Source: Aurantiacibacter marinus
GTDB taxonomy: Bacteria; Pseudomonadota; Alphaproteobacteria; Sphingomonadales; Sphingomonadaceae
Length of the DNA stretch: 64,000 nt
Direction: 5' to 3'
Assembly (NCBI RefSeq): GCF_001021555.1
Contig: NZ_LDCP01000002.1
Span: forward strand, 372,001 to 436,000
The translations under genes were made by a program, and so were the position numbers. The first letter of the stretch is position 1; each line of letters starts with the position of its first letter. The notes below the pieces were generated by a model. The model ran no database searches. It worked only from the letters and a program-made list of their open reading frames with translations, and was not told the origin of the DNA. Shown piece by piece: positions 1 through 64,000 of this stretch.

Positions 1-567
1 GTCCTGTTGATCTCCATGTTGCTCGGCCCTGCTGCCGCCGGGCTGTTCGGCGTGGCATTCCGGGGTGCCTATTTCTTCGCGCGCTTCGCAGACGCCGGAA
101 ATGTTTCGGTCTATCCGATCATCGCCAAGATGGCAGTGAGCGGTGAGGTCGCCAAGGCGAAGGATATCGTCATGCGGGCCACCCTCCCCGTTGTGGGCGT
201 CGCGCTAGTGATGTTCACCGCCGCGATCCTGGGGGGTCGCCCGGCACTGGAAATTATCTTCGGTGATGAATTCGGCGCCGCTTATCCAAACTTGCTCTGG
301 CTGGCTGCAGGTACGCTGACAAACGCCTGTTTCTTTGCCGTCATACCACTGATCGACATCGTACTTGGGGCGACGCGAACTTTCGTGTTTTCGATCATCT
401 CGTTCGTATCATTCCTGGTCGCGTCAATTGTCGGTCTTTCAGTTTTCGGATTGCCCGCTGGTGGTGTGGGAACGGCGGCATATTTTGCGACCCTGGCGCT
501 TCTGGCAATTTGGCAGGTTCGCAAGCTGCCATTGATCAAGGCACCAGCTAATTCCCCTGTTCATTAA
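1..567 (+). CDS. Polysaccharide flippase (Wzx/MATE-like), 3' part only
   Basis: This is the C-terminal part of an integral membrane flippase that would move lipid-linked polysaccharide repeat units across the inner membrane. The frame is open from base 1, so the gene starts before the window; the TTG at 7 is only an internal codon. The visible 188 codons hold several hydrophobic segments separated by short basic loops (roughly residues 60-80, 95-120, 125-150 and 155-172), the pattern of the last helices of oligosaccharide flippases. Glycosyltransferase, polymerase and Wzc/Wza genes follow within 12 kb, which supports the assignment. The family call is by topology and context rather than a unique motif. 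Confidence 0.75.
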   Translation, partial: VLLISMLLGPAAAGLFGVAFRGAYFFARFADAGNVSVYPIIAKMAVSGEVAKAKDIVMRATLPVVGVALVMFTAAILGGRPALEIIFGDEFGAAYPNLLWLAAGTLTNACFFAVIPLIDIVLGATRTFVFSIISFVSFLVASIVGLSVFGLPAGGVGTAAYFATLALLAIWQVRKLPLIKAPANSPVH

Positions 568-801
568 AGGGCCAAAGAAGCCTGGTTACTGCGATCTCGG
601 CTTGACGCTTTCTGATCTTTTTTGCAGCCGCACCAACCAGCGGAGCGAAAGTATCGCGGAAAACTACATCCGGCTTGGACGCTCGAAGCTGGCAAAAAAC
701 GCATCAAGGCGTTAGGTCACGCAATCCAAAGACGTATTCCACTTCAACCGTGTGCCCGAGCGACTTCGACAGACTTGGCCCCTGCACAATGAAACTTGAT
801 T
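568..801. other. Intergenic gap between flippase and glycosyltransferase
   Basis: These 234 bases separate the flippase stop codon from the ATG of the first glycosyltransferase. I see no convincing coding frame, RNA gene or strong hairpin. It may hold a promoter for the downstream five-gene run, but I could not identify clear -35/-10 boxes. Confidence 0.4.
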
Positions 802-2061
802 ATGGCAGCTGAAACAAGTCCAAGCATCCTCGTCGTTCAGTTCGGATCGCGGCGGCAATACGATATGCCGATTGCGCTGGAGCGCGCCGGCATGCTGGAG
901 GCACTGTACACAGATCTAACGGGATCTGCCGGCTTCGGCAAACTAGTTGCTCCGCTTGCGAACCGGTTGGGCGGACGCCTTCGCAAACTGGCGAAACGCC
1001 AATTGCCGGAAGACGTCGCGGAAAAAACCGTAAGCTTCCCTTCCTGGACGCTGGAAATGGAACAGGCCGCGCGCTTGGGCAGTTCTGCAGACCGCGCCCG
1101 CGCCTATATCGATGCGCACAAGAGTGTTGGCGCAAAAATGGTCCGTAAGGGGCTTGGCGATGCTTCACACCTGCTCGTGATCTTCATGGAGGCGCAGGGC
1201 ATGCTGACTGCGGCAAAGAAGGCAGGCCTCACCACGATTTCCGACATGGTCATCGCCCTGTCTACAGAACGAATTGTTCGAGAAGAACGGCAACTGCATC
1301 CCGGATGGGAGCCGGACGGTTATTACTGGGGCGAGACCCTGACCGCAGTTGATCCCGGCTTCCGCCCAAGCGAAGAAACTCTGGCGATGACCGATATTTT
1401 TCTGTGTCCGTCTACTTTTGTCCAGGATGATCTCGTCGAGAATTTTGGTGTGCCGCGTGAAAAGACGCTGCTGCAACCTTACACGACGAATCCGATGTTT
1501 CTTGAAATCCAACCCGAGACGCAAAAAGGGCGCATTTTCTTCGCCGGCGAACCGGGTCTTCGCAAGGGCATCCATACGCTTGCCGCAGCTGCCCGCATCC
1601 TGCGGGAACGCGGGCGGACATATGAATTCCGCATCGCGGGTCATGCAACCGACACAGTTCGAAATCGTCCGGAAACCAGTGAGTTGAATTTCCTCGGCCG
1701 GATCCCGCACGATCAAATGCGCGGCGAGCTTGCAGCGGCAGACGTTTTTGCCTTCCCCAGCATTGCGGAAGGTTCCGCCGGGGTCACCTACGAAGCGATG
1801 GGCGCACGCGTTCCAATAGTCACCACGCCCGAAGCTGGCAGCGTGGCGCGCGACGGTGTGGACGGTCTGATTGTACCGCGCGGCGATCCCACTGCCCTTG
1901 CCGATGCGATCGAACGCATTGTGGAGAACCGGGATCTGCGCGAAACACTTGCTGCGTCAGCACGGGAAAAAGCGCGGGAATATTCGTGGGACACGTTCTC
2001 GGCCCGGCTGCCGGAAGCAATATTGTCGTTCGAAGCTGCCAGGGATGCAGCATCAGCATGA
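802..2061 (+). CDS. Glycosyltransferase (GT4-like)
   Basis: Predicted 419-residue cytoplasmic or membrane-associated glycosyltransferase that would add a sugar to the lipid-linked repeat unit. The C-terminal half has the GT-B layout: a beta strand with IFFAGEPGLRKG (about residues 246-257), then the ADVFAFPSIAEGSAGVTYEAM segment (about 314-334), in which E-G-x-x-G is the nucleotide-sugar binding signature of GT4 enzymes. The reading frame also has a TTG at 796, but the ATG at 802 is preferred. The stop codon overlaps the ATG of the next gene (ATGA), which indicates translational coupling. Donor and acceptor sugars cannot be read from the sequence. Confidence 0.85.
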   Translation: MAAETSPSILVVQFGSRRQYDMPIALERAGMLEALYTDLTGSAGFGKLVAPLANRLGGRLRKLAKRQLPEDVAEKTVSFPSWTLEMEQAARLGSSADRARAYIDAHKSVGAKMVRKGLGDASHLLVIFMEAQGMLTAAKKAGLTTISDMVIALSTERIVREERQLHPGWEPDGYYWGETLTAVDPGFRPSEETLAMTDIFLCPSTFVQDDLVENFGVPREKTLLQPYTTNPMFLEIQPETQKGRIFFAGEPGLRKGIHTLAAAARILRERGRTYEFRIAGHATDTVRNRPETSELNFLGRIPHDQMRGELAAADVFAFPSIAEGSAGVTYEAMGARVPIVTTPEAGSVARDGVDGLIVPRGDPTALADAIERIVENRDLRETLAASAREKAREYSWDTFSARLPEAILSFEAARDAASA

Positions 2062-3428
2062 CATACATCCTGTTTATCGTCGCATTGTTCATCGGGCTGC
2101 GCGGGCTGCTGGAGCCTGCGGGCTACCTTCGCGCGCCCACACTTATGGCACTGGTGTTCCTTATGTGGTTCGCCCCGCAATTGCTCCTCCTCGCGCGGGA
2201 TCCGATCGTCCCGCGTGATGCAATCGTCGGTCTTGGGTTCATGGCGACCTTGTGCCTGCTGCTTGCTACTGCGGGATGGTACGCAGCTGTAGCCCGTCAG
2301 AGAAATCGCGCGCTGGCACATCGGACACCGCCACCGCCAAAATTCAGCGCAATGCAATTGCTGCCCGCGGTCATCGCGCTGACTGTGTTTTCGCTGGGGT
2401 CGAACATCGTGCTGGAGCAGATGCGGCCGCAATATGCGGGGGTTTCACAGTGGAGCGGGCCGATCACAATCGTCGCTTTCTTCGCCCAGATGCGCATTCC
2501 AGCGCTGGCCGCATCACTGCTGCTGGTGCTTCGTGAACGCAATGCGTTCACCATGATCCTTGCCGGGATCAATCTGCTGATTTGCGTTCAGGTTGCCTTT
2601 GTGTTTCTTCGCCGGTCCGAGATGATTGATGTCTTTGTGACGGTTGCCGCCGTGCTCTGGTTTGCCCGACGCATCCGCATCCCGCTTCCTGCTGTTATCA
2701 CCGGAATGATGCTGTTCGCCGTTGTCGTGTTCTCGATGGCCCCGCTCCGTCAGGCACAGGAAAAAATCATCGCCGAAACCGGGCAGACGGTATCTATTAT
2801 CAACCCGCAGCTGTGGGTCCGTGTCGACGTGGGCGCTACGCTTCGACGAAATGCAGAAATCGCACATGATGTGCGCAATGCCGCATATCTCGTTCAATAT
2901 ATGAACGATACCGACGATTATACCTATGGCGGTGCACTGTGGAACCGTCTTGTAAACCAATATATTCCGGGACAACTGGTTGGCCGGGAACTCAAAAAGA
3001 ACCTGATGGCAGGGACAGACCCGATCAACACGGAATACCTTGCCAATCAATACAACTTTTTCTTCAAGACCGGTACAACGCCAACTGGCCCCGGCGCTGC
3101 CTATCGCGATTTAGGATACTTTGGCGCATTCTATTTCTTCCTGATGACCTACATTCTTGGTGTCCTTTACTGGAAGGCGATGAATCGCGGATTCTTCTGG
3201 CAAGTCGCCTATGTCAGCCTGCTGCCCTATTCGCTTACGGCGATTACCCACGGACATGATTTGTTGTTCGTGAACCTGCCAATCTACGCAGCTGTCATAT
3301 GGGCGTCTTATGTTGTCGCAAAATGGGCCCGCAACCGGATGACCGGGCAGGCGCAGGTGTATCAGGCGGCCTCACGCAGGCGTTCAAGCGCAAGCCGGTT
3401 ACCGCCAGTCCACAGAACCGGTCGATAG
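2058..3428 (+). CDS. Wzy-like repeat-unit polymerase (O-antigen polymerase)
   Basis: Predicted 456-residue polytopic inner-membrane protein. It begins directly with a hydrophobic helix (MTYILFIVALFIGL) and shows about ten further membrane segments with one large periplasmic loop in the second half (roughly residues 230-350), the usual layout of Wzy-type polymerases. That loop carries polar and aromatic stretches such as YTYGGALWNRLVNQYIPG. The start at 2058 overlaps the stop of the glycosyltransferase by four bases; an in-frame start further upstream at 1986 would overlap that gene too far. Wzy proteins are poorly conserved, so the call rests on topology and on flippase, ligase and Wzc genes nearby. 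The protein ends with a basic tail. Confidence 0.7.
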   Translation: MTYILFIVALFIGLRGLLEPAGYLRAPTLMALVFLMWFAPQLLLLARDPIVPRDAIVGLGFMATLCLLLATAGWYAAVARQRNRALAHRTPPPPKFSAMQLLPAVIALTVFSLGSNIVLEQMRPQYAGVSQWSGPITIVAFFAQMRIPALAASLLLVLRERNAFTMILAGINLLICVQVAFVFLRRSEMIDVFVTVAAVLWFARRIRIPLPAVITGMMLFAVVVFSMAPLRQAQEKIIAETGQTVSIINPQLWVRVDVGATLRRNAEIAHDVRNAAYLVQYMNDTDDYTYGGALWNRLVNQYIPGQLVGRELKKNLMAGTDPINTEYLANQYNFFFKTGTTPTGPGAAYRDLGYFGAFYFFLMTYILGVLYWKAMNRGFFWQVAYVSLLPYSLTAITHGHDLLFVNLPIYAAVIWASYVVAKWARNRMTGQAQVYQAASRRRSSASRLPPVHRTGR

Positions 3429-3439
3429 GATAGCGCTGC

Positions 3440-4051
3440 ATGTCTTTTCTTCTCCGAGCACTTTCGATTGTGCTGCAAAAGCTCATCATGGCGCTGCGCT
3501 GGACGTGGTATAATCTGCGCGTATTCATTTGGCATCGCCCTGCCCCGGTCGGCACGCGGTTTTACGGGCCGATCCAATTCAGCCACCTGCCTTGCCGTAT
3601 AGAGCTTGGCCGGGATTGCGTCTTGGGGGAACACCTGCTGCTTGCTCCGGGACGCAATGCGACGATCGTGCTTGGTGACGGATCGTCCATCAACCGCGGC
3701 AGCGTGCTGGTCGCGTCGGAACGTATAACCATCGGAAAACGCGTGGCGATTGCAGAATATGTCTCCATCCGCGATCAGGAACACATCCATGTTCCCGGGA
3801 TTGGCGTGCGCGACCAGGGCTTTACCGTCGCTCCGGTCGAGATCGGCGATTTCAGCTGGATAGGCCGCAATAGCTATCTTGGGCCCGGCACAAAAATCGG
3901 CCGGAATTGCATTGTCGGGGCGAACAGCGTGGTGCGCGGCGAATTTCCCGATGGAGTGCTGATTGCTGGTGCTCCTGCCAAGATCAAGAAATACCTGAAC
4001 CCTGAAGACGAAGGCCATTTGCCGACACCGCACTCCGCCCAAGAGTCCTGA
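3440..4051 (+). CDS. Hexapeptide-repeat O-acyltransferase
   Basis: Predicted 203-residue acyltransferase of the left-handed beta-helix class, which would transfer an acetyl or similar acyl group to a sugar. After a short hydrophobic N-terminus, imperfect hexapeptide turns run through about residues 50-185: IELGRDCVLGEHLL, ITIGKRVAIAEYVSI, VEIGDFSWIGRNSYL, TKIGRNCIVGANSVV and finally DGVLIAGAPAKIKKYL. The last is the typical C-terminal signature of maltose/galactoside acetyltransferase-like proteins. It lies 11 bases after the polymerase and 1 base before the next glycosyltransferase, so it belongs to the same operon. Acyl donor and target sugar are unknown. Confidence 0.85.
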   Translation: MSFLLRALSIVLQKLIMALRWTWYNLRVFIWHRPAPVGTRFYGPIQFSHLPCRIELGRDCVLGEHLLLAPGRNATIVLGDGSSINRGSVLVASERITIGKRVAIAEYVSIRDQEHIHVPGIGVRDQGFTVAPVEIGDFSWIGRNSYLGPGTKIGRNCIVGANSVVRGEFPDGVLIAGAPAKIKKYLNPEDEGHLPTPHSAQES

Positions 4052-4052
4052 G

Positions 4053-5282
4053 ATGCGGATAGCAGTCCTGACCCGGCAAATTGGCAATTACCACCATGCC
4101 CGCTTTGCCGCCCTAACGGCGTCGGCAGCCGATTTTGCGGTGATCTCTCTTGCGAACGAGGGCACCTTCGAAGGCTTCGTTTCCACGTCGAATACTGATT
4201 ATGAAGTCCACCGGCTTTACGACAACAAGGCAAGCTATGCTGCCGCAGTTCGGGAAGGCCGGGCAGAGGCCGATGTCAGCAATACGCTGGACACAGTCAA
4301 ACCGGATGTCGTCGCCCTGCCCGGCTGGGCCTGTGCGGAAAGCTTTGCGGGCCTCAGGTGGGCCTATCGCAACAACGCTGCTGTGGTGATGATGTCTGAC
4401 AGCCAGGCTACCGATGCAGCGCGCAACACTTGGCGTGAAGCCATCAAGGCCCGCATAATCCGGTACTGCGATGCAGGCTTTGTGGCTGGCGATGCGCACC
4501 GCGAATATCTCTCGACGCTGGGCATGAACGAAGACCGGATAACCCGCGGATATGATGTGATAGACAACGCCCACTTCGCCTGCGGTGCCTTGGCAGCCCG
4601 CAACAATGCAGCGGCGCTGCGCACATCGAACAACTTGCCGGAAGGGCCCTATTTCCTCGCAAGCAGCCGTTTTATCGTTAAGAAAAATCTGCCTGCTCTT
4701 ATCGAAGCCTATTCCCGTGTCGCCGCATCGCAAAGCGATTGCCCCGATTTGTGTATTCTGGGTGACGGAGAGCAACGTGAATTGCTCGAAGCGCTTATCA
4801 GCAAGCTTGGCATCGCCAACAAGGTTCATCTTCTAGGCTACCGCGCCTATGATGACTTGCCGGCAATTTACGGTCTGGCAGAGGCGTTTATTCATCCGGC
4901 ACTGCATGAACAGTGGGGGCTGGTCATATCCGAAGCTGGTGCAAGCGGCCTGCCGCTTGCCGTATCGCGAAGCGCGGGTGCAGCGCAGTTGGTGGAAGAT
5001 GGCGCAAACGGTGTTCTGTTTGATCCGGCAGAACCGGACGAGATAGAAAATGCCATCGCCACTCTCGCGGATTTGTCCGCCCAGCAACGGCGGCAATGGG
5101 GAAAGCGTAGCGCCGCCATTATGGATGATTGGGGACCGGAGCGGTTTGTCCGCGGCTTGCACAAGGCATCGCGCCTTGCGATTGACCACGCAGCCAGCCC
5201 GGGCAGGCGCAAGTCGATCTTGGCGCCGGACAAGCTGCTGATCCGTTATCTTTCCCGCAAAATCATCATGGATGTCACCTGA
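4053..5282 (+). CDS. Glycosyltransferase family 4/1
   Basis: Predicted 409-residue GT-B fold glycosyltransferase. The N-terminal strand MRIAVLTRQIGNYHHARF is typical of the acceptor domain. The C-terminal donor domain shows FLASSRFIVKKNLPALIEAY (about 197-216), ILGDGEQRELLEAL (about 235-248), and HPALHEQWGLVISEAGASGLP (about 282-302), where E-x7-E-type residues bind the nucleotide-sugar phosphate. The start codon is one base past the acyltransferase stop. The sulfotransferase follows 23 bases downstream. The sugar specificity cannot be deduced. Assignment to the surface-polysaccharide pathway is inferred from its position in the run. Confidence 0.88.
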   Translation: MRIAVLTRQIGNYHHARFAALTASAADFAVISLANEGTFEGFVSTSNTDYEVHRLYDNKASYAAAVREGRAEADVSNTLDTVKPDVVALPGWACAESFAGLRWAYRNNAAVVMMSDSQATDAARNTWREAIKARIIRYCDAGFVAGDAHREYLSTLGMNEDRITRGYDVIDNAHFACGALAARNNAAALRTSNNLPEGPYFLASSRFIVKKNLPALIEAYSRVAASQSDCPDLCILGDGEQRELLEALISKLGIANKVHLLGYRAYDDLPAIYGLAEAFIHPALHEQWGLVISEAGASGLPLAVSRSAGAAQLVEDGANGVLFDPAEPDEIENAIATLADLSAQQRRQWGKRSAAIMDDWGPERFVRGLHKASRLAIDHAASPGRRKSILAPDKLLIRYLSRKIIMDVT

Positions 5283-5305
5283 GTGCGCCGCGCGAAAGCA
5301 ACCAC

Positions 5306-6130
5306 ATGAACAGCAAACCGATCATGGTCGCGTCGCATCCGCGCTCCGGCACGCATCTTGTGCTTGATACACTGCGCCGGCAGTTTCCGACGGCGCGATC
5401 GCAGCGCATGTTCGGCAGGCCGCTGGACCACCTTTATCTGAACATCGAGCGGCTAACATCGGAGTTTCGCCCGTTCTCTGATGAACTGGCGGGGAAAATC
5501 CTTTCGGCAGTACCCAATCCGCTGATGAAGACCCACTATCTCGCCGATTTGTCAGAAACGTGGGTGGCAGAGGAAACCGGCAAGCTGGCTGGCAAATGGC
5601 GGGAAGCCGTGGCCGGTGCGCATGTGCTGTATGTTCACCGCGACCCGCGCGAAGTCATGGTGTCCTACAAACAATTCCTGTCACCCGACCACGCCGATGT
5701 TGCTGACATAACGCTTGGCGCATTTCTGCGCCGTCCACATTGGAACGGTAGAGATACAATGCTGGAATGGTGGGTGCGCCATGTAGAAAGCTGGCTGGCT
5801 GTGCCCGGCATAATGCCTTTTGGCTTTCGTGAACTGACAAGCGATCCGCACGCGACATTGGCGGCGATCGGCGCGCATATCGGGCGCACGCCGGATATGC
5901 GGGAGCCGTTTCTGCCCAAAAAGCCCAGCTCCATAAATCGCCAGCGGCTGAACCGGCTGCTGTCGCTTGCCCCTTCATCGACAGCAATCATTGCCGACGC
6001 CAAACGCTTCCCCGCGCCGAATTGGCATGTCGCCAGTACGGATGATGACGTGTCGTATTTGCAGCAGATCGCCGGTCCGCTGATGGAACGCCTAGGCTAT
6101 GATCCCGGGGCATACAGCCCCGCTCGCTAG
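5306..6130 (+). CDS. Sulfotransferase domain protein
   Basis: Predicted 274-residue PAPS-dependent sulfotransferase. Residues 7-16 (VASHPRSGTH) form the 5'-phosphosulfate binding loop, and VLYVHRDPREVMVSYKQF (about residues 108-125) is the 3'-phosphate binding segment with the conserved Arg and Ser. H56-to-H77 region MKTHYLAD includes a plausible catalytic His/Lys. These motifs are those of cytosolic sulfotransferases (Sulfotransfer_1). Being last in the glycosyltransferase operon, it may sulfate the polysaccharide, but protein or small-molecule substrates cannot be excluded. It ends 15 bases before the 3' end of the oppositely oriented gene at 6146, so the two arms of the locus converge here. 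Confidence 0.88.
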   Translation: MNSKPIMVASHPRSGTHLVLDTLRRQFPTARSQRMFGRPLDHLYLNIERLTSEFRPFSDELAGKILSAVPNPLMKTHYLADLSETWVAEETGKLAGKWREAVAGAHVLYVHRDPREVMVSYKQFLSPDHADVADITLGAFLRRPHWNGRDTMLEWWVRHVESWLAVPGIMPFGFRELTSDPHATLAAIGAHIGRTPDMREPFLPKKPSSINRQRLNRLLSLAPSSTAIIADAKRFPAPNWHVASTDDDVSYLQQIAGPLMERLGYDPGAYSPAR

Positions 6131-6145
6131 ACTGAACCGGGATGA

Positions 6146-7279
6146 TCAATCAGCGCGGCGGAAATCGATCCGGCTCAACATGCCCTCTATCGGGTTGCGC
6201 TGTTCAAAAGTGTCAGCACCCAGCATCAGCCAATGGATCGTGCAACCCGCAGCAACGGTAAAGCGCGTTTCTTCCGCCCCTTGCTGCCATTGCGGGTTGG
6301 CATCACTGTTGGCACATCGCAGCGCGCTTCGCAGCCGCGCAATCACAGCATCATCGCCCTGTATTTCAAGCACATATTGACCAGGCTCAAGACGAACCAA
6401 CTGCTGTCCGATAGCCCCGTCGGAATTCCCGGCGACAAAAATCCGGTAGCCGCCCGATCCCGTCACATTGACCGATTTCCGGCCCGTTTTCTCAAAATCC
6501 CACCCGATCGGCGCGTAGGATTCGTCGGGAATGTAGGCGAGCCTGCTGGCGCTTTCGCCTGCCAGCCTATCCCACATGGCAAGGGCATCCGCGTGCCGGT
6601 TTTGCTGTACGGCGGCCGCCATCAGCAGCTCGTCGCTCTCGGCACTGGTGCCCGTATCGACACGGCTGCGAAGCTCTATGAGGCCCGCGACAGTTTCAGG
6701 ATTGCGCGGAGCGAAGATCCAGAAATCCTCGGCCCATACAGGGTCTCTGGAAAGTGCCTCTGCCATACTGGAAAGCGTCACAGGTTCAGCAAGAAGCGGC
6801 GTCATCGCGGTCACCAGCGGCCCCGCCATGTCAGGGTTGACCAGCGCGAACTGGTCCAGCACCGCAAAGGCATCGTCGATATTCTCGTCGGCCAGCGCAT
6901 TCTGCATACGCAAGATTCCGACGTACCGATTGCGCTGTTCAAGCTGCCCGGCAAGCTGGACGATTTCTCGCGCTGCCTCTTCACCGCGCTGTTCCTGCGC
7001 TTCTACTGCAAGCACGAACAGCGCATCGCTCGCCAACGGTTCCGAAGCGAACGCCATCCGCGCCAAATCGGGACCGGGCTCACGAATGCTGAATTGCGGC
7101 ACTTCGCCGTCCACGACCTCTCCCGCTTCCAGCCGGGCCAGCGCGAATTTGGCGGTCTGGAAGCCATTCCAGTGCTGTGCCGGCGGGATCGCAAGATTGG
7201 CATTCGCCAGTGACTGCAGGCCGACTATCGGCGCCAGCGCCGCAATACCGAGCGCCAGGATAACGCGCGCGAACCGCAT
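6146..7279 (-). CDS. Exported protein of unknown function in the polysaccharide locus
   Basis: I do not recognise this 377-residue protein. It has a hydrophobic N-terminus (MRFARVILALGIAALAPIVG) that looks like a signal peptide or single anchor. The first half is alpha-helical and alanine-rich, with repeats of helix pairs suggestive of a TPR-like solenoid (about residues 60-210). The last third is beta-rich, with segments such as SGGYRIFVAGNSDG, and could be a small carbohydrate-binding-like sandwich. The ATG lies 3 bases after the Wzc stop codon, so it is the last gene of the Wza-Wzc operon. It may be a periplasmic accessory for polysaccharide assembly; this is inference from context only. 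Confidence 0.75.
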   Translation of the reverse strand: MRFARVILALGIAALAPIVGLQSLANANLAIPPAQHWNGFQTAKFALARLEAGEVVDGEVPQFSIREPGPDLARMAFASEPLASDALFVLAVEAQEQRGEEAAREIVQLAGQLEQRNRYVGILRMQNALADENIDDAFAVLDQFALVNPDMAGPLVTAMTPLLAEPVTLSSMAEALSRDPVWAEDFWIFAPRNPETVAGLIELRSRVDTGTSAESDELLMAAAVQQNRHADALAMWDRLAGESASRLAYIPDESYAPIGWDFEKTGRKSVNVTGSGGYRIFVAGNSDGAIGQQLVRLEPGQYVLEIQGDDAVIARLRSALRCANSDANPQWQQGAEETRFTVAAGCTIHWLMLGADTFEQRNPIEGMLSRIDFRRAD

Positions 7280-7282
7280 GGC

Positions 7283-9502
7283 TTAACCTTCTGCTGGCCG
7301 GGCGACGGCAGGAACCCCGCCCTGCTCACCTTCAGCACCATCTTCGTCACCATCCTTGCGGCCGTATCCGTATCCATAACCATAGCCATAACCATAGCCA
7401 TAAGATGAATTGCGTTCGTCCAGCTTCGTCACAATCACGCCGAGAACATTGGCATGGCTCTGCTCGAGCCGCGCAAGAGCATTTTCGACGAAGCGCCATT
7501 TGCCCGCATTTGCTTCGATCGCAAGCAGGACGGCATTCACCAGGCCGGCGATCAAGGGTGCATCGGCAAGGCCAAGCACTGGCGGGCCATCGATGATCAC
7601 CAGATCATATTCCTTTTCGACCTCGTCGAGCAGGGTCGAAAAGCGCGAGCCGGACAGCAGTTCTGCCGCAGACGCGCTGTTGCGGCCAGCAGCGATGATA
7701 TCGAAATTGTCCATATCGGGCGCTTTGAGGAGAACATCGTGCCATGACGCTTCCCCGCGCAGCACCTGGGAGAGGCCCATACTGGATTCAAGCGACAGGT
7801 AGGTTCGTAGCACGGAGTTGCGGATATCAGCATCAACAAGCAAGACCCGCTTTTCCTGCCTCGCGGCGATGGAAGCCAGTGCGATTGCGCTGGAACTTTT
7901 TCCTTCGCCGGGACGAGAGCTGGTGATCATGATCGATTTCGGCAGGATCCCCTTATTCAGTGCAGCAGCAGAGCTGAGCGCACTGAAATATGCCTCGTAA
8001 ACGCCGGTATATGGCGTGTTGATTTCCTGAACCAGATCGTCTTCCTCGCTTTTCGGGATGCTGGCGACAACCGGCAGGCCGAGCCGCTCCGAAACTTCGC
8101 GAGGATCGCGCAGGCTCTGGTTGAGTTGTTCACGCAGGAACACGACACCCGATGCAGCAAGCAGGCCGATGAACAGCGAAAGTAGCACGTTCTGCGACAG
8201 GCTGGGCGACCATGGCCCACCCGGCATGCGGGCGGTATCCACGATGGTGACGTTGTTCTCGCCTACATCGGCGACGCCGATTTCGCGGTAACGCTGTAGC
8301 AAGCCGTTATACAGCTCGCGGTTTGTGTCCACTTCGCGCTGGAGTATATTATACTGGACGCTCCGCCCGCGCTGATCCTGGAATTCCGCGCGCAATTCAT
8401 TCACGCGCGTCTGCAGTTGCCGTTCCCGCGACAGGGCCTGCGTATAGCGGTCGCTAACGCTGCCTTCCGCACGCCGCTGCTCGCGGACGATTTCACTGTC
8501 GAGCTGCGCGATTTGCGCGGAAAGCGCTTCGATGGGTGGATATTGATCGGCAAAGCGGGTGCGCAATTCAGCACGCTGGGTCACCAGCGTTGCCCTCTGC
8601 CCGCGCAATGCCGCCAATACGCCGAGGTCTTGCTCATCAAGAGACGCGCCGGGCGCGGTTAACGTACTTTGTGCCGCGATACGGTCCGCTGTGGCCTGCG
8701 CCAATGCGGCATTGAGGGCCTGCAAATCGCTCGCAACCATCGTCTGGGATGCTGTTTCACCGCTGCCGCCGTCACTGGGCGACTGGATCGTGAAGAGATT
8801 GTTGGCCGCACCATACTGGATCAATTCGCGCTCCGCCTCTTCCAGCCTGACGCGCAATTCACTCAGCCGTTCTTCAAGGAACTGGCGTGCCTCGACCGTG
8901 GCGCCGAAGCGGCGATCCAGGTTGGAGGAGATGTATTCTTCCGCCCAGGCATTGGCGACCTGCATCGACACCAGCGGATCAGGACTGATGAAGCTGATAT
9001 CCACCAGCGAAGACCGTTCCACCGGCGTGATGTCGAGATTGGCCAACAAAACCGCAGTAAGCTGACGTTCCGGGTTGTTTTCAGGAAGGCCCGTCAGACC
9101 AAAGGCTTCAATGAATCGTTCATCCTGGGCAAGATTCATCTCGCGCACTACACGCTCGGCCAGGGAACGGGCCCGCAATATCTGATACTGCGTCTCATAA
9201 TATTGCTGGTCACGCATCCGTTCATCAACGGTCACGCCTTCAACACCGACAACCGAATTATCCACCCGGCTGATTTCGAGCCTGGAACTTGCCCGGTACA
9301 GCGTGGTTTCCAGCAGCGTGGCGACGATGCCTATGATCAGGCTTGCAGCCACGATCGCCACAATAAGCCAGCGATTGTTCCGCACTGCCTGCATGACCTG
9401 TTCGATCATTGGTCCCATCGAAAGGGTCTGCATGCTGGGGTTCATGCCTTCGCGCATGTCGGATGTGTCCTGCACTATGGGCTGGATGCGATTGTTTGCC
9501 AT
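7283..9502 (-). CDS. wzc: Wzc-type polysaccharide co-polymerase / tyrosine autokinase
   Basis: Predicted 739-residue inner-membrane protein that controls chain length and export of a polysaccharide through cycles of tyrosine phosphorylation. A Wzz domain begins with a membrane helix (about residues 44-65), followed by a long periplasmic coiled coil rich in Arg, Glu and Gln (about 200-400) and a second helix (about 435-455). The cytoplasmic BY-kinase domain has Walker A SSRPGEGKSSSA (about 531-542), Walker A' LLVDADIR and Walker B LVIIDGPP. The C-terminus carries seven consecutive Tyr-Gly pairs, the expected autophosphorylation cluster but unusually regular. It lies 5 bases after the Wza-type gene. 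Confidence 0.95.
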   Translation of the reverse strand: MANNRIQPIVQDTSDMREGMNPSMQTLSMGPMIEQVMQAVRNNRWLIVAIVAASLIIGIVATLLETTLYRASSRLEISRVDNSVVGVEGVTVDERMRDQQYYETQYQILRARSLAERVVREMNLAQDERFIEAFGLTGLPENNPERQLTAVLLANLDITPVERSSLVDISFISPDPLVSMQVANAWAEEYISSNLDRRFGATVEARQFLEERLSELRVRLEEAERELIQYGAANNLFTIQSPSDGGSGETASQTMVASDLQALNAALAQATADRIAAQSTLTAPGASLDEQDLGVLAALRGQRATLVTQRAELRTRFADQYPPIEALSAQIAQLDSEIVREQRRAEGSVSDRYTQALSRERQLQTRVNELRAEFQDQRGRSVQYNILQREVDTNRELYNGLLQRYREIGVADVGENNVTIVDTARMPGGPWSPSLSQNVLLSLFIGLLAASGVVFLREQLNQSLRDPREVSERLGLPVVASIPKSEEDDLVQEINTPYTGVYEAYFSALSSAAALNKGILPKSIMITSSRPGEGKSSSAIALASIAARQEKRVLLVDADIRNSVLRTYLSLESSMGLSQVLRGEASWHDVLLKAPDMDNFDIIAAGRNSASAAELLSGSRFSTLLDEVEKEYDLVIIDGPPVLGLADAPLIAGLVNAVLLAIEANAGKWRFVENALARLEQSHANVLGVIVTKLDERNSSYGYGYGYGYGYGYGRKDGDEDGAEGEQGGVPAVARPAEG
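7361..7402 (-). repeat. Tyr-Gly codon repeat in the Wzc tail
   Basis: Fourteen codons encode seven Tyr-Gly dipeptides. At DNA level this is an imperfect hexanucleotide repeat (TATGGC/TATGGT on the coding strand). Gain or loss of whole units would change the number of phosphorylatable tyrosines without shifting the frame. Confidence 0.9.
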
Positions 9503-9507
9503 CGTTG

Positions 9508-10230
9508 TTACCTTATCACCCGCTCAAGCAGAACAAGAGGCGTAGCGATCGCTGTTGTCAGCGACAGAATGCTTTCCAGACGGCGGCGTCCCGGTGAATC
9601 ACCAACGATCACGATATCGCTGGGGTAGATTACAGGGTCGGCGTAATTGCCGCGCTGGATGCCCTCGACGTTGTAAACGCCGATATAACGCTCTTCGCCC
9701 ACCGTGCGGAACACCAGCACTTCATCCTTGTCGGCATATTCATCCATGCCCCCGCCGATCGCGACAGCTTCCATCAGCGTAATAGGTGCGACGATGGGAT
9801 AGCGGCCCGGATTGGAGACCTCTCCGCCAATAGTAAACAATCGCTGGCTGCGTTCGGTTATGCGCGTCGAAACATCGGGTTCCAGCACATAGGTGCCACG
9901 CAGGCGCGATTCGATTTCAAGCGAAAGCTCTTCCGGACTGCGGCCGGCTGCCTGGACAGTGCCGATAAGCGGGAAATCAATCGAACCCGTTGCTCCGACC
10001 TGTACTTCGCGGGTCAGTTCAGGAACGCTGAAAACGTCGATCTGGAGGACATCAAGCGGACGCAGCAGATTGTCCTGCACGTCGGGCAGGAAATCACCCT
10101 CGCCAGGCGTGGGCATGGTCGAGTAATCGGCTATCGAGACGCCAGGCGCTCCGCCCATCGGCGGCGGAGAAGCACATGCAGCAAGCAGCGGCAGAACCAG
10201 CAGAACAGCGAATTTCCGTAAGTTGAACAA
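9508..10230 (-). CDS. Wza-type polysaccharide export lipoprotein
   Basis: Predicted 240-residue outer-membrane/periplasmic export protein. From a TTG start at 10230 it reads as a short basic n-region, a hydrophobic core and the lipobox LLAAC, so Cys about 19 would be lipidated. A purine-rich GAGGG precedes this TTG by a suitable distance. The nearest upstream ATG (10365) would add 45 non-signal residues and overlap the next gene by 89 bases, so I reject it. The mature part holds a Poly_export domain (about 50-130, with DVLQIDVFSVPELTREVQV) and one or two SLBB domains (about 135-225, with FTIGGEVSNPGRYPI). It is shorter than E. coli Wza, as is usual in sphingomonads. Confidence 0.9.
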   Translation of the reverse strand: MFNLRKFAVLLVLPLLAACASPPPMGGAPGVSIADYSTMPTPGEGDFLPDVQDNLLRPLDVLQIDVFSVPELTREVQVGATGSIDFPLIGTVQAAGRSPEELSLEIESRLRGTYVLEPDVSTRITERSQRLFTIGGEVSNPGRYPIVAPITLMEAVAIGGGMDEYADKDEVLVFRTVGEERYIGVYNVEGIQRGNYADPVIYPSDIVIVGDSPGRRRLESILSLTTAIATPLVLLERVIR

Positions 10231-10276
10231 TGCGTTACCCTCAGCAACAATTTTGAATTCGCGGAAGCGAAAAGGC

Positions 10277-11725
10277 CTATGACTTTGGCTGCGAATGCGC
10301 AACCTGTAAGGCATCATCCGTCCCCGAAACAGGACGTAGTACCGTCGCGAGACAATAAACCGCAAAGATCATCGCCAGCGGTGTACGAAGCGGATAGTCG
10401 ACAAGGCTGCCAGCAGCAAAAAGCGCCAGCAGCATCAGGGCCAGCAAGGTCTGCCGCCGGCCGGCAGTGCCGCTACTGCCGGACCGCACCATTTTCACCG
10501 CTGCGCGCAATATCAGCACCGCGAACAGAACCAAAATCACCGCGGCAAAGGCACCGCCTTCGATAAAGAACTGGATCCAGTCGTTATGCGCCTGGTTGAG
10601 ATAGCGCGGCCCCAGCGTCTCTGCCGGCTCGATGGTGCGATAGGCCTGCTCGAAGGCGCCGAAGCCTGCGCCCCATGGCATGTAATCCTGCAACATCTGC
10701 CAGAAATAGGGCAGCAACTGCGTCCGCTGCTCTCCCAACGGATCCTGTTCGACAAGGCGCGTGAGCCCCGTCAGGCGGTTCTGCGCAAACAGCATGGCAG
10801 CCAGGATTGCCGCACCTGCAACCGGCAGAACGGCATAAAGCAGGCGCAGCGCCACGCTGCCCTTGCCATAGCCATCGCCACTGCGCAGCATGATAAACTG
10901 GCGGATCGATGTCAGTGCAAACACCAGCACCAATACCAGCAGGCCGGCGCGAGAAGCGTTCACCAGAATCCCTATGACCAGCAATGCCGCAATCGATGCA
11001 CCACCGATGCGAAACGGCCAGTCGCTGCCGCCCCATTCTTCCTGCAGACGGTCAATCGCGGCAAGCAGTGCAATCCCGCAGAAAATCGCATTGTGATTGC
11101 GATTGGCAAACAAACCAACCGCAGAACCATTGTTGGTAATATCGTAGAAATAGAGATTGTCAGCCGAAGGCAGTGCCAGCTGGACCACACCCAAAAATGC
11201 GCTGAACGCTCCGATGCTTACAAATACCCATAACGTCTGGCGCCGTTCAGCCCTGTCCATCCAGGCCAGCAGCGCAAGGGCGGCTGCAGGCACGGCAAGC
11301 GAAGCCAGCGAGTTCCAGGTGGCTGCTGGCGAGAAGGTAATCGGCCGCCATATATCCTCCATCCCGGCTGCAACGCCGATACGGTAGATGATGTCGCGTC
11401 CGGCAAGATCCTGCCAGATCGAGGGCGGAAGCTTGATCAGCTGCATCACCATCGTAGCGGCCAGAAGGCCAAGCAGAACCATAGGCCATTTGACCGCGCG
11501 CAGCCGGTCCGCTGGCATCTTCCAGGCGGCAAATGCCAGCACCAGCACACTGACCACGCGAAGGACCGGCAAGCTTTCGACATCATAGCGCGACGCGCCG
11601 CCAAGCAGCGCCACGAAGCTGGCAAAAGCGGCAAATCCCCAGAATGCGCGGCTCATGTCAGCAAACACGTTGCCGGACAGCGGCACCGCGCGCTGGCGCG
11701 CCGATTTCTTGCGTGAGCTGGCCAT
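10277..11725 (-). CDS. O-antigen ligase family membrane protein (Wzy_C domain)
   Basis: Predicted 482-residue polytopic membrane protein with about eleven hydrophobic helices. A large periplasmic loop lies between the late helices (about residues 310-400) and contains the motif region MPWGAGFGAFEQAYR and NQAHNDWIQFFIEGG. The NxAHNxxxQ-like histidine is characteristic of O-antigen ligases and Wzy_C polymerases. It would join polysaccharide chains to a lipid or protein acceptor, or polymerise repeat units; since another polymerase-like protein is encoded at 2058, a ligase role is preferred but not proven. It lies 6 bases after the VanZ-like gene and 46 bases before the Wza-type gene. Confidence 0.88.
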   Translation of the reverse strand: MASSRKKSARQRAVPLSGNVFADMSRAFWGFAAFASFVALLGGASRYDVESLPVLRVVSVLVLAFAAWKMPADRLRAVKWPMVLLGLLAATMVMQLIKLPPSIWQDLAGRDIIYRIGVAAGMEDIWRPITFSPAATWNSLASLAVPAAALALLAWMDRAERRQTLWVFVSIGAFSAFLGVVQLALPSADNLYFYDITNNGSAVGLFANRNHNAIFCGIALLAAIDRLQEEWGGSDWPFRIGGASIAALLVIGILVNASRAGLLVLVLVFALTSIRQFIMLRSGDGYGKGSVALRLLYAVLPVAGAAILAAMLFAQNRLTGLTRLVEQDPLGEQRTQLLPYFWQMLQDYMPWGAGFGAFEQAYRTIEPAETLGPRYLNQAHNDWIQFFIEGGAFAAVILVLFAVLILRAAVKMVRSGSSGTAGRRQTLLALMLLALFAAGSLVDYPLRTPLAMIFAVYCLATVLRPVSGTDDALQVAHSQPKS

Positions 11726-11731
11726 TATTCC

Positions 11732-12127
11732 CTAATGCTTTCCATCGACGCGGCCGCGCTGGGCCGAATCGCCTTCTTCCTCGACAGCCGATTCACCGGG
11801 CGCCATTACGCCGCGGAGGTAGAGCCAGATACGGTAATAGACAACTCCGACTGTGGCCGCGATAACATCCGTTACGAAATCACTCCATTCGCCGTGGCGA
11901 TGCAGGCTTGTTGTGCCCTGCGCCAACTCAATTCCGCCGCCAAGCATGACCAGCGCGGTCCAGATTGTAACAAGGCGCAATTTCGGAAAGGCTGCCGGCG
12001 TCAGCACTCCAAGCACAACAAATGCAACCCCGTGATACCCGGCCCCGCCCAAACCGCCCCAACTGGGCGGGATAAACGCGAACCATAAGGTCGCTGCTAT
12101 CGCCAGAAACCAGACTAAGCGCATCAT
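11732..12127 (-). CDS. VanZ-like membrane protein
   Basis: Predicted 131-residue protein with four hydrophobic helices (about residues 3-17, 27-44, 52-68 and 82-105). The segment GGGIELAQGTTSLHRHGEWSD followed by VTDVIAATVG matches the VanZ-like family signature (E-x-x-Q ... R-x-x-x-x-D ... D-x-x-x-N-x-x-G pattern, here with A for N). The function of this family outside glycopeptide resistance is not established; members often sit in exopolysaccharide clusters. It is the first gene of the leftward polysaccharide arm, with a charged hydrophilic tail. Two adjacent ATG codons (12127 and 12124) could serve as start. Confidence 0.82.
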   Translation of the reverse strand: MMRLVWFLAIAATLWFAFIPPSWGGLGGAGYHGVAFVVLGVLTPAAFPKLRLVTIWTALVMLGGGIELAQGTTSLHRHGEWSDFVTDVIAATVGVVYYRIWLYLRGVMAPGESAVEEEGDSAQRGRVDGKH

Positions 12128-12206
12128 CTGAAATTCGTGCCTTTCCCGGCCTGCCGGTTGAATTGTACACGCGGTCCATGTGCCCAGCTTGCTGAACGCG
12201 CGATGT

Positions 12207-13538
12207 TCAATGCTCCTGGCGCGGGTAATCTTCTGCTGCCAAGCGCGTCATCAGGATTGCTGCGCGCTGGGCCTGTCGGATAAAGCTGGCAAGATCGACG
12301 CTTTCGCCCTCTGCATGGGCGCCGCTGCCGTTCGGCCCCATTCCCGCCAGCCCGTCTGTGTAGGGCGCTACAAAGCTGATATCGGCAGCCCCGCGAAGCG
12401 CTGGCGGAAACTCTGCCATTTGCTCCAGCCCCATATCGGCATTGATCACATTGAGCCGCGCCAGCAGTGCGCGGTTGGCATCCGTGGGCGACATTGGCGG
12501 GTAGCGGAAGTTGAAGCTGATCTGCGCATCGGTGCCGGTCAGATTGTTATCGACAATCACCTGCATGGCGGCAGCAACACGCTCTGTCTGCTCCTGCGAA
12601 ATCGTGCGCAAATCACCGCGCGCAACGGCGCTGTCCGGTATGATATTGGTCTTGCCTATGGTGGTGGCGGAAAGATTGTCCTCGCCCATCTCGGCCGGTG
12701 TGCCGCCCGCCATGAAGCCGACATTATAGGTAAGGTTTTCCTCCGGCAATTCGCGGCGGAAGGCATCCAGAATGCGCGTCATTTCATATATCGCGCCATA
12801 GCCCGCGCCGTCGGTGAAAATGCGTGAGGAGTGACCGCTTTGGCCGGTGGTATTCAGCGTCCAGTTGTTTGAGGAACGCCGCGCAACAACGCCCATATCG
12901 CGCTCCTCCATCACCGCCAGCCCTTCAAACCCCAGCGCAACATCAGCCCATTGGCCCGTTCGGATCAAATGCTCGCGCGATTGCTCGATAGGATAGCCGG
13001 CATCCTCCTCGTCCCCGGTCAGCGCGACAACGATATTGGCGCTGTCCAGAGTGCCTGCCGCCTGCATGGCGCGAAGCGCAGAGAGGATCACGATGATCCC
13101 GCCCTTGTTGTCATTCACGCCGGGGCCGATGGCGGTATCGCCGTCGCGGATGAACGTCTGGAAGGGCGATGTCGGCTCGAACACCGTGTCGATGTGGCCA
13201 ATCATCAGGATGCGCGTCGCACCGGGATTGCCCTCATGCCGGGCGAACAGATGGCCTGCGCGATCGACGTGGCTCTGGTCGATAAATTCGGTGGTGAAAC
13301 CGAGCGCCTCGAATTCAGGGATGAGCAAGTCCGCAACCGCGCGCACGCCTTCGTGGTTGTGCGTGCCGGAATTGATATTCACCATCGCTTCAAGCAATGC
13401 GACATCATCCTCGAAGCCCGCTTCCACGGCGGAAGTGATGGCTTGCTCAGGCGGCGCAAGCTGAGCTGCAGCAGGGGCGGAGAGAACAAGGGCGGAAAGG
13501 ACAAATGCGGCCGGGCCGCGCATATGGTGCATGATCAT
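12207..13538 (-). CDS. Secreted M20 family metallopeptidase (glutamate carboxypeptidase-like)
   Basis: Predicted 443-residue exported zinc peptidase. A signal peptide ends near APAAAQLAPP. The di-zinc motifs of the M20 family are visible: IGHIDTVFE (His and Asp), GPGVNDNKGG (bridging Asp), LTGDEEDAG (general-base Glu followed by ligand Glu), then a dimerisation lid domain (about residues 215-330) and GSGAHAEGESVD near the C-terminus supplying the last His. This matches the carboxypeptidase G2-like branch, which cleaves C-terminal glutamate or similar dipeptides. The start is uncertain: ATG at 13538, 13532 or 13523 all leave a usable signal peptide. It stands alone; its neighbours are unrelated. 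Confidence 0.92.
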   Translation of the reverse strand: MIMHHMRGPAAFVLSALVLSAPAAAQLAPPEQAITSAVEAGFEDDVALLEAMVNINSGTHNHEGVRAVADLLIPEFEALGFTTEFIDQSHVDRAGHLFARHEGNPGATRILMIGHIDTVFEPTSPFQTFIRDGDTAIGPGVNDNKGGIIVILSALRAMQAAGTLDSANIVVALTGDEEDAGYPIEQSREHLIRTGQWADVALGFEGLAVMEERDMGVVARRSSNNWTLNTTGQSGHSSRIFTDGAGYGAIYEMTRILDAFRRELPEENLTYNVGFMAGGTPAEMGEDNLSATTIGKTNIIPDSAVARGDLRTISQEQTERVAAAMQVIVDNNLTGTDAQISFNFRYPPMSPTDANRALLARLNVINADMGLEQMAEFPPALRGAADISFVAPYTDGLAGMGPNGSGAHAEGESVDLASFIRQAQRAAILMTRLAAEDYPRQEH

Positions 13539-13580
13539 GCCGCAATGATTAGCCCAGCAAGCGCGCCCTGCCAATTGCTA

Positions 13581-14126
13581 CTAAAGTTTCGCCAACATCC
13601 AGGCTGCCACTCCAAGCAAGGCCAATGCGGATACTGCCCTGACAGCAGTGCTGTGTGCCTGTTTGATGACCAACCGGCCCAACCGGTTTCCACCAAGCAC
13701 GAGGATCACGTGGATTGCTGTCGCGATCGACAGATAAATGCCGGTCAAAAGCAGATATTGCTGAGTGATCGCGCGCTGCGGATCGATGAAATTGGGCAGC
13801 ACCGTCAGGAAAAACATCGCCGCCTTGGCGTTGAGGACATTGATCAGCAAACCGCGCAAAAAGGCCAGGCGGCTCGTCTGCTGCACGGAGTTGGCCCATG
13901 ATGCCTGATCGGCAGGATCACGCCAGGCATCCCACGCCAGCCAGACCATGAATGCAACTCCGGTAAGACAGATGCCCTGATACAGCAGCGGATACTCTGC
14001 CACCAATTGCGCCAGCCCGAACACTGCCGCCAGCGCGAGCAAGCCGAGGCCGAGCGCAATGCCGAGCGTTGCCGCAAAACCAGCGCGCCTGCCCTGCCGC
14101 GCGCTGAGGAGCGCCAGCCAGACCAT
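13581..14126 (-). CDS. LysE/RhtB family exporter, N-terminus lacking a standard start codon
   Basis: Inner-membrane amino-acid exporter of the LysE/RhtB family, which extrudes amino acids or analogues. Five to six hydrophobic helices are visible across 181 residues, with NVLNAKAAMFFLTVLPNFI as the conserved central motif. The first ATG is at 14126, but the family signature runs across it: the codons just upstream in frame read LTAFLIELTPGPN, which with the downstream MVWLALLSARQG makes the complete conserved N-terminal helix. The open frame continues to a TAG at 14211-14213 without any ATG, GTG or TTG. The true start is therefore a rare codon (CTG at 14177 or ATC at 14195 are in frame), or the gene is damaged at its 5' end. 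Confidence 0.8.
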   Translation of the reverse strand: MVWLALLSARQGRRAGFAATLGIALGLGLLALAAVFGLAQLVAEYPLLYQGICLTGVAFMVWLAWDAWRDPADQASWANSVQQTSRLAFLRGLLINVLNAKAAMFFLTVLPNFIDPQRAITQQYLLLTGIYLSIATAIHVILVLGGNRLGRLVIKQAHSTAVRAVSALALLGVAAWMLAKL

Positions 14127-14346
14127 GTTCGGGCCGGGAGTGAGCTCGATCAGGAAGGCCGTCAGCGCGAAGGACAGGGTTAGGGTAGAGAGGATGGGGT
14201 TGGGTTTCCGCTATATGCGCGCTTTCACAGTGGGAATGATGGTTCTCTCGGGCTCTGCACATGGGATACCTTGGGGGTTGACTCGATCACCCAAGGGAAA
14301 TTTGAACAACGACGAAAACTCAAAATCGCTTAATGTCGCAAAGGCT

Positions 14347-14709
14347 TTAATTTGTAAGTGGCATGATTGGATTTTGGCCGCCGCTCATCCAATCCAAATA
14401 TGCGTTGCCTCCTTGTATCATGCCGCTCTCAAAAGATGACTGGTCGCGCAGCCACCTAGTTAGAGTCTTCTGACCTGCTTTTCCGAATGCAGCCTCAAAC
14501 GACACGGCCATGATGGCAAAAACTCCAGCATCATCTAACCCAAGTGATTGCGTGGCTGCGTCGCAAAATCCCGCCGTCCAGCCTATTTGTTGATCAGTTG
14601 GCTTTGGCGTTCCAAAAATGCCCTTCTTCACAAAAAGTTCTGAATTCATCGAAAGAACATTGACGCAGGTCTTTGTTACAACCGCAATTTTTTCGTCGTC
14701 CGACCCCAT
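14347..14709 (-). CDS. Hypothetical protein coupled to sdhA
   Basis: I do not recognise this 120-residue protein. It has no signal peptide or membrane segment; it reads as mixed helical with three cysteines and a Gly/Asn-rich tail (GMIQGGNAYLDWMSGG). Its ATG overlaps the stop codon of sdhA in a TGATG arrangement, so it would be translated by coupling as the last gene of the sdh operon. Its sequence is visibly richer in A and T than sdhA, suggesting later acquisition. It takes the place where sdhB is often found. About 220 bases without a recognised gene follow before the exporter. Confidence 0.6.
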   Translation of the reverse strand: MGSDDEKIAVVTKTCVNVLSMNSELFVKKGIFGTPKPTDQQIGWTAGFCDAATQSLGLDDAGVFAIMAVSFEAAFGKAGQKTLTRWLRDQSSFESGMIQGGNAYLDWMSGGQNPIMPLTN

Positions 14710-16553
14710 CAATAAACCCGCTTTTTCGGCTCGATGTACTCCGCATCATCGGTCAGCGTGTACTCATGCACCGGGCGGTAATCGATCTTCACCGTTCCGT
14801 CAGAGCCGCCCCAGCCTTCGAACCATGCGGCGGTGTGCTTCATCCACTCTTTGTCGTTGCGATCGGGGAAATCTTCGTGGGCATGGGCGCCGCGTGATTC
14901 CTTGCGGTTTTCCGCGGAGGCCATCGTCACCACAGCCTGCGCCATCAGATTGTCGAGTTCCATCGTTTCGATGAGGTCGCTGTTCCAGATCAGGGATTGA
15001 TCGTGGACCTTCACGTCCGCCATGCGCTTGTTCGTGGCAGTCAGCTGGCGAACGCCTTCGCTCATGAGCTCGCTGTCACGGAACACGGCGGCGTGGGCCT
15101 GCATCGTTTGCTGCATTTCCTTGCGCAGTTCCGCCGTGGTTGAACCGCCATCGGCAAAGCGGAAATGGTCGAGACGGGTCAGCGCAAGATCAGCCGAGTC
15201 GCCCGGCAATTCATCATGCGCGGTGCCGGCCTTGATAAGCTCGTTCAAACGGAAGCCGGTTGCCCGGCCAAACACCACAAGATCGATCAGCGAGTTGGAG
15301 CCAAGGCGGTTTGCGCCGTGGACGGACACACAGGCCGCTTCGCCAACGGCAAACAGGCCGGGGACCACGGTATCGGGATTGCCGTCCGGGCCGATCGTGA
15401 CGACTTCGCCGTGATAGTTACACGGAATGCCGCCCATGTTGTAATGCACGGTTGGTGTTACCGGCAGCGGCTGGCGGGTCAGGTCGACGCCGGCGAAAAT
15501 CTTGCCGCTTTCGGTGATGCCGGGCAGACGCTCTGCCAGAACGGCGGGGTCGATATGGTCGAGGTGGAGGTGAATGTGATCACCGTTTTCGCCCACGCCG
15601 CGCCCTTCGCGCATTTCCAGCGCCATCGAACGGGAGACAACATCGCGGCTCGCTAGATCCTTTGCGGAGGGAGCATAGCGTTCCATGAACCGCTCGCCTT
15701 CGGAATTGGTGAGGTATCCGCCCTCGCCCCGCGCGCCCTCGGTAATGAGAACGCCCGCGCCGTAAATGCCGGTGGGGTGGAACTGCACGAATTCCATATC
15801 CTGCAATGGCAGGCCTGCGCGCAGCACCATGCCGCCGCCGTCGCCGGTGCATGTGTGAGCGCTGGTGGCAGTGAAATAGCAGCGGCCATAACCACCTGTC
15901 GCCAGCACAACGCCGTGGGCGCGGAAGCGGTGGATCGTGCCATCGTCAAGGCACATGGCGATCACGCCAACACAGCGGCGGTTAGGCCCCTCGCCCGACA
16001 TGATCAGATCGATTGCGAAATATTCAATGAAGAAGTCTGCGGCATACTTCAGGCTCTGCTGATACAGTGCGTGAAGCATGGCGTGGCCGGTACGGTCAGC
16101 CGCGGCGCAGGTGCGCTGCACGGGCGGGCCGTCACCCATGTTCTGCATGTGGCCGCCGAAGGGGCGCTGGTAGATCGTGCCGTCTTCATTGCGAGAAAAC
16201 GGAACGCCTGCATGCTCCAGCTCATACACGGCCTGCGGAGCTTCACGCGCCAGATATTCGATCGCGTCCTGGTCGCCCAGCCAGTCTGCACCTTTCACGG
16301 TGTCATACATGTGCCAGGACCAGTGATCAGGCGTGTTGTTGCCCAGGCTCGCCGCGATGCCGCCCTGCGCTGCCACTGTGTGGGAGCGTGTGGGGAACAC
16401 CTTGGAGATATTCGCCGTTTTCAAGCCGGCTTCGGCAGCGCCCATCGTGGCCCGCAGGCCGGAACCGCCTGCACCCACAACCACCACATCATATGTGTGG
16501 TCGGTGATCGGGTATGCGCGTCCGTTGATTTCAAAAGTTTCCGTACGGGCCAT
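14709..16553 (-). CDS. sdhA: Succinate dehydrogenase flavoprotein subunit
   Basis: Predicted 614-residue subunit that oxidises succinate to fumarate with covalently bound FAD in complex II of the respiratory chain and TCA cycle. The N-terminal dinucleotide fold has [20 protein letters not shown] (about residues 26-45). [10 protein letters not shown] (about 57-66) contains the His that carries [23 protein letters not shown] (about 282-301) holds the catalytic Arg region, and [20 protein letters not shown] is the conserved C-terminal FAD contact. Length is typical for alphaproteobacteria. Start and stop codons overlap sdhD and the small downstream gene. Confidence 0.98.
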
Positions 16554-16942
16554 CAGGCAGCTCCTCCGCCAAAGGCAAGGCGGGCGATGCAGAAGAGGCC
16601 AAAGCCTGCCCCTGCGAAGGTCAAAAGGTTGAGGACGAGAATAGCGGCGAACTTGCTGCCGGCTTCATGCACGTAATCCTCTATCAGCACCTGCAGCCCG
16701 AGCCGCGCGTGCCAGAATGTCGTGACGACCAGCAATGCCATCATGAAGGCGGGGATCGGCTCTGAAATCCAGCCCGATACCGTTGAATGGCTGAGGTCCG
16801 GCAGCATCACCAGCGAGATGATGAGAAACAGCACCGTCACCAGATTACCGACGGCGGTGAAGCGTTGCACCAGCCAGTGATGCGGCCCTTCGTGAGCCGA
16901 ACCGAGACCGCGCACGCGGCCGATGGAAGTTCCGTTACCCAT
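16553..16942 (-). CDS. sdhD: Succinate dehydrogenase membrane anchor subunit
   Basis: Predicted 129-residue hydrophobic anchor of complex II with three membrane helices (about residues 32-52, 65-86 and 100-124). It helps bind haem b and ubiquinone. The segment [20 protein letters not shown] (about 79-98) carries the haem-ligand His and the Asp-Tyr quinone-site residues typical of SdhD. The ATG at 16942 gives the usual N-terminus; longer frames up to 17023 run into sdhC. The stop overlaps the start of sdhA by TGATG, and the gene begins 8 bases after sdhC. Confidence 0.93.
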
Positions 16943-16950
16943 TGTAAGTC

Positions 16951-17331
16951 CTAACGCAGCAAAATGTAGGCCCAGACGGCGGCGGTCAGCACGACTGCGC
17001 CGACCATCGAAATCCAGGACCAATTGCGGTTGGTGTCGAGTTCAAATCCGGCACCTGCATCCATCACGAAGTGACGGATGCCCGATGCCGCATGATTGAA
17101 GAAAGCCCAGGTCAGACCGATCATGATGACATAGCCGAATGGCGAGCCCATCCAATCCGAGAAGTGGGCATAATATTCAGGACCGCTTGCCAAAGCGCCC
17201 AACCACCAGAGCAGCATGAACAGGCCGACAATTGCCATGCCGTCCCCTGTAACACGGTGGAGGATCGAAACCGCCATATGCGGTCCCCATTTCCAGATAG
17301 AAAGATGCGGCGAAAGGGGGCGTTCTGCCAT
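16951..17331 (-). CDS. sdhC: Succinate dehydrogenase cytochrome b556 subunit
   Basis: Predicted 126-residue anchor subunit of complex II. The N-terminus RPLSPHLSIWKWGPHMAVSI followed by LHRVTG is the family signature (S-P-H-x-x-I-Y/W and S-I-x-H-R-x-T-G), which contributes to the quinone site. Three membrane helices follow (about residues 32-52, 68-88 and 105-124), and HAASGIRHFVMDAG (about 80-93) holds the haem-ligand His. The frame stays open to 17514 but the ATG at 17331 gives the conserved N-terminus. It is the first gene of the sdhC-D-A run and faces a divergent SDR gene 145 bases away; the promoter must lie between them. Confidence 0.94.
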   Translation of the reverse strand: MAERPLSPHLSIWKWGPHMAVSILHRVTGDGMAIVGLFMLLWWLGALASGPEYYAHFSDWMGSPFGYVIMIGLTWAFFNHAASGIRHFVMDAGAGFELDTNRNWSWISMVGAVVLTAAVWAYILLR

Positions 17332-17476
17332 GATGTGTCCCGTTGGATGCGAATATGGCTCCCACTTAGCGGATGATACGCGTGAGACAAGCGCACCTTC
17401 GTCCGTATGCCGTTCTTTTCTGCGGCTTGCGCACTGCTCTTCCACCACTCGCGATGCGCCGCTATGATGCGTTGCC

Positions 17477-18202
17477 ATGACGAACATACTTGTGACAGGC
17501 AGCAGCCGAGGCATCGGACAAGCAATCGCGGATCAGCTGACGGAACGCGGCTGCAATGTGATCGGCCACGCCACCAAGGCGATTGATGCACGCACCATTG
17601 CCGCAGATTTCTGCGATCCTCCCGCCGCACAAATGCTGTGGCAGGAAGCTCTGGAGCGGCTGAATGGAAAAATAGATGTGCTGGTGAACAATGCCGGGCT
17701 GTTCGAACAAAGTCCGCTGCATGCCAGTGACATTGAATGGCTCGATCGCTGGGAAGATACCATGCGGATCAACTTGACGAGCGCCGCGCAGCTCAGTCGC
17801 TTTGCCATCCGCCATTGGCAGGACCGCGCAGAGCAAGACAAGGGTCGAGGCGGGCGGATTATCCACATCGCCAGCCGCGCCGCCTATCGCGGCGATTCCC
17901 CGGCGCATTGGCACTATGCCGCAGCCAAGGGCGGTATGGTGGCAATGCACAAGACAATTGCCCGTGGATATGCGCGCGACAATATCTTCAGTTACGCCAT
18001 CACTCCCGGCTTTACCGATACAGCGATGGCAGGCGATTATCTCGAAAGCCGGGGCGGCGATGGCTTGTTGGCCGACATCCCGCTGGGCCGTGTGGCAGAA
18101 CCGGAAGAGATTGCGGATATCGCTGTGTTCTGCGCACTTGATGCTCCGGCCAGCATGACAGGGGCGGTAATTGACGCAAACGGTGCCAGCTTTGTCCGTT
18201 AG
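17477..18202 (+). CDS. Short-chain dehydrogenase/reductase (SDR)
   Basis: Predicted 241-residue NAD(P)-dependent oxidoreductase with a Rossmann fold. The cofactor motif TGSSRGIG is at residues 7-14, NNAG at about 74-77, the catalytic Ser in IIHIASRAAYRG (about 131-142), and YAAAK (about 153-157) supplies Tyr and Lys. It is a classical SDR of FabG-like size, but with no clear substrate. The gene overlaps the following beta-lactamase gene and may be cotranscribed with it. It is divergent from sdhC. Confidence 0.9.
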   Translation: MTNILVTGSSRGIGQAIADQLTERGCNVIGHATKAIDARTIAADFCDPPAAQMLWQEALERLNGKIDVLVNNAGLFEQSPLHASDIEWLDRWEDTMRINLTSAAQLSRFAIRHWQDRAEQDKGRGGRIIHIASRAAYRGDSPAHWHYAAAKGGMVAMHKTIARGYARDNIFSYAITPGFTDTAMAGDYLESRGGDGLLADIPLGRVAEPEEIADIAVFCALDAPASMTGAVIDANGASFVR

Positions 18203-19133
18203 GCTGGCCGCATTGGCAGCAGTTGGAACCGCGGTTACCGCATGCGTTGCGCCGCAACCGCCCGCCCCGCCTTCTTCCGCCTCTGTGGTCGCAGCTGCAC
18301 GACAGCTCGCCCCTCCGGCCAGCGAATGGACCGGCGCTTGCGAAGACTGGGACGAATGGGAAAAACGCGCATCACCCTTCCGGGTTCACGGCAATACCTA
18401 TCATGTTGGCACATGCGGCATAACGGCGCTGCTTGTGGCAGGGCCGGATGGCCATGTGCTGATAGATACCGGTACCCGCAATGGATCCATTATCGTACTC
18501 GAGAATATCCGCTTGCTGGGCCTGCGACCGGAAAATGTTACTACCGTGCTGACCAGTCACGAACACTTCGATCATGTCGGCGGCGTGTGGTGGGTCATGC
18601 AAAATACCGGCGCGCGGGTGATCACTTCTCCTGTTGCGGCGCGGGTCATCGAAAGCGGCAGCCTTGATCCGCTTGATCCGCAAAACGGAGTGCAACCTCC
18701 CATGCAGGCCGTGGAAGCTTCGTTGATCACCGCGCTTACGCCCGGCCAGTCAATCGATCTGCACGGCACCCGCTTCACGCCGCTCGCCACTCCTGGCCAC
18801 ACGCCTGGCGCGCTGACATGGCAATGGGAAAGCTGCGACAATGGCGAGTGCCTGACCATTGTTTACGCTGACAGCCTCAGCCCGGTCAGCGGAGACATTT
18901 ATCGCTTTTCCGATCACCCGGGATATGTGCAGGCCTATCGCGACGGCCTCGCTGAACTGGCTGCGCTTGATTGCGATATCCTGCTTACTCCCCACCCCTC
19001 CGCCAGCAGTATGCGGGGCAAGCTGCTGGAAGGCGATCTGACCTCCGGCATGGATTGCGCTGCCTATGCGGCAGACCGGCTTGAACGGCTGGAAATCCGA
19101 CTGGCAAACGAAGCACAGGACGCCTCACAATGA
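18192..19133 (+). CDS. Subclass B3 metallo-beta-lactamase
   Basis: Predicted 313-residue exported zinc hydrolase that would open the beta-lactam ring. All ligand positions of subclass B3 appear intact: SHEHFDH (about residues 122-128; His116, His118, Asp120 and His121 in BBL numbering), TPGHTPG (His196), and LLTPHPS (His263). Strand motifs such as HVLIDTGT and IVYADSLSPVSGDIYRFSDH are those of B3 enzymes. The N-terminus MSVRLAALAAVGTAVTAC looks like a lipoprotein or secretory signal. There is no ATG; TTG 18192 gives the most compact signal peptide, but GTG 18183 or TTG 18171 are possible. It overlaps the SDR upstream and prmA downstream (ATGA). Substrate range is untested. Confidence 0.92.
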   Translation: MSVRLAALAAVGTAVTACVAPQPPAPPSSASVVAAARQLAPPASEWTGACEDWDEWEKRASPFRVHGNTYHVGTCGITALLVAGPDGHVLIDTGTRNGSIIVLENIRLLGLRPENVTTVLTSHEHFDHVGGVWWVMQNTGARVITSPVAARVIESGSLDPLDPQNGVQPPMQAVEASLITALTPGQSIDLHGTRFTPLATPGHTPGALTWQWESCDNGECLTIVYADSLSPVSGDIYRFSDHPGYVQAYRDGLAELAALDCDILLTPHPSASSMRGKLLEGDLTSGMDCAAYAADRLERLEIRLANEAQDASQ

Positions 19134-20035
19134 ATTGGAAATTGTCCGCAATCGCTTCGAAAGCGCACATAGAAGAGGCGTTGTACCGGCGCGACGAGAA
19201 TATCGGTTGGGACGAACATATCGTGCTGGCCGGTTTCGAAGTCGATCCGGATGAACCGGACTGCTGGCAGCTTGACGCCTATCTTGAAAACAAGCCCACT
19301 GAAAGTGACCGCAAAGCCGTGCGCTCGCTATTTGAAGGCAAGCCGCCTCGCCTTGTAGCTGAAGAAATACCGGAAACCGATTGGGTCAGCGTCAGCCAAC
19401 GCGGAGTTGAACCGATCCGCGCTGGCCGTTTCCATGTGCACACGCCTGATCACTCGCCCAGCAAGGACCGCGGTGTGCGCAATTTTTGCATTCCGGCCGC
19501 GCAGGCGTTTGGCACCGGTCATCATGAAACCACTGCCGGCTGCCTGATCATGCTGGATGCGATGCGGCGGCAGGGTGTCAATCCGCGCCATGTTGCCGAT
19601 ATCGGCACGGGCACCGGACTGCTGGCCTTCGCGGCGTTGGAATTGTGGCCCTATGCCGTTGTTACAGCGTCGGACAATGATCCGGTTTGTGAACCTGCCG
19701 TTCTGGACAATGCCCGGCGCAACAACGTGCGTCTCGGCACTGGCCATTCCGAAGTCACCATGGTGATTGCAGACGGCATGAACCATCCGCTGCTGCAGTC
19801 CGCCGCGCCGTTCGATCTGCTGATTGCCAATATTCTGGCCGGTCCGCTGATCGAGATGGCAGAAGACTTTAGCCAAGCTGTTGCCCCGCGCGGCCATATC
19901 GTTCTGTCAGGCCTCCTCACCCGGCAGGAAGCCGCAGTGCGCAGCGCCTATCGCCGCAGGGGCTTTCGCCTGCACCGCCGCCTATCCTCTGGCGACTGGT
20001 CAATCCTGTGGTTGAAACATAGATTCACCGGATGA
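19130..20035 (+). CDS. prmA: Ribosomal protein L11 methyltransferase
   Basis: Predicted 301-residue cytosolic SAM-dependent enzyme that trimethylates ribosomal protein L11. The N-terminal substrate-recognition part is followed by the signature FGTGHHETT (about residues 125-133), SAM motif I VADIGTGTGLLAFAA (about 154-168), and LLIANILAGPLIEMA (about 231-245), the N-I-L-A motif typical of PrmA. Length matches the family. The ATG overlaps the beta-lactamase stop codon, and the stop overlaps the next gene's ATG, so three unrelated genes are translationally linked. Confidence 0.93.
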   Translation: MNWKLSAIASKAHIEEALYRRDENIGWDEHIVLAGFEVDPDEPDCWQLDAYLENKPTESDRKAVRSLFEGKPPRLVAEEIPETDWVSVSQRGVEPIRAGRFHVHTPDHSPSKDRGVRNFCIPAAQAFGTGHHETTAGCLIMLDAMRRQGVNPRHVADIGTGTGLLAFAALELWPYAVVTASDNDPVCEPAVLDNARRNNVRLGTGHSEVTMVIADGMNHPLLQSAAPFDLLIANILAGPLIEMAEDFSQAVAPRGHIVLSGLLTRQEAAVRSAYRRRGFRLHRRLSSGDWSILWLKHRFTG

Positions 20036-20745
20036 AGTACAAGAGCATTCCGGCACTTCGGCGGGTAATCGGGGCGGTTTTGGCTCTGCTCGCGCTGGTC
20101 GTCATCGGGTATCTGGTGGCGGCATGGGTGGGCAGCACAATCCCGCAAAACAGCGGTTGGACCCCGCCTGAAGACGGGGTGGATATCATGGTCGAAACCA
20201 ATGGCGCGCACACCTCCATTATCGTCCCGATTGTCAGCGACCAGAAGGACTGGCGGGAAATTTTCCCAAGCGCCGCCCGCGCGGTTCCTTCTGGAACAAT
20301 GCCGACCCATATTGCCATTGGATACGGAGAGCGGGAGGTGTTCCTTCATGTCCCCACCTGGGGTGATCTGAAGCCAGGCACAGCCCTGCGCATTGCGACG
20401 GTCGGAGGGGATGCATTGCTGCGGGTGAGCCATTACGTGCGGCCTGCGCCCAGCGAACACCACCGGCCTTTGCGGATTACCCGCGATCAATATGCAGAAC
20501 TTGTTGCTGCCATCGAAACCGCCGTACCCGATCTGTCGCCGGAACAGATTCGAGAGGAATTTCACGGCACCTATGTCGACGATACTTATTACAGGGCGCT
20601 CGGCAGCTACACGATGATCAACACCTGCAACACCTGGGTGGGTGACCAACTGGCCGAAGCAGGCATTCCGATGGGGCTGTGGACCCCGCTGGCGGGCGGC
20701 GTAATGAAATGGATACCGGAGCCAGGGGGCCAGGCCGGAAGCTAG
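20032..20745 (+). CDS. DUF2459 / TIGR02117 family protein
   Basis: Predicted 237-residue membrane-anchored protein with one N-terminal hydrophobic helix (about residues 12-36). The rest matches the DUF2459 (TIGR02117) family: VETNGAHTSIIVPI, HIAIGYGEREVFLHVPTW and YTMINTCNTWVGDQLAEAGIP (conserved His, Cys, Asn residues and a Trp-rich end). The function of this family is unknown. A conserved His and Cys hint at a papain-like/NlpC-type fold, which is my inference. It is coupled to prmA by an ATGA overlap. Confidence 0.85.
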   Translation: MKYKSIPALRRVIGAVLALLALVVIGYLVAAWVGSTIPQNSGWTPPEDGVDIMVETNGAHTSIIVPIVSDQKDWREIFPSAARAVPSGTMPTHIAIGYGEREVFLHVPTWGDLKPGTALRIATVGGDALLRVSHYVRPAPSEHHRPLRITRDQYAELVAAIETAVPDLSPEQIREEFHGTYVDDTYYRALGSYTMINTCNTWVGDQLAEAGIPMGLWTPLAGGVMKWIPEPGGQAGS

Positions 20746-20818
20746 ACTCGATTGCGGAACTGCCGCGCGCCCCGCCCATTCTCTTTGCAACCAGACATTT
20801 TCCAGAGAGAATAGTATA

Positions 20819-21490
20819 ATGATCAAGACCCTCCTCATCACCGGCGCCTCCTCCGGCATCGGAGCTGCCACTGCCCGCGCCGCTTCCGCCGCAGGCTGGA
20901 ACGTCGCCCTCCTCGCCCGGTCAGCTGACAAATTGAACGAATTGGCTGCCGAAATTGGCGATACCGCCCTCGCGATCCCCTGCGACGTCACCGACCGCAG
21001 CGCGCTGGTGGATGCGGTCAACCAGACGGTTGCAAAATTCGGCGCGCTGGACGGTGCCTTCGCCAACGCCGGAACGGGCGTGAAATCGCCCGGTGTCGAA
21101 AACGGCGATCCGGACGAATGGCATGACATGATCCACATCAATATCCTGGCCGTGCTCTACACCGCGCACGCCACGCTGCCGCATTTGAAGAAGACAAAGG
21201 GCCACTTCATCGTCACCGGCTCCAAGGCCGGACGCGAGCATTTCAAAGGCTCAATCTACAGCGCCAGCAAGTGGTTCGTGCATGGCTTTGCAGGCAATCT
21301 TGCAGAGGAAATGCGCGAATGGCAGGGCCGCTGCACAGTGATCTCGCCGGGCATGGTCGACACACCATTCTTCGATGAAGGCAAGCCCACAAAGCTGCAA
21401 CCCGATGATGTGGCCGACGCGGTTGTATTTGCGCTCAGCCAACGCGGTTCCTCTGGTATCCGCGAAATTCACCTTATGCCAAACGACTGA
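20819..21490 (+). CDS. Short-chain dehydrogenase/reductase (SDR)
   Basis: Predicted 223-residue NAD(P)-dependent oxidoreductase. Motifs in order: TGASSGIG (residues 8-15), ANAGTG (about 81-86), catalytic Ser in FIVTGSKAGRE (about 129-139), and YSASK (about 144-148). It is similar in size to YdfG/serine-dehydrogenase-like SDRs, but the substrate is not recognisable. It starts 73 bases after the DUF2459 gene with a purine-rich AGAGAGAA before the ATG, and is followed by a strong hairpin. Confidence 0.9.
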   Translation: MIKTLLITGASSGIGAATARAASAAGWNVALLARSADKLNELAAEIGDTALAIPCDVTDRSALVDAVNQTVAKFGALDGAFANAGTGVKSPGVENGDPDEWHDMIHINILAVLYTAHATLPHLKKTKGHFIVTGSKAGREHFKGSIYSASKWFVHGFAGNLAEEMREWQGRCTVISPGMVDTPFFDEGKPTKLQPDDVADAVVFALSQRGSSGIREIHLMPND

Positions 21491-21497
21491 TGGCGGA

Positions 21498-21528
21498 GCA
21501 GGCGGCGCGCATCACCCGCGCCGCCTGC
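21498..21528. terminator. Strong hairpin between convergent SDR and ligA genes
   Basis: A perfect 12-bp stem (GCAGGCGGCGCG with CGCGCCGCCTGC) and a 7-base loop lie between two convergent stop codons. There is no T run, so intrinsic termination is plausible but not certain; it could serve both directions. Confidence 0.55.
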
Positions 21529-21550
21529 CCGCTCTCGCCCCTGTCCGGAA

Positions 21551-24134
<2,584 letters not shown>

Positions 24135-24135
<1 letters not shown>

Positions 24136-25799
24136 CAAACCCCCTCCAGCAAACGATCCGCCTGCGCTCTCGCCTCGGGTGTAACTTCCGCCCCGCTCAG
24201 CATTCGCGCGATTTCTTCCTTGCGCCCTTCGGCATCAAGCCGCGCAACGGAGGTCTTCGTCACCGTCCCCTTTGACGATTTCGCGATCATGTAATGCGTG
24301 TTTCCACGCGCGGCGACTTGGGGACTGTGCGTCACCGCCAGCAATTGCCCGCCGCTTGCCAGCCTCGCCAGGCGTTCACCGATGGCAGAGGCCACTGCCC
24401 CGCCCACGCCGCGGTCGATTTCGTCGAAGATCACTGTTGCCGCCCCGCCCTGCTCCGCCAAAGCCACTTTCAGCGCGAGGATAAAGCGGGAAAGTTCGCC
24501 CCCCGATGCGATCTTGTTCAGAGGCGCAAAATCTGCGCCCGGATTGGTGGAAATCAGGAATTCCACCGCGTCCATACCGCTTGGCCCCCAGCGATCCTCG
24601 GGCAGCTTCATAATCGAAGTCTGGAACCGCGCCGCGTCCAGTTTAAGCGGCGCAAGCTCTCCTGCCACCGCTCTATCAAGCTTCACGCCCGCTTTCACAC
24701 GCGCTGCATGGAGAGCCTCAGCCGCCTTGCGATAAGCCTCGCCCGCCGCCGCCTCCGCCTTGATCAATTCCGCCAGATTGGCATCGCCCTGCTCAATGGC
24801 ATCAAGCTTTTCGCGCATCTCGTTCATCACACGCGGCAGGTCATCGACCTGGCAATTGTGCTTGCGGGCCTGCGCGCGCAGTTCAAACAGGCGCGTTTCA
24901 ATGTCGTCAAGCTGTTCGGGATCGTGGGTGAGCGCGAGGGCTGCCGCGTTCAGCTTTACCTCTGCTTCATCCGCGTCAATAATGGCGCGGTCGAGGCTCG
25001 CCAAAGCCTCTGCCAAGAGCGCGTGCTCGGGCGCGATCCGGTCCAGCTTGCGCGCCGCGCTGCGCAATTGGGCAAGCGGCGACTTGCTGCCATCCCAAAC
25101 GGAACGCAAATCGTCCAGATCACCCTGCAATTTCTCGCCCTTCTGCATGTCGGAGCGGGATGTTGCGAGATTCTCCTCCTCGCCCACTTCAGGCGCAATC
25201 GCTGTCAGTTCGGCAAGATACGCCAGCAGCAAATCCTGATCCGCCCGCGCCTGTTCAATGCCTGCCCGCGCAGATTCCAGCTGGGCGCGCGCGCCGTGCC
25301 ATTTTTCCCAAGCGGATGATACGCGCGCCGCGTCGGCTCCGGCGAAACGGTCCAGCAGGAGCCTGTGGCCGCGCGGGTTCACAAGGCCGCGATCATCATG
25401 CTGGCCGTGCAATTCCACCAGCGCACCTGCCAGCTGGCGCAGCAAGGCCACGCTGACCGGCTGATCATTTATGAACGCCTTCGATCCGCCATCAGCCTTC
25501 AGCCGTCGCCGCACGATCAGCGGCTCGCCCGGCTCGATCTCGACTTCAGCCTCGCCCAGAGCATTGCTGATGGCAGGCGGAAAGGAATCGAATTCGAATG
25601 TGGCGGTGGCGCTGGCCTGATCTTCTCCGCTGCGCACCAGCGAAGTTTCTGCCCGCGCGCCCAGCACCAGACCCAAAGCATCCAGCAAGATAGATTTGCC
25701 CGCGCCCGTTTCGCCTGTCAGCACGCCAAGCCCTGGCCTGAAATTCAGGTCCAGCGCTTCGATCAGCACGATGTTCCGGATGGCAAGAGTGGTCAGCAT
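24135..25799 (-). CDS. recN: DNA repair protein RecN
   Basis: Predicted 554-residue SMC-like ATPase acting in recombinational double-strand-break repair. The N-terminal head has Walker A VLTGETGAGKSILLDAL (about residues 27-43), a central coiled coil runs from about 160 to 370, and the C-terminal head has the signature GGELSRFILALKVAL, Walker B TVIFDEIDRGVGG and the D-loop/His-switch region LLAVTHSPQVAARG. The ATG at 25799 gives the standard N-terminus MLTTLAIRNIVLIEAL; the frame is open to 25844. The order bamD, recN, ligA is the usual alphaproteobacterial one, here with two extra genes (PilZ and HEPN-like). Confidence 0.97.
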
Positions 25800-25924
25800 A
25801 ATGGTTTGGCCGCAAGCAATACGGCTCCACCCGTCCCGGCGCAACGATGGCTCGTCGCGAAATGGTGGAGCTTGAGTGAATTTTAACTCCTATCTGCTGG
25901 AATAGGGTCGCAGTAATAGAAGGT

Positions 25925-26251
25925 ATGGCCACCATGTCGGTGCTCACGATCAGGGCTCACAAGCGTTATGCGCTCCGGATGCCCTCCAAACTGGAAAGCG
26001 AGGGGCGCAAACCCGCCCCCTGCCTGCTCATCGAGCTTTCGCAGCACGGTGCGCGAATCAGCAACCTTGGACAGCGCAAATTTGCCGTTGGTGAAAGCGT
26101 GGCCCTGGACACCAGTTGCGGCCGCCGACTCGACGGGACGATTCGCTGGGCGCATGACGGGCGCGCAGGGATAGAGCTGGGCAAATCATTGCACCTGCCG
26201 GACCTTGCCGAATTGATTGATGCAAACCGCCGGGAAACGGCGGTCGCGTAA
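25925..26251 (+). CDS. Stand-alone PilZ domain protein
   Basis: Predicted 108-residue c-di-GMP-binding protein. It shows the two PilZ motifs: R-x3-R in RAHKRYALR (about residues 10-18) and a D/N-x-S-x2-G-like motif in ELSQHGARIS (about 37-46, with Glu in place of Asp/Asn). The rest is a short beta barrel ending in DGRAGIELGKSL. It lies on the opposite strand between recN and bamD. Two GGDEF-EAL proteins with PilZ domains are encoded 15-20 kb away. ATG at 25925 or 25934 are both usable. Confidence 0.85.
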   Translation: MATMSVLTIRAHKRYALRMPSKLESEGRKPAPCLLIELSQHGARISNLGQRKFAVGESVALDTSCGRRLDGTIRWAHDGRAGIELGKSLHLPDLAELIDANRRETAVA

Positions 26252-26257
26252 GCCTGG

Positions 26258-27052
26258 CTAGCCGCTGACCCGTGCTGGCTGATGTTCTTCCATCAGCTCA
26301 AACGCGCGTTCATACCATTCACTGCCCGGATAGTTTGCACCGAGCACGGCGGCATAACGCTGCGCCTCTTCAGGCACGCCAATCGAAAGGCTGGTTTCCA
26401 CAAGCCGGTAAAGCGCTTCTGGCGTGTGGCTGGTTGTCTGGTAATCATCGATTACATTCTGAAAGCGCAGCTGCGCGGCAAGCCATTGCCCGGTCCGTTC
26501 ATAAAAACGGCCGATTTCCATTTCCTTGCCGGCAAGGTGATCATTCACAAGATCAATCTTGAGCCGCGCATCGGCCGCGTAGGGGCTGCGAGGGTAGCGG
26601 CGGACGATTTCGTTCAGCGCAGTGAGCGCCTGACGGGTAATAGCCTGATCGCGTTCCACATCGCTGATCTGCTCGTAATAGCTGAGCGCGATGAGGTAAT
26701 AGGCGTAGGGCGCGTCCGCATTGCCCGGGTGAATTGACAAAAAGCGCGATGCAGAAGCAATTGCGCCATTATATTCGCGCGCTGCGTAATAGGAAAAAGA
26801 GCTCATCAGCTGCGCGCGGCGTGCCCATGGTGAATAGGGGTGTTGCCGTTCCACTTCATCGAACAGCGCCGCGGCAACTGCCAGATCACCCCGGTCAAGC
26901 CGTTCCTTCGCTGCGTTGTAGAGCGTTTCCACATCACGCGCGACATAGGCAAGGTCGGTCTGCTCGTTTGAACTGCCGCCTCCGCAGCCGGTCAGGACGA
27001 GAGCAAATGTAGCGGCCGCAAGGGCACCGCGAAGCGATTTTGTCGATGTCAT
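26258..27052 (-). CDS. bamD: Outer membrane assembly lipoprotein BamD
   Basis: Predicted 264-residue lipoprotein of the BAM complex that inserts beta-barrel proteins into the outer membrane. The signal ends in the lipobox LVLTGC, followed by a Gly/Ser linker. Five TPR-like helix pairs follow (about residues 35-235), with the typical segments HPYSPWARRAQLMSSFSYY and RYPRSPYAADARLKIDLVND. The ATG at 27052 places the signal peptide at the N-terminus; the frame open to 27283 is not needed. It is convergent with the PilZ gene, 6 bases apart. Confidence 0.95.
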   Translation of the reverse strand: MTSTKSLRGALAAATFALVLTGCGGGSSNEQTDLAYVARDVETLYNAAKERLDRGDLAVAAALFDEVERQHPYSPWARRAQLMSSFSYYAAREYNGAIASASRFLSIHPGNADAPYAYYLIALSYYEQISDVERDQAITRQALTALNEIVRRYPRSPYAADARLKIDLVNDHLAGKEMEIGRFYERTGQWLAAQLRFQNVIDDYQTTSHTPEALYRLVETSLSIGVPEEAQRYAAVLGANYPGSEWYERAFELMEEHQPARVSG

Positions 27053-27378
27053 AAGGTGCCTATAGCTACGCCAGCGCTGAACGCCAAGTGAAGGCGCGCC
27101 GCCATTACAAAATAGCGGGGCCAAAATGGCGGGTCCCAATAAGATGGCCCAAACGAGATGGGGCCAAATTCCCTTCCGACCGGCAAAAATCCAAACGCTC
27201 GACGCTGGTCGTGACAAATATGGCTGTCGTCCGGCGCGCCAGCGGTTCGTCGGAATTGCGCGATTGCCGGTCGAGACAGGCAATCATTTCAATACTGCCG
27301 TCCGTAGAAAACACTCATCGCTTCCGGTCACCCCCCACCCCCCAAATAGGGCCGGCAGCGCAAAGAGGAGGAAACAGG
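27053..27378. other. Divergent upstream region of bamD and urcA
   Basis: These 326 bases separate two divergent genes and should hold both promoters. I see a C-rich run near 27332-27345 and the ribosome binding site AGAGGAGG at 27366-27373 for urcA. No RNA gene or convincing coding frame was found. Confidence 0.4.
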
Positions 27379-27699
27379 ATGACCAATTTTCTGAAAGGCA
27401 GCCTTGCTGCTGCAATGTTCGCCAGCACGATGGCCGCCGCCCCGGCATTCGCCAATGACTCGGATGCTGTGGCAATGGCTCTGGTAGAGTATGGCGATCT
27501 CGATCTTTCGACCGAGCGCGGACAGGACCGGCTGCACAATCGCCTGCGCAGCGCCGCCCAGTATGCTTGCGGGATGGACATCAGAAGCGCCAGGTCGCTT
27601 CTCCCGAGCCGCCAGGCCCGCGAATGTTACACCGAAAAAATGCGCGGTTTCGAACGGCAGGTCACAGCTTTGATAGGCACCGAAACCCGCCGCGGCTGA
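27379..27699 (+). CDS. UrcA family secreted protein
   Basis: Predicted 106-residue periplasmic protein with a signal peptide ending near APAFA. The UrcA pattern is clear: VEYGDLDLSTERGQDRLHNR followed by LRSAAQYACG (Y-x-D-L-L, G-x3-L-x3-R-x-A-A-x2-C), and a second Cys comes later in ARECYTEKM, so a disulfide is likely. UrcA proteins are common in sphingomonads and caulobacters, and their function is unknown. The ATG follows a strong Shine-Dalgarno sequence at the correct distance, so I prefer it to the open frame starting at 27088. Confidence 0.88.
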   Translation: MTNFLKGSLAAAMFASTMAAAPAFANDSDAVAMALVEYGDLDLSTERGQDRLHNRLRSAAQYACGMDIRSARSLLPSRQARECYTEKMRGFERQVTALIGTETRRG

Positions 27700-27881
27700 C
27701 AAGCTGGCCTAACGCGGCCTCGCTGGCTGAAGGTCGTGAGGTAAGCGCGGCCCGCATCCAGCGAAGCGCTCCGGAGCCCGCAGCATTTGTATTTCCTCCA
27801 CCGGAAACATTGCGGCGGGCTCCTTCTTTTTGATGTGTGCGGGGCTGGCGCAGCAGGCCATGCTTTCGTATACGATGCGCC

Positions 27882-28619
27882 ATGGCGAAATCGCTTTTCG
27901 AACTGAACCCCGATCTCGACCGAGCCGCACTGGCAACAGAGTTTGCAGGCGCGAACCGGTTGCAGATCAGGAACATCCTCACCGATGAAACCGCGCGCGA
28001 ACTGCGCACGATCCTGCATGACCACACGGATTGGGGACTGGGACTTCAAGCCGGTACGCACGGCAAGCCGCAAGGTTTCAGAGCGCAGGATTTGCGCCAG
28101 AAAGACATCGCCATGCAGGCGATGGAATTGGCAAAGGAGACGGACAAGGCTGCGGCGGGGCGCGACTATGCTTACCGATCGCTACGCTATTCACTGGTCG
28201 AGGCATTGCAGGGCGGCTGGGATCCAGACGGTCCGCATGAAATCCTGCTTGAACATCTGAACGCGGAGCCCTTCCTCGGCCTCATGCGTGATATCACCGG
28301 CATTGCGGAACTGGCCAAGGCCGATGCCCATGCCAGTTGCTTTGGAGCACAGCATTTCCTCGGCCGCCACGTTGACAGTCATGTCGAGGAAGGCTGGCGG
28401 ATCGCCTACGTCCTCAATCTGACCATCGATGACTGGTATCCGGACTGGGGCGGTTATCTGGTCTTCTTCGATGACGACGACAATATTGAAACCGGTTTCA
28501 AACCCCGGTTCAACACGCTGAACCTGTTTCGGGTACCGCAGGCACACGCCGTCACATACGTCCCGCCGTTCGCACCGAAGGGCCGCTATGCGATAAGCGG
28601 CTGGCTGCACGATAGATGA
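27882..28619 (+). CDS. 2-oxoglutarate/Fe(II) oxygenase
   Basis: Predicted 245-residue cytosolic dioxygenase of the prolyl-4-hydroxylase-like group. The iron ligands are seen as H-x-D in GRHVDSHVEEGWRIAYVLNL (about residues 160-180) and a distal His in PQAHAVTYVPP (about 219-229); the Arg for 2-oxoglutarate is in KGRYAISGW near the C-terminus. The layout resembles Tpa1/OGFOD1-type oxygenases that hydroxylate a protein or peptide. Its stop codon overlaps the ATG of the TPR-oxygenase gene, so the two are likely to work together. The ATG at 27882 is preferred over in-frame upstream codons. Confidence 0.87.
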   Translation: MAKSLFELNPDLDRAALATEFAGANRLQIRNILTDETARELRTILHDHTDWGLGLQAGTHGKPQGFRAQDLRQKDIAMQAMELAKETDKAAAGRDYAYRSLRYSLVEALQGGWDPDGPHEILLEHLNAEPFLGLMRDITGIAELAKADAHASCFGAQHFLGRHVDSHVEEGWRIAYVLNLTIDDWYPDWGGYLVFFDDDDNIETGFKPRFNTLNLFRVPQAHAVTYVPPFAPKGRYAISGWLHDR

Positions 28620-30313
28620 TCGCCGGGAATCCGCGAGACTGCTTCATGCAGGCGCAAACTGCCGCTCAGGCGGGTAACACTGCCGAGGCATTGGCTATCC
28701 TTGAGCGGGGCATAGCGCAATTTCCACGCGAAGCGGCTCTACCGCATGCCGCTGGCAAGATATTGCTCGAAAAAGGTGATCCCTCTGCCGCTGCAGACTG
28801 GTTTGGGAAAGCCTACAAACTGGCTCCCGCCGCAAACAATTTCGCCATTGATCAGGCAATCGCCCTGGGTACCGCGGGCCGCCATGATGAGGCGCTGGCC
28901 GTATTGAATACCGTTGAAAAAACCTGCAAAAACAGTGCGGTGTATTGCTCGACCAGGGCATTCTCCGAACGCGCTACCAACAATCTTTCCGCCGCTGCGC
29001 AATGGTACGACCGGGCAACTGCGATCGAACCGCAGCGCCTGCGCGCAATGCAGGGACGCGCCACGGTTGCCCTGGAGCGGGGAGAAAACGATGCAGTCGA
29101 GCAGATGGACCGCGCGCTGCGGCTTAACCAGGGCGATCCGTTCATGTGGTACAGCAAGGCGCAGGCACTTGATGTGGCCGGGCGGTCCGATGAAGCACGC
29201 AAAATCATGGACTCACTTCTCGAAAAGCTGCCGCAGTGGACCGATGCGCTGCGATTCGTTGCTCAATTGAGGCTAGCGGCTGGCGACAAGAACTTTGCGT
29301 CCCACTATGGCGATGCGGCAAAGCGCGTTCCGCAAGATGCCAACATTCCGATCGAATGGGCAGCGCAGCTTTCCGGCCTGGACCTTGCAGCGGAAGCCGC
29401 AGAGGTCATTACCAATGCACGGCGAAGATTCCCGGATCACCACCGACTTGCGCTGCTTGAGGCGATTTATGCCGGCGATGCAGGTGATCTGGACATGGCC
29501 AGACGCCTGTTTGCCGATAACAAGGATGATACGCAGGAACGCTGGGTACATGAAGGCAGGCACGCCATCCGGGCATCCGAACCGGACCGCGCAGAATATG
29601 CGTTGGAACGGGCACTGCAGCATAACCCGTTAAGCATCGCGGCATGGGCATTCCGCGGGATCGTTTGGCGCCTGACCGAAGACCCGCGTGCCGCGTGGCT
29701 GCACGAACAGGCCGGGCTGGTGCAGCGGATAGAATTGCATGACGCCGATTCGGTTTTGCCGCCAGCTATCAATCTGCTCGGCACGCTCCATGATGGCAGT
29801 CCCTTTCCCCTTGGCCAATCGCTCAGGGGAGGAACACAAACCCGCGGCCAGCTGTTCGACCGTGCCGAGCCGGAATTTCAGGCCTTGCGGGCGGCGATAT
29901 TATCGACCTTGCAAGAATATCGCGCGGGCCTTCCGTTGCGCGATGACGCCCATCCCCTGCTGCGCCACCGCGATACGGACTGGACTTTCGCGGGATCATG
30001 GTCAGTCCGGCTTGCGGGAGGCGGAGATTACCACACACCGCACATCCATCCGCAAGGGCTGCTGTCCTCTGCACTCTATGTCAACGTGCCACACAGGTCG
30101 AAAGATGATGATGAGCGAGCCGGCTGGCTCGAAGTTGGTCGTCCGCCGCCCGACCTCGGGCTTGATCTGGGGCCGCTGCACATTGTCGAACCCAAGGAGC
30201 AGCATCTAGCCCTGTTTCCCAGCACGCTGTTCCATGGAACCAGGCCTTTCTCGGAAGGGACGCGAATGACCGTTGCGTTCGACGTCGTGAACCGCAAGAA
30301 CCGGACTGCATGA
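28616..30313 (+). CDS. TPR protein with C-terminal 2OG-Fe(II) oxygenase-like domain
   Basis: Predicted 565-residue soluble protein. Residues about 10-365 form tandem TPR-like helix pairs, each with the A-L-A / A-E-A spacing (for example NTAEALAILERGIAQFP). The last 190 residues match the putative 2OG-Fe(II) oxygenase family (2OG-FeII_Oxy_5): SWSVRLAGGGDYHTPHIHPQ has the H-x-H/iron-binding cluster and LFPSTLFHGTRPF supplies the distal His, followed by an Arg in GTRMTV. TPR plus this domain often occurs near TonB receptors in sphingomonads. It is coupled by ATGA overlaps to both neighbours. The substrate is unknown; a peptide or protein bound by the TPRs is a reasonable guess. Confidence 0.85.
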   Translation: MIAGNPRDCFMQAQTAAQAGNTAEALAILERGIAQFPREAALPHAAGKILLEKGDPSAAADWFGKAYKLAPAANNFAIDQAIALGTAGRHDEALAVLNTVEKTCKNSAVYCSTRAFSERATNNLSAAAQWYDRATAIEPQRLRAMQGRATVALERGENDAVEQMDRALRLNQGDPFMWYSKAQALDVAGRSDEARKIMDSLLEKLPQWTDALRFVAQLRLAAGDKNFASHYGDAAKRVPQDANIPIEWAAQLSGLDLAAEAAEVITNARRRFPDHHRLALLEAIYAGDAGDLDMARRLFADNKDDTQERWVHEGRHAIRASEPDRAEYALERALQHNPLSIAAWAFRGIVWRLTEDPRAAWLHEQAGLVQRIELHDADSVLPPAINLLGTLHDGSPFPLGQSLRGGTQTRGQLFDRAEPEFQALRAAILSTLQEYRAGLPLRDDAHPLLRHRDTDWTFAGSWSVRLAGGGDYHTPHIHPQGLLSSALYVNVPHRSKDDDERAGWLEVGRPPPDLGLDLGPLHIVEPKEQHLALFPSTLFHGTRPFSEGTRMTVAFDVVNRKNRTA

Positions 30314-31254
30314 CCGATACCAATGTCCATGATGCCTGGAATGCTTTCTGGGAACACCAATCGCGCGGCCCAGCTGCTGCTTCAGGCCAGAAGCCGGGGC
30401 GCGGTACAGGCTGCTTGCCTGACGGCTGGCAAGGTATCGAGGACACGCGTGGTGCGCGCTGGAAGAAATTTGCCGCCACGCTGCCGCGAAACGCGAAACT
30501 GCTCGATCTTGCTTCGGGTGACGGCATTGTCATGACGCAGGTGATGGCGGCGCGGCGCGACATCAAGCCCGTCGGTATCGACCTTGCTACCGCCCTGCCC
30601 CCGGCCCCGCGCGGCGCGAAATTGCGCGGCGGGGTGAGCATGGAAAATCTGCCGTTCGGCGATAATCAATTCGCGGTCGTCACCAGCCAGTTCGGCTTCG
30701 AGTATGGCCGTATAGATCGCATTGCGGCTGAAATTGCGCGCGTTCTGCGCCCGGCGGGCCAGCTCGCATTGATGACGCACCGGATCGACGGACCGATAGT
30801 TGCGCACAATCGCAAGCGCCGCGAACAACTCCGATGGGCTTTGGAAGAACAGCAACTTCTTGGAATCGCGAAAAGAAGTCTTGCTCTGCGCGGGGCCGGC
30901 ATTGCCGCCATTCCAGTCCAGATCATCGAGGCACCCGAAAAGGGTGCGGCACTGCATGGGCCATCGTCGGCTGCATGGGAGATTGCCGAGGCGATCCGGC
31001 GCACACTCCATCTCGGTCGTCAGGACGCGGCACCCCGTGTTGCCAGCATTCTGGATGATATCGCCAATCAGGCCGAGAACGAGCTCGGCCGCATAGCCTC
31101 GCTAGAACTTGCCGCTGAAGCTGCCAGCGACCGTGAAACCGTCGTCGCCGTGCTGGCCGCTGCGGGGCTGGAACTTGAGCGGGAAGAACCGTTGCTCGAC
31201 GGCAGAGCGCCCATGCCCTTTGCCGACTTCAGGGTCTATAAACGCACCGCTTAG
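30310..31254 (+). CDS. SAM-dependent methyltransferase (class I)
   Basis: Predicted 314-residue methyltransferase. SAM motif I is LLDLASGDGIVMTQV (about residues 63-77); the acidic motif II is PVGIDLAT (about 88-95); the post-motif segment VVTSQFGFEYG and RVLRPAGQLALMTHR are typical of Methyltransf_11 enzymes. The second half (about 165-314) is helical with no motif I know. It is the third gene of an operon with two 2OG-Fe(II) oxygenases, linked by ATGA, and is followed by a strong terminator. What it methylates is not evident. Confidence 0.87.
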   Translation: MTDTNVHDAWNAFWEHQSRGPAAASGQKPGRGTGCLPDGWQGIEDTRGARWKKFAATLPRNAKLLDLASGDGIVMTQVMAARRDIKPVGIDLATALPPAPRGAKLRGGVSMENLPFGDNQFAVVTSQFGFEYGRIDRIAAEIARVLRPAGQLALMTHRIDGPIVAHNRKRREQLRWALEEQQLLGIAKRSLALRGAGIAAIPVQIIEAPEKGAALHGPSSAAWEIAEAIRRTLHLGRQDAAPRVASILDDIANQAENELGRIASLELAAEAASDRETVVAVLAAAGLELEREEPLLDGRAPMPFADFRVYKRTA

Positions 31255-31350
31255 GCGGCCATTCCCAATACAGTCCAATCGCTTGCGCTCGCGGATTTCG
31301 CGTGGGTGCTGCGCGCATGCCGTGCGAATCCGGCGCGGATTTATTTTCAC

Positions 31351-31392
31351 AAAAAAGGGCGGGAGACCCGAAAGTCTCCCGCCCGTTTTTTG
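31351..31392. terminator. Bidirectional intrinsic terminator
   Basis: An 11-bp perfect GC-rich stem (GGGCGGGAGAC with GTCTCCCGCCC) is flanked by A6 on one side and T6 on the other. It lies between the convergent methyltransferase and TonB-receptor genes and fits Rho-independent termination in both directions. Confidence 0.92.
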
Positions 31393-31419
31393 TTGAGCTT
31401 TCGCTCGGGCTGATGCCGC

Positions 31420-34400
31420 TTAGAAGCGAACCAGAACCGATGCGAAGAAGTCGCGACCAAGCACGTCGTAAGTCGACGGATAGGTGTTGGCCTGCTCCTG
31501 GTTGTCACCGAGCAACAGCGAGTTCGGACGACCCTGAACAACGCCATTGGCGTCGAACGTAGGCGTATCGGGCAGTGTGTCGAACAAGTTGTTCACACCA
31601 ACCGAGAACGTCAGAGCTTCGTTGAAGTCGTACGAAAGCGTCAGATCGATGAGATCATATGCCTTGATACGCTCGATACCGTTGAACGCGGTGTAGTCCG
31701 TGTTGTCATCATCATCGTCCACGGCCGACAGGTGGCGCCAGCGTGTCGATACAGTCATCGGACCATCAACCCAGCTCAAGCGGTTCGTCCATTTGAACGA
31801 AGGCGTTGGGTTGTTACAGGTCGTACCAAAGCGTCCGGCACACTCGATCACGGTATCGAAACCGGCAACCGGGAAGGTGTCGTTGGTTTCGGTCCATGTA
31901 CCCAGGAACGCGAAGCTAAGGTCCGAAGCACCGTTCGAAGTGAACAACGAGAACGGAACGTCCGTGCTGTAGTTCAACTGAAGATCGATGCCGGAAACCT
32001 GCAAGGCGGCCACGTTGGACGAAATGATCAGCGGCGGGTTAGCCGTGGTGATCGCGCCGTTTACGCGTGAACCATTGATTGCCTGACAGTAGATGCTCGA
32101 GAGGTCCTGCACCACATTGTAACACAGGTTCAGCGTGTTGTTCAGACCGCCACCGAAGTTCGCAATCGCGTTTTCGATTTCGATGTTGAAGTAGTCCACT
32201 GTCAACGACAGACCCGGAACCGAAGTCGGCTGAATTACAACGCCAACAGTCCAGGAGTCCGATGTTTCTTCGAACAAATTGCCGTTACCACCGAAGATCG
32301 CAGGAGTCTGAGCGTTTGGCTGCAGATCTGGATCGCCCGTGCTGCCAACCGGTACGCCGGTGCCTTCACAAAGCGCGATGATGGTAGCGTCATTGACATT
32401 GTTCGCATCAGCACACGGATCCGAAACAGTCGGGAAGCCGATTGCACGACCGCCAAACAGTTCACCCACGTTCGGAGCACGAACAGCGCGCTGATACTGC
32501 GCACGGAACTTGACGTCCGGGATCGGAGCGAATTCGATACCACCAGCATAGGTCCATACGCCGCCAATCGCTTCGAGCGAGTAGTCGGAGTAACGGCCTG
32601 CAAGATTGATATCGAGTGTCATGCCGGAATCGGTGTCGAGGATCGGAATGTCGAGCTCGCCGAAGAATTCCTTCACATCATACGAACCTTGCGTCGATTG
32701 ACCGGCGTTGAAGCCGATCACGTCGCCGCTGGAAAGGGCCGTATCAGGAACGAACTGCGACGAAACCTTCCGGTATTCTGCACCAAGCGCGAAACCGATC
32801 GGAGCAGCGTTGCCAATAGCGGCATCGCCGAAAGTACCCGACAGGAAGCCGGTGGCCACGGACAGTTCCGAAATGTCGCTGTTCTGCGCCAGGATCGAAA
32901 TCTGGTTGACCATCGTAGGTGTCAGGGTGTCCGCACCGAAGATGTTGATCGCCGGAGCACTTCCGTCAAGGCCAGCCTGGAAGGCGGACCTCGAGATGTT
33001 ACCAGCCTGGATCTGCGAGTTCCGCGTACGTGCATACATGTAGTAGGCATCGTAGTTGATGTAATCGGTGATATCACCGCGGATACCGCCAACCACACGG
33101 AACGCATTACGCTCGTCAAGGCTGTTACGGGCACCGGTTTCGGTAACACGACGCTGTACGAAGAAGTTCACAACGCCCGGATCATCGGTAACCGGTGTGA
33201 ACTGCACACCTGGTGTATCGGGATCCTGGTCAGCCATGGCCGCATTGAATGCAGCGTTCGCAACAGTTTCGTTGGCATCAATCGACTGCAACTGGGCAAA
33301 ATCGCCAGCAATCAGGAATGGCTGCACAGCTGCGAGGTTTACGTTGAAGTTGCCTGTCACAGGAGTGGAGGCAAGCTCACCGGCAACACGGTTGTTCACG
33401 AAAGAAACTTCCGTGTACACTTCGTGTCCGTCGGCAATTTCATACTCGGCCATACCGCCAAGCAGGTAACGTTCCTGCGGAACCTGCAGGTAGTTTACCG
33501 GAGCATAGTTGTATGCATCGCCTGCACGGCGACGGAAGTCACCGGCAACGTCATCGAAGACAACGCCTGTGCCGAAGCCGACAGCGCCAGCATTACCGAA
33601 TTCAGTGCCAGCAGGCAAAGTTGCCGTGCCCGATGCACCGCCGAGATAGCGAAGCACGCCGCTTGGCAATGTGGACGAACCACCCTGCTGAAGCGGAGGA
33701 CCGAAGTTGGCAGGCAATTCGCTCAAAGCGAATTCGGAGAAGCCGCGCTCACCCTGGAAGAGCGATTCGCGGTTGAAATATTCAGCGTAAACAGTCGCAC
33801 GACCGCGGCCATCGCCGAACTCGGTGCCGATTGCGCCGTGGACCTGATAACGGTCAGCGTCCCACTCGTCGGTGATCGAATACTGACCACCAAGCTCTAC
33901 GCCATCAACGTGACGCAGGTTGAAGTTGACGACGCCTGCAAGAGCATCGGAACCGTAAACGGCCGAAGCACCACCGGTCACAACATCAACGGTTTCCAGC
34001 AGGAACTGCGGGATGGTGTTGAGATCGACCTGCTGGGCGGTATCATAGAACATCCAGCGACGGCCGTTGACCAGAACCATGGTGCGAGCAGCGCCGAGGC
34101 CGCGCAAATCCACAGTAGCCGTGCCGTTGCCGGGGTTGTTGGAGTTCGAAGTGAAGCCAGGAACAACCTGCGGAAGCGTGTTGATCACGTTTTCGATGTT
34201 GACCGTACCCGAGAGCGAGAACTCTTCGGAATCGACAACTGCGACAGGCGCAGCGGTATCGACATTCTGACGCGCGATGCGCGAACCGGTGACGACGATA
34301 CGCTCACCTTCTGTCACGGCAGGATCTGCCATGGGGTCGTCTTGCGCCATTGCCGGCGTTGCAACCAGTGATGCAAAGATCACTGAGCTCGCGAGCAACG

Positions 34401-34425
34401 AAGCCTTTGTCTTGCGATTAAACAT
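31420..34425 (-). CDS. TonB-dependent outer-membrane receptor
   Basis: Predicted 1001-residue outer-membrane transporter. A signal peptide ends at ATPAMAQ. A TonB-box-like segment is followed by the plug domain (about residues 45-165), with IVVTGSRI and ENVINTLPQVVPGFTSNSNN followed by GLGAARTMVLVNGRRW. The rest forms the 22-strand barrel, rich in Asp, Asn and aromatics, ending in the barrel-closing FFASVLVRF. The sequence is of the large sphingomonad/xanthomonad type often used for carbohydrates, peptides or other large molecules rather than iron chelates. No regulator gene adjoins it. Ligand is unknown; the neighbouring oxygenase operon may be related. Confidence 0.96.
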   Translation of the reverse strand: MFNRKTKASLLASSVIFASLVATPAMAQDDPMADPAVTEGERIVVTGSRIARQNVDTAAPVAVVDSEEFSLSGTVNIENVINTLPQVVPGFTSNSNNPGNGTATVDLRGLGAARTMVLVNGRRWMFYDTAQQVDLNTIPQFLLETVDVVTGGASAVYGSDALAGVVNFNLRHVDGVELGGQYSITDEWDADRYQVHGAIGTEFGDGRGRATVYAEYFNRESLFQGERGFSEFALSELPANFGPPLQQGGSSTLPSGVLRYLGGASGTATLPAGTEFGNAGAVGFGTGVVFDDVAGDFRRRAGDAYNYAPVNYLQVPQERYLLGGMAEYEIADGHEVYTEVSFVNNRVAGELASTPVTGNFNVNLAAVQPFLIAGDFAQLQSIDANETVANAAFNAAMADQDPDTPGVQFTPVTDDPGVVNFFVQRRVTETGARNSLDERNAFRVVGGIRGDITDYINYDAYYMYARTRNSQIQAGNISRSAFQAGLDGSAPAINIFGADTLTPTMVNQISILAQNSDISELSVATGFLSGTFGDAAIGNAAPIGFALGAEYRKVSSQFVPDTALSSGDVIGFNAGQSTQGSYDVKEFFGELDIPILDTDSGMTLDINLAGRYSDYSLEAIGGVWTYAGGIEFAPIPDVKFRAQYQRAVRAPNVGELFGGRAIGFPTVSDPCADANNVNDATIIALCEGTGVPVGSTGDPDLQPNAQTPAIFGGNGNLFEETSDSWTVGVVIQPTSVPGLSLTVDYFNIEIENAIANFGGGLNNTLNLCYNVVQDLSSIYCQAINGSRVNGAITTANPPLIISSNVAALQVSGIDLQLNYSTDVPFSLFTSNGASDLSFAFLGTWTETNDTFPVAGFDTVIECAGRFGTTCNNPTPSFKWTNRLSWVDGPMTVSTRWRHLSAVDDDDDNTDYTAFNGIERIKAYDLIDLTLSYDFNEALTFSVGVNNLFDTLPDTPTFDANGVVQGRPNSLLLGDNQEQANTYPSTYDVLGRDFFASVLVRF

Positions 34426-34932
34426 TCAAATACTCCTGGTAAGGGGGAGAAACTGCTGAAAAGAAGCACCGGGCCTGCGGAATTATGTCCGTCATGGTGA
34501 TCCGGTAAACGATACCTCTTCTCTGACTGCGCTCCAAAACACGAACCTTGGGCCAGATACAACGCCTGTGTGGTCTGGTTTCACAGGAGACAAGATCGTG
34601 TGACATTTTTGAAACAATGCCCCGAAGCGCCTTTTTGGCGGGCAGCAGCGCTGTCCAATCCAGAGCATATTATTGTTAGTCCAGATACTTAAGAGCAGTT
34701 TTTGCACATCCGTCGGCACTGAATTCCGCGCTCAAAATCGGTCCGGGGCTGTCTGGCTGGCCCTTTTTGCAACAGCAGTCTGCATGTTGGAGCGCCGACG
34801 TTGCCAAGCCAAAATTGTGTCCGAAACAGGTCTTTTGGGGCCAGCAAGCACCCACAAGCGCGGCGTACACCTGATATTTACCCTGCTTGCCTATCCCGCA
34901 GTAACCATGATCTGGGATGCAGGAAAACGCAC
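34426..34932. other. Upstream region shared by TonB receptor and Flp pilin
   Basis: This 507-base gap lies upstream of two divergent genes. On the minus strand a purine-rich CAGGAG precedes the receptor ATG; on the plus strand CAGGA precedes the pilin ATG. I saw no convincing coding frame, RNA gene, or clear operator palindrome. It is likely to hold two promoters and a long receptor leader. Confidence 0.4.
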
Positions 34933-35121
34933 ATGTCTGTTCGCCATTTTCGCCGCCTGATCGCTGATCAGACCGGTACAGCAGCCGTTGAGTACGGCAT
35001 AATCGCGATGCTGATCGCGGTTGCGTTGGCGGGCACCATGCTGTCGCTCGGCAATGAGGTCGACACGCAGTATGATACGATCGCGACCGAATATGCGGAC
35101 GCCAACAGCCCGCCCGGCTGA
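34933..35121 (+). CDS. Flp/Fap-type IVb pilin
   Basis: Predicted 62-residue pilin precursor. The segment DQTGTAAVEYGIIAMLIAVA has the conserved Glu-Tyr and the hydrophobic helix of Flp pilins; prepilin peptidase would cut after the Gly in DQTG. The ATG at 34933 with CAGGA upstream is preferred to the longer open frame from 34801. No tadZABCDEFG or cpaABC genes are in the window, so its assembly machinery must be elsewhere. Confidence 0.85.
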   Translation: MSVRHFRRLIADQTGTAAVEYGIIAMLIAVALAGTMLSLGNEVDTQYDTIATEYADANSPPG

Positions 35122-35205
35122 CACCCAGCCTCCGCGAACAGCTTTCCTACAGCAACCGCACACCGGCACCGCGCAAGGCCCCCCAGCCCGCCGGAGCCAT
35201 CCCTC

Positions 35206-36045
35206 GTGCCCAAAGCCAATCCCAAAGCCGCCACCCTCCCTGCCTTTACGCCGGTCCCGCGCAAATGCGCGCGCCATGACGGGTGGACGCCCGAACGCCA
35301 GCAATTGTTCATGGAGGCGCTGGCCGATTACGGTTCTGTGCGGGCGGCGGCGAACAGCGTGGGGATGACGCCGGAGGGCGCGTATCTCCTGCGCCGCCAT
35401 CCAGAGGCGCACAGCTTCCGCAAGGCGTGGAAGGCCGCGCTCAGCCTTGGCGTGCAGCGGATCGAGGATGTGGCGATGGACCGCGCGCTGAACGGCGTGC
35501 AGGTGCCGGTGTACGCCTATGGCAAGATCATCGGCAGCCGCACCGTATATAATGACCGGCTGCTGATGTTCATGCTGCGCAACCGCGCGCCGAAGCGCTT
35601 TGCCTCTGACGGGGCGAAGGGCATGAACGCGCTCGACCGCCACCGCCTGGCGCAGATGAAAAAGGAATGGCGCAAGGAATGGGAGCGGGACGCCCTCGCC
35701 GCTACCAAGACCAAGCGCGGCTCCACCCTGGAATCGCTCACCACCAAGCTGGACCTGATGCGCAGCCGCGAGGAAGCGATGATGAGCCCCGAAACGCTCG
35801 CCCTGCGCGATGCCTTCGAGGAAAGCCGGAACCGCGACAGGGAAAGCGGCTACGCGTGGAAGAGCGAAGAGGACGCCGCGCGCAAAACCCGCTCCCCCGC
35901 CGAAGACGCCGAATGGGAAGAGCCGGACGATGAGCGGGACTTCGACCCCATCAAGGAATTGAACAAACGCCTCTCCGCCGAACGGCGGGTGGAGAAGGAT
36001 GACGGCTGGGAACTGATCGACCCGGATGCGGACGAAAGCGCATGA
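35206..36045 (+). CDS. Conserved hypothetical with N-terminal helix-turn-helix
   Basis: Predicted 279-residue protein starting at GTG 35206. Residues about 28-60 (QQLFMEALADYGSVRAAANS and the following GMTPEGAYLLRRHPEAHSFR) resemble the homeodomain-like HTH of phage terminase small subunits and of a family of sphingomonad proteins. The next part, up to about 135, is helical and basic; the last 140 residues are highly charged with mixed Arg/Lys and Glu/Asp and probably disordered. A DNA-binding role is inference. No terminase large subunit or other phage gene is present, so I do not call a prophage. The next small gene overlaps its stop codon by ATGA. Confidence 0.7.
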   Translation: MPKANPKAATLPAFTPVPRKCARHDGWTPERQQLFMEALADYGSVRAAANSVGMTPEGAYLLRRHPEAHSFRKAWKAALSLGVQRIEDVAMDRALNGVQVPVYAYGKIIGSRTVYNDRLLMFMLRNRAPKRFASDGAKGMNALDRHRLAQMKKEWRKEWERDALAATKTKRGSTLESLTTKLDLMRSREEAMMSPETLALRDAFEESRNRDRESGYAWKSEEDAARKTRSPAEDAEWEEPDDERDFDPIKELNKRLSAERRVEKDDGWELIDPDADESA

Positions 36046-36329
36046 CTAAAACAAATGACAACGAACCGTCTGCCGCAGGCGGACGGCAAGGCCGACTGGC
36101 CGCCCGCAGCCGCCCCGAAGCGAAGCGGAGGGATTCAGACGAGGATAGCCTGAGCGAGCGGATGCGAGCGCCGGCGCCTGAGGCTAAACAAACAAAAACG
36201 CGACCGGGACAAATCCGCGTGCATCGCGGGTTTTTGCAGGCGGAGAGCTTGCAGGCGCTTTGGCCGGATGACGTGGTGCGGGTTCGGGAGGCTGGCGAAC
36301 CGCGCCCAGCCAAGACGCCGCCTACCTGA
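36042..36329 (+). CDS. Small basic hypothetical protein
   Basis: Predicted 95-residue polar protein coupled by ATGA to the HTH-like gene. Residues 1-55 are low-complexity and charged; the end contains RVHRGFLQAESLQALWPDDV, which looks folded. No motif is recognised. The DNA underneath includes short purine-rich stretches similar to intergenic repeats, so it may not be expressed. Confidence 0.4.
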   Translation: MTKTNDNEPSAAGGRQGRLAARSRPEAKRRDSDEDSLSERMRAPAPEAKQTKTRPGQIRVHRGFLQAESLQALWPDDVVRVREAGEPRPAKTPPT

Positions 36330-36332
36330 TCT

Positions 36333-36350
36333 CCTACCGCTTGCGGGAGG
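36333..36350. repeat. Short hairpin after the small hypothetical gene
   Basis: CCTACCGC and GCGGGAGG form an 8-bp stem with one mismatch and a 2-base loop, directly after the stop codon. It lies in a 144-base gap (36330-36473) that otherwise shows no gene. It may be a REP-like intergenic unit; a single copy cannot establish that. Confidence 0.35.
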
Positions 36351-36473
36351 GGCAGCGAGACTTGCCGAACCGAAGGTGAGACTAGTCGCAGCGGGGTGGG
36401 CCTGACGGCCCAGCGCTAGCAAGCAGCCTGAAACCAGCCGATGGATATCCTTTACAACTTGCGGATCGCGCCA

Positions 36474-37256
36474 TCAAAGGAAATGGGCTCTTGCATCAGT
36501 AATTTCCTCATAGAACTTGTCATGCTTGTCGCAAGCTGACCTCAGTTTTTCGGCAACAGACAGCATTATTTCACTGTCATCGCCAGGAATCCAAATACGC
36601 GCGATGTCTTGCGGATAAATCTCAACCTGACCACTTGAGCCATTTATGTATCGGTAAAGCTGGTCCCTCCCTTCGTCCGACATCAGATATGACGCACTAT
36701 ACCAAGAAAGAGTTGGATCTTTGAAGCGTATAATAGATACGTGGCCGTCGACCACAGCTGGAAATGACTGACCATACACCGCGACCCGACCTATAGTTCC
36801 ATCACCGGTAGAATTTATCAATAAGTCGCCTTTCTGCACACTCGATCTGTCCTTTACCTTTGTAAAAAAAGCGCGACTGACCGAGCGAGCGAGGTCGAAA
36901 TCAATAAAGCCATTTCGGATGCAGTTGGATTTCAGGGCACACACGTTTGCCTTTCCATCATCATCTCCATGGCGGGTCCCGTCGCGTTGCAGCATTCCCT
37001 CAAAAGACAAGCTTTCAAGATCGCAGTCGTCATCAGCATACTCCGGCTGACGACCACGAGAGATACTTCTGACCAAAAGGGTTTCATCGCCTAATTGGAA
37101 GGCATTCTTCTTACCTGCTGCATTCAAAACTGCATCGACATATTGATCCTGATGAAACTCCGGCTCCAAAATATGATTGTGCTGTTCTAGTCCCGTTGCC
37201 GCCTGAGGCAGGTCGAGCTTGGTTGCTTCGAATGGTCTGACAACTAATTGCGCCAT
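36474..37256 (-). CDS. Half-size restriction-modification specificity subunit (HsdS-like)
   Basis: Predicted 260-residue DNA-recognition subunit. It has one target-recognition domain (about residues 45-220), shown by the typical strand SSVQKGDLLINSTGDGTIGR (about 151-170), a VVDGHVSIIRF segment, and YINGSSGQVEIYPQDIARIWIP (C-terminal edge of a TRD). A helical conserved region follows (LSVAEKLRSACDKHDKFYEE). Normal HsdS proteins carry two TRDs in about 400 residues, so this is half a subunit that probably dimerises. The start ATG overlaps the stop of the nuclease-methylase gene (TAATG). Base composition is clearly lower in GC than the surrounding genes. Confidence 0.82.
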   Translation of the reverse strand: MAQLVVRPFEATKLDLPQAATGLEQHNHILEPEFHQDQYVDAVLNAAGKKNAFQLGDETLLVRSISRGRQPEYADDDCDLESLSFEGMLQRDGTRHGDDDGKANVCALKSNCIRNGFIDFDLARSVSRAFFTKVKDRSSVQKGDLLINSTGDGTIGRVAVYGQSFPAVVDGHVSIIRFKDPTLSWYSASYLMSDEGRDQLYRYINGSSGQVEIYPQDIARIWIPGDDSEIMLSVAEKLRSACDKHDKFYEEITDARAHFL

Positions 37257-39088
37257 TAGCTCCACTCCGAATTGGCTAAAATGAAATTTGCGATCTCGTC
37301 CAAGTCTGAGACCACCTCGCCGTCTTCATCACGAATAAGCTGCCCAGAGCGCGACTTACCCGGACGAGTGGTTTGACAGAAAACTATCTCAGGGTCGGCT
37401 TTGGCATCCTCAAGACTCTCAAGCGGCGACATTCGCTTTTGTAAAAACAGGACGCACGTCTTTGTATTTGTGAAAGGTTTGAACATTTCCCCACTGAGGC
37501 CAACCGATGCGATCACCCGAAAATCTCTAATTATGAACTTGCGTACATATTCATCTGTGTAATTTTTTAAGATACCGCGAGGCAGAACGATTGCCATTCG
37601 CCCCCCTGGCTTCAAAAACTCTGAGCATCTTTCTATAAATAGCCTGTCGCGAGAAACCTGCGAAAATCGCTTCTTCTTGCCACCTTGGATTTTAAATGCG
37701 ACTTCATACTTGGATAGGGTCTCTTCAGACTTGATGGCGCCGCCAAAGGGTGGGTTTGTAGCTATTACATCGAACTGCTTAAGCTCTGCGGAATTGCCGG
37801 ACCCCAAGGTGAATTTCGCTTTTGCACCTTTGTTCCAGTTGTTTTCGTTCAGGGCGTCAGCAACGGCGATGTTCGATCGTCCATCCCCCCAAATAAGCAT
37901 GTAAGCCTTCGCAACTTTTGCCAAAGTACGGTCATAATCCATGCCGTAAACGTATGTTGAAGCGTAGTCCTTCTGGTTTTCAAGAATCTCCGACAAATCA
38001 TCGCGATCATCAGCAATCTCTTTGAATACTTTATCCATTGCATAGATAAGAAAACCGCCACTACCGCATGCTGGATCAAATACAGACTCATCGTCTTTCG
38101 GATCAAGAACATCGATGCAAAGCTTCACGACGTGGCGAGGCGTGAAATATTGGCCCTTGTCGCCTTTCATGCCTGGATTGATCATCACCTCAAAAGCTGC
38201 GCCTAGCGCATCTGCATCTGAACGAAGCAGATAAGCCTTTTGGAGGGCCGATACGCAAAACGCGAGCGTCTCGTCGGTGAGCTCAATCTGATCAGAGTCA
38301 TCAAAGACGCCAGCCCAATGCTTCTTCGCAGCGTCAAACAAAGCGACGATGCGATTTCGTGCACCATCGGCTGACTCAAATGCGCCAACCCTAAACTGAC
38401 AGATCGATTGATCATTCTTTAGATTTCGTCGCTCATCGTATAACTTCGCGAAAACCAATTTGAATATCTCTGAAAACGGATCGGCACCCTCATGTGCCTT
38501 GATGTAATCTTCGCATTCTTTAAAAAGCGATATAAAATCTTTTACCGGATCGAGTTCCTTCCGAGTAATAGGTGAGTCAACGTCAGATAAATCTTCGTTC
38601 TTCCGCGGTATGTTTCGCAACTCACGCCACAAAGGCTGTTCTGACGCCCCTTTCGGTTCCACTCGCAAAAGGTACACATGCGGCGGAGCGCCATTGCTCC
38701 AAAGACCGATTCTGCAACCGGTGGCGTTCATGTAAACCTGCAGCTGGTCTACGCCGTCTTTTCTATTAGGCTTCTTGACCTCAATAAAAATTCGCGGCGT
38801 CTTTCGCTTGCTGTCCGAATAGACGACGATGTCCGCCGATTTTTTGGCTTCAGTCGATCCGACCTTGACCGAGACCTCTACGTCCAACTGTTCGAACGAG
38901 TATCCATATTCTGAGTGTAGACGGTAGAGCCACCATTGACGGACAAGCTCTTCCGGCTTCGAATCGATTTTGTATGCTCGTGTACGGATCGGGCAAAATA
39001 CATAACGATCAGCAGATACTTGAAAGACAGTTAGCTCGTCCGGTGCTGTATTCGGTTTTTGGCTCGAAATGACTGTTTTGTATTTCAT
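37256..39088 (-). CDS. Fused PD-(D/E)xK nuclease and N6-adenine DNA methyltransferase (BcgI-like RM subunit)
   Basis: Predicted 610-residue restriction-modification protein. Residues about 40-140 form an HsdR N-terminal-like nuclease domain with Glu47, Asp86 (ADIVVY) and FIEVKKP at 101-107 supplying the E-x-K. A helical linker follows (about 180-290). The methylase domain has YFTPRHVV (about 314-321), SAM motif I DPACGSGGF (338-346) and catalytic motif IV NPPF (445-448), the HsdM-type order. There is no helicase domain and no hsdR gene nearby, so cleavage would be ATP-translocation independent as in BcgI-type type IIB/IIG enzymes. The S subunit is coupled downstream. An AT-rich leader separates it from lepA. 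Lower GC marks horizontal acquisition. Confidence 0.88.
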   Translation of the reverse strand: MKYKTVISSQKPNTAPDELTVFQVSADRYVFCPIRTRAYKIDSKPEELVRQWWLYRLHSEYGYSFEQLDVEVSVKVGSTEAKKSADIVVYSDSKRKTPRIFIEVKKPNRKDGVDQLQVYMNATGCRIGLWSNGAPPHVYLLRVEPKGASEQPLWRELRNIPRKNEDLSDVDSPITRKELDPVKDFISLFKECEDYIKAHEGADPFSEIFKLVFAKLYDERRNLKNDQSICQFRVGAFESADGARNRIVALFDAAKKHWAGVFDDSDQIELTDETLAFCVSALQKAYLLRSDADALGAAFEVMINPGMKGDKGQYFTPRHVVKLCIDVLDPKDDESVFDPACGSGGFLIYAMDKVFKEIADDRDDLSEILENQKDYASTYVYGMDYDRTLAKVAKAYMLIWGDGRSNIAVADALNENNWNKGAKAKFTLGSGNSAELKQFDVIATNPPFGGAIKSEETLSKYEVAFKIQGGKKKRFSQVSRDRLFIERCSEFLKPGGRMAIVLPRGILKNYTDEYVRKFIIRDFRVIASVGLSGEMFKPFTNTKTCVLFLQKRMSPLESLEDAKADPEIVFCQTTRPGKSRSGQLIRDEDGEVVSDLDEIANFILANSEWS

Positions 39089-39156
39089 TCTGACCCTAGC
39101 TCATCTTATTTTTGTCGTTATTGAAAAATAGTATTTTGAGAATACGAAGGCTTCAC

Positions 39157-40974
39157 TCACTCCTCCCCCATCTTCAGAGCAGCGATAAACGCCTCCTGCG
39201 GAATGCTCACGTTGCCATATTCGCGCATCCGGGCTTTGCCCTTTTTCTGCTTTTCCAGCAGCTTTTTCTTGCGCGAAATGTCGCCGCCGTAACATTTGGC
39301 GGTCACGTCCTTGCGCATCGCGGCGATGGTTTCGCGGGCGATGATCTTGCCGCCGATCGCGGCCTGGACGGGGATTTTGAACAGGTGGCGGGGGATCAGG
39401 TCTTTCAGGCGTTCGCACATGCCGCGGCCGCGCTCTTCCGCCACGGCGCGGTGGACGATCAGGGACAGGGCGTCCACGGGTTCTGCATTCACCAGAATGT
39501 TCATTTTCACCAGATCGCCTTCGCGGTTGCCGATCTGTTCGTAATCGAAACTGGCATAGCCCCGGCTGATCGACTTTAGCCGGTCATAGAAGTCAAACAC
39601 CACTTCGTTGAGCGGCAGTTCATAGGTCACCTGCGCGCGCCCGCCGACATAGGTGAGGTTGGTCTGGATGCCGCGCCGGTCCTGGCACAGTTTCAGGATG
39701 GAGCCGAGGTATTCGTCCGGCGTGTAAATCACCGCCTTGATCCACGGTTCCTCGATCATCTCGATCCGGTTCACATCCGGCCAGTCGGCGGGATTGTGAA
39801 TGTCGATGACCTTTGCGTCCTCATTCTTGGTATGGCCGAGGTGTATGCGGTAAACCACTGAAGGCGCAGTGGTAATCAGGTCCAGATCATATTCGCGGCT
39901 GAGCCGTTCCTGAATGATTTCCAGATGCAGCAGGCCAAGGAAACCGGCGCGGAAGCCGAAGCCCAGCGCGGCGCTGCTTTCCATCTCGTAACTGAAGCTG
40001 GCGTCGTTCAGGCGCAGCTTGCCGATGCTTTCGCGCAGCTTTTCAAAGTCCGCCGCGTCCACCGGGAACAGCCCGCAGAACACCACCGGCTGCACTTCCT
40101 TATACCCGGTCAGCGCCTTTTCCGCGCCGCCCTTTACCGTGGTGATCGTGTCACCCACGCGGGCCTGTTCGACTTCCTTGATCTGCGCGGTGATGAAGCC
40201 GATTTCGCCGGGGCCGATTTCAGGCAATTCCATGCGTTTCGGGCCGAAGCAGCCCACGCGGTCCACCAGATGCTGCGTCCCGCCTTGCATGAAGCGGATG
40301 TCGAGGCCCTTTTTCAGCACGCCGTCGATCACGCGCACAAGGATGACCACGCCGAGGTACGGATCGTACCAGCTATCGACCAGCATGGCCTTCAGCGGGC
40401 CATCGCGTTCACCCTTGGGCGGCGGGATCTTGGCGACGACGGCTTCCAGCACGTCCTCGATCCCGATGCCCGATTTGGCGGAGGTGAGGACAGCTTCGGA
40501 TGCGTCGAGGCCGATGATGTCTTCGATCTCTGCCTTGACCTTTTCGGGCTCGGCAGCGGGCAGATCTATCTTGTTGATGACGCACACGATTTCGTGGTCA
40601 TGCTCGATGGACTGGTAAACATTCGCAAGGGTTTGCGCCTCCACCCCCTGCGCCGCGTCCACCACCAGCAACGCGCCTTCGCATGCCGCAAGGGAGCGGG
40701 AGACTTCATAGGCGAAGTCGACATGGCCGGGGGTGTCCATGAGGTTCAGCTCATAGGTTTCGCCGTCCTTGGCGGTGTAATTGAGGCGCACGGTCTGCGC
40801 CTTGATGGTGATGCCGCGCTCCTTCTCAATGTCCATGTTATCAAGGACTTGCTCGGACATCTCGCGCAGGGTGAGGCCCCCGCACTGTTGGATAAGGCGG
40901 TCGGCCAGCGTGGACTTGCCGTGGTCAATATGAGCAATAATGCTGAAATTGCGGATTTTTGAAAGGTCTGTCAT
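39157..40974 (-). CDS. lepA: Elongation factor 4 (LepA)
   Basis: Predicted 605-residue ribosome-binding GTPase that back-translocates or remodels stalled ribosomes. G1 is AHIDHGKST (about residues 14-22), G2 lies near [11 protein letters not shown]3 is DTPGHVDF (about 79-86), and G4 is NKIDLP (about 133-138). EF-G-like domains II, III and V follow, then the LepA-specific C-terminal domain, with [20 protein letters not shown] near the end. Length matches the family. It is followed on the same strand, after 68 AT-rich bases, by the restriction-modification cassette. Confidence 0.98.
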
Positions 40975-41259
40975 TTGATGCAGCCATTAGCCGCGCTTCC
41001 GGCAAATGTCAGCATGTCTTATGGGCTATAGCAACAGCGGTCCTGTTCGTGATAATCGCGCCCTTGCCAGATTACGGTCTAGCCAGCGCAGAGTATCAGA
41101 AGAACGCGCCGGGTTCACGGCACCGGATCGCCATTGAACCGCCAACTTCGGTACCCTGCAACGATAAGCGGTAGGGAATGGGCTTGCAAAAAGACAGCTG
41201 CGCGCGGGCTTCATGCAGCTTTGCATTGAAGTGGCGATTTTGATTGGGCCACGCGCTCT

Positions 41260-43497
41260 TTATCCAGCGCGCAGAGAGCCTGCAGATACGTCTACCTGCA
41301 TGAACTGCGGAGAGCCTACAGGAGCGCCGATATCTCTGGGAGGCGCATAATGGCCCGCCGGAAGCGCTCGCAATGGCATGCCTGCAGCCGCCAGCATATA
41401 GGGCGATACGCGGTGCCGTGTGCACAGACCGCCTGCCCCGTCGCTCACCAAAGGCGTTTCAAAGGAGAGGCCCTGCGTGGCATCTTGTGAGCGTCGCACG
41501 GACCCGACAATCAATTGCCCTTCTCCAAGATCAAGCAGCAATTGCGTACCGACCGGAACACCGGCCAGCCCTTCTATGCGCGCTCCGCTTCGTGACAGGT
41601 CACGCAATATCGCAGTGTAGTGATGGTCTTCGTGGATCACACCAACTCGGCGGAAAAGCATCTTGCGGTCAGCACGATGTTTCGCAGGTCCGAGCGGTTC
41701 GTAGCGCAACTCACCAGACTCCAGCTTTTTCATGACTGAGGAATGCGGCACGGCACGTGAAAAGATAAAGCCTTGAACAAAGTCTGCATTCAGACCGGCG
41801 ATGCACTGCAGTTCGTCCAGCGCTTCGACGCCTTCCGCCGTGGTTGCCATGTTCATTGCACTGGCAAGACTGATGATTGCCGTGATGATAGCAGCGTTCG
41901 AATTGTCCTTGTCGGTACATCCCCGAACGAAACTCTGGTCGATTTTAATCTTGTCGAATGGCGCTCGGCGCAAATAGGAAAGCGACGAATAGCCGGTGCC
42001 AAAATCGTCAAGCGCCAGCTTGATGCCAATCTTGCGGAGCGCCGCAAACATCTGATCGGTTGCGCCAACTTCACCCATGAAGACGCTTTCGGTAATCTCC
42101 AGCTCAAGCCTTCTGGCAGGAAGGCCTGATGCTGAAAGCGCGTTCGTTATGATGGTTGGTAAATTGTCACTGACGAATTGCTGGGCGGAAACATTTACCG
42201 CCACAGTCAGTTCGCCCGGCCAATTGGCTGCATCGGCGCATGCCTGACGCAGAGCCCATTCGCCCAGTTCATCTATCAGATTGCTGTCTTCGGCAATCGG
42301 GATGAATACACTCGGCATTATCGTTCCGTGCTCTGGATGATGCCAGCGCATAAGTGCCTCAAAACCGCGGACCATATGGGTCTTGGTATCAACTGTCGGC
42401 TGGTAATGCATTTCCAACTGACCCTGCGCCAGGGCGTCACGAAGATCTTCTTCGATTTCGCGTCGATCTTCGGCGGATTCTTTCAGGTCGTTGGAATAAA
42501 AGCGGAACTGTCCTCTTCCTCCGGCTTTGGCAGCATAAAGCGCCAGATCGGATGCCTTGATCAATTCGTTCGGTTCGATCCCGTCATAGGGCGCAATGGC
42601 GATGCCGATGGAGGTCCCGATAATAGCGCGGCTACCTTCAATCGAATATGGCTGCGAAATCATCTGGATGATGCGGTTAGCCAACTCTCCCAGCGTTCCG
42701 CGATCATCCATATCTGGAAGTATGATCTGGAACTCATCGCCGCCCAGCCTGCCGATTTCCGTTTCTGCAGGCAAAATCTGCTGCAAACGCTGTGAAACCT
42801 GTCGTAGCAATTCATCACCAGCAGGATGCCCCAGCGTATCGTTAACCTGTTTGAACCGGTCAAGATCCAGCATGAGCAACGCGCAAGAGCGTTTTTCCAG
42901 ACGATAGGCATTCAGTACTGCAGTCAGCCGCTTCGTCATGCGGTGCCGATTTGCGAGTCCTGTCAGCGAGTCATAGGCTGCTGCACGAGAGGAATCGCGA
43001 AGTTGCTGATACGTCGACGTGATATCTTTTGCGCTGCCGCGATATCCGAGGAAGTTTTGAGCTCTATCGAAATGCGGTTTGCCAGTCAGCGCCCACCATA
43101 CCTCATTTCGAGAAGTTCCACCGTCCCCCGCAGTAGCCAACCGGACAGGTTGTTCGCTGAATGTCGTCCGCGCGCTGAGCAGGAAAGACAGCGGCCTTGC
43201 ACGGATTTCTCTGTCCGTACCTTCTACAGTTTCGACAAGTTTTCCCAATTGCTCGCCAATAACAACGCGGCCTTCCTTGAACTGGTCGATTGCCGTTGGT
43301 GAAAGGTAGGTCAGCATGCCTTTGGCATCGGTGGACCAGAACCAGCCAATGCCAGTCGCTTCCAATGCTTCGAACATCGCCAGTCGCTGGCGATCATCCA
43401 GAATGGCAGCGCGGGCGACGACCGCTTCTGCGTCGGGCACGCGAACTTGGTCAGCTCGCTGGCCGCCAAGATTCCTGAACATCCCGCGTACGCCCAC
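41260..43497 (-). CDS. GGDEF-EAL-PilZ c-di-GMP signalling protein (soluble)
   Basis: Predicted 745-residue protein with no membrane segment. A PAS-like domain (about residues 35-165, with TGIGWFWSTDAKGMLTYLSP) precedes a GGDEF domain (about 170-330) with an intact GRLGGDEFQI, then an EAL domain (about 345-590) with GFEALMRWHHPEHG, a DDFGTGYSSLSYL stretch, and the conserved Lys/Gln segment. A PilZ-like domain follows (about 615-700) with LRDLSRSGARIEG. Both catalytic signatures look intact, so it could make or degrade c-di-GMP; net activity is unpredictable. It is a paralogue of the next gene upstream, with the same domain order. Confidence 0.93.
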   Translation of the reverse strand: MGVRGMFRNLGGQRADQVRVPDAEAVVARAAILDDRQRLAMFEALEATGIGWFWSTDAKGMLTYLSPTAIDQFKEGRVVIGEQLGKLVETVEGTDREIRARPLSFLLSARTTFSEQPVRLATAGDGGTSRNEVWWALTGKPHFDRAQNFLGYRGSAKDITSTYQQLRDSSRAAAYDSLTGLANRHRMTKRLTAVLNAYRLEKRSCALLMLDLDRFKQVNDTLGHPAGDELLRQVSQRLQQILPAETEIGRLGGDEFQIILPDMDDRGTLGELANRIIQMISQPYSIEGSRAIIGTSIGIAIAPYDGIEPNELIKASDLALYAAKAGGRGQFRFYSNDLKESAEDRREIEEDLRDALAQGQLEMHYQPTVDTKTHMVRGFEALMRWHHPEHGTIMPSVFIPIAEDSNLIDELGEWALRQACADAANWPGELTVAVNVSAQQFVSDNLPTIITNALSASGLPARRLELEITESVFMGEVGATDQMFAALRKIGIKLALDDFGTGYSSLSYLRRAPFDKIKIDQSFVRGCTDKDNSNAAIITAIISLASAMNMATTAEGVEALDELQCIAGLNADFVQGFIFSRAVPHSSVMKKLESGELRYEPLGPAKHRADRKMLFRRVGVIHEDHHYTAILRDLSRSGARIEGLAGVPVGTQLLLDLGEGQLIVGSVRRSQDATQGLSFETPLVSDGAGGLCTRHRVSPYMLAAAGMPLRALPAGHYAPPRDIGAPVGSPQFMQVDVSAGSLRAG

Positions 43498-43619
43498 CTT
43501 GTCTATTCTCCAAAATTCACGCCGCCGGATTCTCGAAGGCTTTACGCGCTGTCAGCATTACTCGCGCGACCTTACCAATTAACTAAGTATGGTAGCGAAG
43601 TTCGGTGTTCCTATGCACA

Positions 43620-46370
43620 CTATCCAGCCTTGCGCATTTCCCCTGCGACGATCTGCTTTGGTGGAGGCCCCTGAATGGCTGTAATCTGGCCTGTGCCATC
43701 GCGCTGTAGAGGGTTGGCAAATTCCACGCCCATCCGGTCTTGCACGCTCCAACGGGCAATGCAGGATACAACTTGGCTGGTCGAAATGTGCACGTGGAAT
43801 GTCGTGCCGACCGGCACATTCCACAAGCCTTCGACCATGGCCCCTGTGACCGATATGTTCCGGATTGTGCCGTTGTACAGATGACCATCATGATCCAGCA
43901 CCACTTTGCGCAGCATTTTCTGACGTGTGGCGCGGCTGGATTTGGGGCCCTCCGCAACGGTTCCCAATCCGCCAGCCAAGCGCTCCAAAACTTGTTCAAG
44001 CGGCTGGGAGCGATCAAAGATATAGCCCTGCACATGGCTGCAACCATGACGCCGGATGAGCTCCAGTTCATCATGCGTTTCTACGCCCTCGGCTGTGGTA
44101 TCCATTCCAAGCGACTGCGCGAGGCTGGTTATCGAGGTAATAATTGCGCCGTTCCGGCTGCCCTTTTCGGTCATACCGCGTACAAAGCTCTGATCGATCT
44201 TGATCTTGTCGAACGGAGCTTTCTTCAAATAGCCGAGTGAGGAATACCCGGTGCCAAAATCGTCCAGTGCCAGCCGCACACCAATCCGCTTGAGCGCAGC
44301 GAACATCTCATCGTTGCCATGATCATCACCCAGGAAAATGCTTTCGGTGATTTCCAATTCCAATCGCGAGGCGCGAACGTCGGCATGTGCGATCGCGTTT
44401 TTCACAATGTTCGGAAAATCCACGTTCGAAAACTGGATCGGCGAAACATTGACGGCCACGCATACTTCGTCTGGCCAAAGCGCCAGATCCTTGCATGCCT
44501 GGCGCAAGGCCCATTCACCGAGCGAATTGATGATGCCACTATCTTCCGCGATGCCGATGAAACGCGTGGGCGAAATCCATCCTTTGACAGGATGATTCCA
44601 GCGAAGCAGCGCTTCAAATCCTGAAATCCGGTCTGTCGCCATCGAAACGATGGGTTGGTAGTGAAGTTCCATTTCTCCCTTGACGACCGCATCGCGCAAA
44701 TCTTCTTCCAGCTGAGAGCGCGCTTCCGCCTCTGCATGCAAATCTTCAGCGTAGAAATGGTATCGTCCGCGCCCACCGTCCTTGGCTGCATACAGCGCCA
44801 GGTCAGCGTTGCGGATCAGTTCCTCGCTGTTGTCGCCATGCTCGGGCGATACCGCGATACCGATCGACAAGCCGATTACGACCCGCTGCCCATCGATGGA
44901 ATAGGGCTGTGAAATAGAATGGATGATTTCCTTGCTCAGATTGGCCAGAACATTCCTTTCCACACGGCTCGGGATGATGACCTTGAATTCATCGCCGCCA
45001 AGACGGCCAACCTGCCCCAGCTTGCCTACGGCCCGTTCAAGCCGCTGCGAGACCTGCTTTAGCAGGGCGTCACCAGCTGGATGGCCCATCGTATCATTCA
45101 CCTGCTTGAACCGGTCGAGATCGAGCAGCAAGATCGCGCAGTGGCGATTGGCTTCGGATTGCGCACCCAGAATCTTTTCAAGGCTCTGCGACATCTGGAA
45201 CCGGTTTGCGAGCCCGGTGAGAGCATCATACCGCGCCAATCGCGTCGCCTGCTCCTGACTGCGCTTGCGCTCTGTCAGATCGGTGCCAGATCCGCGAAAA
45301 CCGACGAAGTTGTCAAATTGGTCATATATCGGCCGACCCGAGACAGACCACCAGCGCTCTTCCTTTTCGATGGCTGCGCGGACCGGCAACTCGCTGAATG
45401 CAGAACGCGCCGACAGGTGGAATATCAGTGTGCGCTCGCCCTCGTCGCCTGTATCTTCCAGGTCAAACAGGCGCGTGAATGACTGGCCGATCAAACGATC
45501 GGGGTTCCGTCTGAGCGCTTTGGCCACCGGTGGCGAGATATAGGTCAACAAGGATCGGCGATCAGTCTCCCAGAACCAGCCTTGCCCCGTTTCTTCGTAA
45601 TCGGAAAGAATATCACGGGCGCGGGTTTGCACCCTTTCCTGTGTTTCCAGCCGTTCATATTCGGATTTCTGTTCGAGCAATTGTTCGCGCGTGACAAGCA
45701 CTGCCACAGTAAGGCCGACAAACAACCCGAGGATACCAGCGAGCGATGCGTGAACCATCACGGCGGCTGACCATATCGCAAACTGCGCTGCGAAAATCGC
45801 CCCTGGCTGGCGCCTGAGATAGGCCGTCGCAATACAGGAAACACACAATATGCCAGCCATTGCGACATCCCAGCGAATGCCCTCGTTGCTTGCCCAGACT
45901 GTAAGGCCGAAGCCCATCATGAACAAAGGCAGCACCACAACTGCAACAAGCCCGATAGCCTTTGCCAAATTGCTGCGTGGCATCACGAAATCATGAACCC
46001 GTGCAATCGGCAATGTAAACAGCACTGCAAAGGCCAGAACAAGCCAAGTGCCTGGACGTGGCAAAGTAGTGGACGCGATAGTACAAACCGCGATTGTCAT
46101 TATGCAAGCCAGGATCAGATAGGTCCATTTGCGCGGAAACCACTGTTCATCCAGACCCGCGACCGGCGGAGAATTCACGCTCCGGTCAAACTTCGGTTCG
46201 CGGCGCGTACCTTTACGCCTATCCTTGGAAGCTTCAGCACCTTCCAATACCGGGTGCTGGTCCGCCCCCTCATCGTTAGCAAATGCGCGCATAGCAGCAC
46301 GCTTTCCATCGCGGTCTTGCGCGGGAAAGGGCGCCGGGGCCTTGCTGACCTTGCGGATCGCATCTTGCAT
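43620..46370 (-). CDS. Membrane-bound GGDEF-EAL-PilZ c-di-GMP signalling protein
   Basis: Predicted 916-residue inner-membrane protein. The ATG at 46370 has AGGGA upstream and is preferred over the TTG at 46439. About six hydrophobic helices span residues 85-245 and form a MASE-like sensor region. A PAS domain follows (about 265-385), with GQGWFWETDRRSLLTYISPP, then GGDEF (about 395-555) with GRLGGDEFKV, EAL (about 565-815) with GFEALLRWNHPVKG and DDFGTGYSSLGYL, and a PilZ domain (about 825-905) with IRNISVTGAMVEG. The PAS-to-PilZ part is clearly paralogous to the downstream gene. Catalytic motifs look intact. Confidence 0.93.
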   Translation of the reverse strand: MQDAIRKVSKAPAPFPAQDRDGKRAAMRAFANDEGADQHPVLEGAEASKDRRKGTRREPKFDRSVNSPPVAGLDEQWFPRKWTYLILACIMTIAVCTIASTTLPRPGTWLVLAFAVLFTLPIARVHDFVMPRSNLAKAIGLVAVVVLPLFMMGFGLTVWASNEGIRWDVAMAGILCVSCIATAYLRRQPGAIFAAQFAIWSAAVMVHASLAGILGLFVGLTVAVLVTREQLLEQKSEYERLETQERVQTRARDILSDYEETGQGWFWETDRRSLLTYISPPVAKALRRNPDRLIGQSFTRLFDLEDTGDEGERTLIFHLSARSAFSELPVRAAIEKEERWWSVSGRPIYDQFDNFVGFRGSGTDLTERKRSQEQATRLARYDALTGLANRFQMSQSLEKILGAQSEANRHCAILLLDLDRFKQVNDTMGHPAGDALLKQVSQRLERAVGKLGQVGRLGGDEFKVIIPSRVERNVLANLSKEIIHSISQPYSIDGQRVVIGLSIGIAVSPEHGDNSEELIRNADLALYAAKDGGRGRYHFYAEDLHAEAEARSQLEEDLRDAVVKGEMELHYQPIVSMATDRISGFEALLRWNHPVKGWISPTRFIGIAEDSGIINSLGEWALRQACKDLALWPDEVCVAVNVSPIQFSNVDFPNIVKNAIAHADVRASRLELEITESIFLGDDHGNDEMFAALKRIGVRLALDDFGTGYSSLGYLKKAPFDKIKIDQSFVRGMTEKGSRNGAIITSITSLAQSLGMDTTAEGVETHDELELIRRHGCSHVQGYIFDRSQPLEQVLERLAGGLGTVAEGPKSSRATRQKMLRKVVLDHDGHLYNGTIRNISVTGAMVEGLWNVPVGTTFHVHISTSQVVSCIARWSVQDRMGVEFANPLQRDGTGQITAIQGPPPKQIVAGEMRKAG

Positions 46371-46522
46371 GGGTTTCCCTTGCCTCAAGGCGTTTGAAGA
46401 ACGGTTAACCGCCAGCGAAATTTTGTTATGGACAGTCAACTGGGTAGAGGCACCTACGCTGCATTGCCGGGACGTGAAAAAGGGTTAAGAAAAGCGCGTC
46501 AGGGCAGCGTTGGGGAATAAAC

Positions 46523-47839
46523 ATGCGCCATATCGCCATAGTCGGTTCGGGACCTGCCGGATATTACACGGCTGAAGCCGCGCAGAAGGCCATGGGCGAC
46601 GATGTCCGCATCGATGTTTTTGACATGCTGCCGGTGCCCTACGGCCTGATAAGGACCGGTGTTGCCCCGGATCATCAATCGATCAAGGGCGTATCGCGGC
46701 GGTATGAGAAAACCGCGCTGAGCGAAAATGTGCGCTTTGTCGGGAATGTGGCCATCGGGCGCGATATTGAAATCGCTGAACTGCAATCAATGTACGATGC
46801 CGTAGTCCTGGCGACAGGCGCCCCCAGGGACCGCGAACTGGACTTGCCGGGAGAAACTCTTGGCAATGTAATGGGCAGCGCGTCCTTCGTCGGCTGGTAC
46901 AACGGCCATCCAGAATTCGCGGGCCTTTCACCCGATCTTTCCGGTAATACCGCAGTGGTCATCGGCATGGGCAATGTCGCACTGGATGTGGCACGAATGC
47001 TCGCCAAAACAACTGATGAATTCGATGGCAGCGACATAGTTGCCCACGCCTACGACGCGTTGCAAGCAAGCCGGATCGAGCGGATCATAATCCTCGGCAG
47101 GCGCGGGCCGCACCAGATCATGATGACGCCCAAGGAACTGGCAGAGTTGGGCGAACTCGACCGCGCCGCGCCGCACGTGGCACGTGATGATTTGCCCGAA
47201 GAAGGGGAGGATGCGCTGCTGGAACCTGGCCAGCGCAAGTCCGTGACCTTGTTAAGGCAGTTTGCCGCCATTCCCGAACATATCCGCGCGGAAAAACCGA
47301 TCGCGATAGAATTTGCATTCTTTACGCAGCCGGTCGCCCTGATTGGCGAAGATAAAGTGACCGCAATCGAGGTCGAAAAGACCGAGATCACAAAAGGCCG
47401 CGCGGTTGGCACCGGTGAGATCAAAATATTGCCTGCGGATTTGGTGATAAGCTGCATTGGCTATCGCACAGCGCAGATCCCCGGTGTTCCTTTCGATACA
47501 CGCGCAGGACGCTTCGCCAACGATCAGGGCCGCATCCTGCCCGGTCTTTATTGTGTCGGTTGGGCCCGGCGCGGGCCCTCCGGAACCATCGGCACCAACC
47601 GGCCGGACGGCCAAGGCATTGTCGAACTTATTGGTGCCGATATCAAGAATGGCACGATCGGCAATGGCGGCAAGACGGGCCGCGCGGGCTTTGACGCACT
47701 AGCAGCAGATCGCGGGCTGGATGTAGTGACGTTCCAGGATTGGAAGAAGATCGAGGAAGCAGAAACGGAGGCAGCCCGGATCGGCGCTCCGCGCGAGAAA
47801 TTTGTTGATATTGAAGCGATGATCAGAGCTGCGAATTAG
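46523..47839 (+). CDS. Ferredoxin-NADP reductase (FprA/adrenodoxin reductase type)
   Basis: Predicted 438-residue FAD enzyme that moves electrons between NADPH and ferredoxin, for example for cytochrome P450 systems. The FAD motif IVGSGPAGYYTAEA lies at residues 5-18, VPYGLIRTGVAPDH (about 38-51) is a signature of this family, the NADP fold has VIGMGNVALDVARM (about 147-160), and YCVGWARRGPSGTIGTNRPD (about 346-365) is the conserved C-terminal motif. It stands alone with its own start, divergent from the c-di-GMP gene; no ferredoxin or P450 gene is in the window. Confidence 0.94.
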   Translation: MRHIAIVGSGPAGYYTAEAAQKAMGDDVRIDVFDMLPVPYGLIRTGVAPDHQSIKGVSRRYEKTALSENVRFVGNVAIGRDIEIAELQSMYDAVVLATGAPRDRELDLPGETLGNVMGSASFVGWYNGHPEFAGLSPDLSGNTAVVIGMGNVALDVARMLAKTTDEFDGSDIVAHAYDALQASRIERIIILGRRGPHQIMMTPKELAELGELDRAAPHVARDDLPEEGEDALLEPGQRKSVTLLRQFAAIPEHIRAEKPIAIEFAFFTQPVALIGEDKVTAIEVEKTEITKGRAVGTGEIKILPADLVISCIGYRTAQIPGVPFDTRAGRFANDQGRILPGLYCVGWARRGPSGTIGTNRPDGQGIVELIGADIKNGTIGNGGKTGRAGFDALAADRGLDVVTFQDWKKIEEAETEAARIGAPREKFVDIEAMIRAAN

Positions 47840-47958
47840 ACCAAGTCTCGAGGCCTGGTTTTCAGGCAGAGCAAGCTTTCCGTCCGATTCTATGCAATAT
47901 ATCGCCCCACATTCCGGCCAATGGAACGACCTTCGGCCCAAGTGCCGCCTGCTAACGG

Positions 47959-49086
47959 TTATACCCGCATTGGCATCAGCACATAAAGCGCGGGGCTGCT
48001 TTCGTCTTCGCGGATCAGTGTCGGCGCGCCAGCATCGGCAAAGTGCAGTTCCACCGTGTCATTGCTGAGCTGCGCGAGAATATCCTTGAGATAGGTGGCG
48101 TTGAAGCCGATCTCCATCGCTTCCGAGCTGTACTGGGAGCTTACCTCTTCAACAGCATTGCCATTGTCGGGACTTGTGACAGTCAAGGTCACCTTGTCCG
48201 CATCGAGGCCCATTTTGACAGCCCGGGTCTTTTCCGTGGCTATGGTTGCGACACGGTCAACACCGGCGAACAGTGATTTCGGATCGACTTTCAACAGCTT
48301 GTCATTGCCGGTCGGGATGACGCGGCTGTAATCGGGGAAGGTCCCGTCGATCAGCTTGCTGGTCAGCACCACCCCGCCCTCTCCGCCGATCGTGAAACGG
48401 ATCTTGGACGGGCTGAGGTCGATATGGACATTGCCCTCGGTCGCTTCTTCCAGCAATTTGCGCAGCTCTGCCACGGCTTTACGCGGCACGATGACGTCAG
48501 GCATTCCTTCGGCACCTTCTGGGCGCGAAATGGTGAAGCGGGCAAGCCGGTGACCATCGGTTGCCGCCGCCTTCAGAACGCCGCCGTCCTCATCCGCCAC
48601 ATGCAGGAAAATGCCGTTGAGATAGTAGCGCGTTTCTTCGGTAGAGATCGCAAAACGGGTGCGGTCGATCATTTCGGCCAGCGTCTTTGCGGGCAGTTCG
48701 AAACTGGTCGGCAGATCACCTTCCACGATCACCGGGAAATCATCGCGCGGCAGGGTCGGCAGCGAGAAGCGGCTGCGCCCGGCCTTGATAGTCATGCGGT
48801 TATCGCCCGTTTCCAGACTGACTTCGCTGCCATCGGCCAGCTTGCGGGCAATATCGAACAGCAAATGTGCAGACACAGTTATAGCGCCTTCGCCGTCCAC
48901 CTTATTGGCGCGCAGATTGTCGATCACCTGCAGATCGAGATCGGTCGCCATGATGCGGACATGGCCACCAGTTTCGGCTTCGATGAGCACGTTTGACAGG
49001 ATCGGAATGGTGTTGCGCCGCTCCACCACGCTCTGGACGTGGGACAGGCTGCGAAGCAGCTCTGCGCGTTCGATGGTGACTTTCAT
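47959..49086 (-). CDS. dnaN: DNA polymerase III beta subunit (sliding clamp)
   Basis: Predicted 375-residue clamp that tethers DNA polymerase III to DNA as a dimeric ring. The three clamp domains are recognised by MKVTIERAELLRSLSHVQSV and then ERRNTIPILSNVLIEA at the N-terminus, SFELPAKTLAEMIDRTRFAIS at about residues 131-151, and the C-terminal VLMPMRV, the conserved end. The ATG at 49086 is preferred to the in-frame TTG at 49092. It is not next to dnaA or recF here. A 211-base gap with no feature seen precedes it on the fabG side. Confidence 0.97.
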   Translation of the reverse strand: MKVTIERAELLRSLSHVQSVVERRNTIPILSNVLIEAETGGHVRIMATDLDLQVIDNLRANKVDGEGAITVSAHLLFDIARKLADGSEVSLETGDNRMTIKAGRSRFSLPTLPRDDFPVIVEGDLPTSFELPAKTLAEMIDRTRFAISTEETRYYLNGIFLHVADEDGGVLKAAATDGHRLARFTISRPEGAEGMPDVIVPRKAVAELRKLLEEATEGNVHIDLSPSKIRFTIGGEGGVVLTSKLIDGTFPDYSRVIPTGNDKLLKVDPKSLFAGVDRVATIATEKTRAVKMGLDADKVTLTVTSPDNGNAVEEVSSQYSSEAMEIGFNATYLKDILAQLSNDTVELHFADAGAPTLIREDESSPALYVLMPMRV

Positions 49087-49297
49087 GGCCAATCATTCCC
49101 TATTCGTGCCCTGATCGTGCGACTTGGTGACCGGGAAACCCCGGAATCGCCTGCCAGCGCCGGTAAATTGCTACGTTACCCTTAGCGCAGGTGCGTTTGC
49201 GGGCAAGGATTCGGGGCTGAGAAGCGGGATTCGCTGGGGAAAAGTGAGAATTAGGTCCCCTGCAGACGCATGTATGAGTACGACTTCTTGAACCGGC

Positions 49298-50062
49298 TTA
49301 CCCCAGCATAGCCATGCCGCCGTTCACGTGAATGGTCTGGCCGGTCACATATCCCGCTTCCTTCGAAGCCAGATAGGCAACTGCTGCGCCGATATCGTCG
49401 CCCTCGCCCATGCGGCCCATCGGGATACGGGCGTTGATTACGTCTTTTTGCTTGTCGTCCAGCGCCTCTGTCATGGCGGTGCGGATAAAGCCGGGGGACA
49501 CGCAATTCACTGTGATGCCTCTGCTGGCGACTTCCTGTGCCAGGCTTTTTGACGCGCCGACGAGGCCAGCCTTCGCTGCAACGTAATTCATCTGTCCCGG
49601 ATTGCCGGTGCTGCCCACCACGCTGGTGATATTGATCATCCGGCCAAAGCGGGCTTTCATCATCGGGCGCGTCGCGGCGCGCATCAGGCGGAAGCTTGCC
49701 TCCAGATTGATACGGATCACTTCGTCCCATTCCTCGTCCTTCATCCGCATAGCGAGATTGTCGCGCGTGATGCCGGCGTTGTTCACAAGGATATCGATCC
49801 CGCCCAGCGTATCGACTGCGGCTGGCACCAGTTCTTCGACCTGCGCGGAATCCGACAGATTGCAGGTGATCTCGACATGGCCATCATGATCGTGATGGGC
49901 GAAGCTTTCGTTCAGTTCTTCGCGGAAGGCGCGCAGTTTGCCGCCATTGGAACCTGACAGCGCCAATCGCGCTCCCTGAGATGCGAGTGCTCGGGCGATG
50001 GATGAACCAATCCCTCCGCTGGCTCCGGTTACAAGGGCATTCATTCCTTCGAGTGAAAACAT
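49298..50062 (-). CDS. fabG: 3-oxoacyl-[acyl-carrier-protein] reductase
   Basis: Predicted 254-residue NADPH-dependent enzyme for the first reduction step of fatty-acid elongation. TGASGGIG (about residues 12-19), NNAGITRDNLAMRMKDEEWD (about 92-111, the FabG-typical stretch), catalytic Ser in INITSVVGSTGNPGQMNY (Tyr at its end, about 144-161) and the Lys in AAKAGL are all intact. C-terminal GQTIHVNGGMAM is the family end. It is separated from fabD by two exported-protein genes on the same strand; acpP and fabF are not in the window. Confidence 0.95.
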   Translation of the reverse strand: MFSLEGMNALVTGASGGIGSSIARALASQGARLALSGSNGGKLRAFREELNESFAHHDHDGHVEITCNLSDSAQVEELVPAAVDTLGGIDILVNNAGITRDNLAMRMKDEEWDEVIRINLEASFRLMRAATRPMMKARFGRMINITSVVGSTGNPGQMNYVAAKAGLVGASKSLAQEVASRGITVNCVSPGFIRTAMTEALDDKQKDVINARIPMGRMGEGDDIGAAVAYLASKEAGYVTGQTIHVNGGMAMLG

Positions 50063-50136
50063 GGGCTGCGTATCCTTGGCTCTTAAGTGTTGCGCACGCC
50101 TGTTGCGCGTAGCCGCCGCTTTGGTCAACCAATGGA

Positions 50137-52098
50137 CTACTGCGGGGTGCGGCTGCGCGGGATAAAGTTCACCCGGCGAACCTCATTGATATCAGCGCCA
50201 TCCAGGCGGCCTTCGACCAATTCGTATCCCATCAGTGCGAAGATACGGTTGCCGAGGAAGATCGGCCGGGCATTCCCGTACCAATCTACGCAGGAGGCCA
50301 CGCAATTGTCATCCCTTCCCTCTTTGGCGCGGCTGATGAGATTGCCTGCCGGAGTGAATTCACGATTGTCGCGGCGCATGAAGAAAATGGCCGAGGCGTT
50401 GCCGAGGAATTCGCCGCCAGTGCTGGTAAGTTGGCGTGTGATGGGCAGGCCGAGCGTTCCCGATAATCCGCCGGGCGAACCGGTATCAGGACGATAGAAA
50501 AATGCCTGACTACGCACTTCGCCTTCGCTGGCAGAGGGCAGCATGTAGACATCCTCCACACGGACCTGATTGCCCAATGACATCGCTGAGAAGCCCAGCG
50601 CATTGTCACTGCCCGGCCCCACCGCGATGGCGTCTGACCCCATGACGTCAAACCGCGTCACGCCGTGCTCCAAGTCAATCCGCTGCGCCGCACGTCCATC
50701 GACGGGCGCAGCGTAGATGAAACGCTCATCTTCCTCATTGCCGTAATTGCCCGCCGCATAAAGCAGGTAATCACCCACAAAGCGGTTGTGAAAACGCCAT
50801 CCTTCAACGGATGGAAGTTCGCGCATCGCCTGCTGCGGGATACGCTCTGACCCATCCGTGAAAGCGCCCAGCGGGATCGTCAGCAGGCCTAGGTCGCCGC
50901 CGGAAAATTCAGCTCCCCACATGCCCTCACCACTGCCATCGGCGCGCAAGACAACGCGCAGCACGCCGTCATCGCGGTCTTCGGTAAAGGAGAACTGGTC
51001 GATCGGCGCGCCGTTGACCGGCACCGCGCCAGGACGCGATCCGTCGAGCGGCAAACGGAACAGCTGGCCTTCTGCGGTGCCGCCGTCGTAGCTTGTCTCT
51101 CCTGTCCACAGATACACCGCCCGCTGGCTAACATAGAACACGCGGCTCCATGTGCCCAGAACAGCTGTGGCTTCGCATTCCAGCTCTGCAGAGGAGAGAT
51201 CGCAGCGCGTCACAGCATGGGCCATCGGCAACACGAATTTACCGCGCCTTGCAGGCTCTGTGACGTAGATATCTTCCGGCTCCACCAGATCGACCACTTC
51301 GCCGTCCGGTCCGCCGCGCCGCAGGGCGGGCATTGTGGCGCGCCAGTCGTTCCAACGCATGGAGACAGGCGCATAGAAAATCAGTTCGTCACCGATCATG
51401 CGAGAGGCGTAATTGCTGGAAGAATAATAATCGCCGGACCGCAGATAATGCGTGTCGCGGTACGTCAGGCTGCCATCCTTGCCCAGCCGGAAGCGGTTAA
51501 TCTCGGTCCCGAAATCGCCATAGGAATAGCCGACCACGATCACCTGATCGCCGCGCAACAGCATCTCGTCATACCAGGTGGAGCCGGCATTCTCAGCATC
51601 GGGCGGGAAGGCGTTGATGCTGTCCACCGGAGCAAGCGCATCGCCGCCGTGGCGCACGGTGAAAATGCGTCCGCGACGCAGGATGACGAGGTAATCGCCT
51701 GCGTCCTTGACGATAGCGCCTTCGTCAACGCCTGCTTCCTGCGTGTTGGTGATCTGCTCACCGTCCGAATCGAAGGAATCGGCTGCAACTTCTGCAACCG
51801 CCATTGCGGCAGGCGGCGGCGGCGTAGGCGCGGCTTGAATCCCAGAAGTCCCAGTCACTGTGATCTCAGCGTCACCACCGTTGCCGCGATTTCGCGAGCT
51901 AGACAATTCCTGCATCTGTTCAGCGAAGGCCGCAAACGCCTCTTCATGCGGGAACGAATGCAGTCCGACATCATCACTTGTGCCCAAGACGCTGTTCGCT
52001 CCGCGCTGCGCCGCGGCCGATTGGCAGGCCGCCAACGTCAAACAAAGCGCAAGGCCCGCACCAGCCTTTGCGACCGAATTCTGAAAACGCAACTTCAT
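50137..52098 (-). CDS. Beta-propeller domain lipoprotein (PF09826-like)
   Basis: Predicted 653-residue exported lipoprotein. The signal peptide ends in the lipobox LTLAAC, followed by a low-complexity linker with a Pro-rich stretch (TPPPPAA). The segment ITNTQEAGVDEGAIVKDAGD (about residues 110-130) is the family signature of secreted beta-propeller domain proteins (N-x-Q-x-x-G-V-D-E-x-D/A-I-V-K). Repeated strand motifs extend to the C-terminus, which carries a Cys pair (CVASC near residue 600). The function of the family is not established. The ATG at 52098 gives the signal peptide. It lies inside the fabD-fabG interval. Confidence 0.83.
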   Translation of the reverse strand: MKLRFQNSVAKAGAGLALCLTLAACQSAAAQRGANSVLGTSDDVGLHSFPHEEAFAAFAEQMQELSSSRNRGNGGDAEITVTGTSGIQAAPTPPPPAAMAVAEVAADSFDSDGEQITNTQEAGVDEGAIVKDAGDYLVILRRGRIFTVRHGGDALAPVDSINAFPPDAENAGSTWYDEMLLRGDQVIVVGYSYGDFGTEINRFRLGKDGSLTYRDTHYLRSGDYYSSSNYASRMIGDELIFYAPVSMRWNDWRATMPALRRGGPDGEVVDLVEPEDIYVTEPARRGKFVLPMAHAVTRCDLSSAELECEATAVLGTWSRVFYVSQRAVYLWTGETSYDGGTAEGQLFRLPLDGSRPGAVPVNGAPIDQFSFTEDRDDGVLRVVLRADGSGEGMWGAEFSGGDLGLLTIPLGAFTDGSERIPQQAMRELPSVEGWRFHNRFVGDYLLYAAGNYGNEEDERFIYAAPVDGRAAQRIDLEHGVTRFDVMGSDAIAVGPGSDNALGFSAMSLGNQVRVEDVYMLPSASEGEVRSQAFFYRPDTGSPGGLSGTLGLPITRQLTSTGGEFLGNASAIFFMRRDNREFTPAGNLISRAKEGRDDNCVASCVDWYGNARPIFLGNRIFALMGYELVEGRLDGADINEVRRVNFIPRSRTPQ

Positions 52099-52165
52099 GA
52101 AACATCCCCGACTGTGTGACAATGTTACATCGCCGCGCTAGCCTGAATGCACGATGTATTCCAGA

Positions 52166-52768
52166 TCAGTTCAAATTCACGAATTCCCGGCGGCCCATCC
52201 GCTGTAATCCCATGAAGCCAAGCAGCATGCCTACCTTCTCGGCCACCACCGTGTCTTGATCTTCAACATCCAAACCCGCCCCGATTATGAACGTGCCGAG
52301 CAGCATGGCGTCACCGTTGGAAACAGGCGCTTCGCCGCCGCTCATACCGCCCATCACGCCCGCTTCGATTACACTCCAAAGGCGATCACGATTGCCGATC
52401 GCCAAGGCATCATCGAGCTGACGCAATTGCTGCGATGAAAGCTCGCCAGAGGCACGATAGGCGGCCTCGCTAAGACGGCCCATTTCGAACAGCGTTGCAT
52501 GCAAAATCTGTTCGTCAGTCCAGCCGCGTGAAGCAGCACAGCTTCCAATCGCGGTCATCGCAATTGCGCCGATCTGGTCGAAAACGGCCTGCTCCAGCTG
52601 TGTTTCGCCAGCGCTCGAACTTGGGGTCAGTTGACCGAGTTCTTCAAGTTGAGCCGCGCTATATGCGCCGCGCATGCAATTCACGCCCTTGCCCTGTGCC
52701 ATGGCAGGCACAGACATCACCGGCAGCGCAAGTACGCCAAGTGTGAGTTTGAAAAGCGTGCGACCCAT
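52166..52768 (-). CDS. Exported hypothetical protein
   Basis: I do not recognise this 200-residue protein. It has a clear signal peptide ending near VPAMAQG. The mature part is helical and alanine-rich with two cysteines (NCMRGA and GSCAASRG), probably a disulfide, and no membrane segment beyond a mildly hydrophobic stretch (LLGTFIIGAGL). It starts 18 bases after fabD and would be cotranscribed with it and with the propeller lipoprotein. Related sequences are likely to be confined to close relatives, which I cannot check here. Confidence 0.7.
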   Translation of the reverse strand: MGRTLFKLTLGVLALPVMSVPAMAQGKGVNCMRGAYSAAQLEELGQLTPSSSAGETQLEQAVFDQIGAIAMTAIGSCAASRGWTDEQILHATLFEMGRLSEAAYRASGELSSQQLRQLDDALAIGNRDRLWSVIEAGVMGGMSGGEAPVSNGDAMLLGTFIIGAGLDVEDQDTVVAEKVGMLLGFMGLQRMGRREFVNLN

Positions 52769-52786
52769 TGAAATACCTTCTGAAAC

Positions 52787-53719
52787 TCAGATGTCCTTGG
52801 CCAGCGCCTCTATATCGTCCATCCTGATCACGCTAGTCACCGTTACGTCGGGCGCGATTTTGCGAATCATCGGGCCGAGCACCTTGCCGCCCAGTTCCAC
52901 AAAATGGCTGATCCCGGCTTCCTGCATCGCCAGCACGCTTTCACGCCAGCGGACGCGGCCGGTGATCTGATCGACCAGCAGGCCCTTTTGCACTTCGGCA
53001 TCAGTCACCGGCGCGGCGGTGACATTGGCGTAGACGGGCAGGCGGAAGCCTTGCGGCGGTGTTTCGTCCAGCGCAGTTTTCATTCTCAGCGCGGCGGGTG
53101 CCATCAGCGAGCAATGAAAGGGCGCGGAGACCGGCAGCTTGATCGCGCGCTTGCAGCCGTGATCCTTTGCCATTTCAATTGCGCGATCGATGGCTTCGGC
53201 ATGACCGGACAGCACAACCTGCCCCGGATCATTGTCGTTCGCTACCTCGCACACCTGGCCTTGTGCAGCAGCATCAGCGAGAGCTTGTGCCTTCTCGAGA
53301 TCGGCCCCCAGCAAAGCGCACATCGCGCCCACGCCGATCGGCACTGCATCCTGCATGGAAATGCCGCGAATGCGCAACAGCTTTGCAGTGTCGGTAAGGT
53401 TGAAAGCCCCCACGCTGGCAAGCGCAGAATATTCTCCCAGAGAATGTCCCGCGACCGCCTCGCCTTTTTCGGACAGGTTCACGCCGCCGCTTTCCAGCAC
53501 GCGCGCCACGGCGATGGCATTGGCCATGATCGCGGGCTGCGCATTGGCTGTCAGCGTCAGCTCGCTTTCCGGTCCTTCGCGCATGAGATGGAAAAGCTTC
53601 TGCTTCAGCGCCTCATCCACTTCCTGAAACACTTCGCGCGCGGCGGAGCTGGCATCGGCAAGCTCTGCGCCCATGCCGACCTTCTGGCTGCCTTGGCCGG
53701 GAAAAACGAATGCAATCAT
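52787..53719 (-). CDS. fabD: Malonyl-CoA:ACP transacylase
   Basis: Predicted 310-residue enzyme that loads malonyl groups onto acyl carrier protein for fatty-acid synthesis. MIAFVFPGQGSQKVGMG at the N-terminus is the family signature with the oxyanion-hole Gln. The nucleophile elbow is AGHSLGEYSALAS (about residues 90-102), and the catalytic His is in APFHCSLM (about 201-208). The ATG at 53719 is preferred because the frame open to 53911 has no conserved content. It is the first gene of the fabD to fabG run, 19 bases after the LD-carboxypeptidase gene. Confidence 0.96.
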   Translation of the reverse strand: MIAFVFPGQGSQKVGMGAELADASSAAREVFQEVDEALKQKLFHLMREGPESELTLTANAQPAIMANAIAVARVLESGGVNLSEKGEAVAGHSLGEYSALASVGAFNLTDTAKLLRIRGISMQDAVPIGVGAMCALLGADLEKAQALADAAAQGQVCEVANDNDPGQVVLSGHAEAIDRAIEMAKDHGCKRAIKLPVSAPFHCSLMAPAALRMKTALDETPPQGFRLPVYANVTAAPVTDAEVQKGLLVDQITGRVRWRESVLAMQEAGISHFVELGGKVLGPMIRKIAPDVTVTSVIRMDDIEALAKDI

Positions 53720-53738
53720 GTGAAATCCCTCAAATTCT

Positions 53739-54563
53739 TTAGGTAGTTTTTCGATTGGTCCCGAACGGAACGATGGCATTTTGGGAGTCATGGCCGATAT
53801 CGGCGCGGCCAAGATAGCGAATGGCTGACTTTTCACACCAATAGCGCGCGATATCCTCTGCGGTAGAGCCGAAGGGTCGGTCATTCTCGGGCACAGCAGA
53901 AACGCGGCCAAGCCGGATGCCGGCAGCTCCTTTCAAATGTTGGGTGATGTGGAAAAACAGCCGGTCTACCGCGTAGAGGTGTTCTGCCACTTCTTCGACC
54001 ATAACAACATGATCGGTCAGGTCGGGCATGAGGTCTGTGCCCGCTAACATTGCAAGCGTCATCAGATTGAACGCGGCCGTCGGGCGATCATCCAGCCCAG
54101 CCTCAAGTTCCACGGGCTTGCCAGAAAGATAGCGCAGCACCCGCCGCACTGCATCGTCGCCGCCTTCGCGCTTGATGTCGCCAGCCAGCGGACCATGGAC
54201 GGGTTTGCCGATGCCTTCTCGGTAGAGCGCGCCCAGGATCGTGCCGGCATCCGAATAGCCAAGATAGGTTTTGCTGCGCGCAGCTTCGCGCATGCCGGCC
54301 ACCGCGTCGCCAGCTATCCTGCACGCCCCATAACCGCCCATGCCGAACCATACGGCGTCCACATCGGGATCATTCGCTGTTTCGAGCAAGGCTGCCAGCC
54401 GCGTCTCATCATCGCCGGCAAAATGGCCGGATTCCAAAAAACACTGCGGATGGAAGGCGAGTTCAGCCTGCGGAAACTCCGCTACCGCGAGCGCCAATAC
54501 CTTGTCCGCCCGCTCTTGGCGGAGCGGTTTTCCGGGACAGACGATGGCGATGCGTGTTGTCAT
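53739..54563 (-). CDS. LD-carboxypeptidase (peptidase S66)
   Basis: Predicted 274-residue serine peptidase that trims the terminal D-Ala from murein tetrapeptides during peptidoglycan recycling. The catalytic Ser lies in LGYSDAGTILGAL (about residues 105-117), after the family strand WFGMGGYGACRI. The Glu is in VMVEEVAEHLYAVDR (about 187-201) and the His in ADIGHDSQNAIVP near the end. It is slightly shorter than E. coli LdcA (304). It is divergent, 57 bases apart, from a MurC/Mpl-like ligase that would use its product. No signal peptide, so it acts in the cytoplasm. Confidence 0.9.
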   Translation of the reverse strand: MTTRIAIVCPGKPLRQERADKVLALAVAEFPQAELAFHPQCFLESGHFAGDDETRLAALLETANDPDVDAVWFGMGGYGACRIAGDAVAGMREAARSKTYLGYSDAGTILGALYREGIGKPVHGPLAGDIKREGGDDAVRRVLRYLSGKPVELEAGLDDRPTAAFNLMTLAMLAGTDLMPDLTDHVVMVEEVAEHLYAVDRLFFHITQHLKGAAGIRLGRVSAVPENDRPFGSTAEDIARYWCEKSAIRYLGRADIGHDSQNAIVPFGTNRKTT

Positions 54564-54620
54564 CCAATTCCCTCTAACATCCGCTTCACAAAGTGCCACA
54601 GCCAGCATAGGCACATCCCC

Positions 54621-56036
54621 ATGAATGATACGACAAACATCAGCGCGCGGTCCTATTTCTTCTGCGGCATCGGCGGATCGGGAATGCTGCCCCTCGGCCA
54701 GATCGTGAAGGGTATGGGCGCCGAAGTCGGGGGATCGGACCGCAGTTTCGACCAAGGCCGCACGCCTGAAAAATTCGCCGCGCTGGAACGGCAGGGTTAC
54801 GCGCTATTCCCGCAAGACGGCAGCGGGCTGACCTCGGGCGATCAGGTGCTGATTGCCTCGGCGGCGATTGAAGACACTGTACCGGAAATTGCCCGCGCCA
54901 AGGAACTGGGCTGTGAACGCCTGACGCGCGCGGAATTGCTCGCGCGCCTGTTCAATGATGCGCCGCAAAGCATCGCCATCGGCGGGACCAGCGGTAAATC
55001 GACCACTACCGCGATGCTCGGCTGGATCATGCAGGCGACAGGCCGCGCGCCGACAATCATGAACGGCGCGGTGATGAAGAATTTCGTTTCCGAAGAGCGC
55101 CCCTTCGCCAGCGCCGTGGTCGGAGACGGCGAGACATTTGTGAGCGAAGTGGACGAAAGCGACGGCTCCATCGCGCTCTACCGTCCGTCGGTCGCGCTGC
55201 TGCTGAATGTCAGCCTCGATCACAAAAGCATGAATGAACTGCGCGAACTGTTCGGCAATTTCCTGTTGGTCGCGGATCGCGGGGTGGTGAATGCAGATGA
55301 TCTGGAAGCCTTCCGCCTCGTTGCGCAGGCGAACGAGCCGCTGACTTTCGGCATCGACAACAGCTGCGCCGCGCTGGGCATTGCAGAAGGCAGCATTGCC
55401 GATGGACCGACCAAACAGGCCGCGCTGGTGGTGGACCGCCGCGATGATAGCGAACATGCGCTGCGCCTTGCCATGCCGGGGCGGCACAATCTCTCCAATG
55501 CGCTCGCCGCGATTGCTGCGGCCAATGCTGCTGGCGTTCCGGTGGCGGAAGCTGTGGCCGCGCTGGCAGACTTCAAAGGCCTCGCCCGCCGCTTCGACAT
55601 TGTTGGCACTTCGGCGAATGGCGTGACGGTAATCGACGATTTCGGCCACAATCCGGAAAAAGCCCGCGCCACACTGCGCACCCTGAAGGCTCACGAGGGC
55701 CGCGTGATCGCGTTTTTCCAGCCGCATGGCTACGGCCCTTTGCGCCAAATGGGCGCTGAACTGGCGGAGACTTTTGCTGAAGAACTCGGCCCCGACGATC
55801 TGACCATCCTGTGCGATCCGGTATACTTTGGCGGAACGGTGGATCGCAGCGAAGGCAGCGAGCGGATAATCGACCTTATCGCTAAGGCTGGCGGAAAAGC
55901 GCTTCATATAAACACCCGCGAAGGCTGCGGCGATTTCATCGTCCAGAACGCGAGGCCGGGCGACCGCATCGCGGTCATGGGCGCGCGCGATGATACTTTG
56001 ACGGAGTTCGCGGAAAGCCTTTTGCAACGTTTGTAG
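54621..56036 (+). CDS. Mur ligase, MurC/Mpl-like, probably murein tripeptide recycling ligase
   Basis: Predicted 471-residue ATP-dependent amide ligase. An N-terminal UDP-binding fold (YFFCGIGGSGMLPL, residues 12-25) precedes the ATP loop GGTSGKSTTTAM (about 121-132), a central domain with VSEVDESDGSIALYRP (about 174-189), and the C-terminal domain with MPGRHNLSNALAAIAAA and DDFGHNPEKARATL. The order is that of MurC and Mpl, but the P-loop has GTSGKS instead of the usual GTHGKT, and DDFGHNP replaces DDFAHHP. Pairing with the divergent LD-carboxypeptidase suggests Mpl-type reuse of murein tripeptide. A start at 54621 is well supported; the upstream open frame to 54195 lies in the divergent gene. 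Confidence 0.85.
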   Translation: MNDTTNISARSYFFCGIGGSGMLPLGQIVKGMGAEVGGSDRSFDQGRTPEKFAALERQGYALFPQDGSGLTSGDQVLIASAAIEDTVPEIARAKELGCERLTRAELLARLFNDAPQSIAIGGTSGKSTTTAMLGWIMQATGRAPTIMNGAVMKNFVSEERPFASAVVGDGETFVSEVDESDGSIALYRPSVALLLNVSLDHKSMNELRELFGNFLLVADRGVVNADDLEAFRLVAQANEPLTFGIDNSCAALGIAEGSIADGPTKQAALVVDRRDDSEHALRLAMPGRHNLSNALAAIAAANAAGVPVAEAVAALADFKGLARRFDIVGTSANGVTVIDDFGHNPEKARATLRTLKAHEGRVIAFFQPHGYGPLRQMGAELAETFAEELGPDDLTILCDPVYFGGTVDRSEGSERIIDLIAKAGGKALHINTREGCGDFIVQNARPGDRIAVMGARDDTLTEFAESLLQRL

Positions 56037-56079
56037 GCCAATACAGCGTCCAGGACGCACATCAGGAGGGCGCAAACAG

Positions 56080-56379
56080 GTGCAGAAGAGTTATCGCGAG
56101 AGCGGCGTCGGCATGTTCGATGCGGCACCGGGCACCTACGTCGTATCCGCATATTTCGACGATAATCAGGTCGATCTGGTGTACTGCAATGTGCTCGGCT
56201 GGCAGGTGGGCAAAGACCGCCGCCTGACCCCCATGTGCCTCGATCACCTGGCGGTGCAGGACGACCCCTGGTTTGTCACACACCCCGATGGCCGGGTTGA
56301 AAGCAACGACGGGCGGAGCTGGCCAAACACCGACGCCTGGGTTGAAGAACAGCGCCGCGCAAGGCGGGCCGCAGCCTGA
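56080..56379 (+). CDS. Hypothetical protein
   Basis: I do not recognise this 99-residue soluble protein. The GTG start follows a strong AGGAGGG at a 9-base spacing. The N-terminal half is beta-rich (GTYVVSAYFDDNQVDLVYCNV), the end is basic and helical (WVEEQRRARRAAA). It lies 43 bases after the Mur ligase and may be cotranscribed with it. It converges on the DUF808 gene. Confidence 0.65.
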   Translation: MQKSYRESGVGMFDAAPGTYVVSAYFDDNQVDLVYCNVLGWQVGKDRRLTPMCLDHLAVQDDPWFVTHPDGRVESNDGRSWPNTDAWVEEQRRARRAAA

Positions 56380-56391
56380 AAACCGGAGGCG

Positions 56392-57360
56392 TTAATGCGC
56401 CGCAGAACCGGCCGCTTCTTCGGTATGCCCAAGGCCGAGGACATTGTGCAGAACAAAAACGATAATTGCGCCGAGCACCAGTCCCACCACTGCCGAAAGA
56501 CCGGCAAAAGTAAGCCAGCCCAGAACGCCGCCCAGCCCGCCAGCAATTGTTTCCACCCAATGCTGCGCCTGATGGATGGCAGCTTCCGGCAACAGAATGC
56601 CAAGCTCGTGCAGGCCATGGATGATTATCCCGCCGCCGACCCACAGCATCGCTACCGTGCCTACAAATGAGAGAGTAGTTAGGAGATGGGGCATCGCGCT
56701 CACCAGCGATCGGCCAAAATTGCGCCCCGCTTCAGTTCTGCCCTCTTTGGCAAAGTGCAGTCCGACATCATCCATCTTCACGATCAGCGCCACCGCGCCG
56801 TAAACGACCACGGTGATAAGAACGCCAATGATCGCCAGCACGCCTGCGCGTACCAGCAGGCTGTCCGCCGCAACTTCGCTCAGCGTGATGGCCATGATCT
56901 CTGCCGACAGGATCAGATCTGTGCGGATGGCACCCTTCACGCGCTTGTCTTCAAACGCGACCGGATCCTCGATCGGACTCTCCAGGTTTTCCCCGTGCTT
57001 GGCCCCGCCCAGCTTTTCGAGCACCTTTTCAGCGCCTTCGTAACACAGAAACGCGCCGCCAAGCATAAGGATAGGGATGATCGCCCATGGCAAAAATTCG
57101 CTCAGCAGCAGCGCGGCTGGCAGCAGGATGATCAGCTTGTTGAAAAAGCTGCCCTTGGCGATCTTCCATATGATCGGAAGCTCACGCGCCGGTGAAAGCC
57201 CGGTGACGTAGGACGGCGTGACCGCAGCATCGTCGATCACAACCCCTGCTGTCTTGGAGCCTGCGCGCCCCGCGGCAGCGGCAATGTCATCCACACTGGC
57301 AGAAGCGGCACGGGCGATGATGGACACGTCGTCTAGAAGAGCTGCTAGGCCAGATGGCAT
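56392..57360 (-). CDS. DUF808 family membrane protein (YedI-like)
   Basis: Predicted 322-residue inner-membrane protein. The N-terminus PSGLAALLDDVSIIARAASA followed by SVDDIAAAAGRAGSKTAGVV is the DUF808/YedI signature. Six to eight hydrophobic segments follow, with the conserved LGGAFLCYEGAEKVLEKL (about residues 100-117) and AIRTDLILSAEIMAITL (about 145-161). The end is His-rich and helical. The family's function is unknown. The ATG at 57360 matches the conserved N-terminus. Confidence 0.9.
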   Translation of the reverse strand: MPSGLAALLDDVSIIARAASASVDDIAAAAGRAGSKTAGVVIDDAAVTPSYVTGLSPARELPIIWKIAKGSFFNKLIILLPAALLLSEFLPWAIIPILMLGGAFLCYEGAEKVLEKLGGAKHGENLESPIEDPVAFEDKRVKGAIRTDLILSAEIMAITLSEVAADSLLVRAGVLAIIGVLITVVVYGAVALIVKMDDVGLHFAKEGRTEAGRNFGRSLVSAMPHLLTTLSFVGTVAMLWVGGGIIIHGLHELGILLPEAAIHQAQHWVETIAGGLGGVLGWLTFAGLSAVVGLVLGAIIVFVLHNVLGLGHTEEAAGSAAH

Positions 57361-57623
57361 GTGGAATATTTCCTGTTTCGCGTGGTATTGGCTCCCTGCC
57401 TCGCACGCTCCGGTACTGCAACCCCCTGTTCTTCCGCACCCCCGCCAATCAGCCACTGCACTCAGTCAATGCGCTTGCATTTACGGACATTCCCGCTATG
57501 TGCGCTCCTTCCTTGGGAATCAGCGCATCGCGCCCTTCCTGCGGAAAACCCAAGAAAGCCGGAGGGGCCCCGTCATCCGGACGGACAAGCCAGCGATCGG
57601 CAGTAACATGAAAGGAAGCGCAC

Positions 57624-57989
57624 ATGGCTCTATATGAGCACGTGTTCCTCGCGCGTCAGGATCTGAGCCAGGCTCAGGTAGACGCGCTCGCCACCGGCGC
57701 CACGGAAATCGTGGAAGCCAATGGCGGTAAGGTCGTAAAGACCGAGACCTGGGGCCTTAAGTCCCTCGCCTACAAAATTGACCGCAACCGCAAGGCGCAT
57801 TTTGTCATGCTCAACATCGACGGCCCCGGCACGTTGGTAGCTGAGCTTGAGCGCCAGAACCGCATCAACGAAGATATCATTCGTTGGCTGACGATCGCCG
57901 TGGAAGACCACGAAGACGGTCCGTCTGTCATGATGCGCAAGAACGACCGCGACAAGAAGCGCCGTTCCGACCGTGAGGAGCGTAACTGA
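57624..57989 (+). CDS. rpsF: 30S ribosomal protein S6
   Basis: Predicted 121-residue small-subunit protein that binds S18 and the central 16S rRNA domain. [20 protein letters not shown] is the standard N-terminus, and [20 protein letters not shown] (about residues 40-59) with a MLNIDGPG strand complete the ferredoxin-like fold. The basic/acidic tail ending [12 protein letters not shown] is common in alphaproteobacteria. GAAAGGA precedes the ATG. First gene of rpsF-rpsR-rplI; the stop overlaps rpsR (TGATG). Confidence 0.97.
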
Positions 57990-58213
57990 TGGCCCGTCCG
58001 TTTTACCGTCGCCGCAAGTCCTGCCCGTTCTCGGGTAAGGAAGCGCCGCAGATCGACTACAAAGACACGCGCCTGCTGCAGGGCTTCATGTCCGAGCGTG
58101 GCAAGATCGTGCCAAGCCGTATCACCGCCGTTTCCGGCAAGAAGCAGCGCGAGCTGGCCAAGGCGATCAAGCGCGCCCGCCACTTGGGCCTGCTGCCCTA
58201 CATCGTTAAGTAA
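57989..58213 (+). CDS. rpsR: 30S ribosomal protein S18
   Basis: Predicted 74-residue basic protein that pairs with S6. [20 protein letters not shown] is the alphaproteobacterial N-terminus; the conserved core is [20 protein letters not shown], and [20 protein letters not shown] is the rRNA-binding C-terminal helix. The full length is typical. Translation is coupled to rpsF. Confidence 0.97.
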
Positions 58214-58227
58214 GAGGAGAGACACTC

Positions 58228-58881
58228 ATGGATATCATCCTCCTCGAACGTGTTGGCGGCCTCGGCCAGATCGGTGACGTTGTCACTGTGAAGGACGGAT
58301 ACGCCCGCAACTTCCTGCTCCCGCAGAAGAAGGCCCTTCGCGCCAACGCGGCGAACAAGCAGGTCTTCGATGCCAACCGTGAAAATCTGGAAGCCGAGAA
58401 CGCCGAGAAGCGTACCGAAGCTGAAAAGCACGGCGAAAAGGTGGCTGGCACCGAAATCGTGTTGCTTCGTGCCGCATCGAACGCTGGTCAGCTGTATGGC
58501 TCGGTCAATGTGCGTGACGTCGCTGCTGGTCTGGTCGAAAAGGGCCACGAGATCGACAAGAAGCAGGTCATCATGGGCGCGCCGATCAAGACAATCGGCA
58601 TGTTTGACGTGACCGTTCGCCTGCACCCGGAAGTCGAAGTCATCGTGAAGGCCAATGTGGCCCGTTCGGACGACGAAGCGGAACTGCAGAGCCAGGGCAT
58701 CGACGTGATCGCGCAGATGAACGAAGACGAACTCGCAGCTGATGCCCAAGCCGGCTTCCAGCATGAGCTCGACCCCGACCGCGAGCTCGGCGACTTGCCT
58801 CCCGCAGAAGATGACGAAGCTTCGGAAGACGCTGCGCCAGAAGGCGAAGCTGCTGAAGGCGAAGAGACCAGCGAAGGCTGA
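58228..58881 (+). CDS. rplI: 50S ribosomal protein L9
   Basis: Predicted 217-residue large-subunit protein that binds 23S rRNA domain V. The N-terminal domain reads MDIILLERVGGLGQIGDVVT then VKDGYARNFLLPQKKA, followed by the long connecting helix (about residues 40-75) and the C-terminal domain with GSVNVRDVAAGL. After residue 150 there is an acidic Ala/Glu tail (EDDEASEDAAPEGEAAEGEE) of about 45 residues, longer than in E. coli (149 aa), as in many sphingomonads. AGAGGAGA precedes the ATG, and a strong terminator follows. Confidence 0.96.
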   Translation: MDIILLERVGGLGQIGDVVTVKDGYARNFLLPQKKALRANAANKQVFDANRENLEAENAEKRTEAEKHGEKVAGTEIVLLRAASNAGQLYGSVNVRDVAAGLVEKGHEIDKKQVIMGAPIKTIGMFDVTVRLHPEVEVIVKANVARSDDEAELQSQGIDVIAQMNEDELAADAQAGFQHELDPDRELGDLPPAEDDEASEDAAPEGEAAEGEETSEG

Positions 58882-58908
58882 TCTCCCGCAATTCGACGCA
58901 TCAAGATT

Positions 58909-58943
58909 AAGGGGCGTTGCCAGCGATGGCAGCGCCCCTTTTT
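58909..58943 (+). terminator. Rho-independent terminator of the rpsF-rpsR-rplI operon
   Basis: GGGGCGTTGCCA pairs with TGGCAGCGCCCC (one weak pair) around a 4-base loop, followed by T5. It starts 28 bases after the rplI stop codon. Confidence 0.92.
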
Positions 58944-59200
58944 CATGTGTTTCGCATTCCCTTCTCCAAGGCAGATCATGAAAATTAAAAAAGATTGGTT
59001 TTGTCTGGAACCATTCTTGTTCAGCGGCATTTCCCCTTCGCGTACCGGGCCCCTCTGGCGTTTGCTGCTCTGCAGTTTGCGTGATGTCGGACGTGATCAG
59101 AGGGAGCTACCGCAGGACGCGCGTCCAGCACAATTAGGCTCCCTGAATAACAATTCAGTCCCCACGACGGGGGGTAAAGCTTTTTGGAGTTTTTTTGGAC
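58944..59200. other. Leader region of the NTF2-like lipoprotein gene
   Basis: These 257 bases follow the rplI terminator and precede the lipoprotein gene. A T-rich stretch (about 59178-59197) contains GGAG upstream of the ATG. No RNA gene or coding frame was supported. Confidence 0.35.
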
Positions 59201-59773
59201 ATGAACAAGTACTTTGCACTGCCACTGCTCGGCGCCGCTTCTGTTGCTCTGGCTGCTTGCGGCGAAACCGCAACGACCGACACGGCTACGGCCGAAACCG
59301 TAAACCCTATCACTGCTGAAGAAGTTACCGCTGCGCAGCAGGCCTGGGGCGAAGGCATTGTGGCAATTGGCGCCGTCAGCACCGAAGGTGGTGACGTGAA
59401 TGTTGCCGCAACCGACCACATCAATACTTTTTATGGTTACGAAGATGGCATGGAAATCCTTTTCAAGCCGACTTTGGCAGCCGAAGACCAGTTCCGTGGC
59501 ACTTTTGACGAAGCGCTGAGCTACTTCATCGGTTCCGAAGGCACCGAAGACGGTGGTTTCGCGCTAGCTCCGTACACAGCAGTGCGTTGGGAAAACGAAG
59601 GCACGATCATTGATGAAGCTGCCGACACTGCGATGGCCATGGGCAACTACTATTTCACCGGCACCGACGGCAACGAGACCAAGGTGGAATATTCCTTCGG
59701 TTACGAGCGAAACGAAGCTGGCGAACTCGTGATCGTACTGCACCACAGCTCGCTGCCGTTCTCGGCCCAGTAA
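59201..59773 (+). CDS. SnoaL/NTF2-like exported lipoprotein
   Basis: Predicted 190-residue lipoprotein; MNKYFALPLLGAASVALAAC is the signal with lipobox. The mature part reads ITAEEVTAAQQAWGEGIVAI, DHINTFYGYEDGMEILFKPT and AMGNYYFTGTDGNETKVEYS, the pattern of a family with an NTF2/SnoaL-type cone fold. Database relatives are sometimes labelled phosphoribosyl-AMP cyclohydrolase, which I think is misleading because the HisI metal-binding cysteines are missing. The role is unknown. The ATG at 59201 is preferred to the TTG at 59195. Confidence 0.75.
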   Translation: MNKYFALPLLGAASVALAACGETATTDTATAETVNPITAEEVTAAQQAWGEGIVAIGAVSTEGGDVNVAATDHINTFYGYEDGMEILFKPTLAAEDQFRGTFDEALSYFIGSEGTEDGGFALAPYTAVRWENEGTIIDEAADTAMAMGNYYFTGTDGNETKVEYSFGYERNEAGELVIVLHHSSLPFSAQ

Positions 59774-59881
59774 GCATTGGTCCGATAGATAGTGGTCCGG
59801 TAAATACTGGACTGCTCGGCATCAGGTAAACCGGCTCCCGCTCTTCCCCCCTCCCCTTCGAGCGGGAAAGCCGGACTAAGC

Positions 59882-59921
59882 GACCCCCGTCGGCCACCAT
59901 GGCCGGCGGGGGTCTTCTTTT
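59882..59921 (+). terminator. Rho-independent terminator
   Basis: A 15-bp stem (GACCCCCGTCGGCCA with TGGCCGGCGGGGGTC, one G-U pair) with a 3-base loop is followed by a T-rich run. It lies between convergent genes, 109 bases after the lipoprotein stop. Confidence 0.88.
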
Positions 59922-59924
59922 ACT

Positions 59925-60953
59925 TCAATCAATCACCGCCAGCCCATCCCCGCCCGGTCCTGTCGGCAGGCGGCGCAACACTTCGCCGCTGGCGAAGTCG
60001 ATCTCGGCAATCATGTCTGTGGCGGTTTCGGCCGCGTAGAGGCGCGTGCCGTCCTGGCTGAATACCAAAGTGACCTGCGCTGCATCGTCGTTGCCTGAAA
60101 CGATGATGGTGCGGACCGCCTCATTGGTCGCAGTGTGGATGACTGTCAGATCGCCGCCGCCGTAATTAGAGCTGACCACAAAGTCGCCTGAGGGGTGCAT
60201 GGCAAGTCGAATTGGGACATCGCCCGTGGGCACCTCAGCCTGCACTTCCAGCGTCAAGGGATCGAGACGATACGCGATGCTGTCTGTGTTGGAGGCGACC
60301 CACAGGCTTGTCCCATCAGGAGAGATCGCCACTGCCTCTATCTGCTCGCCGATACGTCTGCTGGCAGCCTCGGCGCTGTTTTCGATGTCGTAACGGATCA
60401 CGTCACCATTGGGGATGATTGTTCCATACGCATAACGCCCGCCGGGATCGACCGCGATCAGATGCGGTCCCGGTGCAAAAGGCGGTCCACCGCGGCCGAT
60501 TTCCCTGAATGAAACAATGGGAGCAATGGCGCCGCGGTCCATGAATGCCGCGATGACATACAACGATCCGCGCCCCTCTGCTCCGGCAAGCACGCGCCCG
60601 TCATCCAGCCAAATTGCCGAATGCACTCGCGCGTTCTCGCCAAGCTGCAGAGGGCCGACTGGAGTGAGGTCGGAGGTCGAAAAAATCTCTACCGAACGCC
60701 CGGAATAGCACGCGACCAAAACGAATGACTCGTCCGGCGAGACTGTCAGTTCATGCGGGTTTTCGCACGTATCAGCGCGGTGCGTTTCTTCGCCCGTGGA
60801 CAAGTCAATCCGTGAAAGGCTTGCCCCGCGTTTGTTGGCGACAAACATCGTGCCAGACACTTCGCCAGAAGGTGACGTCTGCATTTCCGGTTCAGCGCCA
60901 GCGCTGCACGCGATCAAGGCAAATGGCGCGGTGATGATTGGCAGGATACGCAT
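59925..60953 (-). CDS. YncE-like beta-propeller lipoprotein
   Basis: Predicted 342-residue exported protein. The N-terminus MRILPIITAPFALIACSAG contains a lipobox (LIAC). Seven propeller blades are visible as repeats such as TMFVANKRGASLSRIDLSTG, LTVSPDESFVLVACYSGRSV and LVFSQDGTRLYAAETATDMI, the pattern of YncE/NHL/lactonase-like proteins. No catalytic set for a lactonase is evident, so I call only the fold. The ATG at 60953 is preferred to an upstream in-frame codon at 60986. It faces the previous lipoprotein gene across a terminator. Confidence 0.83.
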   Translation of the reverse strand: MRILPIITAPFALIACSAGAEPEMQTSPSGEVSGTMFVANKRGASLSRIDLSTGEETHRADTCENPHELTVSPDESFVLVACYSGRSVEIFSTSDLTPVGPLQLGENARVHSAIWLDDGRVLAGAEGRGSLYVIAAFMDRGAIAPIVSFREIGRGGPPFAPGPHLIAVDPGGRYAYGTIIPNGDVIRYDIENSAEAASRRIGEQIEAVAISPDGTSLWVASNTDSIAYRLDPLTLEVQAEVPTGDVPIRLAMHPSGDFVVSSNYGGGDLTVIHTATNEAVRTIIVSGNDDAAQVTLVFSQDGTRLYAAETATDMIAEIDFASGEVLRRLPTGPGGDGLAVID

Positions 60954-60998
60954 GGCAGTTCTCCGAGTGGTACGTGCCCCGTGCAACCTGCCGTAATG

Positions 60999-61757
60999 TT
61001 AGGCCGAAAGAAAGCGCACAATTGCAGCCGAGAGGCCGGGCTGCGTAACGCAGCTCATGTGGTTGCCGGCAATTGTCTCAACGAAAGCATCGGGCAGCGC
61101 GTCAGCAAGCCTTTCCGGTGAACCATTGTCACGGTCTTCATCCCCGATCAGCACCATGGTCGGCATTGCAATCGTGGAGAGTTTGGCAGTGTCGATCTGC
61201 TCCACACCGCGCGTCAGCAGCAGGCGGGCAGCCACCGGATCAATGCCTTGCGCTTTCATAAAGCTCTTGGCGATAAACGCGGGATCGCCGCGCTCGATCT
61301 CGTCATAGCGGTCGATCATGTCGATGAAAAACGCGACCCGCTTTTCCCAATTGGTCAGACCTTCCAGTCCCATGCCACTGATAACCAGCCGGCGCGGTGT
61401 TAGGCCTGCAAGGACTGCGCTGATTGATGTGCGCGCGCCAAGCGAGAAGCCGACCAGATCGTAATCCGTGAGGCCCAGCGCTTCCACCACAGCAAATGCA
61501 TCGCGCACCAGCACGCCCGCCGGATAGGCCTCAGGATCAGTCGGCGCATCGCTGTCGCCGTGTACCCGCCAATCGGGCATGATGCATTCGAAGCCAGCAC
61601 CAGCCAAAGCCGCAGCGTGGCCGTATTTGATCCAATTGACGTCCGCATTGGAGAAAAGCCCGTGCAGCAAAACCACCGGGCGACCTTCACCCATGCGGTG
61701 AATGGCCATCTGCGTGCCGTCGAAACTTTCGATATGGGTGGTAATCAGATCGCTCAC
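60999..61757 (-). CDS. Alpha/beta hydrolase
   Basis: Predicted 252-residue serine hydrolase. VVLLHGLFSNADVNW (about residues 28-42) gives the oxyanion hole, VGFSLGARTS (about 100-109) the nucleophile Ser, IGDEDRDNGSP (about 203-213) the acid and AGNHMSC (about 230-236) the His. A lid of helices lies between. The substrate is unknown. A GTG at 61757, 7 bases after the upstream gene's stop, gives a normal N-terminus; the frame remains open to 61865 but would overlap that gene by 100 bases. Confidence 0.88.
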   Translation of the reverse strand: MSDLITTHIESFDGTQMAIHRMGEGRPVVLLHGLFSNADVNWIKYGHAAALAGAGFECIMPDWRVHGDSDAPTDPEAYPAGVLVRDAFAVVEALGLTDYDLVGFSLGARTSISAVLAGLTPRRLVISGMGLEGLTNWEKRVAFFIDMIDRYDEIERGDPAFIAKSFMKAQGIDPVAARLLLTRGVEQIDTAKLSTIAMPTMVLIGDEDRDNGSPERLADALPDAFVETIAGNHMSCVTQPGLSAAIVRFLSA

Positions 61758-61764
61758 CGCAAGA

Positions 61765-62313
61765 TCACCGCGCGATACAATTTTCGCCTGCCCACAGGGC
61801 TTCGACAACCGCATCATCGCCTGCCCCGGAGAACACGCCTGAGATGATTTGCTCCCCCTCACCAATAGTAAATTCCTCGCCGAGGGAGCTTTCTTCGACG
61901 AGGGAGACAGCGGGATCGGCCAGCATTTCGGCGCGCGTCAGTTGAGGCACATAAGGAGCGGTCGCGTAATAGCCCACGAAGCTGTCGGCGTTAAACGATA
62001 CGCTGATACCTTCAAAAGATGTGCCATTCAGCCGGCAGTCGGTTTCGCCTTCAACTGCGTCAAAGGTTCCCGTGCTTGCACCGACCACATTGGCCAAAGT
62101 CGCTTCGGTCGGAGCGCGCATTGAGCCGAATGGCACGTCAAGTTGCTCAAAACCGTTCTGCGCAGGGATTGTGATCCCTGTCGCCTGCAAATCCAATGTC
62201 GCATCTTCCAGCGGCGCGGTCGCTTCCATACCAGCGGCATCGCCCTCAGCTGCAGGCTCCTGAGAACAGGCGGCGAGCGCAAAAAGCGGGAGAGCAAGGT
62301 AGGCAAGACGCAT
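61765..62313 (-). CDS. Hypothetical lipoprotein
   Basis: Predicted 182-residue lipoprotein of unknown function. The signal MRLAYLALPLFALAAC has a good lipobox (LAAC). The mature part is acidic, beta-rich and contains two further cysteines (DCRLNG and ENCIAR) that could form a disulfide. It starts 5 bases after the asd stop, and the hydrolase follows 7 bases later, so all three are probably one operon (asd - lipoprotein - hydrolase). No known domain is visible. Confidence 0.75.
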   Translation of the reverse strand: MRLAYLALPLFALAACSQEPAAEGDAAGMEATAPLEDATLDLQATGITIPAQNGFEQLDVPFGSMRAPTEATLANVVGASTGTFDAVEGETDCRLNGTSFEGISVSFNADSFVGYYATAPYVPQLTRAEMLADPAVSLVEESSLGEEFTIGEGEQIISGVFSGAGDDAVVEALWAGENCIAR

Positions 62314-62318
62314 GGATT

Positions 62319-63344
62319 TTATCCCTTTTGCAAGTGTCGGCGGCCAAGCAGTTCTGCGATCTGCACCGCGTTGAGTGCTGCACCTTTACGCAAGTTGTCC
62401 GATACGCACCACAGGGTGATGCCGTTTTCAACGGTCGGGTCCTCGCGCACGCGGCTGATGTATGTCGCGCTGTCGCCAGCAGCCTCTGTCGGGGTGACGT
62501 AGCCGCCATCTTCACGCTTATCGACCAGCATGATGCCAGGGGCTTCGCGCAGGATATCCTGCGCCTGCTTGGCAGTGATTTCGTTTTCGAATTCGATATT
62601 GACCGCTTCGGAATGACCGACAAATACCGGCACCCGTACGCAAGTCGCGTTCATCTTGATCTTCGGGTCGAGGATCTTTTTCGTCTCGACCATCATCTTC
62701 CACTCTTCCTTGGTGGAGCCGTCATCCATGAATTCGTCGATATGCGGAATGACGTTGAAAGCGATCTGCTTGGTGAATTTGCGCGGCTCCACACGGTCGC
62801 CCACAAAGATGGCGCGGCTCTGCTCGAACAGTTCATCCATCCCCTCTTTCCCGGCACCGGAAACAGATTGATAGGTGGAGACGATGACGCGCTTGATCTT
62901 GGCGAAATCATGCAGCGGCTTCAGCGCCACCACCAACTGTGCGGTCGAGCAATTGGGATTGGCGATGATGTTGCGCTTTTTGTATCCGTCGATAGCGTCC
63001 GGGTTCACTTCCGGCACGATCAGCGGCACATCCGGGTCCATGCGGTAGAGCGAGCTGTTGTCGATCACTACGCAACCAGCGGCCGCAGCCTTGGGCGCGT
63101 ATTCCTTGGTCGGGCCGGAGCCTGCCGCAAACAGCGCGATATCCCAGCCGGTGAAGTCGAAATGTTCAAGGCTTTTGCACTTCACCATCTTGCCGGAATC
63201 GCCGACTTCAAGCTCCATGCCGATGGATCGCGAACTGGCAACTGCAGCAACTTCGTCCATCGGAAATTCGCGCTCTGCCAGAATGGCGAGCATTTCGCGG
63301 CCGACATTCCCGGTCGCTCCGACCACTGCAACTCGGTAACCCAT
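62319..63344 (-). CDS. asd: Aspartate-semialdehyde dehydrogenase
   Basis: Predicted 341-residue NADPH-dependent enzyme that makes aspartate semialdehyde for lysine, diaminopimelate, threonine and methionine. VAVVGATGNVGREMLAIL (residues 5-22) is the cofactor motif; the active-site Cys is in ANPNCSTAQLVVAL (about 128-141), the Gln in VSTYQSVSGAGKEG (about 155-168), and the His in RVPVFVGHSEAV (about 238-249). The ATG at 63344 with GGAG upstream is preferred over the ATG at 63365. DAP supply links it to the murein genes, but not by operon. Confidence 0.96.
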   Translation of the reverse strand: MGYRVAVVGATGNVGREMLAILAEREFPMDEVAAVASSRSIGMELEVGDSGKMVKCKSLEHFDFTGWDIALFAAGSGPTKEYAPKAAAAGCVVIDNSSLYRMDPDVPLIVPEVNPDAIDGYKKRNIIANPNCSTAQLVVALKPLHDFAKIKRVIVSTYQSVSGAGKEGMDELFEQSRAIFVGDRVEPRKFTKQIAFNVIPHIDEFMDDGSTKEEWKMMVETKKILDPKIKMNATCVRVPVFVGHSEAVNIEFENEITAKQAQDILREAPGIMLVDKREDGGYVTPTEAAGDSATYISRVREDPTVENGITLWCVSDNLRKGAALNAVQIAELLGRRHLQKG

Positions 63345-63449
63345 TTCAGTCTTGCTCCATTCCATCCGGTTGGGGCTGCCTAGCGCGCCTGTACACCGGT
63401 GCAACCGGAAATCCGGTTGCCATTGTAACGTAATTTATGCTGCAATCAG

Positions 63450-63484
63450 AAAGGGCGGCCTCCCGATACGGGAAGCCGCCCTTT
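63450..63484. terminator. Intrinsic terminator after rplS
   Basis: AAAGGGCGGCCTCCCG and CGGGAAGCCGCCCTTT form a 16-bp stem with one mismatch and a 3-base loop. The flanking T run is short (T3 within the stem's end), so strength is uncertain, but position right after the rplS stop is right. Confidence 0.8.
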
Positions 63485-63509
63485 AATTGTCTCGGTTGCG
63501 AGTGTCGCC

Positions 63510-63875
63510 TTACTTGGAAACGTTATCGCGGCGCTCTGCAATACGGGCGCGCTTGCCAGTGAGGCCGCGCAGGTAATACAGCTTGGCGCGGCGCACGATA
63601 CCGCGGCGAACCACGGTGATGCTGTCCACGATCGGCGAATACAGCGGAAACACACGTTCCACGCCTTCGCTGAAGCTGATTTTGCGCACTGTGAAGTTGC
63701 TGCCCATGCCGCGATTAGAGCGGGCGATGCACACACCTTCGAAATTCTGGATACGCTCACGCGTACCTTCAACGACCTTCACGCCGACACGTACGGTGTC
63801 GCCGGGACGGAAATCGGGAATATCTTTCCCGAGGGCTTCGATGGCTTCCGCCTCGAGAGTCTGGAGCAGGTTCAT
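63510..63875 (-). CDS. rplS: 50S ribosomal protein L19
   Basis: Predicted 121-residue protein at the 30S-50S interface. [40 protein letters not shown], and [20 protein letters not shown] are the family strands; [20 protein letters not shown] is the conserved C-terminus. It lies 12 bases after the trmD stop on the same strand, the normal trmD-rplS order. Confidence 0.97.
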
Positions 63876-63887
63876 GGCCTGTAAGTC

Positions 63888-64000
63888 CTACTTTTTACGC
63901 TGCACATCAGAGGCAGACTGACCCGGATCGCCACCATGACGTTCCCAAAGATCTGGCCTGCGTGACCGAGTATCATCTTCCGAGCGGGCTTTCCTCCACG
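63888..64000 (-). CDS. trmD: tRNA (guanine37-N1)-methyltransferase, 3' end
   Basis: Only the last 37 codons are inside the window; the gene continues beyond its right edge. The frame, read on the minus strand, ends in RRPDLWERHGGDPGQSASDV then QRKK and a TAG stop at 63888-63890. The RRPDLW motif near the C-terminus, and the position immediately upstream of rplS, identify TrmD, which methylates G37 of tRNA. Too short to assess integrity. Confidence 0.82.
   Translation of the reverse strand, partial: WRKARSEDDTRSRRPDLWERHGGDPGQSASDVQRKK

Follow-up and report, generated by a model that had tools for sequence, protein, structure and literature searches.

Type IIB restriction–modification (R-M) enzymes with palindromic targets include BplI, AlfI and FalI. 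The group has been described as Type I systems that lack a motor (PMC6158711; see also PMC3874165). The forms set out in Table 4 of Loenen et al. are 2R~M + S1~S2, 2R~M~[TRD] and R~M~S~S, and that table has no row in which R~M is joined by a separate subunit with a single target-recognition domain (TRD) (PMC3874165). The paper on BsaXI surveys 16 Type IIB systems of known sequence, which fall into RM + S and RMS groups, and all but one of the S models in its survey are incomplete or askew TRD1-CR1-TRD2-CR2 folds (PMC11997821); half-size S subunits may be present among these 16 systems. BsaXI itself (PDB 8w0p) is described as an (RM)2S assembly with an asymmetric site, in which the RM chain has 916 aa, with knob and paddle elements, and the S subunit has 476 aa and two TRDs. 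BplI is reported to consist of two polypeptides at a subunit ratio of A1:B1, with the palindromic bipartite target GAG-N5-CTC (PMC1892151).

Half-size S subunits are known from other settings. The usual assembly of S subunits with this fold is an antiparallel pair held by the helices, and dimers of half-S act on palindromes in truncated EcoR124I and EcoDXXI and in the natural NgoAV (PMC3874165). M.AhdI, of the 'Type 1 1/2' (IIH) organisation, has a separate single-TRD S and a stoichiometry of 2M+2S (PMC3874165). Bower et al. engineered a half-HsdS that reads ACC-N5-GGT and, separately, fused the HsdR nuclease domain to HsdM, a fusion that methylated without cleaving (PMC6158711). HaeIV, with a single TRD per chain and a symmetric bipartite site, is described as carrying all three functions in one polypeptide. 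The literature searched, with REBASE and most subscription papers outside its scope, describes no pair of an RM chain and a half-S from sequence.

The stretch of Aurantiacibacter marinus DNA analysed here (64,000 nucleotides, hereafter the window) carries such a pair on its reverse strand. The first gene (37256..39088, −) encodes an RM subunit of 610 aa, in which a PD-(D/E)xK nuclease at the N-terminus is fused to an N6-adenine methyltransferase (NPPF). The second (36474..37256, −) encodes a half-size S subunit of 260 aa, made up of one TRD and one long C-terminal helix (residues 228–259). The original prediction had placed nuclease and methylase in one chain and had seen no helicase in the pair. 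Both points are borne out, as the 610-aa protein matches both HSDR_N_2 and N6_Mtase in Pfam, its matches include no helicase family, and the slot that holds the pair contains no further gene. The proposed coupling by TAATG, in which the S start overlaps the RM stop, is also present, and both genes are indeed AT-richer than their surroundings (GC 47.4% and 47.6%, vs 59.5% for lepA and 58.3% for the window).

With Type IIB (BcgI-like) systems the pair shares the RM fusion chain, the absence of a translocase or helicase and an HsdS-like specificity subunit. It departs from the BcgI sub-form (2RM:1S), whose S has two TRDs, since all five close S proteins have one, and it has no motor HsdR beside it, as a Type I system has beside hsdM and hsdS. 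The parts are of known kinds; their arrangement is uncommon among the relatives examined.

The methylase part is an N6_Mtase domain (residues 291–554; 37427..38218, −; Pfam E 6.9e-41), with motif I DPACGSGGF and motif IV NPPF, so that the HsdM-type motifs DPACGSGG and NPPF lie where they had been predicted. The HSDR_N_2, or PD-(D/E)xK, nuclease domain (residues 45–147; 38648..38956, −) is identified from its Pfam match (E 6.6e-21), conservation and predicted secondary structure. In the AlphaFold model of the RM chain (mean pLDDT 85.6, pTM 0.74), its core runs through helix 45–59, strands 68–75, 82–90 and 98–104, helix 109–123 and strand 127–131, and such a succession is the usual order of a PD-(D/E)xK core. 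The four residues named earlier (E47, D86, E103 and K105) are all present in the 610-aa frame. D86 lies on strand 2 and E103-x-K105 at the end of strand 3, with Q115 and Y119 on the next helix, and E47 is conserved, yet is placed on the first helix. Strand 1 of the predicted core contributes a further conserved residue, E71, beyond those named earlier.

The claimed kinship to BcgI-type (Type IIB) enzymes is supported by a nearly end-to-end alignment of the RM chain with RM.BsaXI, a Type IIB enzyme: 9–589 of the 634 positions of the A4 profile are aligned (E 1.1e-84), and a Foldseek search with the RM model returns BsaXI chains as its top three matches. D86 and E103-x-K105 align on BsaXI D90 and E105-x-K107. 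BsaXI E73 sits in a two-residue insertion beside E71 in the profile alignment, and E71 is probably its counterpart. Mutation of E73, D90, E105 or K107 abolishes cleavage by BsaXI (PMC11997821). The window pair and BsaXI thus have in common a one-chain nuclease–methylase, the D/ExK residues and a separate S; the shorter RM chain and the half-size S set the window pair apart.

That the 260-aa S carries a single TRD, as the original prediction held, is confirmed by the PADLOC Specificity_I models, which match one repeat, and by the AlphaFold model. No meaningful match to the S protein was found in Pfam. The monomer model (pLDDT 85.1, pTM 0.84) has one TRD followed by helix 228–259, the only long helix in the chain, and Foldseek places the PacII S chains first, then Esub1 and S.BsaXI. 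TRDs were counted with the A5 profile, built from 20 S halves or short S proteins, with some of the full-size S proteins tested among its sources. Each of the five close S proteins gives a single A5 match. Of the 48 complete full-size S proteins in wider relatives, 46 match in both halves and one has no match; both halves are also matched in six of seven S frames cut by a contig end. A5 replaced a weak profile of the five close S proteins, which had matched 29 of 54 S frames of at least 400 aa, 23 of them twice. Against the PDB, A5 matched ten distinct sequences, four of them twice (1yf2, 2y7c, 5ybb and 3okg) and six once, S.BsaXI being among the six.

Among the five close S proteins, the TRD is 60–68% identical and the terminal part only 17–36%, a difference from which a shared target among close members is probable. 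A recent truncation of S in the window clade is ruled out, as S is kept at 258–269 aa in all five loci. Outside that clade, loci L034 and L098 have short S frames (237 and 244 aa) that may be split or truncated full S genes; L035, the sister of L034, has an S of 481 aa.

Close relatives, at 60–72% identity, occur at L003 (Devosia MAG), L004 (Comamonas MAG), L027 (genome G495), L028 (genome G503) and L044, whose contig ends before any S could be read. L027 belongs to the same class as the window, and L028 to another class of the same phylum. Wherever both genes are readable (five loci, window included), the same pair is found, with RM 65–72% and S 53–60% identical across at least two bacterial classes. 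One TRD type would then have been kept while moving between these classes, which again points, on the sequences compared, to probably one target common to the five close members.

At this closeness the pair is rare. A close RM is found in its own genome only among 296 genomes of its order and 385 of its class, in its own and two others in a phylum set of 398, and in no further genome among 299 from the order of G503 and 292 from the order of G495; the order, class and phylum sets overlap. A scan of viral_contigs with the single RM protein found no relative, and scans with alignments yielded L044 in one case and, in another, the best 80 of 269 places, which again included L044.

A tree built from 101 RM rows (97 different; a quick IQ-TREE run with SH-aLRT only) places the six close members in one clade (SH-aLRT 100). 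The sister of this clade has 25 rows, of which 20 have a full-size S (SH-aLRT 99). Among the next three genes downstream of 96 complete RM frames, a complete full S follows 47, a short S seven, a contig-cut S five and no S 37; five of the seven short ones are the close loci, and 11 of 107 RM rows were left out of this count as partial. Two viral contigs, L089:3127-5803 and L115:2989-5764, have an S of 278 and 312 aa, respectively, with a single TRD match, directly upstream of RM and overlapping it. Both are among the 37 without a downstream S, their RM proteins have E-D-E-K intact, and they fall in a clade other than the window's. This lineage of reverse gene order suggests more than one origin of the half-S form. 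Eleven wider-relative loci (L012:8482-9297, L032, L033, L035, L045, L049, L050, L052, L059, L063 and L085) have a third gene, at most ~270 aa long; it gave no match in Pfam (two scanned) or PADLOC (one scanned) and is absent from the close loci.

We consider it likely that the pair is an autonomous, ATP-independent Type IIB-like R-M system, in which 2 RM + 2 half-S act on an interrupted palindrome. This agrees with one of the options of the original prediction, a homodimer on a symmetrical bipartite site, and BplI, M.AhdI and the engineered half-HsdS are precedents for such an arrangement. Two half-S would pair through their long C-terminal helices and so put two identical TRDs in opposite orientation on the interrupted palindrome. 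Each half-S would bind one RM chain, giving 2 RM + 2 half-S, and each RM would put one N6-methyl group on an adenine of its half-site. On sites unmodified in both strands, the PD-(D/E)xK domains would cleave on either side, a short and constant distance away, a reaction that should need Mg2+, probably SAM and no ATP. Dimerisation, stoichiometry, the palindromic target, two-sided cleavage and the activity itself are the parts of this scheme that we infer.

One rival reading, rather unlikely, is that the HSDR_N domain has stopped cutting and that the pair acts as an N6-adenine methylase, solitary or regulatory, with a half-S subunit. The original prediction expected the ExK residues to be kept in homologues. 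They are largely kept: E-D-E-K stands at positions 47, 86, 103 and 105 in 80 of 107 homologue frames, in an alignment that includes near-copies and some fragments, and in five of six close members. The expectation fails in the sixth, L003, where codon 105 is AGA instead of AAG (K105R), so that at least one close member may fail to cut. E-D-E-K was not seen in the other 27 aligned frames, some of them fragments, and E103 is absent from all 12 rows of a clade that includes a MADS-like cluster (L024, L025, L036, L073, L075-L077, L080, L090, L091 and L093). The HSDR_N domain can therefore persist without an active site. Together with the artificial nuclease–HsdM fusions that methylated and did not cut (PMC6158711), L003 and the E103-less clade count against an active nuclease. 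On the other side, the five close members all share E47, E71, D86, E103, Q115 and Y119, and four of them keep K105. The nuclease region is 70–81% identical among them, vs 67–78% for the methylase. The wider 36-sequence modelling set shows no substitution at E46, E47, D86, E103, Q115 or Y119, and has E71 and K105 in at least 90% of its sequences. The pair also sits in a slot used by defence systems, described below, which argues against a methylase that merely marks DNA.

An autonomous restriction enzyme, as preferred here, could still be assembled in another ratio, for example from 1 RM + 1 S acting in a Type IIS-like manner, with the palindrome bound in either orientation. Marshall et al. raise such action for BplI from its 1:1 ratio and single-site behaviour (PMC1892151). 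For the window pair it seems very improbable, given that S subunits of such fold normally pair antiparallel through helices (PMC3874165) and that helix 228–259 is the sole long helix in the modelled S chain.

It is just as hard to see the pair as the M and S genes of a Type I system with its HsdR encoded elsewhere, a reading to which we give very little credence. The methylase part is HsdM-like, and the best PADLOC model for both the window protein and that of L033 is named Type I methyltransferase. The original prediction had singled out a helicase-bearing hsdR elsewhere in the genome as the finding that would speak against it, and the search came out in favour of autonomy. The genome has one SWI2_SNF2 match and one HSDR_N match, both in the same frame of a separate Type I operon on contig 1, where this one HsdR found (1035 codons) adjoins an M of 723 aa and an S of 425 aa that belong to it. 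Ten neighbours of close members (four at L027, three at L028, two at L003 and one in the window) were scanned with Pfam and include no helicase and no HsdR, and one further scanned neighbour, the AAA_13 protein of L004, is not a helicase. A phmmer search with the genome's HsdR recovered only itself among 3221 frames of the loci, an insensitive result, as the query was a single sequence. A regular expression for SF2 helicase motifs, run on 210 frames, missed the genome's own HsdR, its positive control, and its result was left unused. The AAA_13 ATPase of L004 (L004:10973-13579; PADLOC PDC-S06) lies downstream of the pair and is presumably reminiscent of the anticodon-nuclease guards that adjoin R-M systems.

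A remnant of a MADS (methylation-associated defence) cluster that keeps MAD2 and part of MAD5 is extremely improbable: NCBIfam MAD2 is the best family for RM (E 7e-109, across both domains, residues 27–598), MAD5 weakly matches S (E 2e-6) and the L004 AAA protein, which the mad-gene scan of other close members' neighbours covered, weakly matches mad3 (5.5e-14, far behind PDC-S06 at 5e-192), but MADS is a multi-gene system, the MAD2 score of 364.9 bits lies below the cut-off of 720, the same model matches all 19 diverse relatives in A1, the window slot holds no further gene, mad or other, and the MADS-like cluster at L036 (mad2, mad3, mad5 and mad6 matches; S of 473 aa) belongs to another clade and lacks both E103 and K105. 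In its 12-row clade, the nuclease looks as if it were dispensable.

Read as the two-plus-two enzyme, the pair has partial likenesses among known systems. In AhdI, a Type II system, the M chain does not cut; cleavage is left to a separate endonuclease. The window pair resembles M.AhdI and IIH systems in its separate single-TRD S, and differs in that its methylase chain has a fused nuclease. It resembles HaeIV in bringing nuclease and methylase together, with one TRD per chain, and differs in giving the S its own gene. BplI resembles the proposed enzyme in its subunit ratio and its type of target, a comparison by description only; its B subunit may or may not be a half-S.

On balance, it is reasonably probable that a natural '2 R~M + 2 [single TRD]' enzyme exists here, with the half-S as its own gene and one TRD type kept across at least two classes. 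Palindromic Type IIB enzymes and half-S methylases are already known, and the novelty of the pair is thus one of arrangement and not of class. If this is true, the pair is a nuclease-bearing mirror of the M.AhdI organisation and a natural counterpart of two separate constructs of Bower et al., the nuclease–HsdM fusion and the half-HsdS (PMC6158711). It would be a natural intermediate of ~2.6 kb between Type I and Type IIG, where the fusions of Bower et al. never gained cleavage. Relatives with intact and with lost nuclease could be compared to ask when a nuclease–methylase fusion becomes a working restriction enzyme. The pair also lets one ask whether Type IIB enzymes can work with two identical half-S, and could add a compact palindrome-reading enzyme to that group.

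The pair fills a variable slot of 2.7 kb (36418..39156), bordered by conserved flanking DNA on one side and, on the other, by the 3' end of lepA (EF4; 39157..40974, −), the conserved neighbour. Only RM and S lie inside, and the left border is drawn from a single match of 89 bp (84%) to a single genome (L142). Of 15 same-genus genomes, 14 yielded lepA; six regions downstream of it were fetched and five inspected. There, the slot holds a Type II R-M pair (L142), SIR2 + HerA (L141), RT-UG5-nitrilase (L140), an unassigned protein of 530 aa with a glycosyltransferase (L139) and genes among which one is, by eye, TonB-receptor-like (L138). A named defence system thus occupies it in three of the five other species inspected, or in four of six when the window's pair is counted, and in this genus the slot next to lepA has the look of a defence hotspot. 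A second copy of the lepA 3' end is present in two of these regions (207 bp in L142, 56 bp in L140), which hints at site-specific insertion; no such repeat was found when the other end of the window cassette was searched.

The neighbourhoods of the close relatives differ. In the Devosia MAG (L003:8001-13741), the pair lies 1.3 kb from the lepA 3' end, in an orientation opposite to lepA. A tyrosine integrase (L027:2141-3298) is encoded ~3.7 kb upstream of the pair in G495, the pair of L028 follows a glmS-like gene, and that of L004 lies downstream of a gene that reads, by eye, like guaA. In the window itself, two frames that look like GGDEF-EAL proteins by eye (41260-46439) lie upstream of lepA on the same strand.
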